From contig CALWLJ010000007.1 in assembly GCA_944381495.1 (NCBI GenBank), positions 62,001 through 126,000 of the forward strand: a DNA stretch of 64,000 nucleotides, written 5' to 3'. The notes beneath the pieces are model-generated. The model did no database searches and was not told where the DNA came from. It saw only the letters and a program-made list of their open reading frames with translations. Made by a program: the position numbers and the translations under genes. Numbering within the stretch: the first letter of the stretch is position 1; every line of letters starts with the position of its first letter. Shown here piece by piece: positions 1-64,000 of the stretch. The DNA is from an uncultured Mediterraneibacter sp. Lineage in GTDB: Bacteria > Bacillota > Clostridia > Lachnospirales > Lachnospiraceae.

Positions 1-1080
1 AACTGGCGGCCCTTTAATCCGGTGAAGAGGCCGGGCATGCATATGCTTTCTTCCATGCAGGCCATTGCTCACGGTTCCGATTCTGTCCAGTATTTCCAGT
101 GGAGAAAGGGCAGAGGTTCCTATGAAAAATTCCATGGAGCAGTGCTGGATCATAAAAACGGAAGCAATACAAGAACGTTCCGTCAGGTGGCGGAAGTAGG
201 CGAAAGACTGGCGGGACTTACAGAAAAACTGAACGGAACCGTGAATCAGCCGAAATCTGCGATAATCTTTGACTGGGAGAACTGGTGGGCTGTGGAGGAT
301 ACCACCGGACCAAGACTGGATCTGGATTATGTATCCTGTGTCCTCTCTCATTATCAGGCGTTCTGGGAGGCTGGAATTGAGGCAGATCTGGTAGGAATGG
401 ATGCGGATCTGGACGGATACCGGATCGTTGCTGCGCCGCTGAACTATATGTATAAGAACGGATACGCGGAAAAAGTGAGAAAGTTTGTAGAGAACGGCGG
501 CATTTATGTGACTACATATTTCAGTGGAATGGTGGATGAGACGGATCTGTGCTTTATCGGACATCACCCATTGGAGGATGTGCTGGGGATCGTTCAGGAA
601 GAGATTGATGCACCGTCACCGGAATTTACCAATTCATTCTGCTATGACGGAAATGAGTATCCGGCAGGAGGAATGCGGGAGATGATCCATGCTGTTGACG
701 GAACAGAGGTCCTGTCTGTTTATGAAGAGGACTATGTGAAAGGAATGCCTGTGGTAACAGCTGCGGCTTATGGAAAAGGAAAGGCGTATTATATTGCGGC
801 GGAACCGGAACAGAGGTTTCTGAGCGCGTTTTATGCCGATCGGTTCCGAGAGGCGGACCTGGTGAATCCGCTGGGAGTTGAGCTTCCTTATGGAGTAACA
901 GTTACAGCGCGGAATGGGGAGGACGGAAAACAGATCGTATTTGTCATGAACTTCCGGAACGAACCGGTAAGGGTAGACGGCATCGGAACATGGACTGACG
1001 TTGAGAACGGAACGATATATACAGACAGTCTGGAGATGGGCTCTTTTGGCTGTGTGCTGCTCAGACGGCAGATTCGATAG
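1..1080 (+). CDS. Beta-galactosidase, GH42 family (5' end outside window)
   Basis: C-terminal part of a family 42 glycoside hydrolase, which releases terminal beta-D-galactose from oligosaccharides in the cytoplasm. The reading frame is open to base 1, so the GTG at 22 is not the start. Visible residues NWRPFNP, RPGMHM, QAIAHG and YFQWRKGRGSYEKFHGA match the GH42 segment that follows the catalytic nucleophile; the rest is the trimerisation domain (about residues 75-280, with DWENWWA) and the small C-terminal beta domain (VTVTARNGEDGKQ). The nucleophile Glu should lie just upstream of the window. A hairpin follows the stop. The family call is secure; substrate preference cannot be read from this part. 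Confidence 0.93.
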   Translation, partial: NWRPFNPVKRPGMHMLSSMQAIAHGSDSVQYFQWRKGRGSYEKFHGAVLDHKNGSNTRTFRQVAEVGERLAGLTEKLNGTVNQPKSAIIFDWENWWAVEDTTGPRLDLDYVSCVLSHYQAFWEAGIEADLVGMDADLDGYRIVAAPLNYMYKNGYAEKVRKFVENGGIYVTTYFSGMVDETDLCFIGHHPLEDVLGIVQEEIDAPSPEFTNSFCYDGNEYPAGGMREMIHAVDGTEVLSVYEEDYVKGMPVVTAAAYGKGKAYYIAAEPEQRFLSAFYADRFREADLVNPLGVELPYGVTVTARNGEDGKQIVFVMNFRNEPVRVDGIGTWTDVENGTIYTDSLEMGSFGCVLLRRQIR

Positions 1081-1095
1081 TGTGATATTGTGATA

Positions 1096-1128
1096 CCGGG
1101 ACAGAAAACGGACTTCTGTCCCGGGTTT
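1096..1128 (+). terminator. Hairpin after GH42 gene
   Basis: Perfect 11-bp stem, CCGGGACAGAA (1096-1106) with TTCTGTCCCGG (1114-1124), followed by GTTTATGTT. The U-run is short, so termination strength is uncertain. Confidence 0.65.
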
Positions 1129-1268
1129 ATGTTAACTGCCGTTTTATATATCGGCTGTGTATTTTAATATAAATATTGTTTTTTTACATTTGAAGAAATG
1201 ATGATGTGGTGATATGGTTAAAAAATGTATTTTGACAGAAAAGTATAATTTGACAGGAGAAATGCAAC

Positions 1269-2603
1269 ATGGAAAACGGAAGAAAAACTCTGAGACAGCT
1301 ATTTGTTCCTATCTGTCTGGAAACATTATTTCAGATGCTTTCAGGAATGGTGGACACGCTGATGCTGTCTTCTGTAGGAGACGACGCTGTCGGCGCCGTG
1401 GGAACTGCTAATACATACATCAGTATTTTTATTATTACTTTCTCGATCATATCATCCGGTATGGTGGCGGTAATGACACAGTATATCGGGGCGGACAAAG
1501 TAGGCGTTGCCTATCAGGCAAGACAGGTGGGGCTGGCCTTTAACGGAGCAATCGGCGTTGTACTCTCTGTCCTTCTGTTTTGCTTCTCGGGGCAGGTGGT
1601 AACAGCCGTAGGTATCGCTCCTCAGCTGAAGGAATATGCGTCAACTTATTTCAGGATTGTGGGAGGCGGCTGTATCCTGAATGCGATGATTCCTATTTTT
1701 TCAAGTTATCTCCGCGCATTCGGATATACGAAAAATCCGCTGGTTGGAACGATCACAGGGAATATTGTGAACCTGATCCTGAATTCGGTATTCCTGTTCG
1801 GCTTTAACATGGGGGTGGCGGGTGTTGCCATTGCAACCGTAATATCAAGAATCGTAAACCTGCTGATGGTGGCAGGTGCATCTGCCCGGCTTATTAAGGC
1901 GAAAGACGCTCCGGAGAGAATTCCTAACCGGGAAGTGTTCCGCAATATCATCAGAGTCGGCCTGCCCTCGGCTATGGAGACGGGCCTGTACAATCTGGCG
2001 ATGACACTGATGATCCGTTTCCTGAATCAGATGGATGCGGAGGGGATAAATGTAACGGCCCGTTCCTATACAACCCAGTTTACCAACCTGGCCTATTGTG
2101 CAGGAGCGGCGCTGGCCCAGGCAAATGCTATCATGACCGGCTGGCGGATCGGTGCAGGAGAATATGACGCGTGTGACAGAGGAACGAGGAAGGCGGCTGT
2201 CACAGGAATCATTATTGCCACTGTTGTTGAGTCCGTCTTTGCGCTGTCATCGGGCTTTTTGATGAGGCTATTTACGGATGATCCGCAGATGATCTCGCTG
2301 GTGGGCAAGCTGCTGGCGATTGACATTGTGCTTGAAATTGGACGTGTGACGAACCTTGTTTACGGAAATGCGCTGAAAACAAGCGGCGACGCCATATTCC
2401 CCACGATAATCGGCGCTGTGTTCATGTATCTGTGTACGGTGGGCGGCACCTGGTTTTTCGGTATCCATCTGGGTCTGCTTGTCGTCGGCGCCTATATCGG
2501 CCTGGCGTCTGATGAATGTGTCCGGGCGGTGTTCATGTACCTGCGCTGGCGCAGCGGAAAATGGAGAGAAAAAACGTTTATCCGGCAGGAAGACAGAGTG
2601 TGA
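1269..2603 (+). CDS. MATE family efflux transporter
   Basis: Multidrug and toxin extrusion antiporter of 444 residues, a usual length for the family, with about twelve hydrophobic segments. The first repeat opens with FQMLSGMVDTLMLSSVGDDA, the characteristic MatE signature around helix 1, and the second repeat starts near residue 230 (VGLPSAMETGLYNLAMT). It would export cationic or other small molecules using an ion gradient. The ATG at 1269 is preceded by AGGAGA. The gene stands alone between two terminators, with no neighbouring regulator that could indicate a substrate. Confidence 0.9.
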   Translation: MENGRKTLRQLFVPICLETLFQMLSGMVDTLMLSSVGDDAVGAVGTANTYISIFIITFSIISSGMVAVMTQYIGADKVGVAYQARQVGLAFNGAIGVVLSVLLFCFSGQVVTAVGIAPQLKEYASTYFRIVGGGCILNAMIPIFSSYLRAFGYTKNPLVGTITGNIVNLILNSVFLFGFNMGVAGVAIATVISRIVNLLMVAGASARLIKAKDAPERIPNREVFRNIIRVGLPSAMETGLYNLAMTLMIRFLNQMDAEGINVTARSYTTQFTNLAYCAGAALAQANAIMTGWRIGAGEYDACDRGTRKAAVTGIIIATVVESVFALSSGFLMRLFTDDPQMISLVGKLLAIDIVLEIGRVTNLVYGNALKTSGDAIFPTIIGAVFMYLCTVGGTWFFGIHLGLLVVGAYIGLASDECVRAVFMYLRWRSGKWREKTFIRQEDRV

Positions 2604-2622
2604 TGTTTTATGCGGGATGAAT

Positions 2623-2664
2623 AAAAAAGGCGGAAATCTTTTAAAAAAGATTCTGCCTTTTTTT
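2623..2664 (+). terminator. Rho-independent terminator after MATE gene
   Basis: AAAAAAGGCGGAAATCTT pairs with AAGATTCTGCC followed by seven T; one mismatch and one bulge in the stem. The A-rich 5' arm makes it potentially bidirectional. Confidence 0.8.
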
Positions 2665-2686
2665 ATCTGGAATGTGAAAAGGGATT

Positions 2687-2723
2687 GATGTAAAATAAAA
2701 CAGAATCTGCTGTAAAATAAGAC
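2687..2723 (+). repeat. Two 15-bp direct repeats upstream of the COG3044 ATPase
   Basis: GATGTAAAATAAAAC (2687-2701) and GCTGTAAAATAAGAC (2709-2723) match at 13 of 15 positions and start 22 bp apart, about two helical turns. They lie 30 bp before the start codon. Could be an operator or simple A-rich sequence. Confidence 0.4.
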
Positions 2724-2752
2724 ATTAGTATGAACGAAAGGAAGATTAGATC

Positions 2753-4456
2753 ATGCAGACATCAACAGAATTGAGAAATCTGCTGAGCAGGATTGACCAC
2801 CGCAGTTATCCGGCTTATAAAGATACGAGGGGAATGTATCAGTTTCCGGGATACGTACTTTCCATTGATCATGTTCAAGGAGACCCATTTGCATCCCCTT
2901 CGAAAGTGAGCGTTCATGTGAAGGGGAAAACGGCAGGATTTCCCCGGGAGCTGTATAAAGATACTCATCAGCGTATCGCCCTTCAGGATGAACTGACGAG
3001 GCAGTTTGGAAGGAGAGCGGAGCAGTTTGCCTTCAAGGCGAAGGGATCTGGAAAAAGCGGTCTGATCTCGGTAAGCCGCTGCGGGCAGGAGGTTCTGGAG
3101 CGCACCGCCTGTACACTTGATCCTGCTTCCGGTGATCTTATCCTGCGGATGGAGGTCGGGTTCCCGGCGAACGGCAGGACCATCAATGCCCGGGAGCTGG
3201 AGAAGATCCTCTTTGACTTCGTGCCGGAGTGCGTGAAGCACGCTCTCATGTATAAAAATATGGATGCCGGCCGTCTGCGGAGCATCGTTGATCTGGCGGA
3301 GGATCAGCAGTATATCCGGGAAATGCTTCCCCAGCTGGGGCTTTGTGCTTTTGTGGCGGATGGAAGCGTGCTCCCAAGAGAGTCGGGTGTATCTTCCCGT
3401 CCTATGAAAGGCGGCGTAAAGTTTGTTTCTCCGGAGGAGCAGAGGGTTACACTGGATCTGCCTCATAAAGGAAGAATCACAGGCATGGGGATCCGGAAAG
3501 GGATCACCCTCATCGTAGGCGGCGGATATCATGGTAAGTCTACTCTCCTGAAGGCTCTTGAGCTGGGAGTTTATAATCACATTGCCGGGGACGGCAGAGA
3601 GTATGTGATCACAGATGACACTGCCATGAAGATACGCGCTGAGGACGGAAGAAGCATTAAGAATACAGATATTTCCATGTTCATCAATGACCTGCCAAAT
3701 GGAAAGGATACGATTCATTTCAGTACGGAGGACGCCAGCGGCAGTACTTCTCAGGCGGCAAATGTGATCGAGGCCGTTGAGGCGGGATCTTCGCTGCTGT
3801 TGATCGATGAGGATACCAGCGCCACCAACTTCATGATCCGCGATGAACTGATGCAGCGAGTCATCCACAGAGATATGGAGCCCATTACTCCGTTCATTGA
3901 GCGGATCCGGGAACTGTATGAAGAGTATGGGATTTCTACTGTTATCGTAGCGGGCAGTTCGGGGGCGTACTTTCATATTGCGGATGCCATAATTCAGATG
4001 GATCGGTATATGCCGAAGGATATTACCACATATGCGAAGAAAGAGGCGGAAGCCTACCCGGCGATCAGCGTGCCGGAGCAGCCTGCCCGGGAGCCGGACT
4101 TCCGGCGCTGCCCCAGGCCAAATCCAGCTTTTAAGGGCAGTGACCGAATTAAGATGAAGACTATGGGAAGGGACGGCATAATGATCAACAAAGAGACCAT
4201 TGATCTCAGATACGTAGAGCAGCTGACTGACAGCGAACAGCTTACTGCCCTTGGGTACTGTATGCGTTATGCACAGAAGAGACTGTTGGACGGCAGGAAG
4301 AGTATCCGGCAGATCGTGGACGAGTTGGAGAAGGTGATCGGGAAAGAGTCTCTGGCCGGACTCTGCGAGAGCAGTTCCAGTATTTCGTGTATGGCTATGC
4401 CTAGAAAACAGGAAATATTTGCATGTTTCAACCGATACCGGGGACTGAAATTGTAG
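2753..4456 (+). CDS. Predicted ABC-class ATPase, COG3044 / PF09818 type
   Basis: 567-residue soluble ATPase of the 'predicted ATPase of the ABC class' family. The N-terminal 240 residues are the family-specific domain (starts TSTELRNLLSRIDHRSYPAY). The P-loop GGGYHGKS is at residues 256-263, and a Walker B-like LLLIDEDTSATNFM follows near residue 350, then VIVAGSSGAYFHIAD. No transmembrane segments and no transporter gene next to it, which agrees with the family being non-transport ATPases; the biochemical function of the family is not established to my knowledge. Single-gene unit with a strong terminator downstream and a direct repeat upstream (2687-2723). Confidence 0.88.
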   Translation: MQTSTELRNLLSRIDHRSYPAYKDTRGMYQFPGYVLSIDHVQGDPFASPSKVSVHVKGKTAGFPRELYKDTHQRIALQDELTRQFGRRAEQFAFKAKGSGKSGLISVSRCGQEVLERTACTLDPASGDLILRMEVGFPANGRTINARELEKILFDFVPECVKHALMYKNMDAGRLRSIVDLAEDQQYIREMLPQLGLCAFVADGSVLPRESGVSSRPMKGGVKFVSPEEQRVTLDLPHKGRITGMGIRKGITLIVGGGYHGKSTLLKALELGVYNHIAGDGREYVITDDTAMKIRAEDGRSIKNTDISMFINDLPNGKDTIHFSTEDASGSTSQAANVIEAVEAGSSLLLIDEDTSATNFMIRDELMQRVIHRDMEPITPFIERIRELYEEYGISTVIVAGSSGAYFHIADAIIQMDRYMPKDITTYAKKEAEAYPAISVPEQPAREPDFRRCPRPNPAFKGSDRIKMKTMGRDGIMINKETIDLRYVEQLTDSEQLTALGYCMRYAQKRLLDGRKSIRQIVDELEKVIGKESLAGLCESSSSISCMAMPRKQEIFACFNRYRGLKL

Positions 4457-4485
4457 ATTTAATTAAAGAATTGTGAAAAATGCTG

Positions 4486-4545
4486 AAAAAACAGCAGCTG
4501 TTTCAGACAGATTTTTATCTGCAAAGGAACAACTGCTGTTTTTTT
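4486..4545 (+). terminator. Terminator after COG3044 ATPase
   Basis: Left arm AAAAAACAGCAGCTGTT (from 4486) pairs with AACAACTGCTGTTTTTT (to 4545) with one mismatch, ending in a T7 run. A long loop separates the arms. Confidence 0.85.
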
Positions 4546-4571
4546 GACAGTTTACTCAATTATTTCGACAG

Positions 4572-4588
4572 AATATACAAAGTATATT
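4572..4588. promoter_or_regulatory. Palindrome upstream of GH3 operon, candidate operator
   Basis: Perfect inverted repeat AATATAC-aaa-GTATATT, about 100 bp before the GH3 start codon. Its symmetry suits a dimeric repressor, but no regulator gene adjoins and no promoter is clear. Confidence 0.35.
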
Positions 4589-4685
4589 GCGCTGAATTCG
4601 GAGGAATGGTATATTTCAGACAATCTGAACGGATTATCAGCCGGCACGATAAAAGGATCAGAAAATAAAATGACAGGGGTGCAAA

Positions 4686-7600
4686 ATGTACAAGAAAAAG
4701 AGACTTTGGATGGGACTGAGTTCAATCTGTATCTTTCTTCTCGTTTTATCCTTTGTAGGAGATGCTCTGGGAAGACAGTATGAAGGCGCAATCAATAATT
4801 TTCTGGGTATTGCTACCAGCAGAGTATTGAATCCCGGAGATCCGGATTATCCCGATGACAGTGTGGAAGTAACAGATACGGAATATTTTAAAAGCGATTA
4901 CGGCGAAAGGACTGAAGAAAATCAGAAAAAACTGGTGGAAGATAGTTTTGAACAGATCATAGCGGAAGAAAGGGAGGGAGCAGCGCTCCTCTATAACAAA
5001 GATAATGCCCTTCCGCTCAGCAAGGATGAAAGAATTTCCTTTTTCGGGCATGCAAGTGTAGATCCCGTTGTGCGAGGAAGCTCCGCGGGGCAAGATCCTA
5101 TGGAAGGCTACCGGATCAATTTCCCGACGGCAATGAAAGCGGCAGGATTTGAGGTCAACGAGGAATTGACAGCTGCTCTGGAGGATTCCCCGATCACCAG
5201 AGGAAAAGATGATTTCTGGTGGATGGATTCTTCCATCACTACACATGGAATTGCAGACGGGGAAGAGGATATCAGTTTTTATACAGACGATCTGAAAAAG
5301 AGCTGGAGAGATTATCAGGGCGGAACAGCTATCATGACCATAGCGAGATGCGGTCAAGAAGAGTATGATATGCAGGTTGACAATCTGGGTACTGGACGAA
5401 GTGCAATGGCTTTGATCGATGAAGAAATTGATCTTCTCAATATGCTCAAAGAAGAGAAGGCTGCAGGATATTTTGATAAGATTATTGTGCTTGTCAATAC
5501 AGGCAGTCCCCTGGAGGTGGGGTGGCTGGATGAGTATGATGTGGATGCCTGCATGTATGTGGGCCCCATCGGCGCTCAGGGAGCTCACGGTGTAGTTCAG
5601 TTGCTCTCAGGCGAGGCGAATCCCTCCGGTCATCTGGTTGATACCTTTGCCGTTGACTCTTTGTCATCGCCGGCTGTTGTAAATGCAAACGGAAATACGC
5701 CGGAGTATCTGAATGGCGATGAAGTGGAAGCGGCGGTTATGGGAAAAACAGATCCCAGAGAAGGAACGGGAAAATATATGTCCTTCCAGGCTGAAGGTAT
5801 ATATGTGGGTTATAAATACTATGAGACCAGATATGAAGACACTGTATATGAACAGGGCGGTGCGTCCGATCCCGTGGGAGCTTCCGGCGGTGCTTCGCAG
5901 TGGAATTATGCAGATGAGGTGTCATATCCCTTCGGATACGGACTTTCCTATACTACGTTTGACCAGTCGCTTGACAAAGTAGAGTGGAATGCAGATGAGG
6001 ATAAATATGAAGTCACAGTAACGGTGACGAATACAGGGGACGTGGCGGGTAAGAGTGTGGTACAGGTTTACGCTCAGACGCCTTACGGAGATTATGAGAA
6101 GGAAAATAAAGTAGAGAAATCGGCGATTCAGATTGTTGGATTTGATAAGACAGATCTGCTTGATCCTGGCGAGAGCCAGACTCTGACAATAGATGTGGAC
6201 CGGTATTTCCTTGCATCTTACGATTATGTAAATGCCAAGGGTTATATCCTCAGTGAGGGAGACTATTACCTTGCGATTGGAGACAACGCTCATGACGCTT
6301 TGAATAATGTGATCATGGCAAAAGGAGTATCGCCGGAAGAAGAGGCGCGTATGACCGGGCCCGGGAATGCGGACAAGGTATATCGTTTTCAAAATGAGCT
6401 TGATACAGAAACTTACCGGGTATCGGAAACAGGAACAGAGGTTACGAATCAGTTTGAGGACTGTGACCTGAATTACTGGATTGAAGGGGCGGGAACATAT
6501 CTTTCCAGAAGCGACTGGAGCGGGACATATCCTGTTGAGCCTACCCGCGTGGAGGCTACCCCGGAGATGATAGAAATTCTGGCCGGTCATATGCATACGA
6601 AGCCGGATGAGGCATCGACTGTCGCAGAGGCAACAGAAGAGCTTGGAACGGATGCAGGCCTGAAGCTAGTGGATATGAAGGATGTTCCCTATGCTGATGA
6701 GACTTGGGATGCGTTCATCGGTCAGATGACTTTGGATGAGATGCTGCTGATGCTGGATGATTCCCAGGGGAACAGTGCAGCAGTTATTGAAAGACTGGGA
6801 ATCCCGGCAATGAGTCTGGGAGACGGCGTGAACGGACCTAACGGCTGTACGCTGCCTTTCCCATATACAGCTGACGAGGGCAGTATTTACGGATCCGGAA
6901 CTGTTGAGAACGCGAGGATGGCCTGCTTTGCCGGTAAACCGATCCTGACGGGAACATTTAACAGAGATCTGTATAAAGAAAGAGGACGTTTGATCGGAGA
7001 GATGGGACTCTGGGCAGATAAGCAGGAGTTCTGGACACTTGGGACCAATCTGCACCGCACACCATTTGGAGGACGTAACTTTGAGTATTGTTCGGAGGAT
7101 GCGAACATGTGTTATATGGTACTGATTCCGGAGGCAAAAGAGATAGAGAAAAGAGGAGTTATTGTCTGCGCGAAGCATCCTGCCGGCAATGACCAGGAGA
7201 CGGCAAGAATCGGAGTATCGGTATTCTTTAATGAACAGGCATGGAGAGAGGGTTCCCTACGTGCCAGCGAGGGCGCACTCAGGGAAGCGGGGATTCATGC
7301 GTTTATGCAGAGCTACGAGCGTCTCGGGCTGCGTAGTACGATGAATTCATCAGCGTTCAATCAGACTGTAGTACAGGATGAGTGGGGATTCCGTGGAAAT
7401 ATTATTACAGACTGTACCAACGGTAAACTAGATGGATACCAGGGCGACTATATTGATCAGCTGGCAGCGGGGACTGACCGTTTTTGCATGACAAACGGTA
7501 CGGTAGCCATGGACGCTGTTAAAAAGTATCTTGACGAGACGGATGATGGTGATTTTGTGCAGTATATTAAGAGGGCTGCCAAGAACTACTGCTATGAGTT

Positions 7601-7793
7601 CAGCAGGAGCAATATGATCAACGGACTCAGCGGAGACGCAATCGTAGAGACGATTGTCCCATGGTGGGAGACGGCGGTGCGCACGATGCTGATCGGGTTT
7701 GCGGTACTTTCAGCGGCTGGTATTGTTCTGCTGACTGCAAGCAAGGTGAAGGAGAGAAAGGAGGAGCAGAAACATGAAGATGACCACCGGTAA
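4686..7793 (+). CDS. Membrane-anchored GH3 glycoside hydrolase with permuted domain order
   Basis: 1035 residues. Residues 8-25 form an N-terminal membrane segment and VRTMLIGFAVLSAAGIVLL near the C-terminus a second one, so the catalytic part is probably held outside the cell. Domain order is swapped: the GH3 C-terminal alpha/beta domain comes first (EEREGAALLYNKDNALPLS, about 95-420), then an Fn3-like domain (about 420-560), then the GH3 barrel (about 680-980). Barrel landmarks are GRNFEYCSED, KH at 830-831 and the nucleophile candidate Asp909 in GNIITDC. Two positions differ from the usual motifs: Pro832 where Phe is normal (KHF) and Cys910 where Trp is normal (TDW). Beta-glucosidase-like activity is likely but the substrate is unknown. 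It overlaps the next gene by 20 bp. Confidence 0.88.
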   Translation: MYKKKRLWMGLSSICIFLLVLSFVGDALGRQYEGAINNFLGIATSRVLNPGDPDYPDDSVEVTDTEYFKSDYGERTEENQKKLVEDSFEQIIAEEREGAALLYNKDNALPLSKDERISFFGHASVDPVVRGSSAGQDPMEGYRINFPTAMKAAGFEVNEELTAALEDSPITRGKDDFWWMDSSITTHGIADGEEDISFYTDDLKKSWRDYQGGTAIMTIARCGQEEYDMQVDNLGTGRSAMALIDEEIDLLNMLKEEKAAGYFDKIIVLVNTGSPLEVGWLDEYDVDACMYVGPIGAQGAHGVVQLLSGEANPSGHLVDTFAVDSLSSPAVVNANGNTPEYLNGDEVEAAVMGKTDPREGTGKYMSFQAEGIYVGYKYYETRYEDTVYEQGGASDPVGASGGASQWNYADEVSYPFGYGLSYTTFDQSLDKVEWNADEDKYEVTVTVTNTGDVAGKSVVQVYAQTPYGDYEKENKVEKSAIQIVGFDKTDLLDPGESQTLTIDVDRYFLASYDYVNAKGYILSEGDYYLAIGDNAHDALNNVIMAKGVSPEEEARMTGPGNADKVYRFQNELDTETYRVSETGTEVTNQFEDCDLNYWIEGAGTYLSRSDWSGTYPVEPTRVEATPEMIEILAGHMHTKPDEASTVAEATEELGTDAGLKLVDMKDVPYADETWDAFIGQMTLDEMLLMLDDSQGNSAAVIERLGIPAMSLGDGVNGPNGCTLPFPYTADEGSIYGSGTVENARMACFAGKPILTGTFNRDLYKERGRLIGEMGLWADKQEFWTLGTNLHRTPFGGRNFEYCSEDANMCYMVLIPEAKEIEKRGVIVCAKHPAGNDQETARIGVSVFFNEQAWREGSLRASEGALREAGIHAFMQSYERLGLRSTMNSSAFNQTVVQDEWGFRGNIITDCTNGKLDGYQGDYIDQLAAGTDRFCMTNGTVAMDAVKKYLDETDDGDFVQYIKRAAKNYCYEFSRSNMINGLSGDAIVETIVPWWETAVRTMLIGFAVLSAAGIVLLTASKVKERKEEQKHEDDHR

Positions 7794-8193
7794 GTTAAGC
7801 GGAAAAGCGGGAGGATATTATCTGAATCTTGCGGCTTCGGTTGTATCGCTGGCAGCCTTAGTGATCTATTTGATTTTCGGAATTGTATCAGGAACATTTG
7901 CGGTGTCCGTATTTGCAAGTCTTCTGGGCGGAACTGTCCTGGGAATTATACTTCTGTTCTATGACGGATTCGTTGGCGATTATATTCCTCTGGGAATGGT
8001 GCTGCTCTATTCGATGTCACTTGCGTTTATGATAGAAGACTCTATTAATGATATTACCGCAATGTTTGTGGGAATGGGGAATCTGTTTGGAAATGCGGCA
8101 AATGTTCCGGTCCGTGTTGTTGTGGCAGTCGGCATGCTGATTTCCATTATACTGAGTGTGATCGGAAGCTTTAAAAAGAGAACAAAGAAATAA
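7774..8193 (+). CDS. Small membrane protein cotranscribed with GH3 enzyme
   Basis: 139 residues with four predicted membrane segments, roughly residues 14-37, 40-62, 70-90 and 110-133. I do not recognise the family. The ATG at 7774 lies inside the last codons of the GH3 gene and is preceded by GGAGGAGCAG, so translation is coupled. Function is probably linked to the membrane-bound GH3 protein (partner, anchor or assembly factor); that is inference from the overlap only. Confidence 0.75.
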   Translation: MKMTTGKLSGKAGGYYLNLAASVVSLAALVIYLIFGIVSGTFAVSVFASLLGGTVLGIILLFYDGFVGDYIPLGMVLLYSMSLAFMIEDSINDITAMFVGMGNLFGNAANVPVRVVVAVGMLISIILSVIGSFKKRTKK

Positions 8194-8215
8194 AAAGGAT
8201 CCTGAAAGGAAAAAG

Positions 8216-8246
8216 GACGCCTCCGGCTGAATACGCCGGGGGCGTC
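8216..8246 (+). terminator. GC-rich hairpin after GH3 operon
   Basis: GACGCCTCCGGC (8216-8227) pairs with GCCGGGGGCGTC (8235-8246), one mismatch, 7-nt loop. No T-run follows, so it may be a weak terminator or an mRNA-end stabiliser. Confidence 0.5.
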
Positions 8247-8274
8247 TGGGGGATATGGAAGGTCTGTTCAGAAG

Positions 8275-8303
8275 TTGTCAGGGGCATGAGCCAGTGCTAA
8301 AAT
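8275..8303 (+). promoter_or_regulatory. Promoter of LytTR/GHKL operon
   Basis: TTGTCA (8275-8280), 17-bp spacer, TAAAAT (8298-8303); close to the vegetative consensus, 50 bp before the regulator start codon. Confidence 0.65.
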
Positions 8304-8352
8304 ATGACTGACGGATAAGCGGAAGGCAGAGCGGCATAAAGGGGGGACGGCA

Positions 8353-9060
8353 ATGATAAAAGCAGCTATAGTTGAAGATGAACAGCAGGCTGTGAAATGT
8401 CTGAAGAACTGTCTGGAAAAATATTCCGAGGAAGCGTCGGTTACGCTGGATATAGAGGCCTTCACAGATCCACGTGCGTTCCTTAGCGCATTTCGCGCGG
8501 ATCTGGATATGGTATTTATGGATATTGAAATGCCTGGTATGGACGGATTGGAGGTTTCTCGGAAAATCAGGGAAAAGGACGATTCAGTCCTTATTATATT
8601 TGTGACAAATATGAAGAAACTTGCGATTAGAGGATATGAGGTAAATGCTTTTGATTTTATTGTAAAGCCGGTCAATTATTATAGCTTTAGACTGACTCTT
8701 AACAAGGCTCTCCGTCATATAGAAAAGCATTCCGAGCATTTGATGACCATTCCCATCAAATTTGGGGAGTGCCGTATTGATGTAAATGAGGTGAGATATG
8801 TGGAAACCGTATCGAGAAAATTGTTCTTTCATATGGGGGATACGGTTATAGAATCAGCGGGGACGCTTAAAAATTTTGAACAGGAGTTGCATGGATATGG
8901 GTTTAGAAGATGCAACAATTGTTTTCTTGTCAATCTGAAATATGTTACAGGAATTTGTAAAGACAGTGTGTATGTGGGCAAAGAGGAGCTGACCATAAGC
9001 CGGCCGCGAAAGAAAATATTTTGTCAGGAACTGACAAACTACTGGGGAGGAGCGGAATGA
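8353..9060 (+). CDS. LytTR family response regulator (AgrA/VirR type)
   Basis: 235 residues: receiver domain 1-120 with phosphoacceptor Asp57 (MVFMDIEMPG) and switch Lys in FIVKPVNYY, then a LytTR DNA-binding domain from about 135 (RYVETVSRKLFFHMGD, CNNCFLVNLKYV). A transcription factor controlled by the adjoining histidine kinase. The start has GGGGGGAC upstream. Its stop codon overlaps the kinase start as ATGA. Targets cannot be told from sequence; LytTR regulators often control peptide signalling, bacteriocin or surface genes. No AgrD-like peptide gene or AgrB homologue is near. Confidence 0.92.
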   Translation: MIKAAIVEDEQQAVKCLKNCLEKYSEEASVTLDIEAFTDPRAFLSAFRADLDMVFMDIEMPGMDGLEVSRKIREKDDSVLIIFVTNMKKLAIRGYEVNAFDFIVKPVNYYSFRLTLNKALRHIEKHSEHLMTIPIKFGECRIDVNEVRYVETVSRKLFFHMGDTVIESAGTLKNFEQELHGYGFRRCNNCFLVNLKYVTGICKDSVYVGKEELTISRPRKKIFCQELTNYWGGAE

Positions 9061-10376
9061 AGGAAAATATTATTATGATTTTGTTTTCGGAAGAATATAT
9101 GTGCCAGCTACTTGCGGCAGAGGCTATAGCTGTACTGTATCTTGAGAGGAGAAGACTTTTTGCGCTGCGTGCCGCTGGGGCTGCGGTACTCTGTCTTGGC
9201 GTATATATTTTCCTGGCGGATATCAAGGATCCGTTCCCTGGAGAGATCCTCAACCAGCTGCTTGCGGGATGGAAGTACTTTATTCCGTTTCTGGTGACAA
9301 TTGTTATGATCCGATTCTGTTTCAGGGAATCGATGTGGAGTATTCTTTTCTGCTGTTCAGCCGCACAGGCGATGCAGCATCTGGCACATAGAGTCAGGAA
9401 TATTATCATGATACTTTTGCATATAGATCAGACAGAACAAAATTATGTTTTGATGGCTCTGGTGGTTTTTGTCCCTATTTATGTACTGCTTTATTTTATC
9501 TTTTTTAGGAAGCTGCGTGACAAGAAGTTCCCCAACATCAATAATAAAAATCTGATATTTACAGTAACCGCGTGTGTAGTCCTCTGTCTTTTTATCGGCG
9601 TTTACGGATATTTTGATACAGTTCTGAATTATGTAATCTTTGATCTGGCCATGATACTCGTCTGTTTTTTTATCCTGTGCTATCAGTTTAGCTTCCTGGA
9701 CAATACATATAAACAGATAGAATATGAGAATATGTGTGTGACACTCCAGGAGATGAAGAAACAGTATGAGATGACAAAAGAAAATATTAATATTATTAAT
9801 ATAAAATGTCATGATATAAAGAAACAAATCCGTATTTTGGGAGAAAGAGAACAGATAAGTCCGGATTCTCTTCATGAGATCACAAACGCAGTAAGAATTT
9901 ATGATTCTACAATCAATACGGGGAATCCTGTTCTGGATGTAATTCTGACAGATAAGAGTCTTTACTGCGATCAAAATCATATACAGTTCGGATGTATGAT
10001 TGACAGGGTGGATTTGTCCTTTATGAATCCTATGGATCTGTATTCTCTGTTTGGGAACATTCTGGATAATGCAGTGGAAGCAGTAAAGAAACTTGAGAAC
10101 GAGGAGATGGCGGTCATTAATCTCGGAATCAGAGAGATGAAAGGCGCAGTGTTTATCCATTGCGAAAATTATTTTCAGGGGGAGTTGGAATTTCAGGATG
10201 AAATTCCTGTGACTACGAAACCGGATAAGGATTATCACGGTTTTGGAATCCGCAGCATCAAATTCGTGGTAGAAAAGTATGGTGGTTTTATGACAATCGT
10301 TCCAGAGCGAGATGTATTTAATATTAATATTTCGGTCCCGCTGAAAGAGGCAGAAAATGATTTTTCGGTTGCATGA
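9057..10376 (+). CDS. GHKL sensor histidine kinase (AgrC type)
   Basis: 439 residues from the ATG at 9057, which overlaps the regulator stop (ATGA) and has GGGGAGG at 9044-9050; a longer in-frame start at 9021 lacks such a site. Six hydrophobic segments fill the first 210 residues, followed by a short coiled region and the phosphoacceptor His252 (KCHDIKKQ). The ATPase domain has the N box NILDNAVEAV and G box YHGFGIRSIKFVVEKYGG. It phosphorylates the LytTR regulator in response to an unknown signal, most likely a peptide if like AgrC. Confidence 0.9.
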   Translation: MKENIIMILFSEEYMCQLLAAEAIAVLYLERRRLFALRAAGAAVLCLGVYIFLADIKDPFPGEILNQLLAGWKYFIPFLVTIVMIRFCFRESMWSILFCCSAAQAMQHLAHRVRNIIMILLHIDQTEQNYVLMALVVFVPIYVLLYFIFFRKLRDKKFPNINNKNLIFTVTACVVLCLFIGVYGYFDTVLNYVIFDLAMILVCFFILCYQFSFLDNTYKQIEYENMCVTLQEMKKQYEMTKENINIINIKCHDIKKQIRILGEREQISPDSLHEITNAVRIYDSTINTGNPVLDVILTDKSLYCDQNHIQFGCMIDRVDLSFMNPMDLYSLFGNILDNAVEAVKKLENEEMAVINLGIREMKGAVFIHCENYFQGELEFQDEIPVTTKPDKDYHGFGIRSIKFVVEKYGGFMTIVPERDVFNINISVPLKEAENDFSVA

Positions 10377-10397
10377 CATTTTGTTTGTCGATATAAT
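10369..10397 (+). promoter_or_regulatory. Promoter inside the kinase 3' end
   Basis: TTGCAT (10369-10374), 17-bp spacer, TATAAT (10392-10397). It overlaps the last codon of the kinase and would transcribe the following membrane protein gene. Confidence 0.7.
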
Positions 10398-10460
10398 GGA
10401 TTCATAAGAAGTATTATACATTGACCTGTTGATGCTGTGGATTTATTAAAGGAGAAAAAA

Positions 10461-11006
10461 GTGTCTGAAGAAAATGCTATGAATGATAAAAATGTGGAAA
10501 CAGGGGCGACTTCCCAGGAACAGCCAGTGACTCTGGAAGACTATAGTGGGATGCCGGGGTATGATGATCCGTTAACCTCTGCGGAAGTCCGGTCTGGCAG
10601 AGAGGCTGCCGGCGGTCAGAAAATGACTGCGATGGATGAAACAGACCAACATGAAGAAAAGGTAGAGGCCGCTTCGGAAGAAAGCAGAAAAAAAGAGAGG
10701 CGTTTCTTTCATATCAATAAAGAGGAACGGGAATTTTCGCGGGAGCAGTGGATCCTTACTCACATCGGAGATGAGAATCTGATGGAGTATCTGGCGCTGG
10801 AGCAGAGACGGGAGGAGACGCGTCAGAAGGCAAAGGATGCCCGTCAGAAGAGGCTCCTCAGCGCATTTCAGCTGGCGGTTTCACTGGCGGCAATTGTGGG
10901 AGTGACGTCCCTGCTGAGAGACAATCCGACTGTCCTGGTGAATATTCTTTATATCATCGGGATTGTAAGCGCACTCTGGATTTGGAAAAATCCGAAGAAT
11001 AAATAA
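10461..11006 (+). CDS. Membrane protein of unknown function with acidic N-terminus
   Basis: 181 residues from the GTG at 10461, chosen because AAAGGAG sits 6-7 nt upstream; an earlier in-frame GTG at 10437 has none. The first 75 residues are hydrophilic and rich in Glu, Asp and Gln; then a basic, Arg/Lys-rich stretch (EQRREETRQKAKDARQKR) and two closely spaced C-terminal membrane segments (about 130-150 and 156-174). I do not recognise the family. Position directly after a two-component system is the only functional hint. Confidence 0.7.
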   Translation: MSEENAMNDKNVETGATSQEQPVTLEDYSGMPGYDDPLTSAEVRSGREAAGGQKMTAMDETDQHEEKVEAASEESRKKERRFFHINKEEREFSREQWILTHIGDENLMEYLALEQRREETRQKAKDARQKRLLSAFQLAVSLAAIVGVTSLLRDNPTVLVNILYIIGIVSALWIWKNPKNK

Positions 11007-11111
11007 TTGCTGTTGTGCGGGTGCTGATCCATTGTCCCTGTCTGGATATTGAGATGCAGCTGAACGCTGACGGAAATGGTATAGTTGGAAAAAAATTTTT
11101 GTATGATATCC

Positions 11112-11141
11112 TTAGCAGAAGGACAGAATAAATGCTATAAT
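11112..11141 (+). promoter_or_regulatory. Possible promoter of SGNH hydrolase gene
   Basis: TTAGCA (11112-11117), 18-bp spacer, TATAAT (11136-11141). The -10 is perfect, the -35 weak. Confidence 0.45.
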
Positions 11142-11263
11142 GTAATCGGGGACAGCTTGACAGGGCTGTCCTTTCTTGCGCGATAAGACCGATGGATAGG
11201 AAAAGTGAAACTCTTTCTGTCAGATGATAGAAATAATGCGGGACTACAAAGGAAGTGTTGATA

Positions 11264-12340
11264 ATGAAAAAAAGGATTCTGCGTACGGCGGCAGTGTTAT
11301 TATTTTCGGTTCTTCTGGCGGTATCGGCGTTCCTTTCTCCCTTGCTTGGTTCAGTGAACAGGACGGCGGGAGGAACAGGCACGACAGCCGGAGTCCAGAC
11401 GAAAACGCAGACGGAAAATCTGGAAACCGGCGGCATGGCTGATATGGCAGATAAAACAGCAGAAGAAAATGCAAAACCAGGAGAACAGGCAGATACTGCC
11501 GGGAAATCAGAAACAGCGCCGGCAGAGAACGCTCCGGAGGACAGTACCTATGGTGTCGGAGACGGAGCGGAGAATACCAATCAGTCCCTTCGTGTTACGG
11601 TGCTGGGGGACAGTATTGCCAAAGGATATTCCGGGGATAAGTCTGTTCATATTGAGTGTTACGGCAATCTGGCGGCGGAGCAGATCGCTTCACAGAACAG
11701 ATGCTCCTATGTTGTGGAAAACTATGCGAAGAATGGTCTTGATTCGACCGGAATGAACGAGAAGATCCTGACAAAGGAAGAGGTGGCCGAAAGCCTGCAA
11801 GATGCGGACGTTATCTTTATTACGGTGGGATCGAATGATCTTCTTAATGAATGTAAGAGAGTGGTCCAGGAGATTCTGAACACGGATACAAAGTTCAAAA
11901 GCGCGGATGAGGCTTTGAAAGTGCTGCAGGATGCAGTGGGAGAGAATCCGTTTCTTGTTCTGCGAATCATTAATGCTCTTGCTAACTGGGATTATCATTC
12001 CTTCGAAGTTCAGTGGAGGCAGATTATGGATACCGTTCTGTCCCTGCGGAAAGAAGATGCGCAGATTATCGTTACAGATATTTATAATCCAGTGGCGAAT
12101 ATAGAGCTCCCGTCTACTATGAATCAGGTGGTGGAGGGCATCATTGGAAATATGAATCAGATCATGGAAGATCATGCCGGGGAATATGACTACAGTGTTG
12201 CGCCCCTGTCTGAGTCGGATGTATGTGAACATGTTCAGTCTGACGGGCTTCATCCGGACCAGACCGGACAGCGGATCATTGCGGAGCTTGTGACGAAGGA
12301 ATATGAACAAGTGCAACAGGAAGCGGGAAAGGAAGAGTGA
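11264..12340 (+). CDS. Secreted SGNH/GDSL-type hydrolase
   Basis: 358 residues from ATG 11264, with AAAGGAAG 8 nt upstream. A basic start and hydrophobic segment (residues 2-22) form a signal peptide or anchor, then a 75-residue Thr/Glu/Ala-rich linker. The catalytic domain carries the SGNH blocks: GDSIAKGYSG (block I Ser), GSNDLL (block III Asn) and DGLHPDQTG (block V Asp and His). Expected to be an extracellular esterase or lipase-like enzyme, perhaps deacetylating wall or host glycans; substrate not readable. Confidence 0.85.
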   Translation: MKKRILRTAAVLLFSVLLAVSAFLSPLLGSVNRTAGGTGTTAGVQTKTQTENLETGGMADMADKTAEENAKPGEQADTAGKSETAPAENAPEDSTYGVGDGAENTNQSLRVTVLGDSIAKGYSGDKSVHIECYGNLAAEQIASQNRCSYVVENYAKNGLDSTGMNEKILTKEEVAESLQDADVIFITVGSNDLLNECKRVVQEILNTDTKFKSADEALKVLQDAVGENPFLVLRIINALANWDYHSFEVQWRQIMDTVLSLRKEDAQIIVTDIYNPVANIELPSTMNQVVEGIIGNMNQIMEDHAGEYDYSVAPLSESDVCEHVQSDGLHPDQTGQRIIAELVTKEYEQVQQEAGKEE

Positions 12341-12441
12341 CGACAAAACTCCGTCACAATTGAAACACATAACCTTCACATAATTCTGATACCTTTTTAA
12401 CGTGTTTAACTGTGATTCAGACACGTCAGGAGGGAAGGAAT

Positions 12442-13539
12442 TTGATAGAAGTAAAGAATCTGGTAAAGAAATACGGAAACCATCTTGCCGTAGACCATCT
12501 GGACTTCACCATTGAGCCCGGAAGGATCTATGGCTTTTTGGGACCCAACGGAGCCGGGAAATCCACGACTATGAACATTATGACGGGATATCTGGGCGCT
12601 ACGGAAGGGGAGGTTGTCATAGGTGGACACGATATCCTGAAAGAGCCGGAGAAGGCGAAAAGGTGTATCGGTTATCTGCCGGAGCAGCCTCCCCTTTATA
12701 TGGATATGACGGTTCGTGAATACCTGGAGTTTGCCGCTGAACTGAAGGAAATTCCCAGAAGGAAAAGAGCGGACCAGGTGACGGAAGTGGAGAAGATGGT
12801 ACGGATCAGAGATGTGGAGAAACGTCTGATCCGAAATCTGTCAAAAGGGTACAGGCAGAGAGTGGGGCTGGCCCAGGCCATCCTCGGCTATCCGGAGATC
12901 ATCATTTTAGATGAGCCAAGTGTAGGACTGGATCCAAAGCAGATTATAGAGATTCGACAGCTGATCCGCAGCCTTGCGAAAAAGCATACCGTTATTCTCA
13001 GTTCGCATATCCTTGCAGAGGTAAGAGAAGTGTGCGATTACATACTGATCATTTCGAAAGGAAAACTGGTGGCAAGCGATACGCCGGAGAATCTGGAGCG
13101 GATGTTGGGGGAATCCGGAACAGTTGAGCTGGAAACAAAGGCAAGCCCTGCGGAAGTCAGAGAAATTCTGAAAAATGTGCCCGGGATTGAAGAGATTACG
13201 GCGAAGGCCGAAGAAAATGGCATAACACGGGCACAGATCATGGAGAAGAAGGGGGAGGACGTCCGGGAGAGAGTATCCCTGGCGTTTGCAGATCGGAGAA
13301 AGCCTCTGCTGACCCTCAGAACCGCTGGAGCGACTCTGGAGGATGTGTTTATGGAACTGACTCAGAGCGAACAGCTACCGGACGCATTTACAAGACATAT
13401 GGAGCAGGCCGCCGGAACGGAGGCAGACAGAAAAAAACGGGAGGACCAGGCTGCTGCAGTTGATATGGAAAATATAGACCGGGCCGTCGGGGATGACAGA
13501 AACGGAGAGGGGGATGAGCAGGATGCTGGCAGTTTATAA
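12442..13539 (+). CDS. ABC transporter ATPase, GldA-like
   Basis: 365 residues from a TTG start at 12442 with AGGAGGG 7 nt upstream. ATPase domain in the first 220 residues: Walker A GPNGAGKST, signature LSKGYRQRVGLAQA, Walker B IIILDEPSVGLDP, switch His in SSHIL. A C-terminal extension of about 140 residues ends in an acidic, Ala-rich tail. First gene of a four-gene operon with an ABC-2 permease, a GldG-like protein and a DUF4340 protein, an arrangement named after Bacteroidetes gliding genes but widespread in non-gliding bacteria. Likely an exporter; cargo unknown. Confidence 0.9.
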   Translation: MIEVKNLVKKYGNHLAVDHLDFTIEPGRIYGFLGPNGAGKSTTMNIMTGYLGATEGEVVIGGHDILKEPEKAKRCIGYLPEQPPLYMDMTVREYLEFAAELKEIPRRKRADQVTEVEKMVRIRDVEKRLIRNLSKGYRQRVGLAQAILGYPEIIILDEPSVGLDPKQIIEIRQLIRSLAKKHTVILSSHILAEVREVCDYILIISKGKLVASDTPENLERMLGESGTVELETKASPAEVREILKNVPGIEEITAKAEENGITRAQIMEKKGEDVRERVSLAFADRRKPLLTLRTAGATLEDVFMELTQSEQLPDAFTRHMEQAAGTEADRKKREDQAAAVDMENIDRAVGDDRNGEGDEQDAGSL

Positions 13540-14389
13540 AAGAGAGCTGAGATCCTATTTTCAGTCTATGGTAGGATGCGTTTTTGTGGCGTTCCTTATT
13601 GCATTTACAGGGATATATTTTATGGCGTATAATCTGCTTTCAGGATATCCCTATTTTTCTTACACATTATCTGGGTCTATCATTGTATTTCTTGTGGGAA
13701 TCCCGCTTCTTACCATGAGGAGCTTTTCGGAAGAGCGGAGGAACCGGACGGACCAGCTGCTTTTGACGGCTCCGGTAGGACTGGAAAAGATCGTTATGGG
13801 CAAATATCTGGCTATGGTAACTGTGATCGCTATACCTAACGTGATCTTCTGTGTGTTTCCTCTGATCATCAAAGCTCAGGGGACAGCATATCCTCTTGTT
13901 GACTATATTTCCATCGGTCTTTTCTTTCTGCTGGGATGCGTGTACGCAGCTGTAGGAATGTTTATATCTGCTTTGACAGAGAGCCAGATCATTGCGTATA
14001 TCGGAACCTTCGGCATCCTGCTTGTGCTTTATCTGTGGGACGGCATCCTGTCCATGCTGCCCAGTTCTGATGTCAGCGGGCTTATGGGAGTGCTTATTGT
14101 GGTGACGGTGATCGCCTTTTATATTTGGCGTATGACAGATAATGCTGTCCTGTCGGGAGTGGTGGAGGCTGCAGGTGTTATCGCAGCTCTTATCGTATAT
14201 TTTGTGAAGTCTTCACTTTATGAAAATCTTCTCACAAACCTGCTTGGCCGGCTTGCACTTGCTGATGTATTCACGGATGTGACATCCAACAGTATCGTGG
14301 ATCTGTCCGGAGTAGCATTATACCTGTCGATCATAGCTGTATTCGTATTCCTTACGGTTCAGGCGATTCAGAAGAGACGCTGGAGTTAG
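13514..14389 (+). CDS. ABC-2 type permease, GldF-like
   Basis: 291 residues from ATG 13514, which lies inside the end of the ATPase gene and follows GGAGAGGGGG. Six membrane segments; the first follows MSRMLAVYKRELRSYFQS, typical of ABC-2 permeases, and the cytoplasmic loop has RSFSEERRNRTDQLLLTAPVG, the conserved coupling segment of the GldF/NosY group. Forms the membrane channel for the ATPase encoded just upstream (26-bp overlap implies coupled translation). Confidence 0.9.
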   Translation: MSRMLAVYKRELRSYFQSMVGCVFVAFLIAFTGIYFMAYNLLSGYPYFSYTLSGSIIVFLVGIPLLTMRSFSEERRNRTDQLLLTAPVGLEKIVMGKYLAMVTVIAIPNVIFCVFPLIIKAQGTAYPLVDYISIGLFFLLGCVYAAVGMFISALTESQIIAYIGTFGILLVLYLWDGILSMLPSSDVSGLMGVLIVVTVIAFYIWRMTDNAVLSGVVEAAGVIAALIVYFVKSSLYENLLTNLLGRLALADVFTDVTSNSIVDLSGVALYLSIIAVFVFLTVQAIQKRRWS

Positions 14390-14401
14390 GAGGGGATGAA
14401 A

Positions 14402-15946
14402 ATGAAGAAAATAAAACAAACAGCCGGAAAGACCGGAAATCATGGAATCAGCAAGACGGCGGACAACATCAGACGTATGTTTTGCTCGACAGGTACCAGA
14501 AACGGAGCCTGGAGCATAGGAACAGCAGTGCTTGTTATCGCTATTGTGATCGTGTTCAATCTGATCGTAGGGCAGATACCGGAAGCATGGCGGAATATTG
14601 ATGTCAGCAGTACAAAAATATATGATATCTCGGATACGACCGTGGATCTGCTGAACAGTCTGGACAAAGATGTGGATATGACGGTCCTTGCGGTAAAGGA
14701 TGAGACGGATGACAGGATTACTACATTTCTGAGCAAATATGACGCACTTTCTGATCGGATCAGTATGGAGTGGATCGATCCGGTGCTCCATCCTTCCGCT
14801 CTGACAGAATACAATACAACGGAGAATACAATTGTTGTATCCTGTGAAGCTACCGGGAAAAGCACGATCGTATCTTTTGACGATATCCTTGTACTGGATG
14901 AGTACTCCTATTATTACTACGGAACGACCTCGTATACGGAGTTTGACGGAGAAGGGCAGCTCACCGGTGCGGTCAATTATGTGACAAACGATGTGGAGAA
15001 AAATATCTATCAGACTTCCGGACACGGGGAGGCGTCTCTTTCTACAACAATCACGGGGCTGATGGAACAGAACAGTTACAACCTGTCAGAGCTGAATCTG
15101 CTGATGACCACATCCATACCGGAAGATTGTGATCTGATTCTGATGTACGCTCCGACTACGGATCTGTCTGATACAGAGGCGCAGATGCTCAGAGACTATC
15201 TGGGACAGGGCGGAAAGGTAATGGTTATCTTCGGCGACGCAGGACCGACAGAGCTTCCCAATCTGGAGGAAATTCTGGAGGAGTACGGCATGACCGGCGC
15301 AGACGGTTATATTGCAGATACCACAAGGTGTTATCAGGGAAACTATTATTATATCTTCCCGGAACTTTCTCTTTCTACGGATATGGCTTCCGGTATTTCG
15401 TCAAGAATGGTACTTCTGACAAACGCACACGGTATGACTCTGACGGATCCGGAGAGGGAGAATATTGTCACATCTGCATTTATGTCTACATCAGATGAGG
15501 CTTACGCTGTGACAGAGCAGTCACAGGAACAGGGATCCTATGTCCTTGGCGCGGTGGCTACGGAACCGCTGTCGGCAGAGGAAGACAGTACGGATGCATC
15601 GGATGCAGACACTTCGGGAGACAGTGGAGATGCAGCGGATTCTGACAGTGCTTCGGATGAAAACGGGGAGATTGAGAGCCGCCTGACAGTGATTACGGCG
15701 GCAAGCCTGATCGATCCCAATATTACAGACAGTTTTCCCCAGCTTGAGAATACCACGGTTTTCATGAACGCAGTGACAGCGAATTTTGAAGGTGTACAGA
15801 GTCTTTCTATTGAAGCGAAGAGCCTTGGAGTAGAGTATAATACGATGCAGCATACCGGTCTGCTCAGCTTTGCGGTAATATTCGGCATACCGGCTGTTGT
15901 ACTCATAGGAGGATTTGTTGTCTGGTTCAGGCGAAGAAAGGCATAA
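14402..15946 (+). CDS. GldG-like ABC transporter auxiliary protein
   Basis: 514 residues. The ATG at 14402 sits 8 nt after AGGAGG; the ATG at 14396 would be only 2 nt away. Membrane segment near residue 40-60, then a large extracytoplasmic region beginning with the GldG landmark DVSSTKIYDISDTTVDLLNSLDKDV and containing a DUF-like Rossmann part (DLILMYAPTTDLSDTE), and a C-terminal membrane segment ending in RRRK. A stretch around residues 395-420 is almost only Asp, Ser, Ala and Glu, presumably a flexible linker. Probably engages cargo outside the membrane together with the permease. Confidence 0.85.
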   Translation: MKKIKQTAGKTGNHGISKTADNIRRMFCSTGTRNGAWSIGTAVLVIAIVIVFNLIVGQIPEAWRNIDVSSTKIYDISDTTVDLLNSLDKDVDMTVLAVKDETDDRITTFLSKYDALSDRISMEWIDPVLHPSALTEYNTTENTIVVSCEATGKSTIVSFDDILVLDEYSYYYYGTTSYTEFDGEGQLTGAVNYVTNDVEKNIYQTSGHGEASLSTTITGLMEQNSYNLSELNLLMTTSIPEDCDLILMYAPTTDLSDTEAQMLRDYLGQGGKVMVIFGDAGPTELPNLEEILEEYGMTGADGYIADTTRCYQGNYYYIFPELSLSTDMASGISSRMVLLTNAHGMTLTDPERENIVTSAFMSTSDEAYAVTEQSQEQGSYVLGAVATEPLSAEEDSTDASDADTSGDSGDAADSDSASDENGEIESRLTVITAASLIDPNITDSFPQLENTTVFMNAVTANFEGVQSLSIEAKSLGVEYNTMQHTGLLSFAVIFGIPAVVLIGGFVVWFRRRKA

Positions 15947-16010
15947 GAACAGCATGAAATCGGATGGGAGCCGCCGGCATTTTGGCGGCCCCGCCGGAAA
16001 GGAGTCGAAA

Positions 16011-16931
16011 ATGAGGAAAAAGAAAAGTCTGATCATACTGGCTGTGGCGCTTGTTGTTCTCCTCGGAGTATATCTTGGCCTTCAGGCGTGGAACCGGCAC
16101 AAGGAGGACAGACAGGCGGCGGAAGAGGAGGCTGCCCGGATTCATGTCACAGATACGGATCCGGAGGATATTGTATCCATGAAGTTTAATGTGGGCAGCG
16201 GTGACATGTCTTTTGAAAAAGAAGACGGTACCTGGTATTATACACCGGATCGGGATTTTCCGCTTCTTCAGGACTATCCGGATGACATGGCAAAGACGCT
16301 TGGAGAGCTGACAGCGGACAGAGAGCTTGAGGACGGAGACAGTCTTGCAGATTACGGCCTGGATGACCCGGACTATACGGTTGAGTTTGAGGACGGCAAT
16401 GGAGTGTCTACAACGCTTTACTTTGGAAATGTGACGGGAGATTACTACTATATGACTGTGGGGGATACGGGAGAAGTCTACACGGTTTCAACGACAGTTA
16501 TTGACGATCTGAACCATTCTCTGGATGATATGGCTCAGCTGGATGATTATCCCAGCATTGGCAGCGGGAACCTGGTAAGAGAAACGATTACCCGGAATGG
16601 GGAGACTGTCACATATGATTCGGAAAATGATGAACAGGCGGAGGATGTAGCTGCAGTTGCCGGAGGGCTCGGGGCTGTATCTCTGACCAACGTGGCAGAC
16701 TATTCGGCGGATGATGGGGATCTGCCGCAATATGGACTGGATGAAGATACAAAAATTACTGTGGAGGCGGTCTATACAACGGATGGCGAGGAACAGACGC
16801 TTACTCTGTATATCGGTAATGAAAACGGGGAAGGCGACCGTTATGTCATGCTCAATGATTCCAGGATCGTTTATCTGATCTCGGATGAGATATGTGATAA
16901 CATCCTGAATGTGCCGGATGGAGATGAATAA
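16011..16931 (+). CDS. DUF4340 domain protein, partner of Gld-like transporter
   Basis: 306 residues from ATG 16011 (AAAGGAG at 15998-16004). N-terminal anchor RKKKSLIILAVALVVLLG, then a charged extracytoplasmic domain of repeated beta elements: EDIVSMKFNVGSGDMSFEK, DGTWYYTPDRDFPL, LADYGLDDPDYTVEF and later YGLDEDTKITVEAVY. These match DUF4340, which regularly follows GldG-like genes. Strongly acidic overall. Role in the transporter complex is unknown. Confidence 0.82.
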   Translation: MRKKKSLIILAVALVVLLGVYLGLQAWNRHKEDRQAAEEEAARIHVTDTDPEDIVSMKFNVGSGDMSFEKEDGTWYYTPDRDFPLLQDYPDDMAKTLGELTADRELEDGDSLADYGLDDPDYTVEFEDGNGVSTTLYFGNVTGDYYYMTVGDTGEVYTVSTTVIDDLNHSLDDMAQLDDYPSIGSGNLVRETITRNGETVTYDSENDEQAEDVAAVAGGLGAVSLTNVADYSADDGDLPQYGLDEDTKITVEAVYTTDGEEQTLTLYIGNENGEGDRYVMLNDSRIVYLISDEICDNILNVPDGDE

Positions 16932-17047
16932 CAGCAGCTTACAAAAAGTATAGGGATTTTTAATAAGAATTTCATTGACTTTGCGGCAGAATCGGAGGAA
17001 AATATAACCCATAATGCAAAAGTGTTTGAAAAAAAGGAAGGATGAAA

Positions 17048-17455
17048 ATGAAAGAAAAGTTAATTCGTTTTATGCAGGGGCGGAACGGAGTGGATTCTCT
17101 GTCCAAGTTTCTTCTGATCGCGGGCGTTGTTGTGGTGCTTCTGTCGGCAATGTTCGGCAGTCATCCGGCGGGAATGTTTTTCTATTTTCTGGGCTGGGTG
17201 CTGATCATCTATTGCTATTTCCGCATGTTTTCCCGTAATGTGACAAAACGGTATGCGGAAAATCAGGCGTTCCTCAATAAAACATACAAGATCCGAAGTT
17301 TCTTCCAGAAGCAGATCAATATATGGAAGCAGCGCCGGGTATATCATATATATACATGCCCGGGGTGCAGACAGAAGATTCGTATTCCGAGAGGAAAAGG
17401 AAAGATTGAGATCCGCTGTCCGAAATGTGGTACTACATTTATCAAGAAGAGTTGA
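17048..17455 (+). CDS. Zinc-ribbon membrane protein
   Basis: 135 residues. ATG 17048 is 7 nt after GGAAGG and is preferred to ATG 17042, which touches the site. Two membrane segments (about 20-36 and 42-58), a basic region, then a C-terminal zinc ribbon CPGCRQKIRIPRGKGKIEI..CPKC. Family not identified by name. It stands directly before a J-domain gene with a similar low-complexity style, and both could act in membrane-associated protein quality control; this is inference from position. Confidence 0.75.
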   Translation: MKEKLIRFMQGRNGVDSLSKFLLIAGVVVVLLSAMFGSHPAGMFFYFLGWVLIIYCYFRMFSRNVTKRYAENQAFLNKTYKIRSFFQKQINIWKQRRVYHIYTCPGCRQKIRIPRGKGKIEIRCPKCGTTFIKKS

Positions 17456-17570
17456 TTCGGCCAGATGGGGCGCTGCCAAAACGGCCGGGAAGACAGTGGG
17501 TCCCGGCGGGAAAAGCAGAGTTCCGATTACATAAAAACGATCAGAAGATCCGGAGGGGTATATTACAGAT

Positions 17571-18332
17571 ATGTCAGATCCATACAGTATATTAGGTGTA
17601 GACAGAAACGCGTCTGAAGATGAGATCAAGAAAGCTTACAGAAAGCTGAGCAGAAAGTATCATCCTGACGCTAATATCAATAATCCGCATAAAGATGAGG
17701 CTGAGGCGAAGTTCAAAGAGGTGCAGCAGGCTTATCGGCAGATCATGGATGAACGGGAGAAGGGTTATTCATCATCTTACGGCGGCTATGGAAATGCCGG
17801 CGGATATGGCAGCCAGGGCGGGTACGATGATTACGGCCCGTTTGGCGGCTTTGGAGGGTTCGGCGGTTATGGCGGATATGGAGCCGGCGGCGCTTCTCAG
17901 GGCAGCAGCCAGAGCGAGGATGATATACATCTTCAGGCTGCCGCCAACTATATCCGGAGCGGCCACTATAATGAAGCACTTAATGTGCTGAACGGGATAA
18001 AAGACCGGGGGGCGCTCTGGTATTTCTACAGTGCATCGGCAAATTCCGGTCTGGGAAATAATGTGACTGCTCTGGAGCATGCGAAAGAAGCGGTGCGTCT
18101 GGATCCTCAGAACACGCAGTACCAGATGCTTCTTCAGCGTCTTCAGAACGGCGGCAGCTGGTATCAGCAGCGACAGAGTTCCTATGGTTATCCGGGTACC
18201 TTTGACAGCAGCTGCTGTGTGAAGCTCTGCATAGCCAACCTTTTGTGCAATCTCTGCTGTGGAGGCGGCGGCCTGTGCTGCGGCGGATATGGAGGAGGTT
18301 ACGGCGGATACGGCGGCGGAACCTACATTTAG
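17571..18332 (+). CDS. J-domain protein with Gly-rich region and Cys/Gly-rich tail
   Basis: 253 residues. J domain at 3-68 with the essential HPD at 31-33 (RKYHPDA), then a Gly/Tyr/Phe-rich region (about 65-118), a TPR-like segment (LGNNVTALEHAKEAVRLDP, near 165-185) and an unusual tail with clustered Cys pairs (CCVKLC, LLCNLCC, LCCGGYGGG). It lacks the DnaJ zinc-finger and substrate domains, so it is a specialised type III J protein that would stimulate DnaK ATPase. The Cys-rich hydrophobic tail may attach it to a membrane or partner; unproven. Confidence 0.88.
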   Translation: MSDPYSILGVDRNASEDEIKKAYRKLSRKYHPDANINNPHKDEAEAKFKEVQQAYRQIMDEREKGYSSSYGGYGNAGGYGSQGGYDDYGPFGGFGGFGGYGGYGAGGASQGSSQSEDDIHLQAAANYIRSGHYNEALNVLNGIKDRGALWYFYSASANSGLGNNVTALEHAKEAVRLDPQNTQYQMLLQRLQNGGSWYQQRQSSYGYPGTFDSSCCVKLCIANLLCNLCCGGGGLCCGGYGGGYGGYGGGTYI

Positions 18333-18361
18333 AACGTTGGGAAAACGGGCTTTGGCATAAT

Positions 18362-18424
18362 AAAACTTCCGGTACGGCTGGAGATTTTCGAAATTGAAAA
18401 TGCAGCTGCACCGGAAGTTTTTCT
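18362..18424. terminator. Bidirectional terminator between J-protein gene and degV
   Basis: AAAACTTCCGGT (from 18362) pairs with ACCGGAAGTTTT (to 18421), and CGGCTG with CAGCTG inside. Runs of A and T on both sides serve the two convergent genes. Confidence 0.85.
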
Positions 18425-18429
18425 AATGG

Positions 18430-19323
18430 TTAAAGAGTGGTTTCTTGAGATCTGTGACAGCGGAAGACTCCGATCCCCAGCGCTCCGGGGCCGGTGTGCG
18501 TCCCGATACTCATGGTCAGAGGGGAGTACACCAGTTCCATATCAGGGAAATTTTCTTTCATCTCTTTTTTGAACATTTCCAGTTTGTCAGAGTCCATTTC
18601 GGTATTGGCGATACCCACTTTTAAAAGACCGTCCTCCTTCAGATGTGAGAAACGGGATGCGATATCCTTTTTGACGGCCTCCAGCATGGTATGGAAGGCG
18701 GACTTCATCCCTCTTGTTTTCGCGAAGGAATCCAGCTTGTCTCCCTGTATTGTCAGCACAGGCTTGAGGCGGAGCACTGTACCGATAGCAGCGGCGGCCG
18801 GCGTGATACGTCCGCCTCGTTTCAGATATTCCAATGTGTCCACGGCAATGTAAATGCTGGCGTCCAGAGACTCCTTTTCCAGGATATCCCGGATCTCGTT
18901 TCCGGACTTCCCTCCCCGGGCGAGGATCTCTGCATCCAGTACGGACTGCAGCTGGGGAACGGAGATACGCCGGTTGTTCACGACGAAAACCCTGCCGGCA
19001 AACTCCTCATCGCCGGCCAGCATGGACGCGGTCTGGCAGGTGTTGCTGAGACCGCTGGACATGGGGATGAAGACAACCTGGTCGTATTCCCTGAGAAGCT
19101 TTCCCCACATGGCTGTCACATCTCCGGGCGAAGGCTGTGATGTTGTAATATTTGCTCCGGATGTCTGCATCCGGTAAAAATCTTCATGGGAGATATCAAT
19201 CCCCTCGTAATATGTCTTTTCATCAATGATAACAGGCATGGGCAGGACATGGATATCCGGATCGTCCACGGCTCCGGGCATGATTCCGCTGTTGCTGTCT
19301 GTCATGACTGCAATCTTTGGCAT
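18430..19323 (-). CDS. DegV family fatty acid-binding protein
   Basis: 297 residues, usual DegV size. Starts MPKIAVMTDSNSGIMP with the conserved TDS, and carries MPVIIDEKTYYEG, TSQPSPGD, IPMSSGLSNTCQTA and the second-domain motif VDTLEYLKRGGRITPAAAAIG. DegV (FakB-like) proteins bind a fatty acid and present it to the FakA kinase. AGGAGGT precedes the start by 5 nt. No fakA-like gene is next to it. Confidence 0.9.
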   Translation of the reverse strand: MPKIAVMTDSNSGIMPGAVDDPDIHVLPMPVIIDEKTYYEGIDISHEDFYRMQTSGANITTSQPSPGDVTAMWGKLLREYDQVVFIPMSSGLSNTCQTASMLAGDEEFAGRVFVVNNRRISVPQLQSVLDAEILARGGKSGNEIRDILEKESLDASIYIAVDTLEYLKRGGRITPAAAAIGTVLRLKPVLTIQGDKLDSFAKTRGMKSAFHTMLEAVKKDIASRFSHLKEDGLLKVGIANTEMDSDKLEMFKKEMKENFPDMELVYSPLTMSIGTHTGPGALGIGVFRCHRSQETTL

Positions 19324-19456
19324 AGTGACCTCCTGAACCTCTGTTGGCCGTTATTTGTATACGTGTTTAGATTATAGCAAAACGGAACTGGATTAACAAT
19401 GAACAAAATACAGGAAATGTAAGATAGTTAGACGGGAAAGAAAAAGCGCTAGAAAA

Positions 19457-19530
19457 TGGAAGCAATGGGGCTCGAACCCATGACCTCTCGCGTGTGAGGC
19501 GAACGCTCATCCCAGCTGAGCTATGCTTCC
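19457..19530 (-). tRNA. tRNA-Val (CAC)
   Basis: On the minus strand the gene starts GGAAGCA at 19530, has D-stem GCTC/GAGC, anticodon loop CTCACAC giving anticodon CAC, T-arm ATGGG-TTCGAGC-CCCAT, and ends TGCTTCC plus discriminator A. All four stems pair. Confidence 0.95.
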
Positions 19531-19539
19531 ATGTATTCT

Positions 19540-19567
19540 ATTATAGCACTTCGAAAAGAAAATGCAA
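19540..19567 (-). promoter_or_regulatory. Promoter of tRNA-Val
   Basis: On the minus strand TTGCAT (19567-19562), 16-bp spacer, TATAAT (19545-19540), 10 nt before the tRNA 5' end and just past the stop of the MATE gene. Confidence 0.7.
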
Positions 19568-19580
19568 GGACGGTTACCGC

Positions 19581-20960
19581 TTATTTGTCTTCCCTGGGCG
19601 GAAGGGTATTCCCGTATTTCCGGAAGATATGCCGCAGCATCAGCACGGCGCAGAAACTCAGGATGAGTTCTGCAGTGAACTGTGCGTAGGACAGGCCGTA
19701 GAGCGGGAAAAGGTAATTCAGTATGAGCAGCGCGGGAATCTCCAGAACCAGTTTTCTCATGATGGCAAAGAGCAGGGCGTATCTGCCAAAGCCCAAAGCC
19801 TGGAATACACCTACAGCCAGAAAATCTACGCTGAGGAATGTGAGGCCCAGGCAAAAGCCCCGGAGAAAACGTGTGCCATAGGCGATAATGGATCCGTTCT
19901 CCATGAACAGACTGATCAGACCTCCGGCGGCAAAATAATAGATGACTGTTATGACAGCCAGAGCCGGGACGATCAGTTTCATGGCAAAGAGAATAGAATC
20001 CTTCATACGTCTGCGGTTCCCGGAAGCAAAGTTGTAGCTGACCAGAGGCATGATCCCCTGGGAAAAACCAAGAGATACCTGCATGGGGACCATATAGATC
20101 TTATAGGAGATCCCCATGGCGGCTACTGCATCGGCGCCGTATACGGAGGTAAAGTTGTTGAGAATTGTCATTCCGGTTACATTTAAGAGATTCTGGATAG
20201 AGGCAGGAATACCCACCCCGCATACTTCCAGTATGATCTTTTTTCTGATCCGAAACATAAGCGGGTTAATGCAGACGAAGGTATTTCCTCGTTTTATGTA
20301 CAGGAGTACGAAGAAATACAGACAGGCAGCACAGTTGGAGAGAAAAGTGGCAAGTCCGGCTCCGGCCGCTCCCATATGAAGTCCCCAGGGAAGGATAAAT
20401 ATAGGATCAAGAATGATGTTCAGCAGACATCCGCTCATAGTGCCGATACTGGCGTGGAGGGCAGCTCCTTCCGAGCGGACAAGATAGGCCATGACCACAT
20501 TCAAAATGGCGGGAGCTGCGCCGAGGTAGACTGTCCAGAACATATAGCCTTGTGTGGCGGTACGGGTAGTCTCATCAGCTCCGATCAGTGTGAGCAAAGG
20601 GCTGTGAAACAGTCCGCACAGCGCTCCAAAGAGAATGCCGCAGATCAGGGAACAGTAGAATCCGAAGGCAGAACTCTGTGATACAACGTCATAATCTTTT
20701 CTTCCCAGTGCCCGGCTCATCATGCTTGACGTGCCTACGCCGAACAGGTTGTTTACTGCGTTGAATGCGAGAAGAACGGGAGCTGCCAGTGACACCGCAG
20801 CATTTTCCACGGGATTATTCAGCATTCCCACGAAATAAGTGTCCGCCATATTGTAAAGCACCATGACAAGAGAACTAAAGATCATGGGGACGGAAAGTTT
20901 CGCTACGGCCGCCGGGATCGGCGCTTTTTCAAATAACAGGATTTTTTCATTCTCTTCCAT
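19581..20960 (-). CDS. MATE family efflux transporter
   Basis: 459 residues with about twelve membrane segments. First-repeat signature LSVPMIFSSLVMVLYNMADTYFVGML and second-repeat VCGVGIPASIQNLLNVTGM are clear MatE motifs. Unlike the 1.3-kb copy it has the DinF/VmrA-like form common in Clostridia, and the two proteins are not close paralogues by eye. Exports small molecules or drugs by cation antiport; substrate unknown. It lies between two tRNA genes that have their own promoters. Confidence 0.9.
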   Translation of the reverse strand: MEENEKILLFEKAPIPAAVAKLSVPMIFSSLVMVLYNMADTYFVGMLNNPVENAAVSLAAPVLLAFNAVNNLFGVGTSSMMSRALGRKDYDVVSQSSAFGFYCSLICGILFGALCGLFHSPLLTLIGADETTRTATQGYMFWTVYLGAAPAILNVVMAYLVRSEGAALHASIGTMSGCLLNIILDPIFILPWGLHMGAAGAGLATFLSNCAACLYFFVLLYIKRGNTFVCINPLMFRIRKKIILEVCGVGIPASIQNLLNVTGMTILNNFTSVYGADAVAAMGISYKIYMVPMQVSLGFSQGIMPLVSYNFASGNRRRMKDSILFAMKLIVPALAVITVIYYFAAGGLISLFMENGSIIAYGTRFLRGFCLGLTFLSVDFLAVGVFQALGFGRYALLFAIMRKLVLEIPALLILNYLFPLYGLSYAQFTAELILSFCAVLMLRHIFRKYGNTLPPREDK

Positions 20961-21045
20961 TACAGGAACCCCCTTTTTAACTACCTTTTCCGGAATGACC
21001 GGTCTATGAGCATCTTGCGCTATGAATCCGTTGTTTTTTTGTCAG

Positions 21046-21083
21046 AGCAAAAAAAGAGAACCCTTTTTACAAAGGATTCTCTC
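21046..21083 (-). terminator. Terminator of tRNA-Leu transcript
   Basis: On the minus strand GAGAATCCTTTGTAAAAAGGGTTCTC forms a hairpin followed by a run of seven T, just downstream of tRNA-Leu. Confidence 0.85.
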
Positions 21084-21094
21084 GTTTGCATAAA

Positions 21095-21178
21095 TGCGGA
21101 AGAAGAGACTTGAACTCTCACAGGATTAACTCCCACTAGAACCTGAATCTAGCGCGTCTGCCATTCCGCCACTTCCGC
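21095..21178 (-). tRNA. tRNA-Leu (CAG)
   Basis: Minus strand. Acceptor GCGGAAG pairs with CTTCCGC; anticodon stem CTAGA/TCTAG with loop TTCAGGT gives anticodon CAG; a long variable arm (TGGGAGTTAATCCTGTG) and T-arm with TTCAAGT mark a class II leucine tRNA of 84 nt. Confidence 0.94.
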
Positions 21179-21190
21179 TCGACAAGTAAT

Positions 21191-21219
21191 ATCCTATCAT
21201 AACATTGCCGGTTTGTAAA
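21191..21219 (-). promoter_or_regulatory. Promoter of tRNA-Leu
   Basis: On the minus strand TTTACA (21219-21214), 17-bp spacer, TAGGAT (21196-21191), 12 nt before the tRNA. Confidence 0.6.
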
Positions 21220-21271
21220 CCCCTAATTTTAATTTTTTTTAAAATCCTTATTTTCCCCGATTTTACTGCTT

Positions 21272-22027
21272 TTAAACCAGATCTGCGTTCTTCCGGATCG
21301 TCTCCTGGATAATCTTTTCCACATATTCTCCGATATGACGCTTCGTATCTTTATCAAGCTGATCCGGGTAGATCGGTTTCCCGTATTCGATGACTACATG
21401 GGTCTTCTTGATCTTCGGGAAATGACTTTCAAAGATTTCTGCTGTGTTGTTCATGGAAATCGGGACGATCGCGCATCCGGTCTTGGTGGCGATCTTAAAA
21501 GCTCCGTCTTTGAAGGGGAGCATGGTCAGCTCTTCGCCGGTATTGCGGGTCCCCTCAGGAAATACACAGATGGATATTCCTTTTTTAATATAATCGATAG
21601 CCTGCAGGATGGTTTTCAGTCCCTGCTTCGGATCCTTGCGGTCAAGGAACAGACAGTAGAGACGGCGCATCCAGGTGGAAAGGGATGGATAATGTTCCAT
21701 TTCCTTCTTTGCAATATAGCCGGTAAGTCTTCGGCATCGGCTGTAAGTAAGGAGAATGTCAAAATAACTGCGGTGATTTCCTATAAAAAGGACGGCTTCA
21801 TCGGGTACATTTTCCTCTCCAATGACAGTTGCCCGAACGCCGGTGATTTTCAGGATTACTTTAAATCCCCACTGAACAATCCGCAGGGAACTGATGTCTC
21901 GTGCGTATGGATTGAATTTCCCGATCAGCCATTCTACGAAAAATACCGGAATGGACAGGATCAGGTATACGATAAGAAAAATAACAATACAAATAAAGCG
22001 GAACACTGCACAGATCCTCTCTTTCAT
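21272..22027 (-). CDS. plsC: 1-acyl-sn-glycerol-3-phosphate acyltransferase
   Basis: 251 residues from ATG 22027 (a TTG at 22030 is also in frame; the ribosome site is weak in either case). An N-terminal membrane segment (about 8-32), then acyltransferase block I GNHRSYFDI (NHxxxxD), block III FPEGTRNTGEE and block IV IVPISMNNTAEIF. It adds the second fatty acid to lysophosphatidic acid in phospholipid synthesis at the membrane. Length and motifs fit PlsC; close family members with other lysolipid substrates cannot be excluded. Confidence 0.88.
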   Translation of the reverse strand: MKERICAVFRFICIVIFLIVYLILSIPVFFVEWLIGKFNPYARDISSLRIVQWGFKVILKITGVRATVIGEENVPDEAVLFIGNHRSYFDILLTYSRCRRLTGYIAKKEMEHYPSLSTWMRRLYCLFLDRKDPKQGLKTILQAIDYIKKGISICVFPEGTRNTGEELTMLPFKDGAFKIATKTGCAIVPISMNNTAEIFESHFPKIKKTHVVIEYGKPIYPDQLDKDTKRHIGEYVEKIIQETIRKNADLV

Positions 22028-22365
22028 CAAATTCTGTCAGTTCAGCCTGCTGGAAAAGCATGGAAAATATTTTTCTGCGAACAGGTCCCGAGGCTGGACT
22101 GCTGTATCAAGGTGTAAAAGCGACTTTTTTTCGACCTAAAATATATCTCCAAGTATTATATAGCACTGTTTTGGAAAAAACAAGGAGGATGAAATAAGAT
22201 TTAACGGCAGGTTAACAGGGAGTTTACTGTTTGGTTGTTCCGGGGAATCCGCTATAACGGAGCTGCATCCTGAGACCCGCCTGAACGGTTGCCTGCATTT
22301 TTATCGGGAACGCTACATAAGATAGTATGGAAATATTCCGGGGACAGAGGGAAAGCGGGAAACGG
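22028..22365. other. Divergent intergenic region between plsC and prcB-like gene
   Basis: About 340 bp without a convincing gene. It must hold promoters for both directions. The only notable items are a perfect AAGGAGG followed by a two-codon frame (ATG AAA TAA, near 22191) and short inverted repeats around 22240-22260; I see no riboswitch or RNA gene pattern. Confidence 0.5.
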
Positions 22366-22863
22366 ATGAAAGTAAGAAGAGAAAAAGAAAGGCGGGACAG
22401 AGAATGGGAGATAAGGTGGAGGAGAGCGGAGGCGCAGAGACGGAGAAAAAAGCAGCAGGCAGGAGGAGCGGCGCTGCTCTTGATCTGTGTGGCTGCAATT
22501 CTGACTTCGGGCTGCGTAAAAGGACCTGCGCAGAAAGAAAAGCTCAGAGATCTTTCCTTTGCGGTCGTAGATCATGATGCGGTTCCGGATGAATTGAATA
22601 CGCTGATCGAAGAAAAGAAGAGCTCGCCTTTTCAGCTGACCTATACGGATCAGGCAAGTATGTATATTGCAGAGGGATATGGCGCACAGCTGACTACGGG
22701 ATACAGTGTGGAAGTTAATGAGCTTTATGAGACGGAGGATGCTGTTTTCATACATACAACGCTCCTGGGCCCGGAAGCCGGGGAAGAGATCAAAGAGATC
22801 AGCACATTTCCGTATGTTGTTGTAAAACTGGAATATATTGATAAAAATGTGATTTTTGATTAG
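22366..22863 (+). CDS. Lipoprotein with PrcB-like C-terminal domain
   Basis: 165 residues from ATG 22366 (an ATG at 22327 has no ribosome site). An exceptionally basic first 40 residues rich in Arg, Lys and Glu precede a hydrophobic segment ending in LTSGC, a plausible lipobox. After it comes a domain with YGAQLTTGYSVEVNEL, TTLLGPEAGEE and FPYVVVKLEY, the pattern of the PrcB C-terminal (protease-complex-subunit-like) domain. Its stop is followed at once by AGGAGGAG and the sipL start, so the two genes are an operon; a spore-envelope role is an inference from that. Confidence 0.72.
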   Translation: MKVRREKERRDREWEIRWRRAEAQRRRKKQQAGGAALLLICVAAILTSGCVKGPAQKEKLRDLSFAVVDHDAVPDELNTLIEEKKSSPFQLTYTDQASMYIAEGYGAQLTTGYSVEVNELYETEDAVFIHTTLLGPEAGEEIKEISTFPYVVVKLEYIDKNVIFD

Positions 22864-22873
22864 GAGGAGAGCT

Positions 22874-24433
22874 ATGGAGTTGATCACACGGCCGATTCAC
22901 TATACACAGGAAGGAAAGAGAATTTTCGACCAGTTCTATCTGGATGAAGACTACAATGTGCCGGAGGCGGCAGATGATGTAGGCAGGATCGTACAGGGGA
23001 GAGCAGAGGTGCGCACAGAGGATATACGGCTTGCAGAAAACTATGTAAGGATTACGGGGAAAGTATATTTTCAGATCCTTTATATCACAGACTCTGCGGA
23101 TCCGCAGCCTGCTGTGCTGGAGGGAAAACTTCCCTTCGAGGAAATGGTGTACGCGGAGGAAGGAGGAGAAGGGTCGTACTTTATCCGCAATATGCGTACA
23201 GAGACCGGGGTGACGGTTGTAAATCCCAGAAAGTTGTCTCTGCGTATTATGGTGGAGCTGGAAGTGGGACGGGAGAAAATGGAGGATGAAGAGACTGCGG
23301 TTGGTGTGGAGGCGGATATCCAGATCTGCCGTAAAATGAAAAATGTGAATTTCCTGAAACTGGATGTGTCAAAACAGGATACATACCGGGTCAAAGAATC
23401 TGTTTCACTGCCTGGTACAAAGGAGAGCATCGGAAGGATGCTGCTGTCGGATCTGGATTGCAGAAAACTGGATATCCGTATCGGACAGGATGAAGTCTAT
23501 ATCAGAGGCGAACTGCTTCTGTTCTGTATGTATCTGTCCGGAGAAGGAAAGACCGACTGGATTGAGCAGGGAGTGCCTTTCGAAGGCAGAGTGCCCTGCG
23601 AAGGCGCCGCAGAGGGGATGTATTTTCATGTTCAACACAGTCTGGAGGATACTCTTGTGGATACCAGGCTGGACGAAGACGGGGAGATGCGCATTCTGGG
23701 CGTAGAGGCTACGCTTGCCCTGCGTATGAATCTGTATGAAGAGGAAGAAATGGAGCTGCTGGAAGATCTGTATTCCCTGGAACAAGAATGTCTGCCGGTG
23801 ACCCGTGAGGCAGTATATGAAGAACTGCTGATGCAGAACCAGTCCAGGTGCAGACTGACGGAACGGCTTTCTCTCCCGGAACTGAAGGATAATGTTCTGC
23901 AGATCATACACAGCAGCGGCAGCATACAGACGGAACAGGTGCAGAACACATCAGAAGGGATTCGAGTGGAGGGTATCCTGCATGTCTCCTTCCTGTATCT
24001 CAAAGCGGATGACGAAGAGCCTCTGGGCAGCTGGCAGGGTATGGTCCCTTTCTCATATCTTATAGAATGCCCGGATATGCCGGAGAACGTCAGAAGCAGT
24101 ATGTCCTATCATGTGGAGCAGCTGGCTGTTGCACTTGCCGGGAATGAAGCGGTAGAGGTGAAAGCGGTTCTGGCCTTTGATGTGTTTCTGAGGAAGCCGG
24201 TTCCTATGGAAGTGATCACGGAAGTACAGACCCGGCCCCTGGATATGGAACAGATGGAAAACCGTCCCGGTATCGTAGGGCATATTGTCCAGCCTGGAGA
24301 GGATCTGTGGAGTCTGGCCAAAAAATATCTGACAACTATGGAAGGAATCATGGAAGTAAACGGCCTGGAGAGTGAAAACGTGAAAACAGGTGATAAGCTG
24401 TTGATTTTTAAAGAGAATATGAGTATACTGTAG
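22874..24433 (+). CDS. sipL: SPOCS-domain, LysM-containing spore coat morphogenetic protein (SipL-like)
   Basis: 519 residues from ATG 22874, 5 nt after AGGAGGAG. Three SPOCS/DUF3794 regions can be seen (about 35-150, 170-290 and 310-450) and a C-terminal LysM domain of some 45 residues (HIVQPGEDLWSLAKKYL, MEVNGLESENVKTGDKLLIF). The same architecture and length define SipL of Clostridioides difficile, which recruits the SpoIVA basement layer of the coat to the forespore. By analogy this protein binds cortex precursor or peptidoglycan through LysM and SpoIVA through the SPOCS part. Expected to be made in the mother cell under sigma-E; no promoter is evident directly upstream. Confidence 0.87.
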   Translation: MELITRPIHYTQEGKRIFDQFYLDEDYNVPEAADDVGRIVQGRAEVRTEDIRLAENYVRITGKVYFQILYITDSADPQPAVLEGKLPFEEMVYAEEGGEGSYFIRNMRTETGVTVVNPRKLSLRIMVELEVGREKMEDEETAVGVEADIQICRKMKNVNFLKLDVSKQDTYRVKESVSLPGTKESIGRMLLSDLDCRKLDIRIGQDEVYIRGELLLFCMYLSGEGKTDWIEQGVPFEGRVPCEGAAEGMYFHVQHSLEDTLVDTRLDEDGEMRILGVEATLALRMNLYEEEEMELLEDLYSLEQECLPVTREAVYEELLMQNQSRCRLTERLSLPELKDNVLQIIHSSGSIQTEQVQNTSEGIRVEGILHVSFLYLKADDEEPLGSWQGMVPFSYLIECPDMPENVRSSMSYHVEQLAVALAGNEAVEVKAVLAFDVFLRKPVPMEVITEVQTRPLDMEQMENRPGIVGHIVQPGEDLWSLAKKYLTTMEGIMEVNGLESENVKTGDKLLIFKENMSIL

Positions 24434-24498
24434 GTACAATGTATACAAGATACAACAATGGACAGCTTGGATATTAATGTTCCCAGGCGTCTGCAATA

Positions 24499-24556
24499 AG
24501 GGAGCTGTGCCGCCCCGGCGCTCAGCTGCGGGTCTTCGAGGCGGCACAGCTCCCTT
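24499..24556. repeat. Strong inverted repeat between sipL and ispE
   Basis: AGGGAGCTGTGCCGCC (24499-24514) and GGCGGCACAGCTCCCT (24541-24556) are perfectly complementary over 16 bp, with a 26-nt loop that can form a small inner hairpin. No T-run follows. It may end the sipL transcript or be a repeated palindromic element. Confidence 0.6.
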
Positions 24557-24607
24557 ACGGCAGGACAATGGGGTACAGCAGAAGATATAGAGATGGAGGA
24601 CACAAGG

Positions 24608-25483
24608 ATGAGGCACATGGAGCTGAAGGCACTGGCGAAGATCAATCTGGGACTTGATGTGCTTGGTAAAAGAGAAAACGGATACCATGACGTCCGAATG
24701 ATCATGCAGTCAATTTATCTGTATGACGAGGTGAGGCTGGACCGGTCAGAAGAACCGGGGATCCGGGTGAAGACAAACCTGGGATTTCTTCCTACAGGGG
24801 AAGGGAATATTGCATATAAGGCGGCGCAGATGCTCAAGGATGAATTTGGTATTGGCCCGGGGATCGATATTACTCTGAACAAGCACATTCCTGTTGCGGC
24901 AGGACTTGCCGGAGGCAGTACGGATGCTGCAGCTGTCCTGTTCGGACTTAACAGGATGTTCGGACTGAAACTGACCCGCGAGCAGCTGATGGAACGGGGA
25001 GTAAAGCTGGGGGCCGACGTGCCTTATTGTATTATGAGAGGAACGGTTCTGGCGGAAGGAATCGGTGAGGAGCTTACCGTACTTCCAGATATGCCGAAAT
25101 GTACTGTGTTGATCGCAAAACCTCCGGTCAGTGTATCTACCAGGGTTGTCTACGAAGCCCTGGATGCCGGAGAGATTGCGGACCATCCGGATATAGACGG
25201 CATAATCGAGGGGCTGAAGGCGGGAAATCTGAAAAAGATTGCTTCATCTATGGGAAATGTGCTGGAAGGTGTAACAATCCCCATGCATCCGGTGATCGAG
25301 CAGATCAAGGAAGAGATGAAAGCCGCAGGAGCGCTAAATGCCATGATGAGCGGCAGCGGACCTACGGTGTTCGGACTGTTTGAAAACCGTGCGGCGGCCA
25401 GGGATGCACAGAGGAGGATCAGAGAAAAGGCACTGACCAGACAGGTGTATGTGACAAGTATACACAGTGTTAGGAGGAAATAA
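24608..25483 (+). CDS. ispE: 4-diphosphocytidyl-2-C-methyl-D-erythritol kinase
   Basis: 291 residues from ATG 24608 (GGAGG 8 nt upstream; the ATG at 24593 carries no site). GHMP kinase fold: LKALAKINLGLDVLGKRENGYHDV at the N-terminus with the substrate-binding K and H, phosphate loop PVAAGLAGGSTDAAA, and C-terminal MMSGSGPTVFGLF. It phosphorylates CDP-ME in the non-mevalonate isoprenoid pathway in the cytoplasm. The next gene begins one base after its stop. Confidence 0.96.
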   Translation: MRHMELKALAKINLGLDVLGKRENGYHDVRMIMQSIYLYDEVRLDRSEEPGIRVKTNLGFLPTGEGNIAYKAAQMLKDEFGIGPGIDITLNKHIPVAAGLAGGSTDAAAVLFGLNRMFGLKLTREQLMERGVKLGADVPYCIMRGTVLAEGIGEELTVLPDMPKCTVLIAKPPVSVSTRVVYEALDAGEIADHPDIDGIIEGLKAGNLKKIASSMGNVLEGVTIPMHPVIEQIKEEMKAAGALNAMMSGSGPTVFGLFENRAAARDAQRRIREKALTRQVYVTSIHSVRRK

Positions 25484-25484
25484 T

Positions 25485-26162
25485 ATGAGTACGGATTTTG
25501 AAGTTACCATGGACGAGTATCTCCCTCTTCGTGATGTGGTGTTCAATACACTCCGGAGAGCTATCCTGAGAGGAGAACTGAAACCGGGAGAGCGTCTGAT
25601 GGAAATACAGCTGGCGAATAAACTTGGGGTGAGCAGGACTCCTATCCGGGAAGCGATCCGGAAGCTGGAACTGGAAGGTCTGGTTCTTATGATCCCGAGG
25701 AAAGGCGCCGAGGTGGCTGAGATCACAGAGAAGAATCTCAGAGATGTGCTGGAGGTTCGATGTGCTCTGGAAGAGCTGGCTGTTCAGCTGGCCTGCGACC
25801 GCATAGACGAGGAAGGAGTGAAAGAGCTCAGGGCAGCTGCGGATACATTCCGCAAGGTGCTGGACCGTGATGATATCACGCAGATCGCCCAGGCAGATGT
25901 GGCTTTCCATGATGTGATCTTCAAGGCTACGGATAATAAGAGGCTGATTCAGCTGCTGAACAATCTTCGGGAGCAGATGTACCGCTACCGGATTGAATAT
26001 CTGAAGAAAAAGGAGTGCTATCCTCAGATCCTTCATGAGCATCAGGAAATTATAGAGTCTATTGCCGGGCGCGATAAAGAACGGGCTACAAATGTAACCG
26101 GAATCCATATCAAGAATCAGGTTGATACAGTAGTCGGAACGCTGCGGGACCGGGAAGAATAA
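25485..26162 (+). CDS. GntR family transcriptional regulator, FadR/FCD type
   Basis: 225 residues. Start ATG 25485 is preceded by AGGAGG that overlaps the ispE end. Winged helix at about 12-78: RRAILRGELKPGERLMEIQLANKLGVSRTPIREAIRKLELEGLV. The C-terminal FCD ligand domain (about 85-215) shows VRCALEELAVQLAC and metal-ligand-like D and H positions in DVAFHDVIF and HEHQEIIESI. Ligand and targets unknown; translational coupling to ispE suggests constitutive expression. Confidence 0.9.
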   Translation: MSTDFEVTMDEYLPLRDVVFNTLRRAILRGELKPGERLMEIQLANKLGVSRTPIREAIRKLELEGLVLMIPRKGAEVAEITEKNLRDVLEVRCALEELAVQLACDRIDEEGVKELRAAADTFRKVLDRDDITQIAQADVAFHDVIFKATDNKRLIQLLNNLREQMYRYRIEYLKKKECYPQILHEHQEIIESIAGRDKERATNVTGIHIKNQVDTVVGTLRDREE

Positions 26163-26256
26163 TGTATAGCCGCCCAATTGGCGGAGAAAAGGGTGAATAA
26201 ACTGGGAAAAACAGTCTATACTCCATATATCAGAACGGTCTATGGAGGGACTACAT

Positions 26257-26892
26257 ATGAAATACAGGACATTTATCCAAAGAAACGCGGAAAAAATTAT
26301 TTTTCTTCTTATTATGGTCATCGCCGGGATGATAACGGCTCTTGTTGTGTGGAAATCAGGCATTTCAGCGGAGGCGGCTCTGCAGCAGCATCTCTCTGAG
26401 GAGGTGCTGCGATTTCATATTCTGGCCAACAGTGACAGCCGGGAGGACCAGCTGCTGAAATTGAAGGTGCGGGACGGAGTACTTGAATATCTGGAACAGG
26501 AAATGCCGGACTGTGAGAGTGCAGATGCCACTGCGGAATGGGTGAGAAAACACACGGATGAACTGGAGAAAGAGGCGCGGGACATACTTGAGGAACAGGA
26601 CTGTGATGATACAGTCAGCGCTGCAGTGACAACCTGCTGGTTCCCGGAAAAGACATACGGGGATGTGACATTCCCGGCGGGAAATTATGAGGCTCTTCGT
26701 ATTGAAATCGGAGCGGCAAAGGGGCATAATTGGTGGTGCGTGCTCTACCCGGGCCTTTGTTTTATGAATACAGTGAATGCTGTGGTGCCTGCGGAGGGAA
26801 AAGAGAAACTGAAAGATGTTCTGACAGAAGAAGAATACTCCAGAGTGACAGCAGAAGATGAATTCAGAATCAGCTGGTTCTTCTGGAAATAG
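26257..26892 (+). CDS. spoIIR: Stage II sporulation protein R
   Basis: 211 residues from ATG 26257 (GGAGGG upstream). A hydrophobic segment at residues 12-32 exports or anchors it; the body has LSEEVLRFHILANSDSREDQLLKLKVRDGVLEYL and WWCVLYPGLCF, both hallmarks of SpoIIR. In Bacillus it is made in the forespore and signals SpoIIGA across the septum to process pro-sigma-E. The usual sigma-F promoter could not be identified with confidence. Confidence 0.92.
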   Translation: MKYRTFIQRNAEKIIFLLIMVIAGMITALVVWKSGISAEAALQQHLSEEVLRFHILANSDSREDQLLKLKVRDGVLEYLEQEMPDCESADATAEWVRKHTDELEKEARDILEEQDCDDTVSAAVTTCWFPEKTYGDVTFPAGNYEALRIEIGAAKGHNWWCVLYPGLCFMNTVNAVVPAEGKEKLKDVLTEEEYSRVTAEDEFRISWFFWK

Positions 26893-26943
26893 ATTACCGG
26901 ATCAGGAAACTGGCTGTGGAAAAGGAAAAAAGGAAGACATGAG

Positions 26944-28131
26944 ATGACAGAATTTTTAGTGAGACATTTTATAAAAGACTATGAAGATGTGGAGAAGGTG
27001 TCCGTGCGGACGGCATATGGTGTGCTGGCCAGCATTGTGGGCATCTTCTGCAATGTGTTTTTGTTTACAGTGAAATTTATCGTGGGACTGGTGCTGCATA
27101 GTGTGTCTGTTACAGCAGACGCTTTTAACAATCTTTCGGATGCAGGCTCCTCTATCATAAGCTTTGTGGGGGTGAAGATGGCAGAGAAACCTGCGGATGC
27201 AGACCATCCTTTCGGCCATGGCAGGATCGAATATATAGCGGCGCTTGTAGTATCCTTCCTTGTACTTGAGGTAGGCTTTACATTTCTGAAAGACTCTTTC
27301 GGAAAGATATGGGAGCCGGAAGCGATGAATTTTCAGCTGGTTTCAGTAATCATCCTTCTTTTGTCTATTGCAGTGAAGCTTTGGCTGGGAATGTTCAACA
27401 GAAAACTGGGCGTGAAGATTGATTCTAAGGTGATGCAGGCGGTGTTCACAGATTCGATGGGAGATGTGATTACAACAGGAGCGACCATTCTTTCACTGGT
27501 TTTCTTCCGGATCACGGGGATTAATATTGACGGGATCGTAGGTGTTGGAGTAGCACTGGTTGTTATGTGGGCCGGTGTCGGTATTGCCAGAGATACGCTG
27601 GAACCGCTGATCGGCGAGGCCATCGATCCGGAATTGTCCAGACAGATCAAAGCATTTGTGGAGAGTTATGACGGGATCGAGGGAACTCATGATCTGATCG
27701 TACATAATTATGGGCCGGGAAGGAGTATGGCTTCTATCCATGCAGAGGTCCCTAACGATGTAGACATCGAAAAGTCTCATGAAGTCATTGACCGGATTGA
27801 GAGAGACGCAGGCAAGAAGCTTGGACTCTTTCTTGTGATCCATATGGATCCGGTGGAAATGAAGGATGAGAGAGTCCTGAAAATACGGGACAAGACAGTG
27901 GAGCTGCTCCATGAGCTGGATCCTGCGTGCAGCATTCATGATTTCCGCATAGTCAGGGGAAAGGAACAGATTAATGTCATATTCGATATGGTGGTTCCGA
28001 TCGAATATGATGAAGAAAAGCGCAGAAAGCTCCCAAAAGAACTGGAAGCCCAGCTGAAGAAAGTGGATCCCCGGTATAACTGTGTGATCACAGTAGATTT
28101 TGACTATGTCGCGCGAAAAAGTGAAGAGTAA
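26944..28131 (+). CDS. Cation diffusion facilitator family transporter
   Basis: 395 residues, with six membrane segments in the first 220 and a cytoplasmic C-terminal domain. Metal-site residues are visible in VTADAFNNLSDAGSS (helix 2) and HPFGHGRIEYIAAL, and in helix 5 DSMGDV. C-terminal cytoplasmic part includes DLIVHNYGPGRSMASIHAEV. It expels zinc, manganese or iron by proton antiport; the metal cannot be fixed from sequence. A further soluble extension of about 80 residues (DKTVELLHELDPACSIHDFRI) is normal for the clostridial subgroup. Confidence 0.92.
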   Translation: MTEFLVRHFIKDYEDVEKVSVRTAYGVLASIVGIFCNVFLFTVKFIVGLVLHSVSVTADAFNNLSDAGSSIISFVGVKMAEKPADADHPFGHGRIEYIAALVVSFLVLEVGFTFLKDSFGKIWEPEAMNFQLVSVIILLLSIAVKLWLGMFNRKLGVKIDSKVMQAVFTDSMGDVITTGATILSLVFFRITGINIDGIVGVGVALVVMWAGVGIARDTLEPLIGEAIDPELSRQIKAFVESYDGIEGTHDLIVHNYGPGRSMASIHAEVPNDVDIEKSHEVIDRIERDAGKKLGLFLVIHMDPVEMKDERVLKIRDKTVELLHELDPACSIHDFRIVRGKEQINVIFDMVVPIEYDEEKRRKLPKELEAQLKKVDPRYNCVITVDFDYVARKSEE

Positions 28132-28188
28132 GCGAGTCTGCAGGAAAAAACAGTATGGCATGTGCAGAAAGAAAAAGAGGTGCGAAAT

Positions 28189-28890
28189 ATGTACGAGTTT
28201 GACAGCAGAGTAAGATACAGTGAGATCGATCACCGGGGGACGATGACGCTTCCGGCGCTGATCAATTATTTCCAGGACTGCTGTACTTTCCATTCGGAGG
28301 AGGTCGGCCTCGGAATGGAACGCCTGAAGAAGGAGAAGAAAGCCTGGGTGTTGTCTTACTGGCAGGTGATCATCGAGCGGTATCCCCGGATGGGCGAGAT
28401 GATTACGGTTGGAACCTTTCCTACGGAATTCAAGGGGCTTTACGGAAAGCGAAATTTCTATATGAAGGATGGAACAGGCGCCAGGATTGCATGTGCCAAT
28501 TCAATCTGGGTGTTTATGGATCTGGAGAAAGGACGCCCGGCGAAGCCCGGAGCAGATGATATTGAACCGTATGGAACGGAAGAACCTCTTGATATGCCCT
28601 ATGAGGGAAGAAAGATTATTATGCCCGAGCACTGCAAGGATGGAGAGGCTTTCCAGGTTAGAAAATACCATATCGACACAAATGAACATGTAAATAATTG
28701 CCAGTATGTTCAGATGGCCTTGGAAATGCTGCCTAAAGATGCGGCTGTCAGGCAGTTGAGGGTGGATTATAAAAAGTCTGCAGTTCTGGGGGATATCATA
28801 TATCCGAAAATTTCGGAAGAGCCCGGACGGACTGTGGTGGAGTTATGTGATGGGAATGGTAAGCCTTATGCAGTGGTGGAAATGCGTTGA
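28189..28890 (+). CDS. Acyl-ACP thioesterase
   Basis: 233 residues from ATG 28189. Two hot-dog folds: the first opens with FDSRVRYSEIDHRGTMTLPALINYFQDCC and has KAWVLSYWQVIIERYPRMGE; the second carries the catalytic-site region KYHIDTNEHVNNCQYVQMAL (Asn, His with downstream residues). This is the bacterial form of PF01643, which hydrolyses acyl-ACP to free fatty acid in the cytoplasm. Chain-length preference not readable. Confidence 0.9.
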   Translation: MYEFDSRVRYSEIDHRGTMTLPALINYFQDCCTFHSEEVGLGMERLKKEKKAWVLSYWQVIIERYPRMGEMITVGTFPTEFKGLYGKRNFYMKDGTGARIACANSIWVFMDLEKGRPAKPGADDIEPYGTEEPLDMPYEGRKIIMPEHCKDGEAFQVRKYHIDTNEHVNNCQYVQMALEMLPKDAAVRQLRVDYKKSAVLGDIIYPKISEEPGRTVVELCDGNGKPYAVVEMR

Positions 28891-28953
28891 GAGGCGAAGG
28901 GGTGAGTCATGGGAGCGCTGGGAAATGTCCTGAGCGTTCGACGAATATGAAAT

Positions 28954-28991
28954 ACTGCGGCGGATAGTCGAGACGGACTGTCCGCCGCAGT
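28954..28991. terminator. Hairpin between convergent genes
   Basis: ACTGCGGCGGATAGTC (28954-28969) pairs with GACTGTCCGCCGCAGT (28976-28991), all 16 positions with one G-U, 6-nt loop. No strong T-run, but its place between two 3' ends suits a shared terminator. Confidence 0.65.
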
Positions 28992-29025
28992 GATATTCCG
29001 GCACTTATACGGGCGTCTTTCCATG

Positions 29026-29817
29026 CTACAGTACGGCGAGCAGATCTTCCAGTACATCTTCCACGGAATCTGTTACGTATTTCGTGTGATAAGAAATACC
29101 TGGCGCTGCATTTGCCATAGCGTAGCTTCTGCCTGCCAGCTCCAGCATTTCCACATCATTGTACTGGTCGCCGAAGGCCATGCATTCCTCTGGTTTGATA
29201 TCCAGCAGCTTCATAAGTCCGGCCAGAGCGGTCCCCTTGTTGGCGTTCGGAGCGATAAAGTCGATCCATATATTTCCGGAAGTGACCACCTTGATCTCGT
29301 CCCGGAACAGATCCTGCAGCCGCTTCAGTGCATCTTCCAGAATCCGTTTGTCTCCTGCCATATTGCATATGGCAATCTTCAGGAAAGGTCCGCTGATCTG
29401 CCGGATGTCTTTTACGATTTCTGTTTTATTTCTTATTACATTGACGATATGGTTGACAAATGCCGGATCGTGATCCTCGATCAGACAAGTGTCTTCCCGC
29501 GAGACAAGGATTTCGAAGTTCCCGTTCTTTTTCACTTCATCTATGATCCGGTATGCCAGATCATCTTCTATGATTCCCCGGGATATGATTTTCCCCTGAT
29601 GGACGCAGAGAGAGCCGTTCTCGGCAATATACGAGATCTCATCCTTTATATCACGGAAAAGGATAAGTTCATTGCTGTACTGCCTGCCGCTGGCTGCCAC
29701 AAAGCAAATCCCCTTCTTTGTCAGCCTGTGGATCAGATCAATGGCTCTGGGAGTCAGTTCCTGGGCCCCATTCTGCAGTAAAGTCCCGTCCAGATCACTC
29801 GCGATCAGTTTTATCAT
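29026..29817 (-). CDS. HAD hydrolase, Cof/YbjI type sugar-phosphate phosphatase
   Basis: 263 residues from ATG 29817, chosen for GGAGG 8 nt upstream. Motif I DLDGTLLQNG near the N-terminus with nucleophile Asp, motif II VAASGRQYSNEL, and motif IV CMAFGDQYNDVEMLELAG at the end, with a C2-type cap between. Such enzymes remove phosphate from sugar phosphates or flavin precursors in the cytoplasm; specificity is not predictable. It is divergent from glmM. Confidence 0.9.
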   Translation of the reverse strand: MIKLIASDLDGTLLQNGAQELTPRAIDLIHRLTKKGICFVAASGRQYSNELILFRDIKDEISYIAENGSLCVHQGKIISRGIIEDDLAYRIIDEVKKNGNFEILVSREDTCLIEDHDPAFVNHIVNVIRNKTEIVKDIRQISGPFLKIAICNMAGDKRILEDALKRLQDLFRDEIKVVTSGNIWIDFIAPNANKGTALAGLMKLLDIKPEECMAFGDQYNDVEMLELAGRSYAMANAAPGISYHTKYVTDSVEDVLEDLLAVL

Positions 29818-29974
29818 ATAAGATTCCTCCATTGTATTCATTTATATTCATTGAGATTCATGTGTCAAAAGTTATTTGAAACCAAAGCAAGTATACTTTA
29901 AAATCGGCTTTCTGTAAACCATTAGCGTTCGCCGGACCTCTTGTACATGTCTCCGTGTAACAAAGAAGAAATAC

Positions 29975-30003
29975 TTGTAACTCTTTTGTAATAGTAATAT
30001 AAT
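29975..30003 (+). promoter_or_regulatory. Promoter of glmM
   Basis: TTGTAA (29975-29980), 17-bp spacer, TATAAT (29998-30003), about 80 bp before the glmM start. Confidence 0.65.
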
Positions 30004-30081
30004 AAAAAAGGCGTCGGCAGCAGATATGAGCAGCTGATGCTGTACATAGATTAAATATGAGAATAGAAGAGGAAAACAATT

Positions 30082-31425
30082 ATGGGAAAATATTTTGGAA
30101 CAGACGGATTTCGCGGAGAGGCAAATGTAGTCCTTACGGTTGAACATGCATTTAAAGTGGGGCGCTATCTGGGCTGGTATTTCGGCCAGGAGCACAAGGC
30201 CCGTGTTGTGATCGGCAAGGATACAAGACGCAGCAGTTATATGTTTGAGTACGCGCTGGCAGCAGGACTGACAGCTTCCGGAGCAGATGCCTACCTCCTT
30301 CATGTAACAACGACCCCCAGTGTATCCTATGTCGTAAGAACAGAAGATTTTGACTGCGGTATCATGATCTCCGCCAGCCATAATCCGTTCTATGACAATG
30401 GAATCAAAGTCATCAACAGCGCCGGTCACAAGATGGAGGCGGAAGTCGAGGAGAAGATTGAAGCATATATTGACGGCAAGACGGAGGAGCTCCCTCTGGC
30501 TACAAGAGAAAATATCGGAAGAACGGTGGATTATGCGGCTGGAAGGAACCGTTATATCGGACACCTGATCGCTCTGGCAACCCGGTCTTTCAAGGATATG
30601 AAGGTGGGGCTGGACTGTGCAAACGGAAGTTCTTCTGCAATCGCTAAGAGTGTATTCGATGCTCTGGGCGCTAAGACGTATGTGATCAATAACGAACCGG
30701 ACGGAACAAACATCAATACAAACTGCGGCTCTACACATATCGAAGTGCTGCAGCAGTTTGTTAAGGATAAGAAGCTGGATGTTGGTTTCGCCTATGATGG
30801 TGATGCTGACCGCTGTATCGCCGTGGATGAGAATGGTAATGTGGTGGATGGAGACCGCATCATGTATGTCTGCGGCAAGTATCTGATGGAACAGGGACGC
30901 CTGGAAGGCAACACGATCGTTACTACGATCATGTCGAACCTGGGACTTTACAAAGCGTGCGACAAGATTGGCATGAAATATGAGCAGACGGCAGTGGGCG
31001 ATAAATATGTATACGAAAATATGATGAAGAATGGATTTGTTCTTGGCGGAGAGCAGTCTGGACATATCATATTCAGCAAACATGCAAGAACAGGTGACGG
31101 TATCCTTACTTCTCTTATGCTTATGGAAGTAATCCTGGAGAAAAAACAGACGCTGGGCAAGCTGGCGGATGAAGTCAAGATTTATCCTCAGCTTCTGAAA
31201 AATGTCCGCGTCAAGGATAAGAAGACGGCCCGTGAGAATCCGGCTGTCCAGGAAGCGGTTCAGAAAGCTGCGGAAGCTCTGGGAACAGAAGGCCGCATTC
31301 TTGTGAGAGAAAGCGGTACGGAACCGGTGATCCGTGTTATGGTAGAAGCTGCGTCCGATGATATCTGCGAGAAATATGTGGACAGTGTGGTAGACGTGAT
31401 CCAGGCACAGGGGCTGACTGATTAG
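30082..31425 (+). CDS. glmM: Phosphoglucosamine mutase
   Basis: 447 residues, the standard length. Begins MGKYFGTDGFRGEAN; the phosphoserine loop MISASHNPFYDNGIK places the catalytic Ser at 99; the metal-binding loop is AYDGDADRCIAVD; the sugar-binding loop GGEQSGHI and C-terminal phosphate-binding RESGTEPVIRVM are intact. It converts glucosamine-6-phosphate to glucosamine-1-phosphate for UDP-GlcNAc and cell-wall synthesis. Start has GAGGAAAAC upstream. A 10-bp imperfect hairpin (31482-31521) is the only structure after the stop. Confidence 0.97.
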   Translation: MGKYFGTDGFRGEANVVLTVEHAFKVGRYLGWYFGQEHKARVVIGKDTRRSSYMFEYALAAGLTASGADAYLLHVTTTPSVSYVVRTEDFDCGIMISASHNPFYDNGIKVINSAGHKMEAEVEEKIEAYIDGKTEELPLATRENIGRTVDYAAGRNRYIGHLIALATRSFKDMKVGLDCANGSSSAIAKSVFDALGAKTYVINNEPDGTNINTNCGSTHIEVLQQFVKDKKLDVGFAYDGDADRCIAVDENGNVVDGDRIMYVCGKYLMEQGRLEGNTIVTTIMSNLGLYKACDKIGMKYEQTAVGDKYVYENMMKNGFVLGGEQSGHIIFSKHARTGDGILTSLMLMEVILEKKQTLGKLADEVKIYPQLLKNVRVKDKKTARENPAVQEAVQKAAEALGTEGRILVRESGTEPVIRVMVEAASDDICEKYVDSVVDVIQAQGLTD

Positions 31426-31553
31426 GCAGTGGATGCTTTGATCATTCACTTCAATGGTTGAACAGCCCGGAAACCAAAGGTGCGGCCTGAACGTTTACTG
31501 AACTGAATGCCTTCAAGCCGCGCCGATTTCACGTCATGGTCTGTTTTCAGCTT

Positions 31554-32324
31554 CTACTGGCTGACCACCAGTGTCTGGTAACCGGCCTGTCTGAGCCGCC
31601 GCTCTGTCTCAACTGCTTCATCCAGAGTGGGAAAGGCGCCTACAGTCACCCGGTAAAGACCGTTTTCCTGTGAGATCTCTGCTGGAAAATCCATTTCGTC
31701 CAGCTCATCTTTCAGCTGATGCGCGTAGAGCTGATTGCGGAACAGCCCGGTCTGGACGGTGTAGATCCGGTTTCTGGAAGGAACGTCGCCTTCCATCTGG
31801 AGCGTGTCAAGGATGCCGTCGGCGATAGCCTGGGCAATGTCGTTAAAGTTTGCATCGAAAAGCTGGTTATCCGTGTCAGAGTTGATGAAACCTGCCTCTA
31901 CCAGAAGGGCCGGCATCTGGGTCCGTTTCAGAACGACCAGATTAGGGCGGGCTTTTACTCCCAGATTGACAAAGCCCAGGGCCTCCAGCTGATCATCGAT
32001 ATTTTCGGCCATTTCATATTTTAGTCCGGATTTGTCATAGACAAGTGTTTCTACTCCAGATGCAGTATTGTCTGTGGGATAGGAGTTGCGATGGATGGAA
32101 ACAAACAGATCTACACCTGCGTTATTTGCCTCCATTGCTTTCTCATAAGGAGATTCGTAGACATCTGTGGTCCGGGTATACAGGACATCCAGTCCTCTCT
32201 CCTGGAGAATCTGGCCGACGGCAAGGGTAAGTGCCAGGGCATCGTCTTTTTCCTGGCGTCCATCATAAACTGCACCTGGATTACGGCCCCCGTGACCGGC
32301 ATCCAGCATAATGGAATAGGGCAT
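31554..32324 (-). CDS. N-acetylmuramoyl-L-alanine amidase with SPOR domain
   Basis: 256 residues from ATG 32324 with GAGAGGAG upstream. Amidase_3 domain (residues 1-178): DAGHGGRNPGA with the first zinc His, RQEKDD with Glu, FVSIHRNS with the second His, and VEAGFINSDTDN with the catalytic Glu. A C-terminal SPOR domain (about 182-256: IYTVQTGLFRN, YRVTVGAFPTLDEA) binds denuded glycan. It has no signal peptide, so it is either exported by another route or acts on release from the mother cell or on lysis, as with phage-type or sporulation amidases. Confidence 0.88.
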   Translation of the reverse strand: MPYSIMLDAGHGGRNPGAVYDGRQEKDDALALTLAVGQILQERGLDVLYTRTTDVYESPYEKAMEANNAGVDLFVSIHRNSYPTDNTASGVETLVYDKSGLKYEMAENIDDQLEALGFVNLGVKARPNLVVLKRTQMPALLVEAGFINSDTDNQLFDANFNDIAQAIADGILDTLQMEGDVPSRNRIYTVQTGLFRNQLYAHQLKDELDEMDFPAEISQENGLYRVTVGAFPTLDEAVETERRLRQAGYQTLVVSQ

Positions 32325-32376
32325 GATATGTGCTCCTCTCATATTCCGTTCCATATCAGAATATGCAGAGATAAGA

Positions 32377-32409
32377 AAAAAGTGACAGGAAATATACCTG
32401 TCACTTTTT
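32377..32409 (-). terminator. Terminator of corC-like gene
   Basis: Perfect 13-bp stem AAAAAGTGACAGG (32377-32389) and CCTGTCACTTTTT (32397-32409), 7-nt loop; T-run on the minus strand. Confidence 0.88.
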
Positions 32410-32418
32410 CGCTGTTAT

Positions 32419-33855
32419 TTACGATTTGTCAATGTGTCCTTCGTCAATATTCTCCGGAGAAACATGCTGACCCGGCTCCTTTACAGGTGGTTGTTCATCT
32501 CCATCGGTGTGGGCGTCCGGACTGTCCGGTGCCGAATCGGAAGAAGTGTCTGTCTCGGAACCCCTTCCTTCTTTGTCGGTGTTGTCATCCGTAGAAACTT
32601 CCGGTCCCGGGAGATAGACGTGGACTGTTTCTACCCGGTTCTTTTCCAGCTTTTCAACAACAAGTCGGATGCCGTCGTCTGTACAGACTTCATCCCCTTC
32701 TTCCGGGATACGGTTCAGGCGGTCGATAATCAGTCCGCCCAGAGAATCATAATCTTCGGATTCAAGTTCTGTACCGAGACGGTCGTTGACATCATCCAGG
32801 CTCATGGAACCTTCGATAATATATTCTCTATCCGCCAGCTTCTGCAGCGGTTCGTCTTCCGGGGCGTCATATTCATCGTGAATCTCGCCTACGATTTCCT
32901 CCAGGATATCCTCCAGAGTGACGATACCTGCCATTTCCCCGTATTCGTCAAGGACTACGGCAATGTTAAAGGTGGCCGACCTCATTTCTACGAGGAGCTC
33001 GGATATACTCTTGTACTCGTAGGTAAAATAAGGCTCGCGCATGATATCGCGCACACGGAAAGGCTGGTTTCTGTCATAGAGGAGCAGGTCCTTCATATTA
33101 AGGATTCCTACGATGTTGTCTGGGTTTTCTTCATAAACGGGGAGCCGGGTGAACTTGTCTTCCCGAAAGATCTCGATCAGTTCTTCGTAAGTGTTATCCA
33201 CACTGGCAAAAGTAACATGAACCCGTGGCACCATGATGTCTTTTGCATTTGCATCGCCCAGATCAAATACATTATAAATCAGTTCTTTTTCACCGCTCTC
33301 GATCACGCCGTCCTCATGACTGACGTCAACGATGGTGCGGAGCTCATCTTCGGTGATCGTTTTGCTCCCTGCATCCGGATCTACTCTGAGCAGGAACATG
33401 ATGCCGCGGGAAAAAAGATTAATAATGAAAATAACCGGGGTCATGACTGTCATGAAAATCCAGATAACCTTTATATATCTCAATGATATTTTTTCTGCAT
33501 TAATGGTGGCGTAATTCTTTGGCGTGATCTCCCCGAAGACAAGAATCGCCACAGTCAGCACTGCGGTTGCAATACTTACCATATACCCGCCGAATGCATA
33601 GGCAAGTGTGGCTGAGAGGGAAGATGCGGAGATGTTGACAATGTTGTTGCCGATGAGAATGGCGCTCAGCATTTTGGATGTGTGGTTTTCTGTTACGTCC
33701 AGAACAAGGGCAGCCCGTTTGTTCCCGTCATCGGCAAGGGAGCGCAGACGAATCTTGTTCACTGTAGTGAGCGCGGTCTCGGAAGATGAGAAAAACGCTG
33801 AAAGCATCAGAAGAATGATCAGTATGATAAATTGAAAACTGTCACCAGAATCCAT
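32419..33855 (-). CDS. CNNM/CorC-family hemolysin-like membrane protein
   Basis: 478 residues. DUF21 (CNNM) membrane domain with about four segments in the first 190 residues (SAFFSSSETALTTVNK, GNNIVNISASSLSATLA), then two CBS domains (DIMVPRVHVTFASV; DIMREPYFTYE) and a CorC_HlyC domain (YIIEGSMSLDDVNDRLG). The family moves or senses magnesium or related divalent cations. An unusual hydrophilic tail of about 55 residues rich in Asp, Glu, Ser and Pro follows. AAGGAGTG precedes the start. Confidence 0.9.
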   Translation of the reverse strand: MDSGDSFQFIILIILLMLSAFFSSSETALTTVNKIRLRSLADDGNKRAALVLDVTENHTSKMLSAILIGNNIVNISASSLSATLAYAFGGYMVSIATAVLTVAILVFGEITPKNYATINAEKISLRYIKVIWIFMTVMTPVIFIINLFSRGIMFLLRVDPDAGSKTITEDELRTIVDVSHEDGVIESGEKELIYNVFDLGDANAKDIMVPRVHVTFASVDNTYEELIEIFREDKFTRLPVYEENPDNIVGILNMKDLLLYDRNQPFRVRDIMREPYFTYEYKSISELLVEMRSATFNIAVVLDEYGEMAGIVTLEDILEEIVGEIHDEYDAPEDEPLQKLADREYIIEGSMSLDDVNDRLGTELESEDYDSLGGLIIDRLNRIPEEGDEVCTDDGIRLVVEKLEKNRVETVHVYLPGPEVSTDDNTDKEGRGSETDTSSDSAPDSPDAHTDGDEQPPVKEPGQHVSPENIDEGHIDKS

Positions 33856-33992
33856 GGTGTTTTATTCACTCCTTTATAAAAATTACATCTCTTGTTCCTG
33901 CGCTGTTTTCGGAACGCAGAACACAGGTTTCAAAATGTACAGATACGTATTCATTATACACTTTCCGCGCACGTTTGGCAAGAATGAACATC

Positions 33993-34021
33993 TTTACTTT
34001 ATTCTGCAGCTGGACTATAAT
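33993..34021 (+). promoter_or_regulatory. Promoter of murB-rapZ-whiA cluster
   Basis: TTTACT (33993-33998), 17-bp spacer, TATAAT (34016-34021), 38 bp before the murB start. Confidence 0.65.
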
Positions 34022-34059
34022 AGGAACTGATTAAAAAAGGAAAGAAATGGAGTATAGAT

Positions 34060-34962
34060 ATGGATTTGTTTCGTGAACTGACTGCCGTGTCAGGAGAACA
34101 GAATGTGCTGAGAAACGAGCCTATGAGCAGACATACCACATTCCGTATCGGCGGACCGGCAGATTATTTTGTGACTCCGACGGATAAGGAAGAGATAAAG
34201 AAAATTATAAAGTTCTGCAGGGAGGCGCAGATTCCTTTTTATGTGATCGGCAATGGGAGCAATCTTCTTGTTGGAGACCGCGGGTACAGGGGAGTTATCA
34301 TACAGATATTTAAGCAGATGAGCAAGATTGATGTAGATGGAGAACAGATTGCAGCCCAGGCGGGAGCGCTTCTGTCGAAGGTGGCTTCTGCTGCTCTTGA
34401 CGCTTCTCTGACAGGGTTTGAATTTGCGTCAGGGATACCGGGAACGCTTGGCGGAGCGCTCCGTATGAACGCCGGAGCTTATGGGGGAGAGATGAAGCAG
34501 GTAGTCCGGAGTGCGGACGTGCTTACCCCGGACGGAGAAATTATAACGCTGACGGTGGATGAACTGGGAATGGGATATCGGACCAGTGTGATTTCAAAGA
34601 ATGATTATGTAGTGATCGATGCGATCCTGCAGCTGAAAAAGGGAAATCAGGAAGAAATACAGGCGCAGATGGCTGATCTCCGGGAAAGAAGGGTGTCAAA
34701 GCAGCCGTTGGAATATGGGAGCGCAGGAAGTACGTTTAAACGGCCGGAAGGGTATTTCGCCGGGAAGCTTATCGATGATGCGGGACTGAGGGGCTTCCGT
34801 GTAGGAGACGCTCAGGTCTCGGAGAAGCACTGCGGTTTTGTTATCAACCGGGGAAATGCAACTGCGGCGGAAGTACTGGAACTGATGCGGATCGTGACAG
34901 AACGGGTGGAAGAAAAGTTCGGTGTCCGTCTGCAGCCGGAAGTACGCTGCATAGGCGAATGA
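34060..34962 (+). CDS. murB: UDP-N-acetylenolpyruvoylglucosamine reductase
   Basis: 300 residues, typical of type II MurB in Firmicutes. FAD-binding region NEPMSRHTTFRIGGPADYFV and YVIGNGSNLLVGDRGYRGVII; GFEFASGIPGTLGGALRMNAGAYGGEM; catalytic Ser in YGSAGSTFKRPEG and Glu near the end (PEVRCIGE). It reduces the enolpyruvyl group to make UDP-MurNAc in peptidoglycan synthesis. First gene of the murB-rapZ-whiA-HPr-like cluster. Confidence 0.96.
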   Translation: MDLFRELTAVSGEQNVLRNEPMSRHTTFRIGGPADYFVTPTDKEEIKKIIKFCREAQIPFYVIGNGSNLLVGDRGYRGVIIQIFKQMSKIDVDGEQIAAQAGALLSKVASAALDASLTGFEFASGIPGTLGGALRMNAGAYGGEMKQVVRSADVLTPDGEIITLTVDELGMGYRTSVISKNDYVVIDAILQLKKGNQEEIQAQMADLRERRVSKQPLEYGSAGSTFKRPEGYFAGKLIDDAGLRGFRVGDAQVSEKHCGFVINRGNATAAEVLELMRIVTERVEEKFGVRLQPEVRCIGE

Positions 34963-35064
34963 CCGATAAGGTGTGAAGAGAAATTATGCCGGCATAGGAG
35001 AGAATGCCGGGTAACTGCCGGCATGAGAAAGCATCAGGATACCTGAGAGAGGAGAAATGAGAAA

Positions 35065-35943
35065 ATGCGTTTGGTGATCGTGACAGGAATGTCGGGGGCT
35101 GGTAAATCTACTGCTCTGAAAATGCTTGAAGATATGGGATATTTCTGTGTGGATAATCTTCCAATCCCATTGCTGCCGGGATTTGTTGAAATTTTTAACG
35201 CGCCGGATTCATCGGTGAAAAAGGTGGCGCTAGGCATTGATGTCCGTGGCGGACAGGATTTTGGGGGACTTCAGGAGAATCTGGATGATATGGATGCAAA
35301 GAAAATTCCCTACGAGATCCTTTTTCTGGATGCCCACGACGATGTGCTGATCAAGCGGTATAAAGAAACCCGCCGCCAGCATCCGTTGAGCGGCTCTGGC
35401 AGAGTTGATACAGGAATCGCAAAGGAGCGGGAGAAGATTGCGTTCCTGAAGATGCGCGCCACGTATATATTGGATACCAGCAAGATGCTGACCCGTGAGC
35501 TCAGACTGGAGCTGGAGAAGATTTTTGTGGACGGTCAGGACTTCTGTAATTTATATATAACTGTTATGTCGTTTGGGTTTAAATATGGGATTCCGCAGGA
35601 TGCAGACCTGGTTTTTGACGTGCGTTTTCTCCCGAATCCATATTATATTCAGGAGCTGAAGGAAAAGACCGGAAATGATCCGGAAGTTCAGGATTATGTT
35701 ATGGGAAATGACAAAGGAAGAATTTTTCTCGAAAAGCTCAATGATATGGTATCATTTCTCATCCCTAATTATATATTAGAAGGGAAAAACCAGCTTGTCA
35801 TTGCAATTGGCTGCACCGGAGGAAAGCATCGCTCGGTAACACTGGCCAATGCCCTGTATCAGATCCTGGAAAGTGTGGAAGGATACGGTGTCCGTATTGA
35901 ACACAGGGACATCGGAAAAGATGCAATAACTAAAAGAAGGTGA
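35065..35943 (+). CDS. rapZ: RNase adapter protein RapZ (YvcJ)
   Basis: 292 residues. P-loop GMSGAGKST at residues 8-16, LEDMGYFCVDNLPIPLLP, FLDAHDDVLIKRYKETRRQHPL, and the C-terminal domain signature IAIGCTGGKHRSVTLAN. In E. coli RapZ steers RNase E to the glmZ RNA and senses glucosamine-6-phosphate; the Firmicute protein YvcJ hydrolyses nucleotides and its role is less defined. GAGAGGAG precedes the ATG. The YvcK gene that often sits between rapZ and whiA is absent here. Confidence 0.95.
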   Translation: MRLVIVTGMSGAGKSTALKMLEDMGYFCVDNLPIPLLPGFVEIFNAPDSSVKKVALGIDVRGGQDFGGLQENLDDMDAKKIPYEILFLDAHDDVLIKRYKETRRQHPLSGSGRVDTGIAKEREKIAFLKMRATYILDTSKMLTRELRLELEKIFVDGQDFCNLYITVMSFGFKYGIPQDADLVFDVRFLPNPYYIQELKEKTGNDPEVQDYVMGNDKGRIFLEKLNDMVSFLIPNYILEGKNQLVIAIGCTGGKHRSVTLANALYQILESVEGYGVRIEHRDIGKDAITKRR

Positions 35944-35948
35944 ATGCA

Positions 35949-36908
35949 ATGTCTTTCTCCGGAAAGGTGAAGGAGGAGCTCGGGAAGAATATCAGTCCGG
36001 CCAGGCACTGCAGGATCGCGGAGATAGCTGCGTTTATCTGCATGTGCGGCACAGTGGTGATCAATCGTTTCGATCGTTACAGCCTGAAAATACGTACGGA
36101 AAATCTGATTGTTGCAAGAAAGGTCTTTACATTGATAGAAAAAACATTTAATATAAAGACTGATATCTCTGTCCGGAGAAATATTTCCAGGCACAGTGTG
36201 TCCTATTCTGTTGTTGTAAGGCGCAGCGAGGATGCATTGCGTATTCTTCAGGCGGTTAAGATGGCGGGGGATAATCAGACTGCAGCGGATGAACTTCATG
36301 CAGTCAGTCCACTGATCACTCAGCAGATGTGCTGCAGAAGGGCTTTTCTGCGAGGGGCTTTTCAGGCGTCCGGATCTATGAGTGATCCTGCGAAAGCATA
36401 TCATTTTGAAATTGTTTGCGCTTCGGAAAAGATGGCGGAACAGATAAGGGATATGATCCGCAGCTTTGATATGGACGCGAAGATTGTTCCGCGCAAAAAA
36501 TCGTTTGTCGTCTATCTGAAAGAGGGTTCTCAGATAGTGGATATCCTGAATATTATGGAAGCACATGTGTCTCTTATGGAGCTTGAAAATGTCAGGATTC
36601 TGAAGGAGATGCGTAATTCCGTAAACAGAAAGGTTAACTGCGAGACTGCCAACATTAACAAGACAGTATCGGCAGCGGTGAAACAGCTGGAAGACATTAC
36701 ATATCTCAGAGATCGGATCGGTTTTGAGAATATGCCGGAAGCCCTGGTGGAGGCTGCTCTTGCCCGCCTCTCCAATCCGGATGCAACCTTGAAGGAGCTG
36801 GGGGAATCCCTGACCCCTCCGGTGGGAAAGTCCGGTATTAATCACAGGCTGCGGAAACTGAGCGAGATGGCAGAGAAAGCAAGGCAAGAACAAGGAGGAT
36901 TATTATGA
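35949..36908 (+). CDS. whiA: DNA-binding protein WhiA
   Basis: 319 residues from ATG 35949, 6 nt after the rapZ stop. N-terminal LAGLIDADG-like fold lacking nuclease residues (RAFLRGAFQASGSMSDP, YHFEIVCASEKMAEQI) and C-terminal WhiA helix-turn-helix (LEDITYLRDRIGFENMPEALVEAALARL, GKSGINHRLRKLSEMA). In Bacillus it affects cell division and chromosome segregation; in Streptomyces it activates sporulation genes. Its stop overlaps the next start (ATTATTATGATT region), so the genes are coupled. Confidence 0.95.
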   Translation: MSFSGKVKEELGKNISPARHCRIAEIAAFICMCGTVVINRFDRYSLKIRTENLIVARKVFTLIEKTFNIKTDISVRRNISRHSVSYSVVVRRSEDALRILQAVKMAGDNQTAADELHAVSPLITQQMCCRRAFLRGAFQASGSMSDPAKAYHFEIVCASEKMAEQIRDMIRSFDMDAKIVPRKKSFVVYLKEGSQIVDILNIMEAHVSLMELENVRILKEMRNSVNRKVNCETANINKTVSAAVKQLEDITYLRDRIGFENMPEALVEAALARLSNPDATLKELGESLTPPVGKSGINHRLRKLSEMAEKARQEQGGLL

Positions 36909-37165
36909 TTAAAACATCTGTTGTAGTTAAGGCGGATAGTGGATTAGACGGCAGACCAATTGCGCTGCTTGTGCAGGAAGCGAGCCAGTATGCAAGTAAG
37001 GTTTATATTCAGGTCGGGGAAAAGAATATCAATGCAAAAAGCATTATGGGAATGATGAGTCTGAGTTTGATCAACGGTGATCAGATTACAGTTGTAACAG
37101 AAGGCGAAGATGAAAAAAAGGCTGCTGACGGGATCAAGGCTTTTTTCGCAGAGAAGAAGAATTAG
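36905..37165 (+). CDS. HPr-like protein lacking the phosphorylatable His (Crh-like)
   Basis: 86 residues, exactly HPr size. The HPr active-site motif GLHARP reads GLDGRP, so position 15 is Asp instead of His, while Arg17 and the regulatory Ser46 (NAKSIMGMM) sit at their standard numbers. It therefore cannot carry PTS phosphate on His15 but may be phosphorylated on Ser46 by HPr kinase. B. subtilis Crh, encoded in the same position next to whiA, has Gln15 and acts only in carbon catabolite control. A Crh-type regulatory role is the best guess. AGGAGG lies within the whiA end. Confidence 0.85.
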   Translation: MIKTSVVVKADSGLDGRPIALLVQEASQYASKVYIQVGEKNINAKSIMGMMSLSLINGDQITVVTEGEDEKKAADGIKAFFAEKKN

Positions 37166-37211
37166 GATTCTGTTTGCGCAGAGGATAAGATGTTAAAATA
37201 AAAGGAAAATT

Positions 37212-37250
37212 AAAGAGGAGGCTGTGCATATGTGCAGTCTCTCTTTTGAT
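37212..37250 (+). terminator. Imperfect hairpin with short U-run after HPr-like gene
   Basis: AAAGAGGAGGCTGTGCA (37212-37228) pairs imperfectly with TGCAGTCTCTCTTT (37233-37246), followed by TTGATAT. Confidence 0.6.
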
Positions 37251-37303
37251 ATATGCTGACAGAAAACAGGTGCAGAAGCGGACGAGGGGGAGGAATCGTT
37301 CAG

Positions 37304-37447
37304 ATGTTCCGCGCAGATGCGCAGGAATATGGAAATGTACTGTATGGGCTGCAGCAAGCTCGGATCCCGCGCCGAGACTCTCGGGAAGTCTTGAATTGCG
37401 GCGGATGTCTGAATCGGAAATATGGAGAAAGAAGGGGTACCGTATGA
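37304..37447 (+). CDS. Possible small protein coupled to dagK-like gene
   Basis: 47-residue frame starting at an ATG 10-11 nt after GGGGGAGG. It ends in a TGA that overlaps the next gene's ATG as ATGA, the usual sign of coupling. The product is basic and contains a CGGC motif (VLNCGGCLNRKYGERR). No family recognised. A second frame in the same stretch also has a short CxxC peptide, so coding here is uncertain; it may be a leader peptide only. Confidence 0.3.
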   Translation: MFRADAQEYGNVLYGLQQARIPRRDSREVLNCGGCLNRKYGERRGTV

Positions 37448-38394
37448 GGAAAATGCTTTTTATTTACAATCCCAATGCAGGGACCGGACTGATCAAATCA
37501 AAACTTTCAGATATAGTAGACGCTTTCGCCAAAAGTGGTTATGAGATTACCATATATCCTACGCAGAAATATCAGGATGCTATGGAAAAGACCAGGGGAT
37601 ATCAGGAAAAATATGACCTGGTAGTATGCAGCGGCGGCGACGGAACGCTTGATGAAGTGGTGACAGGGATGCTGTCCAGGGAAGATCAGGTACCGGTGGG
37701 CTATATTCCGGCGGGCACCACCAATGATTTTGCCAACAGCCTCCAGATTCCCAAAGATATGCTGGAAGCAGCGGATATCATCATAAATGGAAAGGCATTC
37801 GCCTGTGATGTGGGAAGATTTAACGATGATCATTTTGTTTATATTGCTGCATTCGGAATCTTCACCGATGTTTCTTATGAGACAAAGCAGAGCATGAAGA
37901 ACATCCTGGGATATCTGGCGTATGTCCTTGAAGGGGCAAAAAGGATATTCAATATTCCGTCTTACCGTATACGGGTGACCTATGACGACCAGGTTATTGA
38001 GGACGAGTTTATTTATGGCATGGTGACCAATTCCAGATCCGTTGGAGGGTTCAGCGGGATTATCGGTCCGGATGTAGTATTTGACGATGGTGAGTTCGAG
38101 GTGACTCTTATCAGGACACCTAAGAATGCCATCGAACTTAATGAACTTCTGGGAGCCATTGTTATGAGACAGATCAATCCGGACAGGATGTATTCTTTCA
38201 AATCAGGTAATGTGCGTTTTGAATCTGAAGTTGAGATCCCCTGGACGCTGGACGGAGAATTTGGAGGAGAGCACAATGACGTGCTGATCCGCGATCAGAA
38301 ACAGGCGCTCCGGATTATGGTCAAGGATGAAAAGGAAGAGAAACAGACAGAAGCAGAAGGAAAAGACGGAGATGACAATGGAGCGCAGAGCTGA
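37444..38394 (+). CDS. Diacylglycerol/lipid kinase family protein (YegS/DagK)
   Basis: 316 residues from ATG 37444; in-frame extension upstream shows no protein-like features. Motifs: MLFIYNPNAGTGLIK, nucleotide-binding CSGGDGTLDEVVTGM, and PAGTTNDFANSLQIP. It phosphorylates diacylglycerol or a related lipid with ATP; in Firmicutes DgkB recycles diacylglycerol from lipoteichoic acid synthesis. C-terminal 20 residues are Lys, Glu and Asp rich. A tRNA follows. Confidence 0.9.
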   Translation: MRKMLFIYNPNAGTGLIKSKLSDIVDAFAKSGYEITIYPTQKYQDAMEKTRGYQEKYDLVVCSGGDGTLDEVVTGMLSREDQVPVGYIPAGTTNDFANSLQIPKDMLEAADIIINGKAFACDVGRFNDDHFVYIAAFGIFTDVSYETKQSMKNILGYLAYVLEGAKRIFNIPSYRIRVTYDDQVIEDEFIYGMVTNSRSVGGFSGIIGPDVVFDDGEFEVTLIRTPKNAIELNELLGAIVMRQINPDRMYSFKSGNVRFESEVEIPWTLDGEFGGEHNDVLIRDQKQALRIMVKDEKEEKQTEAEGKDGDDNGAQS

Positions 38395-38449
38395 GCAGAA
38401 TGTGTTCTGCGGCCGCTGAAAATAAAAAATAAAAAAATAAAAAAAGTAC

Positions 38450-38478
38450 TTGCATATTCGAAAATCATATGATATAGT
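38450..38478 (+). promoter_or_regulatory. Promoter of tRNA-Glu
   Basis: TTGCAT (38450-38455), 17-bp spacer, TATAGT (38473-38478), 43 bp before the tRNA. Confidence 0.7.
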
Positions 38479-38520
38479 TATATTCGCTGTGAGGGACAGC
38501 CAAACAGCGAATATGAAAAT

Positions 38521-38592
38521 GGCTCCGTGGTCAAGCGGTCAAGACGCTAGCCTCTCACGCTGGAATCAGGGGTTCGATTCCCCTCGGAGTCA
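38521..38592 (+). tRNA. tRNA-Glu (CTC)
   Basis: Acceptor GGCTCCG pairs with CGGAGTC; anticodon stem CTAGC/GCTGG with loop CTCTCAC gives anticodon CTC; T-arm AGGGG-TTCGATT-CCCCT; discriminator A. No encoded CCA. Confidence 0.93.
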
Positions 38593-38598
38593 CTTGAG

Positions 38599-38630
38599 GA
38601 TCCACAGATTTGATCTGTGGATCTTTTGTT
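38599..38630 (+). terminator. Terminator of tRNA-Glu
   Basis: GATCCACAGA (38599-38608) pairs with TCTGTGGATC (38614-38623), followed by TTTTGTTTT. Confidence 0.88.
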
Positions 38631-38671
38631 TTAAAAGAAAAAGGCGCCTGTATGGAAGAAGGAGGAACAAA

Positions 38672-39544
38672 ATGGAAAGACGAATCAATGGCCACACAAG
38701 ATTATATGCATTAATCGGATCTCCGGTAGGGCATTCCGGGTCTCCGGCTATGTATAATTACAGTTTTCAGAAGCTCGGAATAGACTGCGCTTATCTGGCT
38801 TTTGATGTTCCGCTTGAAAAGACCGCAGATGCGGTGCAGGCTCTCCGGACACTTCATGCAGGCGGATTTAACGTGACAATGCCGTGCAAAACAGCTGTGG
38901 CGGGGCTGGTGGACAGGCTTTCTCCAGCGGCAGAGCTGGTAGGGGCATGCAACACGGTTGTTGTAGAAGAGGACGGATCCCTGACGGGACATATAACTGA
39001 CGGAATCGGCTTTGTCCGCAATCTGCGGGAACACGGAGTTGAAGTAAAGGGCAGCCGGATCGTTCTGATCGGGACTGGAGGAGCGGCTACGGCCATAGCG
39101 GTACAGGCGGCGCTGGATCACGCGGCTGAGATCGCTATTTTTAACCGGAGAGATGAATTCTTTGCGAATGGTGAAAAAACAGTAGAAAAGATCCGGAGAG
39201 CAGTCCCGGAAGTGAAGGTTACTATTTCGGATCTGGAAGATGAGGATGTGCTGGCTGAGGTGACGGGGAGGAGCGATATTCTGATCAATGCCACTCGTGC
39301 TGGAATGAGCCCCATGGAAAATACGATGCCTGTTCCTGAAAGCATACTCCGTCCTGAGCTTGCCGTGGCAGATGTTGTTTATAATCCCAGAGAGACTCTT
39401 CTGATCCGTAAAGCGAAGGAAAAGGGATGCAGAGCTGCTGTGGGAGGAATCGGAATGCTCCTCTGGCAGGGGGCTGCGGCATTTGAACTGTTCACCGGTC
39501 AGGAAATGCCGGCACAGGAAGTTATGGAGAATTTCTTCTCATAA
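38672..39544 (+). CDS. aroE: Shikimate dehydrogenase
   Basis: 290 residues from ATG 38672 with GGAGG 8 nt upstream. Substrate-binding LIGSPVGHSGSPAMYNY (Ser-x-Ser), catalytic Lys in GGFNVTMPCKTAV, Asn and Asp in GACNTVV and HITDGIGFV, NADP-binding glycine loop IGTGGAATAI and C-terminal GIGMLLWQGAAAFELFTG. It reduces 3-dehydroshikimate in aromatic amino-acid synthesis. It stands alone among tRNA and ribosomal genes. Confidence 0.94.
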   Translation: MERRINGHTRLYALIGSPVGHSGSPAMYNYSFQKLGIDCAYLAFDVPLEKTADAVQALRTLHAGGFNVTMPCKTAVAGLVDRLSPAAELVGACNTVVVEEDGSLTGHITDGIGFVRNLREHGVEVKGSRIVLIGTGGAATAIAVQAALDHAAEIAIFNRRDEFFANGEKTVEKIRRAVPEVKVTISDLEDEDVLAEVTGRSDILINATRAGMSPMENTMPVPESILRPELAVADVVYNPRETLLIRKAKEKGCRAAVGGIGMLLWQGAAAFELFTGQEMPAQEVMENFFS

Positions 39545-39609
39545 AGACGAGTTCCCGGTCTGGAAGCGGAAAAATAGCCGCCGCAGAATAAGAAAAAAAC
39601 AAAAAAAGC

Positions 39610-39638
39610 TTGACACATGTGGGAATGTGTGTTAAAGT
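39610..39638 (+). promoter_or_regulatory. Promoter of rplJL (rpoBC) operon
   Basis: Perfect TTGACA (39610-39615), 17-bp spacer, TAAAGT (39633-39638). Confidence 0.8.
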
Positions 39639-39642
39639 GTAT

Positions 39643-39768
39643 CCGCAACTGCCGAAGACAGTAGGTGCTGTAAAGCGTAAGGATGAAAACGCCTGCCGAG
39701 GAAAGTTAGATTTACTACGTATGTATGAATTTATCAAGCCTCTGTGTCTTCGGACCCGGAGGTTTTTT
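39643..39768 (+). promoter_or_regulatory. Ribosomal protein L10 leader with intrinsic terminator
   Basis: Typical L10-leader elements: CCGAAGACAGTAGGTG, GTAAAGCG, and AACGCCTGCCGAGG, expected to form the L10(L12)4 binding site. A terminator follows: CCTCTG (39739-39744) with CGGAGG (39757-39762), inner GTC/GAC closed by a TTCG loop, then T6. A competing pairing is visible: CCGAAGACA (39652-39660) is perfectly complementary to TGTCTTCGG (39745-39753), which would break the terminator. This fits feedback control of L10 and L12 made in excess. Confidence 0.85.
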
Positions 39769-39820
39769 AATGCGGAACTTTGGCAGTACACGCAGAATCT
39801 ATAAGGAGGTGTACCAGAAA

Positions 39821-40378
39821 GTGGCAAAAGTTGAATTAAAACAGCCGATCGTACAGGCAATCGCAGAAGAGATCAAGGATGCTCAGTCAGTTGTTCTTGT
39901 TGATTACCGCGGACTTACTGTTGCTCAGGATACAGAGCTTCGTAAGCAGCTCAGAGAAGCAGGTGTGGTTTACAAGGTTTACAAGAACACTATGATGAAG
40001 AGAGCTTTCGAAGGAACAGATTTCGAAAGTCTTGACAGCTGCCTTGAGGGACCAAGCGCTATCGCTATTTCAAAGGATGATGCGACAGCTCCGGCAAGAA
40101 TCCTGTGCAATTTTGCAAAGGATGCTCCGGCTCTTGAGCTCAAGGGCGGTGTCGTTGAAGGAACAGCATATGATATTGCAGGGCTGACAGAGCTCGCTAA
40201 GATTCCTTCAAGAGAAGTTCTTCTTTCCAGACTGCTTGGAAGTATGCAGTCACCGATTGCAAACTTTGCTCGTGTTATTAAACAGATCGCTGAGAAAGAC
40301 GGCGAGGCTGCACCGGCAGAAGAGGCTGCAGCAGAAGCTCCTGCAGAGACAGCAGAGGCTCCGGCAGCAGAAGAATAA
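39821..40378 (+). CDS. rplJ: 50S ribosomal protein L10
   Basis: 185 residues from GTG 39821, with AAGGAGGT at 39803-39810; frames further upstream run through the leader and are not coding. KVELKQPIVQAIAEEIKDAQSVVLVDYRGLTV is the conserved rRNA-binding start, and the C-terminal helix is followed by an Ala/Glu-rich tail of about 20 residues. It anchors L7/L12 dimers to the stalk base. The start of the rplJ-rplL-rpoB-rpoC series; rplK and rplA are not upstream. Confidence 0.97.
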   Translation: MAKVELKQPIVQAIAEEIKDAQSVVLVDYRGLTVAQDTELRKQLREAGVVYKVYKNTMMKRAFEGTDFESLDSCLEGPSAIAISKDDATAPARILCNFAKDAPALELKGGVVEGTAYDIAGLTELAKIPSREVLLSRLLGSMQSPIANFARVIKQIAEKDGEAAPAEEAAAEAPAETAEAPAAEE

Positions 40379-40454
40379 GATGAATGACAGCGGGGGATAT
40401 ATCCTGCTGACGTAAAAACGAAAATCAATATTAAAAAAATGGAGGATAATCAAA

Positions 40455-40829
40455 ATGGCTAAGTTGACAACAGCTGAAATGATCGAAGCGATCAAAGAGT
40501 TATCAGTATTAGAGTTAAATGAGTTAGTAAAAGCTTGCGAGGAAGAGTTCGGCGTATCCGCAGCAGCAGGCGTTGTAGTTGCAGCAGCAGGCGGAGATGC
40601 TCCGGCAGCTGAGGAGAAGGATGAGTTCGATGTAGAGCTTGTATCTGCAGGAGCTTCCAAGGTTAAGGTTATCAAGGCTGTACGTGAGATCACAGGTCTT
40701 GGCCTGAAAGAGGCTAAAGAGCTTGTTGACAACGCACCGAAGGTAGTAAAAGAGGCTGTTTCCAAGGCTGAGGCTGAGGAGATCAAGGCTAAACTTGAGG
40801 AGCAGGGTGCAGAAGTAAACCTGAAATAA
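40455..40829 (+). CDS. rplL: 50S ribosomal protein L7/L12
   Basis: 124 residues. N-terminal dimerisation region [31 protein letters not shown], Ala/Gly-rich hinge, and C-terminal domain [42 protein letters not shown] that contacts translation factors. GGAGG precedes the start. Codon use is strongly biased as expected for a very highly expressed gene. Confidence 0.98.
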
Positions 40830-40847
40830 TCAAGACTGAGTTTGTTT

Positions 40848-40916
40848 CCCCGCAGACAGCTGCGGGGGTGATCAGGAAAGAGACCGCAGAAGATAAAAAA
40901 CGCTTCTGCGGTTTTT
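40848..40916 (+). terminator. Two hairpins after rplL, second with U-run
   Basis: CCCCGCAG/CTGCGGGG (40848-40867, ACAG loop, no T-run) is followed by CCGCAGAAG (40884-40892) with CTTCTGCGG (40903-40911) and T5. The second should end or reduce transcription before rpoB. Confidence 0.82.
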
Positions 40917-41198
40917 GCATTTACGAAGTTTCATCTGTCTGTAGAATGTGCAGAATTCTGAGATTCGAAAGTGTTTTCGTCTCTACAGGGCGGAAAAATC
41001 GGAGATATAACATAAATGAAGGAAAAAGTCAAGAGAAAAGTGCGAAAATGATGAAATAAATGTTGACAGAGAAAAAGAGTTTGTGTTATAGTTAAAAATG
41101 CTCTATTATGGAAAGCTATGCCATACCATCAGGAAAAGACTTCCTGTATGGCTTTTCATTTTGTGAACTGGAAAAAATAATTGAGGAGTGAAACGTCA
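40917..41198 (+). promoter_or_regulatory. rpoB promoter and leader with hairpin
   Basis: TTGACA (41063-41068), 18-bp spacer, TATAGT (41087-41092) give a promoter for rpoBC. In the roughly 100-nt leader, GCCATAC (41120-41126) pairs with GTATGGC (41146-41152) and AGGAA with TTCCT, with a 4-nt bulge on one side, followed by TTTTCATTTTG; it looks like an attenuator. From 40917 to 41062 I see nothing defined. Confidence 0.65.
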
Positions 41199-44100
41199 AT
41201 GGAGAAAAACAGAATTCGTCCCATCAAAACCGGAAAAAGCTTCCGCATGAGCTATTCCAGACAAAAAGAAGTATTGGAAATGCCCAACCTCATTGAAGTC
41301 CAGAAAGATTCCTATCAATGGTTTCTTGATGAAGGCCTGAAAGAGGTGTTTGACGATATTTCCCCGATCACTGATTACAGCGGTCATCTGAGTCTGGAAT
41401 TTGTGGATTTTACACTCTGCGAAAAAGATGTGAAATATAGCATTGATGAGTGTAAGGAACGTGATGCCACCTATGCGGCACCTCTGAAAGTCAGAGTCAG
41501 GCTTTATAATAAGGAAAATGATGAGATAAATGAGCATGAGATCTTCATGGGAGATCTCCCGCTGATGACAAAGACGGGTACTTTTGTGATCAACGGCGCA
41601 GAACGTGTTATCGTAAGCCAGCTTGTCCGTTCTCCTGGAATTTATTATGGTATTGCACATGATAAACTGGGAAAGAAACTGTATTCAGCCACCGTTATTC
41701 CCAACAGAGGCGCATGGCTCGAGTACGAGACTGACTCCAATGACGTTTTTTACGTACGTGTTGACAGGACGAGAAAGGTACCGATCACTGTTCTGATCCG
41801 CGCACTTGGTATTGGAACGAATGCGGAGATCATCGATCTGTTCGGCGAGGAACCAAAGATCCTTGCCAGCTTTGGAAAAGACACTGCTGAAAATTATCAG
41901 GAGGGTCTGTTAGAGCTGTACAAAAAGATCCGTCCCGGTGAACCGCTGGCTGTAGACAGTGCGGAAAGTCTTATCACCAGCATGTTCTTTGATCCCAGAC
42001 GTTATGATCTGGCTAAAGTAGGCCGCTATAAATTCAACAAAAAGCTGATGCTGAAGAATCGTGTGACAGGATGCGTCCTTGCAGAGGATGTTGTAAGCCC
42101 GATCACAGGAGAAGTTGTTGCAGAAAAAGGTACGAAGATCACCCGTGAGATCGCGGATGCGATTCAGAACTCTGCCGCACCGTATCTCTGGGTAGAAGGT
42201 GAGGACGAGTCCAGAAATATTAAGATCCTTTCCAATATGATGGTGGATCTGCAGGCGGTCGTGGATATTGATCCGCACGAAGTAGGGGTAAAGGAACAGG
42301 TATATTATCCTGTCCTGGCAGGAATTATCGAAGAGTCTGCCGGCGACATCGATGAGATGAAGAGGATGATCAAGAGAGATATCCATGATCTTATTCCGAA
42401 GCATATTACCAAGGAGGACATCCTTGCTTCTATTAACTACAACATGCACCTTGAGTACGGAATTGGAAATGATGATGATATCGATCATCTGGGCAACCGC
42501 CGTATCCGTGCGGTAGGAGAGCTGCTGCAGAACCAGTACAGGATTGGTCTGTCCAGACTGGAGAGAGTTGTACGTGAGAGAATGACAACGCAGGATCAGG
42601 AGGGAATCTCCCCGCAGTCTCTGATCAACATCAAACCGGTGACAGCTGCAGTGAAGGAGTTCTTCGGATCTTCTCAGCTGTCACAGTTCATGGATCAGAA
42701 CAACCCGCTGGGTGAGCTGACGCACAAGAGACGTCTTTCCGCTCTGGGACCGGGCGGTCTGTCAAGAGATCGTGCCGGATTCGAGGTCCGCGACGTGCAT
42801 TACTCACATTATGGAAGAATGTGCCCCATCGAGACTCCCGAGGGTCCCAACATCGGTCTGATCAACTCTCTTGCATGCTATGCACGGATCAATGAGTACG
42901 GATTTATTGAGGCTCCTTACCGTAAGGTTGATAAGTCTGATCCGGCAAACCCGAGGGTTACCGATGAAGTTGTCTACATGACAGCAGATGAAGAGGATAA
43001 TTATCATGTTGCTCAGGCGAATACTCCCCTGGACGAGGAAGGACATTTCGTAAGTAAGAACGTGTCCGGTCGTTACCGTGAGGAGACGCAGGAGTACGAG
43101 AGAAATAAATTTGATTACATGGATGTATCGCCGAAGATGGTGTTCTCCGTGGCTACAGCACTTATCCCGTTCCTGCAGAACGACGATGCGAACCGTGCGC
43201 TGATGGGTTCCAACATGCAGCGTCAGGCAGTGCCGCTTCTCACTACAGAGGCTCCGGTTGTTGGTACCGGTATGGAAGTGAAGGCAGCGGTAGACTCCGG
43301 TGTATGTGTTGTTGCAGAAGAGGCGGGTGTAGTTGAAAGTTCTACATCTACAGAGATCGTGGTACGCCATGACGATGGAACGAAACAGTCATACAAGCTG
43401 ACAAAATTCCAGCGAAGCAACCAGAGCAACTGCTATAACCAGAGACCGATCGTTGATAAGGGCGAGCGTGTGGAAAAGGGTCAGGTTATCGCAGACGGTC
43501 CGTCTACATCAGGCGGCGAGATGGCTCTTGGAAAGAACCCGCTGATCGGATTTATGACCTGGGAAGGATATAACTACGAGGATGCTGTCCTCTTAAGTGA
43601 AAGACTGGTACAGGATGACGTCTATACCTCAGTTCATATCGAAGAATATGAGGCAGAGGCACGTGATACAAAGCTGGGACCGGAAGAGATCACAAGAGAT
43701 ATTCCGGGCGTAGGTGATGATGCTCTGAAAGATCTGGACGAGAGAGGTATCATCCGTATCGGAGCAGAGGTCCGTGCCGGAGATATCCTGGTAGGTAAAG
43801 TGACTCCGAAGGGAGAGACTGAACTGACAGCTGAGGAGCGTCTGCTCCGCGCAATCTTCGGTGAGAAGGCCCGCGAGGTAAGAGATACGTCTCTGAAGGT
43901 TCCCCATGGTGAATATGGTATTGTTGTTGATGCAAAAGTGTTTACCAGAGAGAACGGCGACGAGCTGTCACCGGGAGTAAATCAGGCTGTACGTATTTAT
44001 ATTGCGCAGAAGAGAAAGATTTCCGTCGGCGATAAGATGGCCGGACGACATGGAAATAAGGGTGTCGTTTCCCGTGTGCTTCCTGTAGAGGATATGCCTT

Positions 44101-45062
44101 TCCTTCCAAACGGACGTCCGCTGGATATCGTGCTGAACCCGCTGGGTGTGCCGTCTCGTATGAATATCGGACAGGTGCTTGAGATTCATCTGAGTCTCGC
44201 TGCAAAAGCTTTGGGATTCAATATTTCCACACCTGTATTTGACGGCGCTAACGAGATTGATATTATGGATACTCTTGATCTTGCCAATGATTATGTAAAT
44301 CTTGAGTGGGATGAGTTTGAGAAGAAGCACGGGGAGGAACTGCTTCCTGAAGTGCTGCAGTATCTGTCGGATAACAGAGATCACAGGGAACTCTGGAAGG
44401 GAGTACCTCTTTCAAGAGACGGAAAGGTTCGTCTGCGTGACGGACGTACCGGAGAGTTCTTTGACAGCCCTGTTACGATCGGACACATGCATTATCTGAA
44501 ACTGCATCACCTGGTTGATGATAAGATCCACGCACGTTCTACCGGACCGTACTCACTTGTTACGCAGCAGCCTCTCGGCGGTAAGGCACAGTTTGGAGGA
44601 CAGCGTTTCGGAGAAATGGAGGTTTGGGCTCTTGAGGCGTATGGTGCATCCTATACACTCCAGGAGATCCTGACTGTGAAATCAGATGATGTTGTCGGCC
44701 GTGTTAAGACATACGAAGCAATCATTAAAGGTGAAAATATTCCTGAGCCCGGCATTCCTGAGTCCTTCAAGGTGCTCTTAAAAGAGCTGCAGTCTCTGGC
44801 GCTGGATGTACGTGTTCTGCGTGATGATAATACAGAAGTAGAGATCATGGAAAATGTAGACTACGGGGATACAGATCTGCGTCATATCATTGAAGGGGAC
44901 AGAAAGTACAGAGATGACAATGAGTCGTTTGGAGATCATGGATTTACTGAGCAGGAATTTGTCGGTGAAGAGCTTTCGGACGTCGAGCCGGAAGAAGAAC
45001 CGGATGACAGCGACTTTGAGGATATTAATTTTGACGAGTACCTGGGTGATGAGGAAGAATAG
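41199..45062 (+). CDS. rpoB: DNA-directed RNA polymerase beta subunit
   Basis: 1287 residues from ATG 41199 (GAGGAG upstream). All main landmarks are present, including the rifampicin pocket [20 protein letters not shown] and [12 protein letters not shown] with wild-type Asp, His and Ser positions, [16 protein letters not shown], and the C-terminal [20 protein letters not shown]. The last 45 residues are a very acidic tail ([21 protein letters not shown]). Forms the catalytic core with RpoC, whose gene starts 14 nt later. Confidence 0.99.
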
Positions 45063-45076
45063 GAGGAGCCGTTTCT

Positions 45077-48000
45077 ATGCCAAATAACAATGAACAACAA
45101 TATCAACCGTTAACATTTGATGCGATCAAGATCGGCCTGGCTTCACCGGAAAAGATCCTGGAGTGGTCAAGGGGCGAGGTTACCAAGCCGGAAACCATCA
45201 ACTACAGGACGTTAAAGCCTGAAAAAGACGGACTTTTCTGCGAGAGAATCTTCGGACCCAGCAAAGACTGGGAATGTCACTGTGGAAAATATAAGAAGAT
45301 CCGTTATAAAGGGGTTATCTGTGACCGGTGCGGTGTGGAAGTTACAAAGTCCAGTGTACGCCGTGAGCGTATGGGACATATTGCGCTGGCAGCGCCGGTA
45401 TCCCATATCTGGTATTTCAAGGGGATTCCCAGCCGTATGGGTCTGATCCTTGATATCTCTCCGAGAACACTGGAGAGAGTGCTGTATTTCGCATCTTATA
45501 TTGTTCTGGATAAGGGAGAGACAGATCTGATGAATAAGCAGATTCTGTCAGAAGCAGAGTATCAGGAGCAGAGAGAAAAATGGGGCAGCGGTGCCTTCCG
45601 TGTAGGAATGGGCGCCGAGGCCATCAAGGAGCTCTTGGAAGCAATCGATCTGGACAAAGAATACGAGGAACTTCAGGCTGCCCTTGAAAATGCATCCGGA
45701 CAGAAGCGGGCAAGGATCGTAAAACGTCTGGAGGTTGTTGAGGCATTCCGTGAATCCGGAAACAGACCTGAATGGATGATCCTGACAGCGATTCCTGTAA
45801 TTCCGCCGGATCTGCGGCCGATGGTTCAGCTGGACGGAGGACGTTTTGCAACATCCGATCTGAATGATCTTTACAGAAGGATCATTAACAGAAATAACCG
45901 TCTGAAAAGGCTGTTGGAGCTTGGAGCGCCGGATATCATCGTTCGAAACGAGAAGCGTATGCTTCAGGAGGCGGTAGATGCTCTGATTGATAACGGCCGC
46001 CGCGGTCGTCCGGTCACAGGTCCTGGAAACAGAGCTCTGAAGTCTCTGTCCGATATGCTGAAGGGTAAATCCGGACGTTTCCGTCAGAACCTTCTTGGAA
46101 AGCGTGTCGATTATTCCGGACGTTCTGTTATCGTCGTCGGACCGGAACTGAAGATTTATCAGTGCGGTCTGCCGAAAGAGATGGCAATCGAGCTGTTTAA
46201 GCCGTTTGTTATGAAAGAGCTTGTAGCAAATGGTATAGCGCACAACATAAAGAATGCAAAGAAAATGGTTGAGAGACTTCAGCCGGAAGTATGGGATGTC
46301 CTTGAGGAGGTCATCAAAGAGCATCCGGTTATGCTGAACCGTGCCCCCACGCTTCACAGACTTGGTATCCAGGCTTTTGAACCGATCCTTGTAGAAGGTA
46401 AGGCAATCAAGCTGCATCCCCTTGTTTGTACGGCGTACAATGCGGACTTCGACGGAGACCAGATGGCTGTCCATGTGCCGCTATCACAGGAGGCGCAGGC
46501 AGAGTGCCGTTTCCTCCTTCTCTCACCGAACAACCTGCTGAAACCGTCTGACGGAGGTCCGGTTGCGGTTCCTTCTCAGGATATGGTCCTTGGTATCTAT
46601 TACCTGACTCAGGTAAGACCGGGAGCAAAGGGCGAAGGCATGTTCTTTAAGAGTGTAAGCGAGGCAATCCTTGCTTATGAGAACGGATATATTACACTTC
46701 ATTCTCAGATCAAGGTACGTGTTTCAAAGACTATGCCGGACGGCACTGTGAAGACAGGAACCATTGATGCGACGCTGGGAAGACTGCTCTTTAACGAGAT
46801 CATTCCGCAGGATCTGGGATTTGTTGACAGAGAAGTGCCGGGAAATGAACTCCGGATGGAGATTGATTTCCATGTTGGAAAGAAACAGTTAAAACAGATT
46901 CTTGAAAAAGTTATCAATACACATGGCGCAACGCAGACGGCAGAAGTGCTTGACGATGTAAAATCCATCGGTTATAAGTTCTCCACAAGAGCAGCCATGA
47001 CCGTATCAATTTCAGATATGACTGTGCCGCCGCAGAAACCTCAGATGATCGAGGAAGCGCAGAATACGGTAGACAGGATCACAAAGAACTATAAACGTGG
47101 TCTTATTACCGAAGAAGAGCGTTATAAAGAAGTTGTTGAGACATGGAAGGCAACCGACGACAAGCTGACAGAGGCTCTGCTTTCCGGACTGGATAAATAT
47201 AATAATATCTTCATGATGGCTGATTCCGGAGCCCGTGGATCTGACAAGCAGATCAAACAGCTCGCAGGTATGCGTGGTCTGATGGCTGATACCACAGGTC
47301 GTACGATCGAGCTGCCGATCAAGTCCAATTTCCGTGAAGGTCTGGATGTACTGGAGTACTTCATGTCCGCTCATGGTGCACGTAAGGGTCTGTCCGATAC
47401 GGCTCTTCGTACAGCCGATTCCGGATACCTGACAAGACGTCTGGTAGATGTTTCCCAGCAGCTGATCATTCATGATGCAGACTGTGTGGGACCGGATGAT
47501 GAGATTCCGGGTATGTATGTACACGCGTTCATGGATGCGAACGAAGAGATCGAAAGTCTCCAGGATCGTATCACAGGACGTTTCTCCTGCGAGGATATTA
47601 AGGACAGCGAGGGTAATGTGATCGTAAAGGCTAACCATATGATCACACCGCATCGCGCTGAGCGCGTCATTAAGAAGGGCGTGGACGAGAATGGCAATCC
47701 GATCGAGAAAGTCAAGATCCGTACGATCCTTACCTGCCGCTGCAAGAATGGTGTATGTGCGAAGTGCTACGGCGCAAACATGGCAACCGGCGAGGTTGTT
47801 CAGGTCGGCGAGGCAGTAGGTATTGTGGCTGCTCAGTCTATCGGTGAGCCGGGTACACAGCTTACCATGCGTACGTTCCATACCGGTGGAGTTGCCGGCG
47901 ATGATATTACACAGGGTCTTCCCCGTGTCGAGGAGCTTTTCGAGGCAAGAAAGCCGAAGGGACTTGCTATCATCACAGAGTTTGCCGGTCGTGCAACGAT

Positions 48001-48838
48001 CAGTGATACGAAGAAGAAACGTGAAGTTATTGTTACAAATGAAGAGACAGGCGAATCAAAAGCATATCTCATTCCTTACGGATCCAGGATCAAAATCCAG
48101 GATGGAGACATGCTCAATGCCGGCGATGAGCTTACAGAAGGTAGCGTGAATCCTCACGATATCCTTAAGATCAAAGGTCTCCGTGCAGTTCAGGACTACA
48201 TGCTCCGTGAGGTTCAGCGTGTATATCGTCTGCAGGGTGTTGATATCAATGATAAGCATATCGAGGTCATTGTTCGTCAGATGCTGAAGAAAGTCCGTGT
48301 GGAGGAGAAGGGTGATTCCGAATTCCTTCCGGGAACAATGGTAGATGTACTGGAGTTCGAGGACGTGAACAAGAAGCTTGAGGCAGAAGGGCTCAGCCCG
48401 GCTACCGGCGAGCAGATCATGCTTGGTATTACAAAGGCTTCTCTGGCAACAGATTCCTTCCTCTCCGCCGCATCCTTCCAGGAGACAACAAAGGTACTGA
48501 CAGAAGCCGCTATCAACGGAAAAGTCGATCATCTGATCGGTCTGAAAGAAAATGTTATCATCGGTAAACATATTCCGGCTGGTACGGGTATGAAGAAATA
48601 TCGGGATGTCCGACTCAATACGGATGTTCAGATGGACGATGAGATTGATCTTGATGATGAGATCAGTTTTGATGATGAGCCTGATGATACTGCTCCGGAC
48701 AATATTTCGGAGGCAGAAGCTGCTGATGAAAACAGCTCCGCAGAAGTTGGAACAGATACAGCAGGCATAAACAACGAAGAATCTGAGGCTGAAATGCCAG
48801 AGGACACAACGGCAGAAACTTCAGATGAGAATGAATAA
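45077..48838 (+). CDS. rpoC: DNA-directed RNA polymerase beta' subunit
   Basis: 1253 residues. N-terminal zinc site [19 protein letters not shown], catalytic magnesium loop NADFDGDQM, second zinc site [13 protein letters not shown], and trigger-loop region [16 protein letters not shown]. The last 70 residues form an acidic extension rich in Asp, Glu, Thr and Ser, absent from short homologues. AGGAGG in the rpoB 3' end serves the start. Confidence 0.99.
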
Positions 48839-48847
48839 TGAATAAAT

Positions 48848-48900
48848 AAAAAAGTTCCTCCGCGAAAGCGGAGGAGCTTTTTTTCGCGGAGGAACTTTTT
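48848..48900. terminator. Three-armed terminator after rpoC
   Basis: Arm 1 AAGTTCCTCCGC (48852-48863) can pair with arm 2 GCGGAGGAGCTT (48868-48879, GAAA loop, then T7) or with arm 3 CGCGGAGGAACTTTTT (48885-48900). Arm 3 is the better match. A-runs on the left make it work for the minus-strand gene too. Confidence 0.85.
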
Positions 48901-48994
48901 GATATTATGTTTAAGAGGATTATTCAATGAACCATCTGAAAATAATATACGGATTACGATATTCTGCTGATTCATGAATAACAAATACCTGTTA

Positions 48995-49138
48995 TCAGTC
49001 AAATAGAGAGATACCGTGCCGGACAGTCCGGACAATCTTTTTGATGATCATATAGGGAAGACTGATCAGTATGTACAATGTTGAAAATACACCGGCAGCG
49101 CCGCCGATAATCATAAGAATAATAAGTCCAATGTTCAT
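48995..49138 (-). CDS. 47-residue membrane peptide downstream of Kdp-like pair
   Basis: Frame from ATG at 49138 to TGA at 48995. Residues 3-30 are hydrophobic (IGLIILMIIGGAAGVFS, LYILISLPYMI) and are followed by a basic end (KKIVRTVRHGISLFD), so a single-pass or hairpin membrane peptide with cytoplasmic tail by the positive-inside rule. AAAGGAG is about 11 nt upstream and a promoter (TTTACA, 18 bp, TATAAA; 49198-49169) precedes it. I do not recognise the family; the position after the response regulator suggests a link to it. Confidence 0.65.
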   Translation of the reverse strand: MNIGLIILMIIGGAAGVFSTLYILISLPYMIIKKIVRTVRHGISLFD

Positions 49139-49168
49139 TTAAGCCTACACTCCTTTGCATCATATCCA

Positions 49169-49198
49169 TTTATAACAGAAAATACAATCTGTTGTAAA
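49169..49198 (-). promoter_or_regulatory. Promoter of the 47-residue membrane peptide
   Basis: On the minus strand TTTACA (49198-49193), 18-bp spacer, TATAAA (49174-49169), 31 nt before the start codon. The wider gap 49139-49298 also holds a direct repeat TTAGCAC (49261 and 49272). Confidence 0.55.
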
Positions 49199-49298
49199 TC
49201 AAAATTCCAAAACTAATTCTATCGCAAAAAAAGATTGAAAGGAATGTCTGCAAAAGGATTTTAGCACTTTCTTAGCACTGCAAAATGGCGTAAGAGGA

Positions 49299-50006
49299 TC
49301 ACTCTTCTTCGTCTTCAGCCATCCGGTAACCGACTCCCACTTCTGTAAAAATATAGTTGGGCTGTGCCGGATCAATCTCAATTTTCCTGCGGATATTCGC
49401 CATGTTGACCCGTAGGATTTTGTTATCATTATCCGCGTAGGGCCCCCAGACATTAGAGAGAATGGAGGCATATGTTATTACTTTCCCGGAATTCTGGGCA
49501 AGATAGGCAACAATTTTATATTCAATAGGAGTCAGATGAATTTCACTCCCGTGAATCGTCAGCCTCCGTTTTGAAAAATCAAGAATCATCTCTCCATGGC
49601 GGTATGGACGGATATAAAAAGTGTTGTCCGTTCTGAGCCGGTTGCTGTGACGCAGGGATGCACGTATTCTGGCAAGCAGTTCGGACGTCCCGAACGGTTT
49701 CGTAATATAATCGTCAGCTCCCAGGTCGAGAGATGCTACCTTTTCTTTCTCAGCTGTCCGTGCAGAAATAACGATGATCGGCGTACTCGTCCATGTCCGG
49801 ACCTCCTGGATCACATGATCGCCGTCTATATCCGGAAGACCCAGATCAAGAAGGATAATGTCAGGACACTGGGATCGAATCAGCTCCAGCCCCTGCGTGC
49901 CGTTGTCGGCACATATCACCCGATAATCATGGCGTTTCAAGATTTTTTCCATAAAAGTCTGTATATTTTTTTCATCCTCAATGATAAGAACAGAAAATTT
50001 CGGCAT
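49299..50006 (-). CDS. OmpR-family response regulator (KdpE-like)
   Basis: 235 residues. Receiver domain 1-115 with phosphoacceptor Asp54 (DIILLDLGLPDIDGD) and Lys in DYITKPFGTSELLARI; winged helix from about 130 with LTPIEYKIVAYLAQNSGKVITYASILSNVWGP and NILRVNMANIRRKIE-like recognition region. Encoded 3 nt after the sensor kinase stop. KdpE of other bacteria switches on the high-affinity potassium transporter; no kdpFABC genes are in the window, so targets lie elsewhere or are different. Confidence 0.92.
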   Translation of the reverse strand: MPKFSVLIIEDEKNIQTFMEKILKRHDYRVICADNGTQGLELIRSQCPDIILLDLGLPDIDGDHVIQEVRTWTSTPIIVISARTAEKEKVASLDLGADDYITKPFGTSELLARIRASLRHSNRLRTDNTFYIRPYRHGEMILDFSKRRLTIHGSEIHLTPIEYKIVAYLAQNSGKVITYASILSNVWGPYADNDNKILRVNMANIRRKIEIDPAQPNYIFTEVGVGYRMAEDEEE

Positions 50007-50009
50007 ATC

Positions 50010-51107
50010 TTATTGCTCCTTTTCTTTGGGAAGAGTAAACGTAAATTCAGCGCCCGGATTTCTGTTGCAGACGCCTATATGACCTCCATGAGCCTGGATA
50101 ATCGTCTTACAAATCGAAAGGCCGATTCCGATACCTCTATGTCCGTCAGAAGTCTCTGAGGCTGTCTGCTGTCCTTCAAAGATGTAAGGAATCATTTTTT
50201 CATCCACACCGGAACCATAATCACGTATCTTGAATGATACATCGTCTTCGGACTCTGAGATGAACAGATCTACCGGTTCGGTGCTGCCCGAATGAATACA
50301 GGCGTTTTCCACAAGATTGATGATTACCTGTTCAATCAGTGTAGGGTCCATTGGCAGCATGAGAAAATCATTTGGCATAGACACCCTTACTTTCAGACCT
50401 GGCAGACGTTTTCGAAGCCGCTGGAGAGCTTCGGAAACAACTTCTTCTACCACCTCAGATGATTTGTGAACCTTGTCTTCTGTATTCGATCGGATTCTGG
50501 TAACTGTGAGAAGGTTTTCAACCATGTTCAGAAGCCATTCAGAATCCTCTTTTATATTTTCAACCAGTTCCGTCCGTTCCGCCTCTGTCAGCTCCCTGTA
50601 ATTCTCAAGGTAGGAGGAAGATGAACCGATGATCCCTGTAAGTGGTGTACGGAGGTCATGAGAAACTGCCCGGAGCAGATTAGCCCTTAGCTTCTCTTTA
50701 TCTGCCTCTGCCAGTTCCTTTTCTCTTTCCTGGACAGCCATGGTCTGTCTGTGCAGTCTGGTAGTAATCGTTCCGGTTATAAGGGAAATCGTGAGCATTC
50801 CTATAAAAGTAACAGGATAACCAGCCAGAGAAAAGTTGAACTTGAAATATGGATACGAAAAAAAATAATTTACCGCGAAGACACAGAAAATGGACGAAAC
50901 GATTCCGTAAATATATTCGTCCGTTCTCATTGATATGAGAATCAGCGCCAGAATATATATAACGGTAATATTGGCCGGATTTTTGTTGCCAAGATAGAAA
51001 AATCCGAAAGAAATCGCAGTTGCACCCACCAGAGTCAGTGCGGTAAATAAAATATTTGTAACGGTTTTCTTTTTCATGGCATTAAAATATGTTTTCATAA
51101 ATAACAT
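50010..51107 (-). CDS. Sensor histidine kinase with DUF4118 (KdpD C-terminal type)
   Basis: 365 residues from ATG 51107, which overlaps the stop of a four-codon frame (TAATG). Four membrane segments at about 17-115 form the DUF4118 sensor of KdpD (NITVIYILALILIS; VNYFFSYPYFKFNF). Phosphoacceptor His150 in AVSHDLRTPLTGI, N box NLVENACIHS, G boxes DYGSGVD and GIGIGLSICKTII. The N-terminal KdpD and USP domains of full-length KdpD are missing, so the protein is the truncated form frequent in Clostridia. No good ribosome site lies just before the ATG. Confidence 0.9.
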   Translation of the reverse strand: MLFMKTYFNAMKKKTVTNILFTALTLVGATAISFGFFYLGNKNPANITVIYILALILISMRTDEYIYGIVSSIFCVFAVNYFFSYPYFKFNFSLAGYPVTFIGMLTISLITGTITTRLHRQTMAVQEREKELAEADKEKLRANLLRAVSHDLRTPLTGIIGSSSSYLENYRELTEAERTELVENIKEDSEWLLNMVENLLTVTRIRSNTEDKVHKSSEVVEEVVSEALQRLRKRLPGLKVRVSMPNDFLMLPMDPTLIEQVIINLVENACIHSGSTEPVDLFISESEDDVSFKIRDYGSGVDEKMIPYIFEGQQTASETSDGHRGIGIGLSICKTIIQAHGGHIGVCNRNPGAEFTFTLPKEKEQ

Positions 51108-51121
51108 TAGGAGAGCAGCAT
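51107..51121 (-). other. Four-codon frame joining prs and the kinase by TAATG overlaps
   Basis: Reading the minus strand, the prs stop TAA shares its last A with ATG at 51121; this encodes Met-Leu-Leu-Ser and stops with TAA whose last A begins the kinase ATG at 51107. GGGGAG in the prs end lies 8 nt before the mini-frame. The same bases form a GGAGCAG/CTGCTCTCC hairpin that could mask the start. Confidence 0.5.
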
Positions 51122-52305
51122 TAAATCTGCTCCCCGTTTTTGTATTTTCTCAATACATTCTGTATTCTCTCATTTGGACTCAGGATAGAACTGATCGAGC
51201 CGTCATGATTCAGTGTATCAATGATCAAAGCGATATATTTGCTCATATCACAGCTGATATAGTAGGGCTTGGAAAGCAGTTCCGGTGTCTGATAGATCAG
51301 GTTAGTTGTCAGGATACCACTGATCAATCCTTCTTCATAAGCCTTATCAAACTTGTCTAACCCATTAGTAAACAGACCAAAAGTAGCTGCAGCAAAAATA
51401 CGTTTTGCTTTTCTGCTCTTTAACTCGGCAGCTACCTCAAGAATACTGTCGCCTGATGAAATCATGTCATCGATAATGATAACATCTTTCCCTTCTACAG
51501 AACTTCCGAGAAATTCATGTGCCACAATAGGATTTCTTCCATCCACGATCCTTGTATAATCACGGCGTTTGTAGAACATACCCATATCAAGGCCAAGTAC
51601 GTTAGCCAGATAAATTGCGCGGTTTGTTCCTCCTTCATCCGGGCTGATCGCCATCATGTGAGCACTGTCAATCTTAAGGTCGCTGACATTGCGGAGCAGC
51701 CCCTTGATAAACTGATAGGTAGGAGAAACTGTTTCAAAGCCACTGAGTGGAATTGCATTCTGAACTCTTGGATCATGAGCATCAAAAGTAATGATATTTT
51801 CAACTCCCATGCGTACAAGCTCCTGTAATGCAAGAGCGCAGTCCAGAGATTCACGGGAACTTCTTTTGTGCTGACGGCTCTCATAGAGGAATGGCATGAT
51901 GACGTTGATACGCCTTCCTTTGCCTCCGACAGCAGCGATGATCCTCTTCAGATTCTGGAAATGATCATCCGGAGACATATGATTGACCTGCCCTGTCAGA
52001 GAGTATGTGACATTGTAGTTGCAGACATCAACCATGAGATACAGGTCTTTTCCGCGGACAGATTCTTTCAGGATACCCTTTGCCTCACCGGAACCGAATC
52101 TCGGTACATCTGCGTTGATAAGAAAAGTATCCTTTTCATATCCGGAGAAAGCGATATCATCCCGATACTGGTGTGCACTTTCGTGGCGCCATTTTACAAG
52201 ATAGTCATCCACTTTTTTTCCGAGTTCCTCGCAGCCGGAGAGAGCAATCAGCCCCAGGCTTCCAACTGGAATATTCTCTAAGATTCTTTCTGTTCGACGT
52301 AACAT
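51121..52305 (-). CDS. prs: Ribose-phosphate pyrophosphokinase, long divergent form
   Basis: 394 residues, about 75 longer than the common enzyme. Two phosphoribosyltransferase-like halves are seen: INVIMPFLYESRQHKRSSRE corresponds to the flexible loop and ribose-5-phosphate region, ITFDAHDPRVQNAI to the pyrophosphate site, and VIIIDDMISSGDSILE to the PRPP loop (canonical enzymes have DDMIDTGGT). It would make PRPP for nucleotide, His and Trp synthesis. Start 52305 has GGGAGG upstream and lies 28 bp inside the dnaI-like gene. Function is likely but the loop differences leave some doubt. Confidence 0.87.
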   Translation of the reverse strand: MLRRTERILENIPVGSLGLIALSGCEELGKKVDDYLVKWRHESAHQYRDDIAFSGYEKDTFLINADVPRFGSGEAKGILKESVRGKDLYLMVDVCNYNVTYSLTGQVNHMSPDDHFQNLKRIIAAVGGKGRRINVIMPFLYESRQHKRSSRESLDCALALQELVRMGVENIITFDAHDPRVQNAIPLSGFETVSPTYQFIKGLLRNVSDLKIDSAHMMAISPDEGGTNRAIYLANVLGLDMGMFYKRRDYTRIVDGRNPIVAHEFLGSSVEGKDVIIIDDMISSGDSILEVAAELKSRKAKRIFAAATFGLFTNGLDKFDKAYEEGLISGILTTNLIYQTPELLSKPYYISCDMSKYIALIIDTLNHDGSISSILSPNERIQNVLRKYKNGEQI

Positions 52306-53300
52306 GAATTATCCTCCCTGTGTTTTAATTTGAGCTTGATACGTATATCATCACCGATTACTTTCAACAGGGTATAATTGCTTGTGATTCTGGAAAAGGC
52401 CCGTTCTGTATACAGATCGGCGATAGAGTCCAGAGAGAGATTTGTTGAAATAATCGTTGATTTCTTCTGAAGCAGCCTTTCGTTAATACATGTAAAAAAC
52501 TGAGATGAAATAAAACTATTGATATATTCGGTACCCAGATCATCAATAATCAAAAGGTCGCAGCTTAAAATATACTCGCTCATGTTCTTAGAGTCAACAT
52601 CTTTTTTATCAAAGGCATTTTTGGCAAGTACATTAAACAGTCGCGGTGCAGAAAAATACAGGACAGAATACTCCTTTTTTATAATTTCACGGGCAATGCA
52701 GGTGGAAAGATAGGTCTTTCCTACGCCCACGTCTCCATAAAAAAGAAGATTCCTGAAATCCTTCCCGAAAGTGTCTACGAATTCCTGGCAGATCCTCAGA
52801 GTTTCCTTCATCATGTCTCTGGGAGAACGACCGCTTTTATCACAGCGGCCGGAAGGATACAGATCCAGCCGAAAGTTTTCAAAGGATGCATCAGAAGTAA
52901 ACTGGCTGATGTTAGACTGATCATACAGCATCTGTATGATTGCTTTTTTAAAGCAGTGGCATTTTTCATGGCCAATATAACCGGTATCCTTACAGTCGGG
53001 GCAGTCGTAAACCGGCTCCAGATAATCTGCAGGAAAACCTGCGGATGTTAAGAGTTTCTGTTTACTGCTCCGAAGAATTGCCAGCTCTTCTTTTAAAGAT
53101 GCAACTGCTTTTGTGTCACCATTCAGAAGCTTTTTCCCATACTGGACAGAAAGGATGGAAATCGATTCGTCTAAAGTCTTAAATTCGGGAAGCTTCTTAT
53201 ACACTTCTTCATACCGGGCAGTCTGGATATTGTGATTTCTGAGCTGCTTCTTCTCGTACTCCCGCATGATCGCATAATATTGTGAATTTTTAAGCCCCAT
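52278..53300 (-). CDS. DnaI/DnaC-like helicase loader ATPase
   Basis: 340 residues. N-terminal part with a zinc-like CPDCKDTGYIGHEKCHC cluster (about 118-134) as in DnaI-type loaders; AAA+ domain with Walker A GDVGVGKTYLS, Walker B LLIIDDLGTEYIN and sensor I ISTNLS. It would load the replicative helicase at the origin or at restart forks together with DnaD. It is preceded by AAAGGAGC and follows the dnaD gene by 26 nt; its 3' end overlaps prs. Confidence 0.9.
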   Translation of the reverse strand: MGLKNSQYYAIMREYEKKQLRNHNIQTARYEEVYKKLPEFKTLDESISILSVQYGKKLLNGDTKAVASLKEELAILRSSKQKLLTSAGFPADYLEPVYDCPDCKDTGYIGHEKCHCFKKAIIQMLYDQSNISQFTSDASFENFRLDLYPSGRCDKSGRSPRDMMKETLRICQEFVDTFGKDFRNLLFYGDVGVGKTYLSTCIAREIIKKEYSVLYFSAPRLFNVLAKNAFDKKDVDSKNMSEYILSCDLLIIDDLGTEYINSFISSQFFTCINERLLQKKSTIISTNLSLDSIADLYTERAFSRITSNYTLLKVIGDDIRIKLKLKHREDNSCYVEQKES

Positions 53301-53326
53301 TGGAATCCGCTCCTTTGATAAAATAA

Positions 53327-54448
53327 TTAATTACTGTTCAACAGCTGTTCTTCAAGAGCATCCATATCGTATCTGCGGCGCTCGAAATTGTTCATATTTT
53401 TCGCGCCATTCTTTGCCTTAACGATACTTTTTCTGGCAGACTTTTCTTTCTGATAGGCCTCGTCCAGTATTGAAATATCGTTAAGATGGCGGATGTTATT
53501 CTGACGCCATTTTGTCAGAATGGTATCCGCATATTCAAAACTTGGCTGATGAGTAGCAGAGATTGTCCTCCTGCAGGCCTCCTGGATGATCTCGGCGGAA
53601 AATCCATAATCCTCCACCCATTTTTTAATAAAAACCAGTTCTGAAGAAGCTGGACCGCGGTTTTTAATGCCGAATGCATTGAGAACCGCATAACAGTTCC
53701 GGTTGTAGAGAGCGGACGATTCCTTTGCCTGAGAAACGGTGCTGATGCCCTCCTCAACCCATGAAAAGGCTACTTTCTGTATATAGTGCATACTTTTGTG
53801 ACCGTTTTCCACGCAGGATTCAATCAGATATTCGATCAAGTCAGCCGACATATGAAGTGTGTCGTAAAAGTAAGTGATAGCATCCACGTCGGAGCGGCTG
53901 AGTGTTTTCCCAAGATACTGTTCCGCGATAAAAAGGAGTGACTTCAGCTCTTTCTGTGCGCGGAAAGCATCCATAGGAGCTGCGCTCTGTGCTGCCTGCA
54001 TGACTGCGCTGCCTCTGAGTGCAGAAGCCGATGTATTGCCTGGCGCTTCCGGGCCAGAATGCTCCTCAGCCGGTGATGATCCGGTTGCGGGATTATGTGC
54101 TTCCGCATGAAGTTCATCTGCTGCAGTTTCAGAAGAAGCAGTCTGACCGAGAGCTGTCTTCTGAAGCTCCAGGCCGGCAATACGGCCTTCTGCATCGTAT
54201 TCGAGCCGGAGAAGTCCTATGGACTCCCAGTACCGGAATGCGCGCAGAATATCCTTTTCTGTATTGTTGAGAGAATCTGCGATACTGGACACCGTAATAC
54301 TGGAACTGGGGTCGCCCAGATGACGAAGAAGGAAAAGATAAACTTTTACAAATTCCCCATTCGCTTCGGCCATATAGTTATCGATAAATTCGTTCGGAAG
54401 AAGAGTCGCATTTGCCTGAAATCTATTTTTTAATGTTAATGTCTTCAT
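53327..54448 (-). CDS. DnaD domain replication protein
   Basis: 373 residues from ATG 54448. N-terminal winged helix (FIDNYMAEANGEFVKVYLFLLRHLGDPSSSITVSSIAD; about 18-90), a variable Ala/Pro/Ser-rich linker (about 105-160), and two DnaD C-terminal domains with the YYDTLHMSADLIEYLIESC-like and WVEDYGFSAEIIQEACRRT elements; the second carries the YxxxIL-W motif (YADTILTKWRQNNI). DnaD helps recruit the helicase loader in initiation and replication restart. The 5' region contains a DnaA-box cluster. Confidence 0.92.
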   Translation of the reverse strand: MKTLTLKNRFQANATLLPNEFIDNYMAEANGEFVKVYLFLLRHLGDPSSSITVSSIADSLNNTEKDILRAFRYWESIGLLRLEYDAEGRIAGLELQKTALGQTASSETAADELHAEAHNPATGSSPAEEHSGPEAPGNTSASALRGSAVMQAAQSAAPMDAFRAQKELKSLLFIAEQYLGKTLSRSDVDAITYFYDTLHMSADLIEYLIESCVENGHKSMHYIQKVAFSWVEEGISTVSQAKESSALYNRNCYAVLNAFGIKNRGPASSELVFIKKWVEDYGFSAEIIQEACRRTISATHQPSFEYADTILTKWRQNNIRHLNDISILDEAYQKEKSARKSIVKAKNGAKNMNNFERRRYDMDALEEQLLNSN

Positions 54449-54557
54449 AAAATTAATCCCGCCCACTTTCTCTGTTCGTGCTTATGTTATACTTCAATAA
54501 TATATCATCATCTGGTTCTCTTAAAAAGCACTTTTTCGTGGGTAAATCCGGCTTTTT

Positions 54558-54631
54558 TGTAGATAACTATGTGTAGAAAATGTGGATAACCTGTGGAAAA
54601 CGTGAATAACTTCCGGTTTTAATGTGGAAAA
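54558..54631. promoter_or_regulatory. Cluster of DnaA-box-like sites upstream of dnaD
   Basis: Reading the plus strand: TGTAGATAA (54558), TGTAGAAAA (54572), TGTGGATAA (54581, perfect complement of TTATCCACA), TGTGGAAAA (54592), CGTGAATAA (54601) and TGTGGAAAA (54623). Six sites in 74 bp, all in one orientation, three of them fitting TTWTNCACA exactly. They lie between the murC stop and the dnaD start. Confidence 0.7.
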
Positions 54632-54671
54632 GTGCCTCTTTTCTATGCCGGAAACCTGACAGGGAACCCTG

Positions 54672-56057
54672 TCAGGCATTGGTGCGCAGGAGATCTTCCC
54701 CTATGTTGACAACATCACCCGCGCCCATGGTAATAACCACATCACCGGGAGCGCAATTTTCCTTCAGGAAGGCTTCAATCTCCTCAAAGGAAGGAAAATG
54801 GTGTGTGTCGGTTCCAAGTTTTGCAGTCTCTTCAGCCAGTGCTGCGGAAGACATCCCCAGTGTATCTGTTTCTCTGGCCGCATAAATATCAGCCAGTATC
54901 AGGTGGTCCACATGGGAGAGAGCCTCAGCAAATTCATGGAAAAACGCCTTTGTCCTGGAATAGGTGTGGGGCTGGAATACACACCACAGTTTTTTGTGGG
55001 GATAATGCTGGGCTGCTTTCAGCGTGGCCTTGATCTCGGTAGGATGATGTGCGTAGTCATCGATTACAGTTACGCCATTAAATTCTCCTTTATATTCGAA
55101 TCTCCTGTCTGTGCCGGAAAAGGAAAGAAGACCTTTCCTGATGACATCCATAGAGATGCCCAGAAGCTCAGCAACAGCGATGGAAGCAAGTGCGTTAGAT
55201 GCATTGTGCGCACCGGTAACGGCCAGGGCAATATGACCGGCAGACTCTCCGCCGCGCACCAGCTCAAAGGATACATGTCCGAGTTCATCATATGTGATGT
55301 CGGTTGCGCTGTAATCACAATCCTTTGAGGAGCCGTAAGTGATAACGCGGCAATTCAGTCCTTTGTAAATCTCTTCGCAGTTGTCAATATCTCCGTTAAT
55401 GACCAGCGTACCGTCCGAAGGAAGCAGTTCGGCGAATTTCCGGAAGGAATGACGGATATCGTCAATATCTTTGAAGAAATCCATATGATCTTCCTCGATA
55501 TTAAGGATTACGCCGATCTTCGGGAAAAAGTGAAGGAAACTGTTGGTATATTCGCAGGCTTCTGTAAGGAAGGTCTCGGAGGCGCCGACACGGATGTTGC
55601 CTCCGATAGCCTTCAGAATACCGCCGACGGATATCGTAGGATCCATGTCTCCGGCAAGAAGAATATGAGAGAGCATGGATGTGGTAGTTGTTTTGCCGTG
55701 AGTTCCGGACACGGCGATCGGCGTATCATAATTCTTCATCAGCTGCCCCAGCAGTTCTGCGCGTGACAGCATCGGAATCCCGCGGGCTTCGGCTTCTGCC
55801 AGCTCAGGGTTGCTTTTGTTGATAGCTGCTGTATATACGACGCATTGAATGTCATCGGTAATATTTTCCGCTTTCTGTCCGTAATGGATCAAAGCGCCCT
55901 CGGACGCAAGCTTGTCTGTGAGAGGAGACTCCTTTGAATCGGAGCCGGATACGGTAAATCCCTCCTCGATAAGTATCTCGGCAAGGCCGCTCATACTGAT
56001 GCCGCCGATACCGATAAAATGGATGTGTATTGGTTTTTTAAAATCAATCTGATACAT
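54672..56057 (-). CDS. murC: UDP-N-acetylmuramate--L-alanine ligase
   Basis: 461 residues, family-standard. N-terminal HFIGIGGISMSGLAEIL, ATP site VSGTHGKTTTTSMLSHI, central ILNIEEDHMDFF and C-terminal VIDDYAHHPTEIKATL, with final region VITMGAGDVVNIGEDLL. Adds L-Ala to UDP-MurNAc in peptidoglycan synthesis. AAGGGGA precedes the ATG. The stop is 40 bp from the DnaA-box cluster. Confidence 0.97.
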   Translation of the reverse strand: MYQIDFKKPIHIHFIGIGGISMSGLAEILIEEGFTVSGSDSKESPLTDKLASEGALIHYGQKAENITDDIQCVVYTAAINKSNPELAEAEARGIPMLSRAELLGQLMKNYDTPIAVSGTHGKTTTTSMLSHILLAGDMDPTISVGGILKAIGGNIRVGASETFLTEACEYTNSFLHFFPKIGVILNIEEDHMDFFKDIDDIRHSFRKFAELLPSDGTLVINGDIDNCEEIYKGLNCRVITYGSSKDCDYSATDITYDELGHVSFELVRGGESAGHIALAVTGAHNASNALASIAVAELLGISMDVIRKGLLSFSGTDRRFEYKGEFNGVTVIDDYAHHPTEIKATLKAAQHYPHKKLWCVFQPHTYSRTKAFFHEFAEALSHVDHLILADIYAARETDTLGMSSAALAEETAKLGTDTHHFPSFEEIEAFLKENCAPGDVVITMGAGDVVNIGEDLLRTNA

Positions 56058-56225
56058 TATGGATTCCCCTTTTTCATATTGTTTTCTTAAAAATCTGATA
56101 CAATTTTGTCATAAAAATCCTATGCCTTCTATATTATACTATATGTAAAGAAAAATGAAACCCCTTCTTTTTGTCTGAAATATACAAAAAGGCCAAAAAA
56201 AATCAAGAAAAATTGTAAAAAATTA

Positions 56226-56253
56226 TTGGCTAAAGAGAAATCTATGGTATAAT
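56226..56253 (+). promoter_or_regulatory. Promoter of glgCD
   Basis: TTGGCT (56226-56231), 16-bp spacer, TATAAT (56248-56253), 32 bp before glgC. The rest of 56058-56225 is AT-rich and should hold the murC promoter. Confidence 0.6.
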
Positions 56254-56284
56254 AGATGAAACCAACTAGAAATGAGGTGACGCA

Positions 56285-57559
56285 ATGTTTAAAAAAGAAA
56301 TGATTGCCATGCTCCTGGCGGGCGGGCAGGGCAGTCGTCTCGGCGTACTTACTGCGAAAGTTGCCAAACCTGCTGTGGCTTTCGGCGGCAAGTATCGTAT
56401 TATTGATTTCCCGCTGAGCAACTGTATAAATTCAGGCATTGATACTGTAGGAGTGCTGACGCAGTATCAGCCTTTGCGTCTGAATACGCATATCGGGATT
56501 GGAATCCCGTGGGATCTGGACCGCAACGTTGGCGGAGTTTCTATTCTGCCTCCCTATGAAAAGAGTTCCAACAGCGAGTGGTATACAGGCACGGCAAATG
56601 CGATATATCAGAATATGAATTATATGGAAACCTATAATCCTGATTATGTATTGATCCTTTCCGGTGATCATATTTACAAGATGGATTATGAAGTTATGCT
56701 TGATTTTCATAAAGCCCATCATGCAGATGTCACCATAGCTGCCATGCCGGTGCCAATGGAAGAGGCAAGCAGATTTGGTATTGTTGTGGCGGATGAGGAC
56801 GGCAGGATCCAGAAATTTGAGGAGAAGCCGGAAAATCCAAGCAGTAATCTTGCATCTATGGGAATTTACATATTCAGCTGGCCGGTACTGAGGGACGCAC
56901 TTGTGACACTGAAGGATCAGCCTAACTGTGATTTCGGTAAACATGTGATCCCGTATTGCCATTCGAAAGGGGACAGGCTGTTTGCCTATGAGTACAATGG
57001 CTACTGGAAGGACGTGGGAACTCTCAGCTCTTACTGGGAGGCAAATATGGAACTGATCGATATAATTCCGGAATTCAACCTTTATGAAGAATTCTGGAAA
57101 ATCTATACAAACAGCGCGAATATTCCACCTCAGTATATCGCGGAGCAGGGTGTTGTAGACAGATGTATCATCAGTAACGGTTCGGAGATTTATGGTGAAG
57201 TACACAGCTCCGTTCTCGGCGGAAGTGTTAATATAGGAAAAGGAAGTATCATACGGGATTCCATTATCATGCAGGGAGTAACGGTGGGTGAAAACTGTGT
57301 GATAGACAGAGCGATCATAGCGGAAGATACTGTGATCGGAGACAATGTGGCTATAGGAATCGGCAGCGATGTCCCGAACAAAATGAAACCGAACATCTAC
57401 AGCGGAGGTCTGGCTACAATTGGCGAAAACTCTGTGATCCCGCCGGGAGTTCAGATTGGAAAGAATACCGCTATCAGCGGTGTGACATCAGCGGAGGATT
57501 ATATCAACGGTGTCCTGGAGAGCGGCGAGACATTGATAAAGGCAGGTGACAGGTTATGA
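56285..57559 (+). CDS. glgC: Glucose-1-phosphate adenylyltransferase, catalytic subunit
   Basis: 424 residues. Nucleotidyl-transferase start [24 protein letters not shown] with the Arg and Lys of the active site, [30 protein letters not shown] with catalytic Asp, [10 protein letters not shown], followed by a left-handed beta-helix ([22 protein letters not shown]). It makes ADP-glucose for glycogen. Overlaps glgD by 4 bp. Confidence 0.96.
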
Positions 57560-58674
57560 GAGCGGTAGGGATTATTCTGGCGGGCGGCAACAGCAGAAAG
57601 ATGCATGAGCTGACAGCAAAGAGAGCTGTGGCGGCCATGCCGATCGCGGGAAGTTACAGAGCAATTGATTTTGCACTCAGCAATATGACGAACTCTCATA
57701 TCCAGAAAGTTGCAGTGCTGACGCAGTATAATGCCAGATCTCTTAATGAACATCTGAATTCTTCCAAATGGTGGGATTTCGGCAGAAAGCAGGGCGGACT
57801 CTTTGTATTTACGCCGACGATTACTGCAGATAACGGATACTGGTACAGAGGAACTGCAGATGCTATTTATCAGAATCTGGATTTCTTGAGAAAATGCCAC
57901 GAACCTTATGTGATTATTACGTCCGGTGATGCGGTATATAAAATGGATTATAATAAGGTTTTGGAGTACCATATAGCAAAAAAAGCGGACATTACTGTTG
58001 TTTGCAAGGATTTGGAACCGTATGAGGACGCTACCAGATTCGGTACGATCCGCATGAATGAAGAGTCCAGGATTGAAGAGTTTGAGGAGAAGCCGATGGT
58101 GGCTAATTCGCATACGATATCGACTGGAATCTATGTCATCCGCAGAAGACAGCTCATAGATCTTGTTGAGCACAGTGCGGAGGAGGGCAGACATGATTTT
58201 GTAACCGATATCCTGATTCGGTATAAGAATCTCAAGAAGATATACGGTTATAAAATAAACAGCTACTGGAGCAACATTGCGACTGTAGACGCATATTATC
58301 GGACAAACATGGATTTCCTGAAACCGGATGTGCGGAATTACTTTTTCAGGGAGCTTCCCAGCGTGTTCTCAAAGGTCAGCGATCAGCCGCCGGCGAAATA
58401 TAATCCCGGCGCTGTTGTGAAGAACAGCCTTGTGGGCAGCGGAAGCATTATAAATGGAACTGTGGAGAATTCCGTCATCTTTAAGAAGGTGTTTGTGGGA
58501 AATAATTGTGTGATCAGAAATTCTATTATTCTGAACGATGTGTACCTGGGCGACAACACTTACATTGAAAACTGCATCGTAGAAAGCCGGGATACGATAA
58601 GGGCGAATACAAGACACGTAGGTGAAAATGGCGTGAAAGTGGTAGTTGAAAAGAACGAGCGTTATGCATTATAA
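57556..58674 (+). CDS. glgD: Glucose-1-phosphate adenylyltransferase, GlgD regulatory subunit
   Basis: 372 residues starting at an ATGA overlap with glgC. Same fold as GlgC, but the nucleotide loop reads [18 protein letters not shown] and lacks the GxGxR pattern, as known for the GlgD form that boosts or tunes GlgC and has little activity by itself. Retains [40 protein letters not shown] and the hexapeptide beta-helix near the C-terminus. Confidence 0.95.
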
Positions 58675-58767
58675 CTGAGGCGTCAAGATCAGAGGAAACA
58701 GGCAAAATAAGAAACAGTGGAAGCTGCCTGTGGATAATGCTGACGGAGGAAAGGAGATCTGGAGAGT

Positions 58768-59055
58768 ATGCAGATTACAGATGTACGCGTACGGAAAGTC
58801 GCAAAAGAGGGAAAATTAAAAGCCGTTGTGTCTATCACGATTGATGATGAATTCGTGGTTCACGACATCAAGGTGATAGAAGGTGAGAAAGGGCTGTTCA
58901 TCGCAATGCCGAGTAAAAAGGCACTCGACGGTGAATACAGGGATATCGCTCATCCGATCAATTCGGGAACAAGAGAGCGGATTCAGACTACCATTCTTGG
59001 AAAGTACGAGCAGACTCTGGAGGAAGATCCGGAAGCGGTGATTGGGGAAATGTAA
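58768..59055 (+). CDS. spoVG: Septation regulator SpoVG
   Basis: 95 residues. [39 protein letters not shown] and [32 protein letters not shown] are the conserved SpoVG core. Site-specific nucleic-acid-binding protein affecting asymmetric septation, capsule and stress genes in Firmicutes. AAAGGAG precedes the start. A single TGTGGATAA is at 58729 in its leader. Confidence 0.96.
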
Positions 59056-59106
59056 CAGCTTCGGCTGATCGGAACAGGATAGCCTCTGAAAAATGAGGAA
59101 AATAGG

Positions 59107-59152
59107 AAAACGGAAGCAGATTTGTTTGTTTTACGGACTGCTTCCGTTTTTT
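59107..59152 (+). terminator. Terminator of spoVG
   Basis: Perfect 13-bp stem AAAACGGAAGCAG (59107-59119) with CTGCTTCCGTTTT (59138-59150), T6 run. Confidence 0.9.
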
Positions 59153-59311
59153 ACTGCCTTAAAAAGATAGTGAGTATTCTTCTCGCTCCTTTAAGGGATG
59201 ATTTGTTGTAGAGAAAAAGTCAAAAATATAAAAAGAATGTAAAAAATGAAAATGATCTTGAAAAGTAATAAAGAAAAGTAAAAATATCCAAAATGCAAAA
59301 TAAATACTCCT

Positions 59312-59320
59312 TGATATAAT
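59312..59320 (+). promoter_or_regulatory. Extended -10 promoter of ABC importer operon
   Basis: TGATATAAT (59312-59320) fits an extended -10 (TGnTATAAT), 49 bp before the binding-protein start. No clear -35 box. The 59156-59310 stretch is very A-rich and shows no riboswitch that I recognise. Confidence 0.5.
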
Positions 59321-59368
59321 GAACAAAAATAATACAAACACATTTTACGGGAAAAGGAGGAATTCATT

Positions 59369-60433
59369 ATGAAAATGAAAAAAACTATTGCACTCCTGTT
59401 AGCGGCGGTCACAGCGATGTCAATGGCAGCCTGCAGCGGAAAACCTGAAAGCAGCGGTGGAACATCAGGCGGATCATCCGATGACAGCGGAGATCTTCCG
59501 GTACTCCGTGTGGCAGCTATGCCTACGATTACAAGTCTTCCTACGTATTATATTCAGCAGAACAGTCTGGATGAGAAGGCAGGGTTCAAAATGGAAGTTA
59601 CAATGTTTGATACAGGTGCTCCAATGAACGAAGCTCTTGCCGCAGATCTGTGGGATGTAGGCCATATGGGTGCTGCGGCTGTTACGGGGATGGCAAATTA
59701 TGACGAAATGGTGATTGGAGAAGTTCTTGAATCTACAGATGGACAAGGAGTGTTTGTGGCACCGGATTCACCTATTGCAGATGATAAAGGCTATAATCCT
59801 TCCTATCCTACAGTACTTGGAAGTCCGGATACGGTGAAAGGGATTACGGTTCTGACGCCTGTGGGAACAGCCCAGCATTTTACGGTTTTGAAGTGGCTTG
59901 AAAAATTAGGTATGGAAGCAACAGATGTAAATATCGTCAATATGGATACTGTCCAGGCTTATCAGGCATTGCAGGCAGGCCAGGGACAGGCAGCTTCATT
60001 GAATGTGCCGACATTCTTTGATGCAGTAAATGATGGATATGTACAGGTGGCAAATCTTGCCGATATGGGTACTCGCTATGTTGATATGATCGTTGCTAAT
60101 CCGAAATCTATTGATAGCAAATCTGATCTTATACAGAAATATGTAGATTGTGTTATGGAGGCAAACAAGGCTTTGGAGGAAGATCCGGATGCTGCGGCAG
60201 ATCTCCTTGTACAGTTTCTGGAAGAGTCTGGTATGGAGACAAGTCGTGAAAATTGTGTGTCCGATCTTGAACGGGTAAATTGGCTGACAGCTGATGAGTG
60301 GAAAGGACGTGAGCTTGGAACATTTGCAAAAGAACTAGGTGAGTTTTATGTGGATCAGGGTCAGCTTGATGCAAGCGCGACTGAGAAATTCTCTACAAAT
60401 ATTATCACAACATTTGTAGAAAAATATCAATAA
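59369..60433 (+). CDS. ABC importer substrate-binding lipoprotein, NMT1/SsuA class
   Basis: 354 residues; AGGAGG 8 nt before the ATG. Signal peptide with basic start and lipobox MAAC (Cys about residue 20), then a Gly/Ser-rich linker. The mature part begins LPVLRVAAMPTITSLPTYYIQQN and contains MNEALAADLWDVGHMGAAAVTG and VGTAQHFTVLKWLEKLGMEATDVNIVNMD, the fold of nitrate/sulfonate/taurine/thiamine-precursor binding proteins. With a sulfatase at the end of the cluster, a sulfonate or sulfate ester is a likely ligand. Confidence 0.88.
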   Translation: MKMKKTIALLLAAVTAMSMAACSGKPESSGGTSGGSSDDSGDLPVLRVAAMPTITSLPTYYIQQNSLDEKAGFKMEVTMFDTGAPMNEALAADLWDVGHMGAAAVTGMANYDEMVIGEVLESTDGQGVFVAPDSPIADDKGYNPSYPTVLGSPDTVKGITVLTPVGTAQHFTVLKWLEKLGMEATDVNIVNMDTVQAYQALQAGQGQAASLNVPTFFDAVNDGYVQVANLADMGTRYVDMIVANPKSIDSKSDLIQKYVDCVMEANKALEEDPDAAADLLVQFLEESGMETSRENCVSDLERVNWLTADEWKGRELGTFAKELGEFYVDQGQLDASATEKFSTNIITTFVEKYQ

Positions 60434-60469
60434 GACGCAGCAACATATGACATGTTCAGATATAAATGG

Positions 60470-60525
60470 TTCCCGCTCCCATCGAGAGGGAATGGAGAAG
60501 GCCTGCGCTTTTGCAAGGCGCGGGT
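60470..60525 (+). terminator. Two hairpins between binding protein and permease genes
   Basis: TTCCC (60470-60474) with GGGAA (60488-60492) plus inner CTC/GAG; then GCCTGCGC (60501-60508) with GCGCGGGT (60518-60525, two wobbles) followed by CTATTTTTA. Probably a partial terminator or 3'-end stabiliser giving more binding protein than permease. Confidence 0.55.
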
Positions 60526-60567
60526 CTATTTTTACCTGAAGATTAAGAAAGGTGTGAAAAGTATATT

Positions 60568-61350
60568 ATGAAGAAGCATAAATATACTGTGATTTCAGTA
60601 TGCTCTTTTTTGATTGTGCTCATTATATGGCAGCTGGTTACAGATGTGTTTCATCTTGTCAGCCCCATTATGCTCCCTAGTCCGACAACAATTCTGAAAA
60701 CATTCTGGTATAAGTTGACTGGTGGAACGGTTCCTGACGGCTCCAGTCTGATTCAGAATATCCTGTCAAGTCTCAAGATTGCACTTGGTGGTTATGTTGT
60801 AGGTGTTGTGATTGGAGTTCCGCTGGGAATAGGGATGGCATGGAGCAGAAGATTTGAGTTGTTTGCAAAGCCACTGTTTGATATTATCCGTCCGGTTCCT
60901 GCTCTGGCATGGATTCCATTGATGATTCTATGGCTGGGTATCGGATATGCTTCCAAAGTCGGCATTATCTTTTTTGCGGCATTTATCAGCGCAACTGTCA
61001 ATTCATATACGGGGATACGCCAGACAAGCCAGGTACACCTGTGGGTTGGAAAGACATTCGGTGCGACAAATCGTCAGCTTTTGTTCAAGGTTGCGCTGCC
61101 TACGGCACTTCCTATGATCTTTACTGGTTTGCGGCTTGCTTTGGGTTCCGCATGGGTGGCTCTGGTGGCAGCTGAGATGCTGGCGGCTACCAGTGGCCTG
61201 GGGTATATGATTCAGATCTCCCGTTTGCTGGGCCGTCCGGATGTAATTATCGTAGGTATGATAACTATAGGATTTGTGGGACTGCTCCTGAATACAGTTT
61301 TGGAACAGCTTCAGAAAAGATTCGTAAGAAGGGGGAAGAAGCATGATTGA
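60568..61350 (+). CDS. ABC importer permease 1 (SsuC/TauC type)
   Basis: 260 residues, six membrane segments. Conserved VGIPLGIGMAWSRRFELFAKPLFDIIRPVPALAWIPLMILWLG and the EAA loop VGKTFGATNRQLLFKVALPTALPMIFTGLRL that docks on the ATPase. It overlaps the next permease gene by 8 bp. Encoded next to a second, different permease, so the channel may be a heterodimer. Confidence 0.9.
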   Translation: MKKHKYTVISVCSFLIVLIIWQLVTDVFHLVSPIMLPSPTTILKTFWYKLTGGTVPDGSSLIQNILSSLKIALGGYVVGVVIGVPLGIGMAWSRRFELFAKPLFDIIRPVPALAWIPLMILWLGIGYASKVGIIFFAAFISATVNSYTGIRQTSQVHLWVGKTFGATNRQLLFKVALPTALPMIFTGLRLALGSAWVALVAAEMLAATSGLGYMIQISRLLGRPDVIIVGMITIGFVGLLLNTVLEQLQKRFVRRGKKHD

Positions 61351-62146
61351 TTCTACAACAAACAGTCGATTTACGAATAAACAGCTGATTATTATTTATA
61401 CAATCATTTCCCTGGTCTGCCTCCTAATTGTATGGGAACTGGTAGCAAGATTTACAAGTGCCTCCATGTTTCTCCCTCCCGCCAGCGAGGTTCTGACAGC
61501 TTTCTTCAGAAGTTTTGCAGAGCCGATCGGACAACATACAATGCTATTCCATGTCGGGATTAGCCTGTACCGCGTAGCAGTGGCGTTTCTATTTGCAACG
61601 GTTATCGGCATTGCGCTTGGTGTAGGAATGGGATATTCTAGATTGTTCGAGGCTATTTTTAAACCACTTTTTGAGTTTATCCGTCCGATTCCCCCACTGG
61701 CTTGGATCCCGCTTTCTATTTTGTGGTTCGGACTGAGTGATACCGGCAAATTTTTTATCATTTTTCTTGGATGTTTCTGCTTTATTACGGTGAATACATA
61801 TGATGGAGCAAAAAATGTCGACCCGGAACTGATGGGAGCTGCTCGCATGCTTGGGGCAAATGAACGGCAGGTATTCTTCAAAATTGTGCTGCCGTCATCG
61901 GTACCTTATATTTTTGCTGGACTGCAGATAGCGGTAACGGCAGGATGGAGCGCCGTTGTAGGAGCTGAGATGATTCAATCCAACGAAGGAGTCGGCTGGG
62001 TAATCATTCGAGGTATGAGCACAGGTAATACAGTGCAGATTATGGTAGGAATTGTAGCGATTGGTATTGTGGGATTTATACTGGCGAATCTGACCAGTGC
62101 TCTGGAAAGGAGGCTGTGTGCATGGAACGCTCAGAAGGGAATATAA
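61343..62146 (+). CDS. ABC importer permease 2 (SsuC/TauC type)
   Basis: 267 residues, six membrane segments, same family as permease 1 but clearly diverged. VGMGYSRLFEAIFKPLFEFIRPIPPLAWIPLSILWFG and EAA loop GAARMLGANERQVFFKIVLPSSVPYIFAGLQIAV. The 3' end overlaps the first ATPase gene by 25 bp, so translation is coupled throughout. Confidence 0.9.
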   Translation: MIDSTTNSRFTNKQLIIIYTIISLVCLLIVWELVARFTSASMFLPPASEVLTAFFRSFAEPIGQHTMLFHVGISLYRVAVAFLFATVIGIALGVGMGYSRLFEAIFKPLFEFIRPIPPLAWIPLSILWFGLSDTGKFFIIFLGCFCFITVNTYDGAKNVDPELMGAARMLGANERQVFFKIVLPSSVPYIFAGLQIAVTAGWSAVVGAEMIQSNEGVGWVIIRGMSTGNTVQIMVGIVAIGIVGFILANLTSALERRLCAWNAQKGI

Positions 62147-62910
62147 AAAAGAAAAATCCGGTGCTGGAATGCCGGAATGTGGGGCGCAGCTTTGATAGTT
62201 ATGACGGCAAGGGGAAAAATGAGGTGCTCCGCGGCATGAACTTCGAAGTGTATGAAAATGAATTCTTGGTACTTTTTGGTGCCGGTCAGTGTGGTAAGAC
62301 AACACTACTTAATATACTTGCCGGACTTGATATGCCTACAGAGGGTGAAGTATACGCAAACGGAGAAAAGGTGTCCGGCCCAGCACCTGAGAGAGGTTTC
62401 GTCTATCAGAAGACATCTCTGTTCCCGTGGATGACGGTTGAAGACAACGTGGGGTTTGGCCCGAAAGTGAGGCATCTCCCAGAAAAGGAATGCAAAGAGC
62501 GTATTAGAAAGTATCTTGATCTGGTAGGGCTAACCGGGTTTGAAAAGAGTTATCCGAGCCAACTTTCCGGAGGTATGCGTCAGCGTGTTGGTATAGCAAG
62601 GGCATATGCCAACGAACCGGATATTATGTTTATGGATGAACCTTTCGGACATCTAGACGCACAGACCAGATATATGATGGAAGAGGAGCTGCAGCGTATC
62701 TGGCAGCAGGAAAAAAGAACGGTTATTTTTGTTACGAACAATATAGAGGAAGCTCTTTTTCTTGCGGACCGTATTATTTTACTGACAAACTGTCCGACAC
62801 ATATCAAGCAGGAGTATAGTATCACAATGCAACGACCTCGTGATTATGTGGATCCGGAATTCCTGCGTCTTCGTCAGCTGATTACTGATAATATGGATTT
62901 GACACTGTAG
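62122..62910 (+). CDS. ABC importer ATPase 1 (SsuB/TauB type)
   Basis: 262 residues from ATG 62122, 8 nt after AAAGGAGG. Walker A GAGQCGKTT, Q-loop VYQKTSLFPWMTVEDN, signature LSGGMRQRVGIARA, Walker B IMFMDEPFGHLD, switch region VTNNIEEAL where the usual His is Asn. That Asn replaces the catalytic switch His, hinting that this subunit may hydrolyse ATP poorly and work with ATPase 2. Confidence 0.9.
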   Translation: MERSEGNIKKKNPVLECRNVGRSFDSYDGKGKNEVLRGMNFEVYENEFLVLFGAGQCGKTTLLNILAGLDMPTEGEVYANGEKVSGPAPERGFVYQKTSLFPWMTVEDNVGFGPKVRHLPEKECKERIRKYLDLVGLTGFEKSYPSQLSGGMRQRVGIARAYANEPDIMFMDEPFGHLDAQTRYMMEEELQRIWQQEKRTVIFVTNNIEEALFLADRIILLTNCPTHIKQEYSITMQRPRDYVDPEFLRLRQLITDNMDLTL

Positions 62911-62925
62911 GGGAGGAAAAATGCC

Positions 62926-63675
62926 ATGGTAGAAAAGAAACAGCCAAAGGTGCAGGTGCGCAACTTGACAAAAAAGTTCGGGGATCTTCTCGTGCTTAAT
63001 GATATTTCATTCGATGTACAGGCAGGAGAATTTCTTTGCATAGTAGGACCGACTGGATGTGGTAAAACAACGTTTCTTAACAGTCTTACAAAATTATATG
63101 AGCCTACCGCCGGAGAGATCCTTCTTGATGGAGAGCCGGTAGATCTGAAAAAACATAATATTGCCTATATTTTCCAGGAATATTCCACAATGCCTTGGCT
63201 GACAGTTGAAGAGAATGTCAGATTCGGTCTGGACATTAAAGGTGTAGAGAAACAGAAAGCCAATAAGCTTGTCGATGAGTATCTGGATATTGTGGGGCTT
63301 ACAAAATACAGAAAATACTATCCGGATCAGCTTTCAGCAAGTATGTTGCAGCGAGTCGTGATTGCCAGAGCTTTTGCCACTCAGCCGGAACTGCTGCTTA
63401 TGGACGAGCCATACGGACAGCTTGACATTCAACTTCGGTACCATCTAGAGGATGAGCTGATCAGTTTGTGGCAGCGTACAGGAACAACGGTTATTTTTAT
63501 TACACACAATATTGAAGAGGCGGTATATCTGGGACAGCGGATCCTTGTACTCACGAATAAACCAACAAGCATAAAGCAGGCAATTGACAATGATCTGCCT
63601 AGGCCAAGAAAAATCGCCAGCCCGGATTTTGTAAAACTTAGAAATGAAGTAACGGATCTGATCAAGTGGTGGTAA
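62926..63675 (+). CDS. ABC importer ATPase 2 (SsuB/TauB type)
   Basis: 249 residues. Walker A GPTGCGKTT, Q-loop IFQEYSTMPWLTVEEN, Walker B LLLMDEPYGQLD and an intact switch His (ITHNIEEAV). The signature is degenerate: LSASMLQRVVIARA in place of LSGGMRQR. It thus complements ATPase 1, which has a good signature but an altered switch. Such pairing is the pattern of heterodimeric ABC ATPases with one working site. Confidence 0.9.
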   Translation: MVEKKQPKVQVRNLTKKFGDLLVLNDISFDVQAGEFLCIVGPTGCGKTTFLNSLTKLYEPTAGEILLDGEPVDLKKHNIAYIFQEYSTMPWLTVEENVRFGLDIKGVEKQKANKLVDEYLDIVGLTKYRKYYPDQLSASMLQRVVIARAFATQPELLLMDEPYGQLDIQLRYHLEDELISLWQRTGTTVIFITHNIEEAVYLGQRILVLTNKPTSIKQAIDNDLPRPRKIASPDFVKLRNEVTDLIKWW

Positions 63676-63724
63676 CTAAGCTTTACATAAGAAAGACGTA
63701 CTGATATAATCAGGAGGTATTATA

Positions 63725-64000
63725 ATGGTAATGGAAAAAAAGCCGAATATTATTTTCCTGATTTCAGACGATCAGGGATACTGGTCTCTGGGATGCAGTG
63801 GAAACAAAGAAATCATTACTCCAAATATAGATCGACTGGCGGCACAGGGAATACGGTTTGCAAACTTTTTCTGCGCGTCCCCCGTATGTTCTCCGGCTCG
63901 TGCTAGTTTGCTGACTGGTATGATTCCGTCACGACATGGGGTCCATGACTGGCTCAGAGATGATAATGAACATCAGGCTGGGCTGGAATATCTCGCAGGA
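63725..64000 (+). CDS. Sulfatase family S1, N-terminal part (3' end outside window)
   Basis: 92 codons, open to the window end; AGGAGGT precedes ATG 63725. KPNIIFLISDDQGYWSLGC gives the metal-binding Asp pair, TPNIDRLAAQGIRFANFF follows, and CSPARASLLTG is the C-x-A-x-R motif whose Cys is converted to formylglycine. It is the cysteine type, needing an anaerobic sulfatase-maturing enzyme (not in this window). Substrate subfamily cannot be told from this piece. Sharing the operon with the importer suggests uptake and desulfation of a sulfate ester. Confidence 0.9.
   Translation, partial: MVMEKKPNIIFLISDDQGYWSLGCSGNKEIITPNIDRLAAQGIRFANFFCASPVCSPARASLLTGMIPSRHGVHDWLRDDNEHQAGLEYLAG

Follow-up and report, generated by a model that had tools for sequence, protein, structure and literature searches.

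The window analysed here is a stretch of 64,000 nucleotides, which corresponds to C7:62001-126000, i.e. a section of contig C7, in a draft genome of 3.19 Mb. The named relatives of its DnaD protein assign it to the genus Mediterraneibacter, Lachnospiraceae, the closest being Candidatus M. stercoripullorum with 84 % identity. In all counts given below "family" denotes the family of the source genome, taken as Lachnospiraceae.

The gene dnaD (53327-54448, minus strand, ATG at 54448) encodes a primosome protein of 373 aa with a DnaD domain (models TIGR01446 and PF07261). It is followed on the same strand by a dnaI/dnaC-like gene for a helicase-loader ATPase of 340 aa (52278-53300). This protein is a DnaC/DnaI-type AAA+ ATPase with NF005304 PRK06835 as best model, while the dnaI model NF006505 scored 61.9 against a cut-off of 228. 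The frame of a prs-like phosphoribosylpyrophosphate synthetase (51121-52305, minus strand, NF005299) overlaps the end of dnaI by 28 bp. In the stretches around dnaD of the named relatives a dnaI match was present in 59 of 59 and a prs match in 58 of 59, on the same strand as dnaD. The upstream neighbour of dnaD is murC (54672-56057, minus strand), at the end of which a hairpin (54655-54676) is followed by TTTCC only. A terminator scan of 54300-54750 found none. Downstream of the murC stop (54672) and upstream of the dnaD ATG (54448), on the minus strand, lies the cluster of DnaA-box-like sequences at 54558-54631 that is characterized in the following. The DnaA protein of this genome carries the box-binding domain PF08299.

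A row of DnaA-box-like sequences upstream of dnaD

A first-pass annotation of the window had described six DnaA-box-like 9-mers in one orientation. This description was correct: all six lie, without overlap, on the minus strand, three of them matching TTWTNCACA exactly and three differing by one base. Along the direction of dnaD these are TTTTCCACA (54631-54623, exact), TTATTCACG (54609-54601, one off), again TTTTCCACA (54600-54592, exact), TTATCCACA (54589-54581, exact), TTTTCTACA (54580-54572, one off) and TTATCTACA (54566-54558, one off). For the fifth box a one-off site is indeed present, but it is overlapped by TTCTACACA (54578-54570), which is likewise one off, and it is TTCTACACA rather than TTTTCTACA that constitutes the conserved register according to the alignment with relatives (see below).

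To judge the cluster against chance the window was compared with 200 dinucleotide-shuffled versions of itself. Counting boxes with at most one mismatch to TTWTNCACA, the real sequence reached a maximum of six non-overlapping boxes on one strand within 75 bp, three of them exact. In the shuffles the largest cluster held one box (2 shuffles), two (184), three (13) or four (1), but never more than four, in agreement with the earlier claim that the cluster is non-random. A chance origin of the cluster was thus ruled out by the shuffles. Over both strands the window contained 14 exact boxes, compared to a mean of 4.5 per shuffled window, and 166 boxes with at most one mismatch. The chance rate assumed previously, one perfect box in ~130 kb of strand, is an underestimate: at equal base use a motif with seven fixed bases and one W is expected once per ~33 kb. 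Over its 128 kb of strand the window holds 14, and the non-randomness of the cluster is unaffected by this correction. Pairs of directly adjoining boxes that deviate from TTATNCACATTATNCACA at no more than two positions occurred six times in the whole draft genome, two of them at this site, while the reversed control pattern did not occur.

The inner boxes belong to a conserved module in the genus

A DnaD search was positive in 56 of 58 genus genomes, and 58 loci were inspected, two genomes having two each. The alignment comprised 54 of these 58 loci, leaving out L005, L021 and L062 as near-copies and L007 as cut. Information content and distances were obtained from the 53 of 58 loci that contain TTATCTACA and 130 bases before it. 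From this a common core emerged, with the order TTATCCACA, 2 bp, TTCTRCACA, 3 bp, TTATCTACA, an A run, TTACCCACG, an A-run, CTTTTT and TGNTATATT.

In the source genome all elements of the core lie on the minus strand. Box 1 (54581-54589) has the consensus sequence TTATCCACA and a mean of 1.78 bits per column over the 53 genus loci. Box 2 (TTCTACACA, 54570-54578) follows after 2 bp with a mean of 1.74 bits, its register being set by the TTCTRCACA of the alignment. After another 3 bp box 3 (TTATCTACA, 54558-54566) reaches 2.00 bits per column and served as the anchor of the module. It is directly followed by an A-tract (54553-54557, 1.82 bits per column), which forms a run of six together with the last A of the box. 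Further downstream a degenerate but conserved fourth box, TTACCCACG (54537-54545, 1.71 bits per column), carries two mismatches to TTATCCACA. The conserved CTTTTT block seen in the alignment of the genus loci (54523-54528) occupies the -35 region and is a poor match to a -35 element. An extended -10, TGATATATT (54499-54507, 1.52 bits), which in the genus mostly reads TGNTATATT or TGNTATAAT, is found 59 nt from the start of box 3. The flanks of the module are not conserved: the information content was 0.28 and 0.13 bits in the leader and 0.40 in the bases immediately preceding box 1, and it fell to 0.06-0.07 in the more distant upstream part. Overall, the site thus presents three boxes pointing the same way at helical spacing, or four if the degenerate box is counted, together with an extended -10 and a poor -35.

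Box 3 was identical by letter in 55 of 58 genus loci, the remaining three having TTATTCACA or TTATCCACA, such that TTAT[CT][CT]ACA was found as box 3 upstream of dnaD in all 58 loci of the 56 genomes. At least one additional box was present in 57 of 58 loci, the exception (L007) being cut by a contig end. Box 1 or 2 had decayed in a few loci (L024, L030, L039, L055, L056), and in three others (L043, L059, L060) the box starts were 9 and 13 (or 13-like) apart instead of 11 and 12. The distance from box 3 to TGNTA was 59 nt in 49 of the 53 loci, whereas box 3 was anywhere from 106 to 539 away from the dnaD ATG and from 23 to 178 away from the murC stop. A constant distance to the -10 combined with variable distances to both genes indicates that the element is locked to the putative promoter and not to murC or dnaD. 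We note that the -10 was assigned from the alignment with relatives and not from the promoter scan. The latter provided a single site, the sigma-70-like TATTAT at 54502-54497 (minus strand), versus 1.1 expected from shuffles, i.e. no excess.

The three outer boxes of the source genome, TTTTCCACA (54623-54631), TTATTCACG (54601-54609) and TTTTCCACA (54592-54600), which together span 54592-54631 on the minus strand, are mostly lineage-specific. Among 54 genus loci that allowed this comparison, the source included, a box with at most one deviation was found at the same place in 9 (54592-54600), 3 (54601-54609) and 3 (54623-54631) cases, and all three together occurred only in the source genome and in L002 (G052). 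Any same-strand box within 45 bp before box 1 was seen in 20 of 54 loci.

As a separate observation, the dnaD leader (L003-L061) contains an attenuator-like hairpin with an exact stem of 7 bases and a T-rich tail in 40 of 58 genus loci by raw count. In 23 loci this hairpin has the form AAAGCGGA...TCCGCTTT. The source genome lacks it.

Occurrence of box clusters in the family and beyond

Within the family DnaD was found in 124 of 130 genomes (E <= 1e-20). Besides the locus of the source we examined 127 family loci, four of which were added from the class search, and 124 of them had murC upstream on the same strand. For this 124-locus set the dnaD starts were taken from N-terminal matches with a longer stretch. 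It supersedes an earlier estimate from partial DnaD matches, in which a score of at least 4 was obtained in 87 of 123 loci and in 0 of 1230 shuffles. The cluster score counts 2 for an exact box and 1 for a one-off box and requires at least two boxes within 50 bp. Scores of at least 3, 4 and 5 were reached by 111, 92 and 70 of the 124 murC-dnaD loci, compared to 22, 2 and 0 of 1240 dinucleotide shuffles of the same stretches. The 111 clusters comprised two boxes in 24 cases and three or more in 87. Among the named relatives at least three boxes were present in 56 of 59; L259 and Coprococcus comes (L267) were without a row and L236 was cut.

All 92 clusters with a score of at least 4 were located between murC and dnaD (with a tolerance of 20 bases at the murC end), and 91 of them run along the direction of dnaD. 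Where the gap between the two genes was 75 bp or shorter no cluster was found (0 of 7), while 111 of 117 longer gaps had one; the 13 loci of the 124 without cluster thus include 6 with a gap above 75 bp. The spacing varied across the family: a start-to-start step of 9 bp was observed in 86 of the 92 loci and a step of 11 or 12 in 35. After the boxes, 32 of the 92 family loci contain a perfect TGNTATAAT, which turned up in 2 of 460 stretches after shuffling; its distance to the reference box was 81-86 or 93-94 nt in 24 of these 32. A looser -10 match (at least 6 of 8) was present in 75 of 92 loci, yet also in 293 of 460 shuffles.

As judged by eye, some genera of the family have a doublet near the end of murC that provides the 5' arm of a hairpin resembling a terminator (ATCCACATG...CATGTGGATTTTTT), for instance in L111, L125, L136, L145, L151, L157, L158 and others. 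Also by eye, such loci (e.g. L111, L125, L145) have no clear -10 at a fixed distance, and a link to a promoter is not evident there. Because of these hairpin doublets, the two-box clusters and the differing spacing within the family, the lock to the putative promoter is shown by the alignments only in the genus and in a portion of the family. In one locus, L097 (G222), we noticed an in-frame stop codon within the aligned DnaD stretch.

Outside the family we inspected the 25 best-scoring dnaD loci from 12 families (158 of 196 class genomes had a DnaD match). Only one of these loci belongs to the same order. The upstream sequence of L321 comprised only 182 bases. None of the 25 contained a cluster, and none had murC upstream within the stretch examined. 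The array therefore accompanies the murC-dnaD arrangement, and the contrast between family and outgroup is confounded by gene order. The check set by the first-pass annotation, whether related genomes lack the boxes at this position, spoke for its reading inside the family (111 of 124) but against it outside, where dnaD also has another neighbourhood.

Relation to the origin and to DnaA

A search of the whole genome for the real oriC, as the first-pass annotation had proposed, revealed box-rich dnaA flanks on contig C8, apart from the box cluster on C7. On C8 the gene order is rpmH-dnaA-dnaN and each of the two gaps next to dnaA contains boxes, which is the usual layout of a bipartite origin. 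The cumulative GC skew, likewise proposed as a check, rose throughout the window with a plateau at 48-56 kb and without a turn near 54.6 kb. Given that dnaA with its box-rich flanks is found elsewhere and that the skew does not turn, the site upstream of dnaD is not the origin. The earlier suggestion of a secondary or back-up origin-like element at this place was also unsupported, and we regard it as exceedingly improbable. Its row of three boxes with a 2-bp and a 3-bp gap and a subsequent A-tract does resemble rows in the dnaA flanks of relatives. Against an origin function stand the separate contig of dnaA and the skew, which shows only a plateau. No run of DnaA-trio repeats was noticed after box 3 when the sequence was read by eye.

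The distance between dnaD and dnaN was computed for 11 genomes. In seven single-contig relatives it was 127-568 kb, i.e. 0.08-0.32 of a replichore, and on long contigs of further genomes it was 140, 260 and 669 kb. For G159, with a contig that starts close to dnaA, the value could not be used.

A sequence-only model of the module, R1, was built from the 54 genus loci. Applied to the own genome, it returned ten hits with dnaD ranking first (E 1.4e-25), the dnaA-dnaN gap second (E 0.02) and the gap between rpmH and dnaA in seventh place (E 3.2). When 299 genomes of the family were searched, each from a different genus, some hit at E <= 0.01 was obtained in 111, many of these hits being weak. The best 29 loci from other genera (one per genome, E <= 8e-6) consisted of 25 murC-dnaD gaps and 4 dnaA flanks and nothing else. 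Since R1 also picks up the origin region, DnaA is supported as the presumptive reader of the site, although any box-rich stretch would score as well. Furthermore, we measured box spacings in 28 dnaA-dnaN gaps from 30 genomes that had been selected by the quality of their dnaD hits or by completeness. The most frequent distances between box starts on the same strand were 12 (20 cases) and 11 (17 cases), the same as in the dnaD row of the genus.

A candidate DnaA-controlled promoter

From the sequence comparisons the site is a real and conserved cis-element and probably a functional DnaA operator. With good though not full confidence we assign it to a DnaA-controlled promoter driving dnaD-dnaI-prs, whichever the sign of the effect. 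At least two boxes adjoin the promoter, which is itself predicted from conservation. Among the options of the first-pass annotation a DnaA-regulated promoter was thus the one that is well supported, by the fixed box-to--10 distance, the conservation in the genus and the variant form in most of the sampled family genera; DnaA control itself we infer. The box gaps of 2 and 3 bp count for a DnaA operator as well, since they are those that E. coli DnaA prefers for box pairs in vivo according to ChIP-seq (PMC11317965). On the other side, the top 20 DnaA regions of B. subtilis in vitro, as given in Table 1 of PMC4447404, contain no dnaD, dnaB or dnaI site.

In the proposed mechanism boxes 1-3, the centres of which are located at about -93 to -70 relative to a presumed start near 54492, would be the place where a DnaA dimer or trimer nucleates. 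DnaA would then spread toward the degenerate box (about -50), which adjoins the weak -35, and the spread DnaA would act on RNA polymerase, more likely in an activating manner. The supply of DnaD and helicase loader would in this way follow DnaA activity. In B. subtilis DnaD inhibits cooperative DnaA binding in vitro (PMC13220808). We therefore propose that rising DnaD could strip DnaA from the dnaD promoter, which would close a loop.

Activation appears likelier than repression because the strong boxes are located upstream of the predicted promoter rather than on it, even though this preference is tentative and stays somewhat short of an even chance. As a sub-case of the same operator, DnaA could instead spread over the fourth box and the -35 and shut dnaD off when plentiful. 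The position of the fourth box next to the -35 region would fit this repressor version, for which the repression of dnaA-dnaN by DnaA in E. coli and B. subtilis provides a precedent (reviewed in PMC13220808). It agrees less well with the upstream placement of the strong boxes and with the combination of a poor -35 and an extended -10, which resembles activator-dependent promoters as far as can be judged from position. We thus consider repression rather unlikely, albeit a serious competitor. A titration site that serves as a sink for DnaA, like datA or the DnaA-box clusters of B. subtilis, with the promoter as a bystander, is improbable. What speaks for a sink is that the site, with its several boxes, lies in the origin-proximal part of the chromosome in the seven single-contig genomes (127-568 kb from dnaN). 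However, the distance from the origin is not fixed while the distance to the -10 is fixed in the genus, such that titration fits the promoter lock poorly, and boxes are absent where the promoter space is gone (gap of at most 75 bp, 0 of 7).

Least compatible with the data, apart from an origin, is an accident of a short repeat or of the murC terminator in which the 9-mers have no link to DnaA. In its favour is the doublet of some other genera, which provides one arm of the terminator-like hairpin near the end of murC. Yet the conservation in the genus is separate from the murC-end hairpin, the shuffles do not reproduce the cluster, and R1 retrieves dnaA flanks, which leaves this explanation very little probability.

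DnaA-controlled promoters as such are already known, and the addition made here is the proposed family-limited wiring to dnaD-dnaI-prs. One of the closest known cases is the sda promoter of B. subtilis. There, too, a box array lies upstream of the promoter, and activation as well as a strong preference for ATP-DnaA have been reported for sda (PMC4447404); the target gene differs, and sda has eight sites in 300 bp. For B. subtilis the same study describes eight high-affinity DnaA regions and, besides the activation of sda, an apparent repression of other operons by DnaA (PMC4447404). With the autoregulated dnaA-dnaN promoter and origin (oriC1, oriC2) the dnaD site shares the box consensus and the spacings of 12 and 11 bp, but it has no adjoining dnaA, few boxes in a single orientation, and a tie to the dnaD promoter. 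The double boxes of E. coli at purH, polA and mutH/DARS2 also have gaps of 2 or 3 bp (PMC11317965), whereas the dnaD site consists of three boxes with gaps of 2 and then 3 bp and has a helicase-loader operon as target. Replication genes under DnaA are likewise part of the Caulobacter DnaA regulon, whose members include the dnaB helicase and dnaQ with predicted boxes (PMC8203912). Caulobacter belongs to another phylum, and its target is the helicase itself and not DnaD and the loader. A report of DnaA boxes at dnaD in Clostridia was not found in the open-licence papers searched.

A search for YabA (PF06156), which like DnaD antagonizes DnaA, gave no match at E 0.001 in the source genome, which is one draft of 91 % completeness, while the controls B. 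subtilis and L. lactis were detected. One could imagine a circuit specific to Lachnospiraceae in which DnaA sets the supply of DnaD and loader and DnaD limits DnaA assembly, as a homeostatic stand-in for YabA; we regard this as a doubtful, though conceivable, extension. Little is known about initiation control in Clostridia of the human gut, and the regulators of B. subtilis should not be assumed there. With its conserved row of DnaA boxes, the predicted promoter upstream of dnaD and the loader gene offers a concrete and testable link between initiator activity and loader supply. The conservation of these docking sites suggests that DnaA, as the initiator of replication, controls the supply of its own partners. 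As the array is limited to a clade, the lineages that gained or lost it can be compared with neighbouring families in the way they regulate the loader.

A second box cluster on contig C8

The own genome contains a second DnaA-box cluster at C8:125348-125419 (L064, L287, L351), upstream of a gene at C8:125658-125864 that we take to be DUF1858-like. Its geometry is fixed: a box on the plus strand is followed 26 bp on by a box on the minus strand, 28 bp on by two abutting plus-strand boxes, and about 90 bp on by TTTTCGACA on the minus strand. An Rfam search with six loci, three from dnaD and three from DUF1858, gave no match at gathering score. The steps of the C8 cluster were constant within 1-2 bp, and the sites are embedded in a conserved non-coding block of ~270 bp with 66-75 % A+T. 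This block also contains TGTCGAA motifs, which resemble Spo0A boxes. Three exact boxes within 130 bp were present in 4 of 29 other family genera. In four genomes the cluster is located 65-89 kb from dnaN, and it may represent a titration or sda-like site. Wherever the upstream sequence of a genus locus was complete, all five sites were found (29 of 29).
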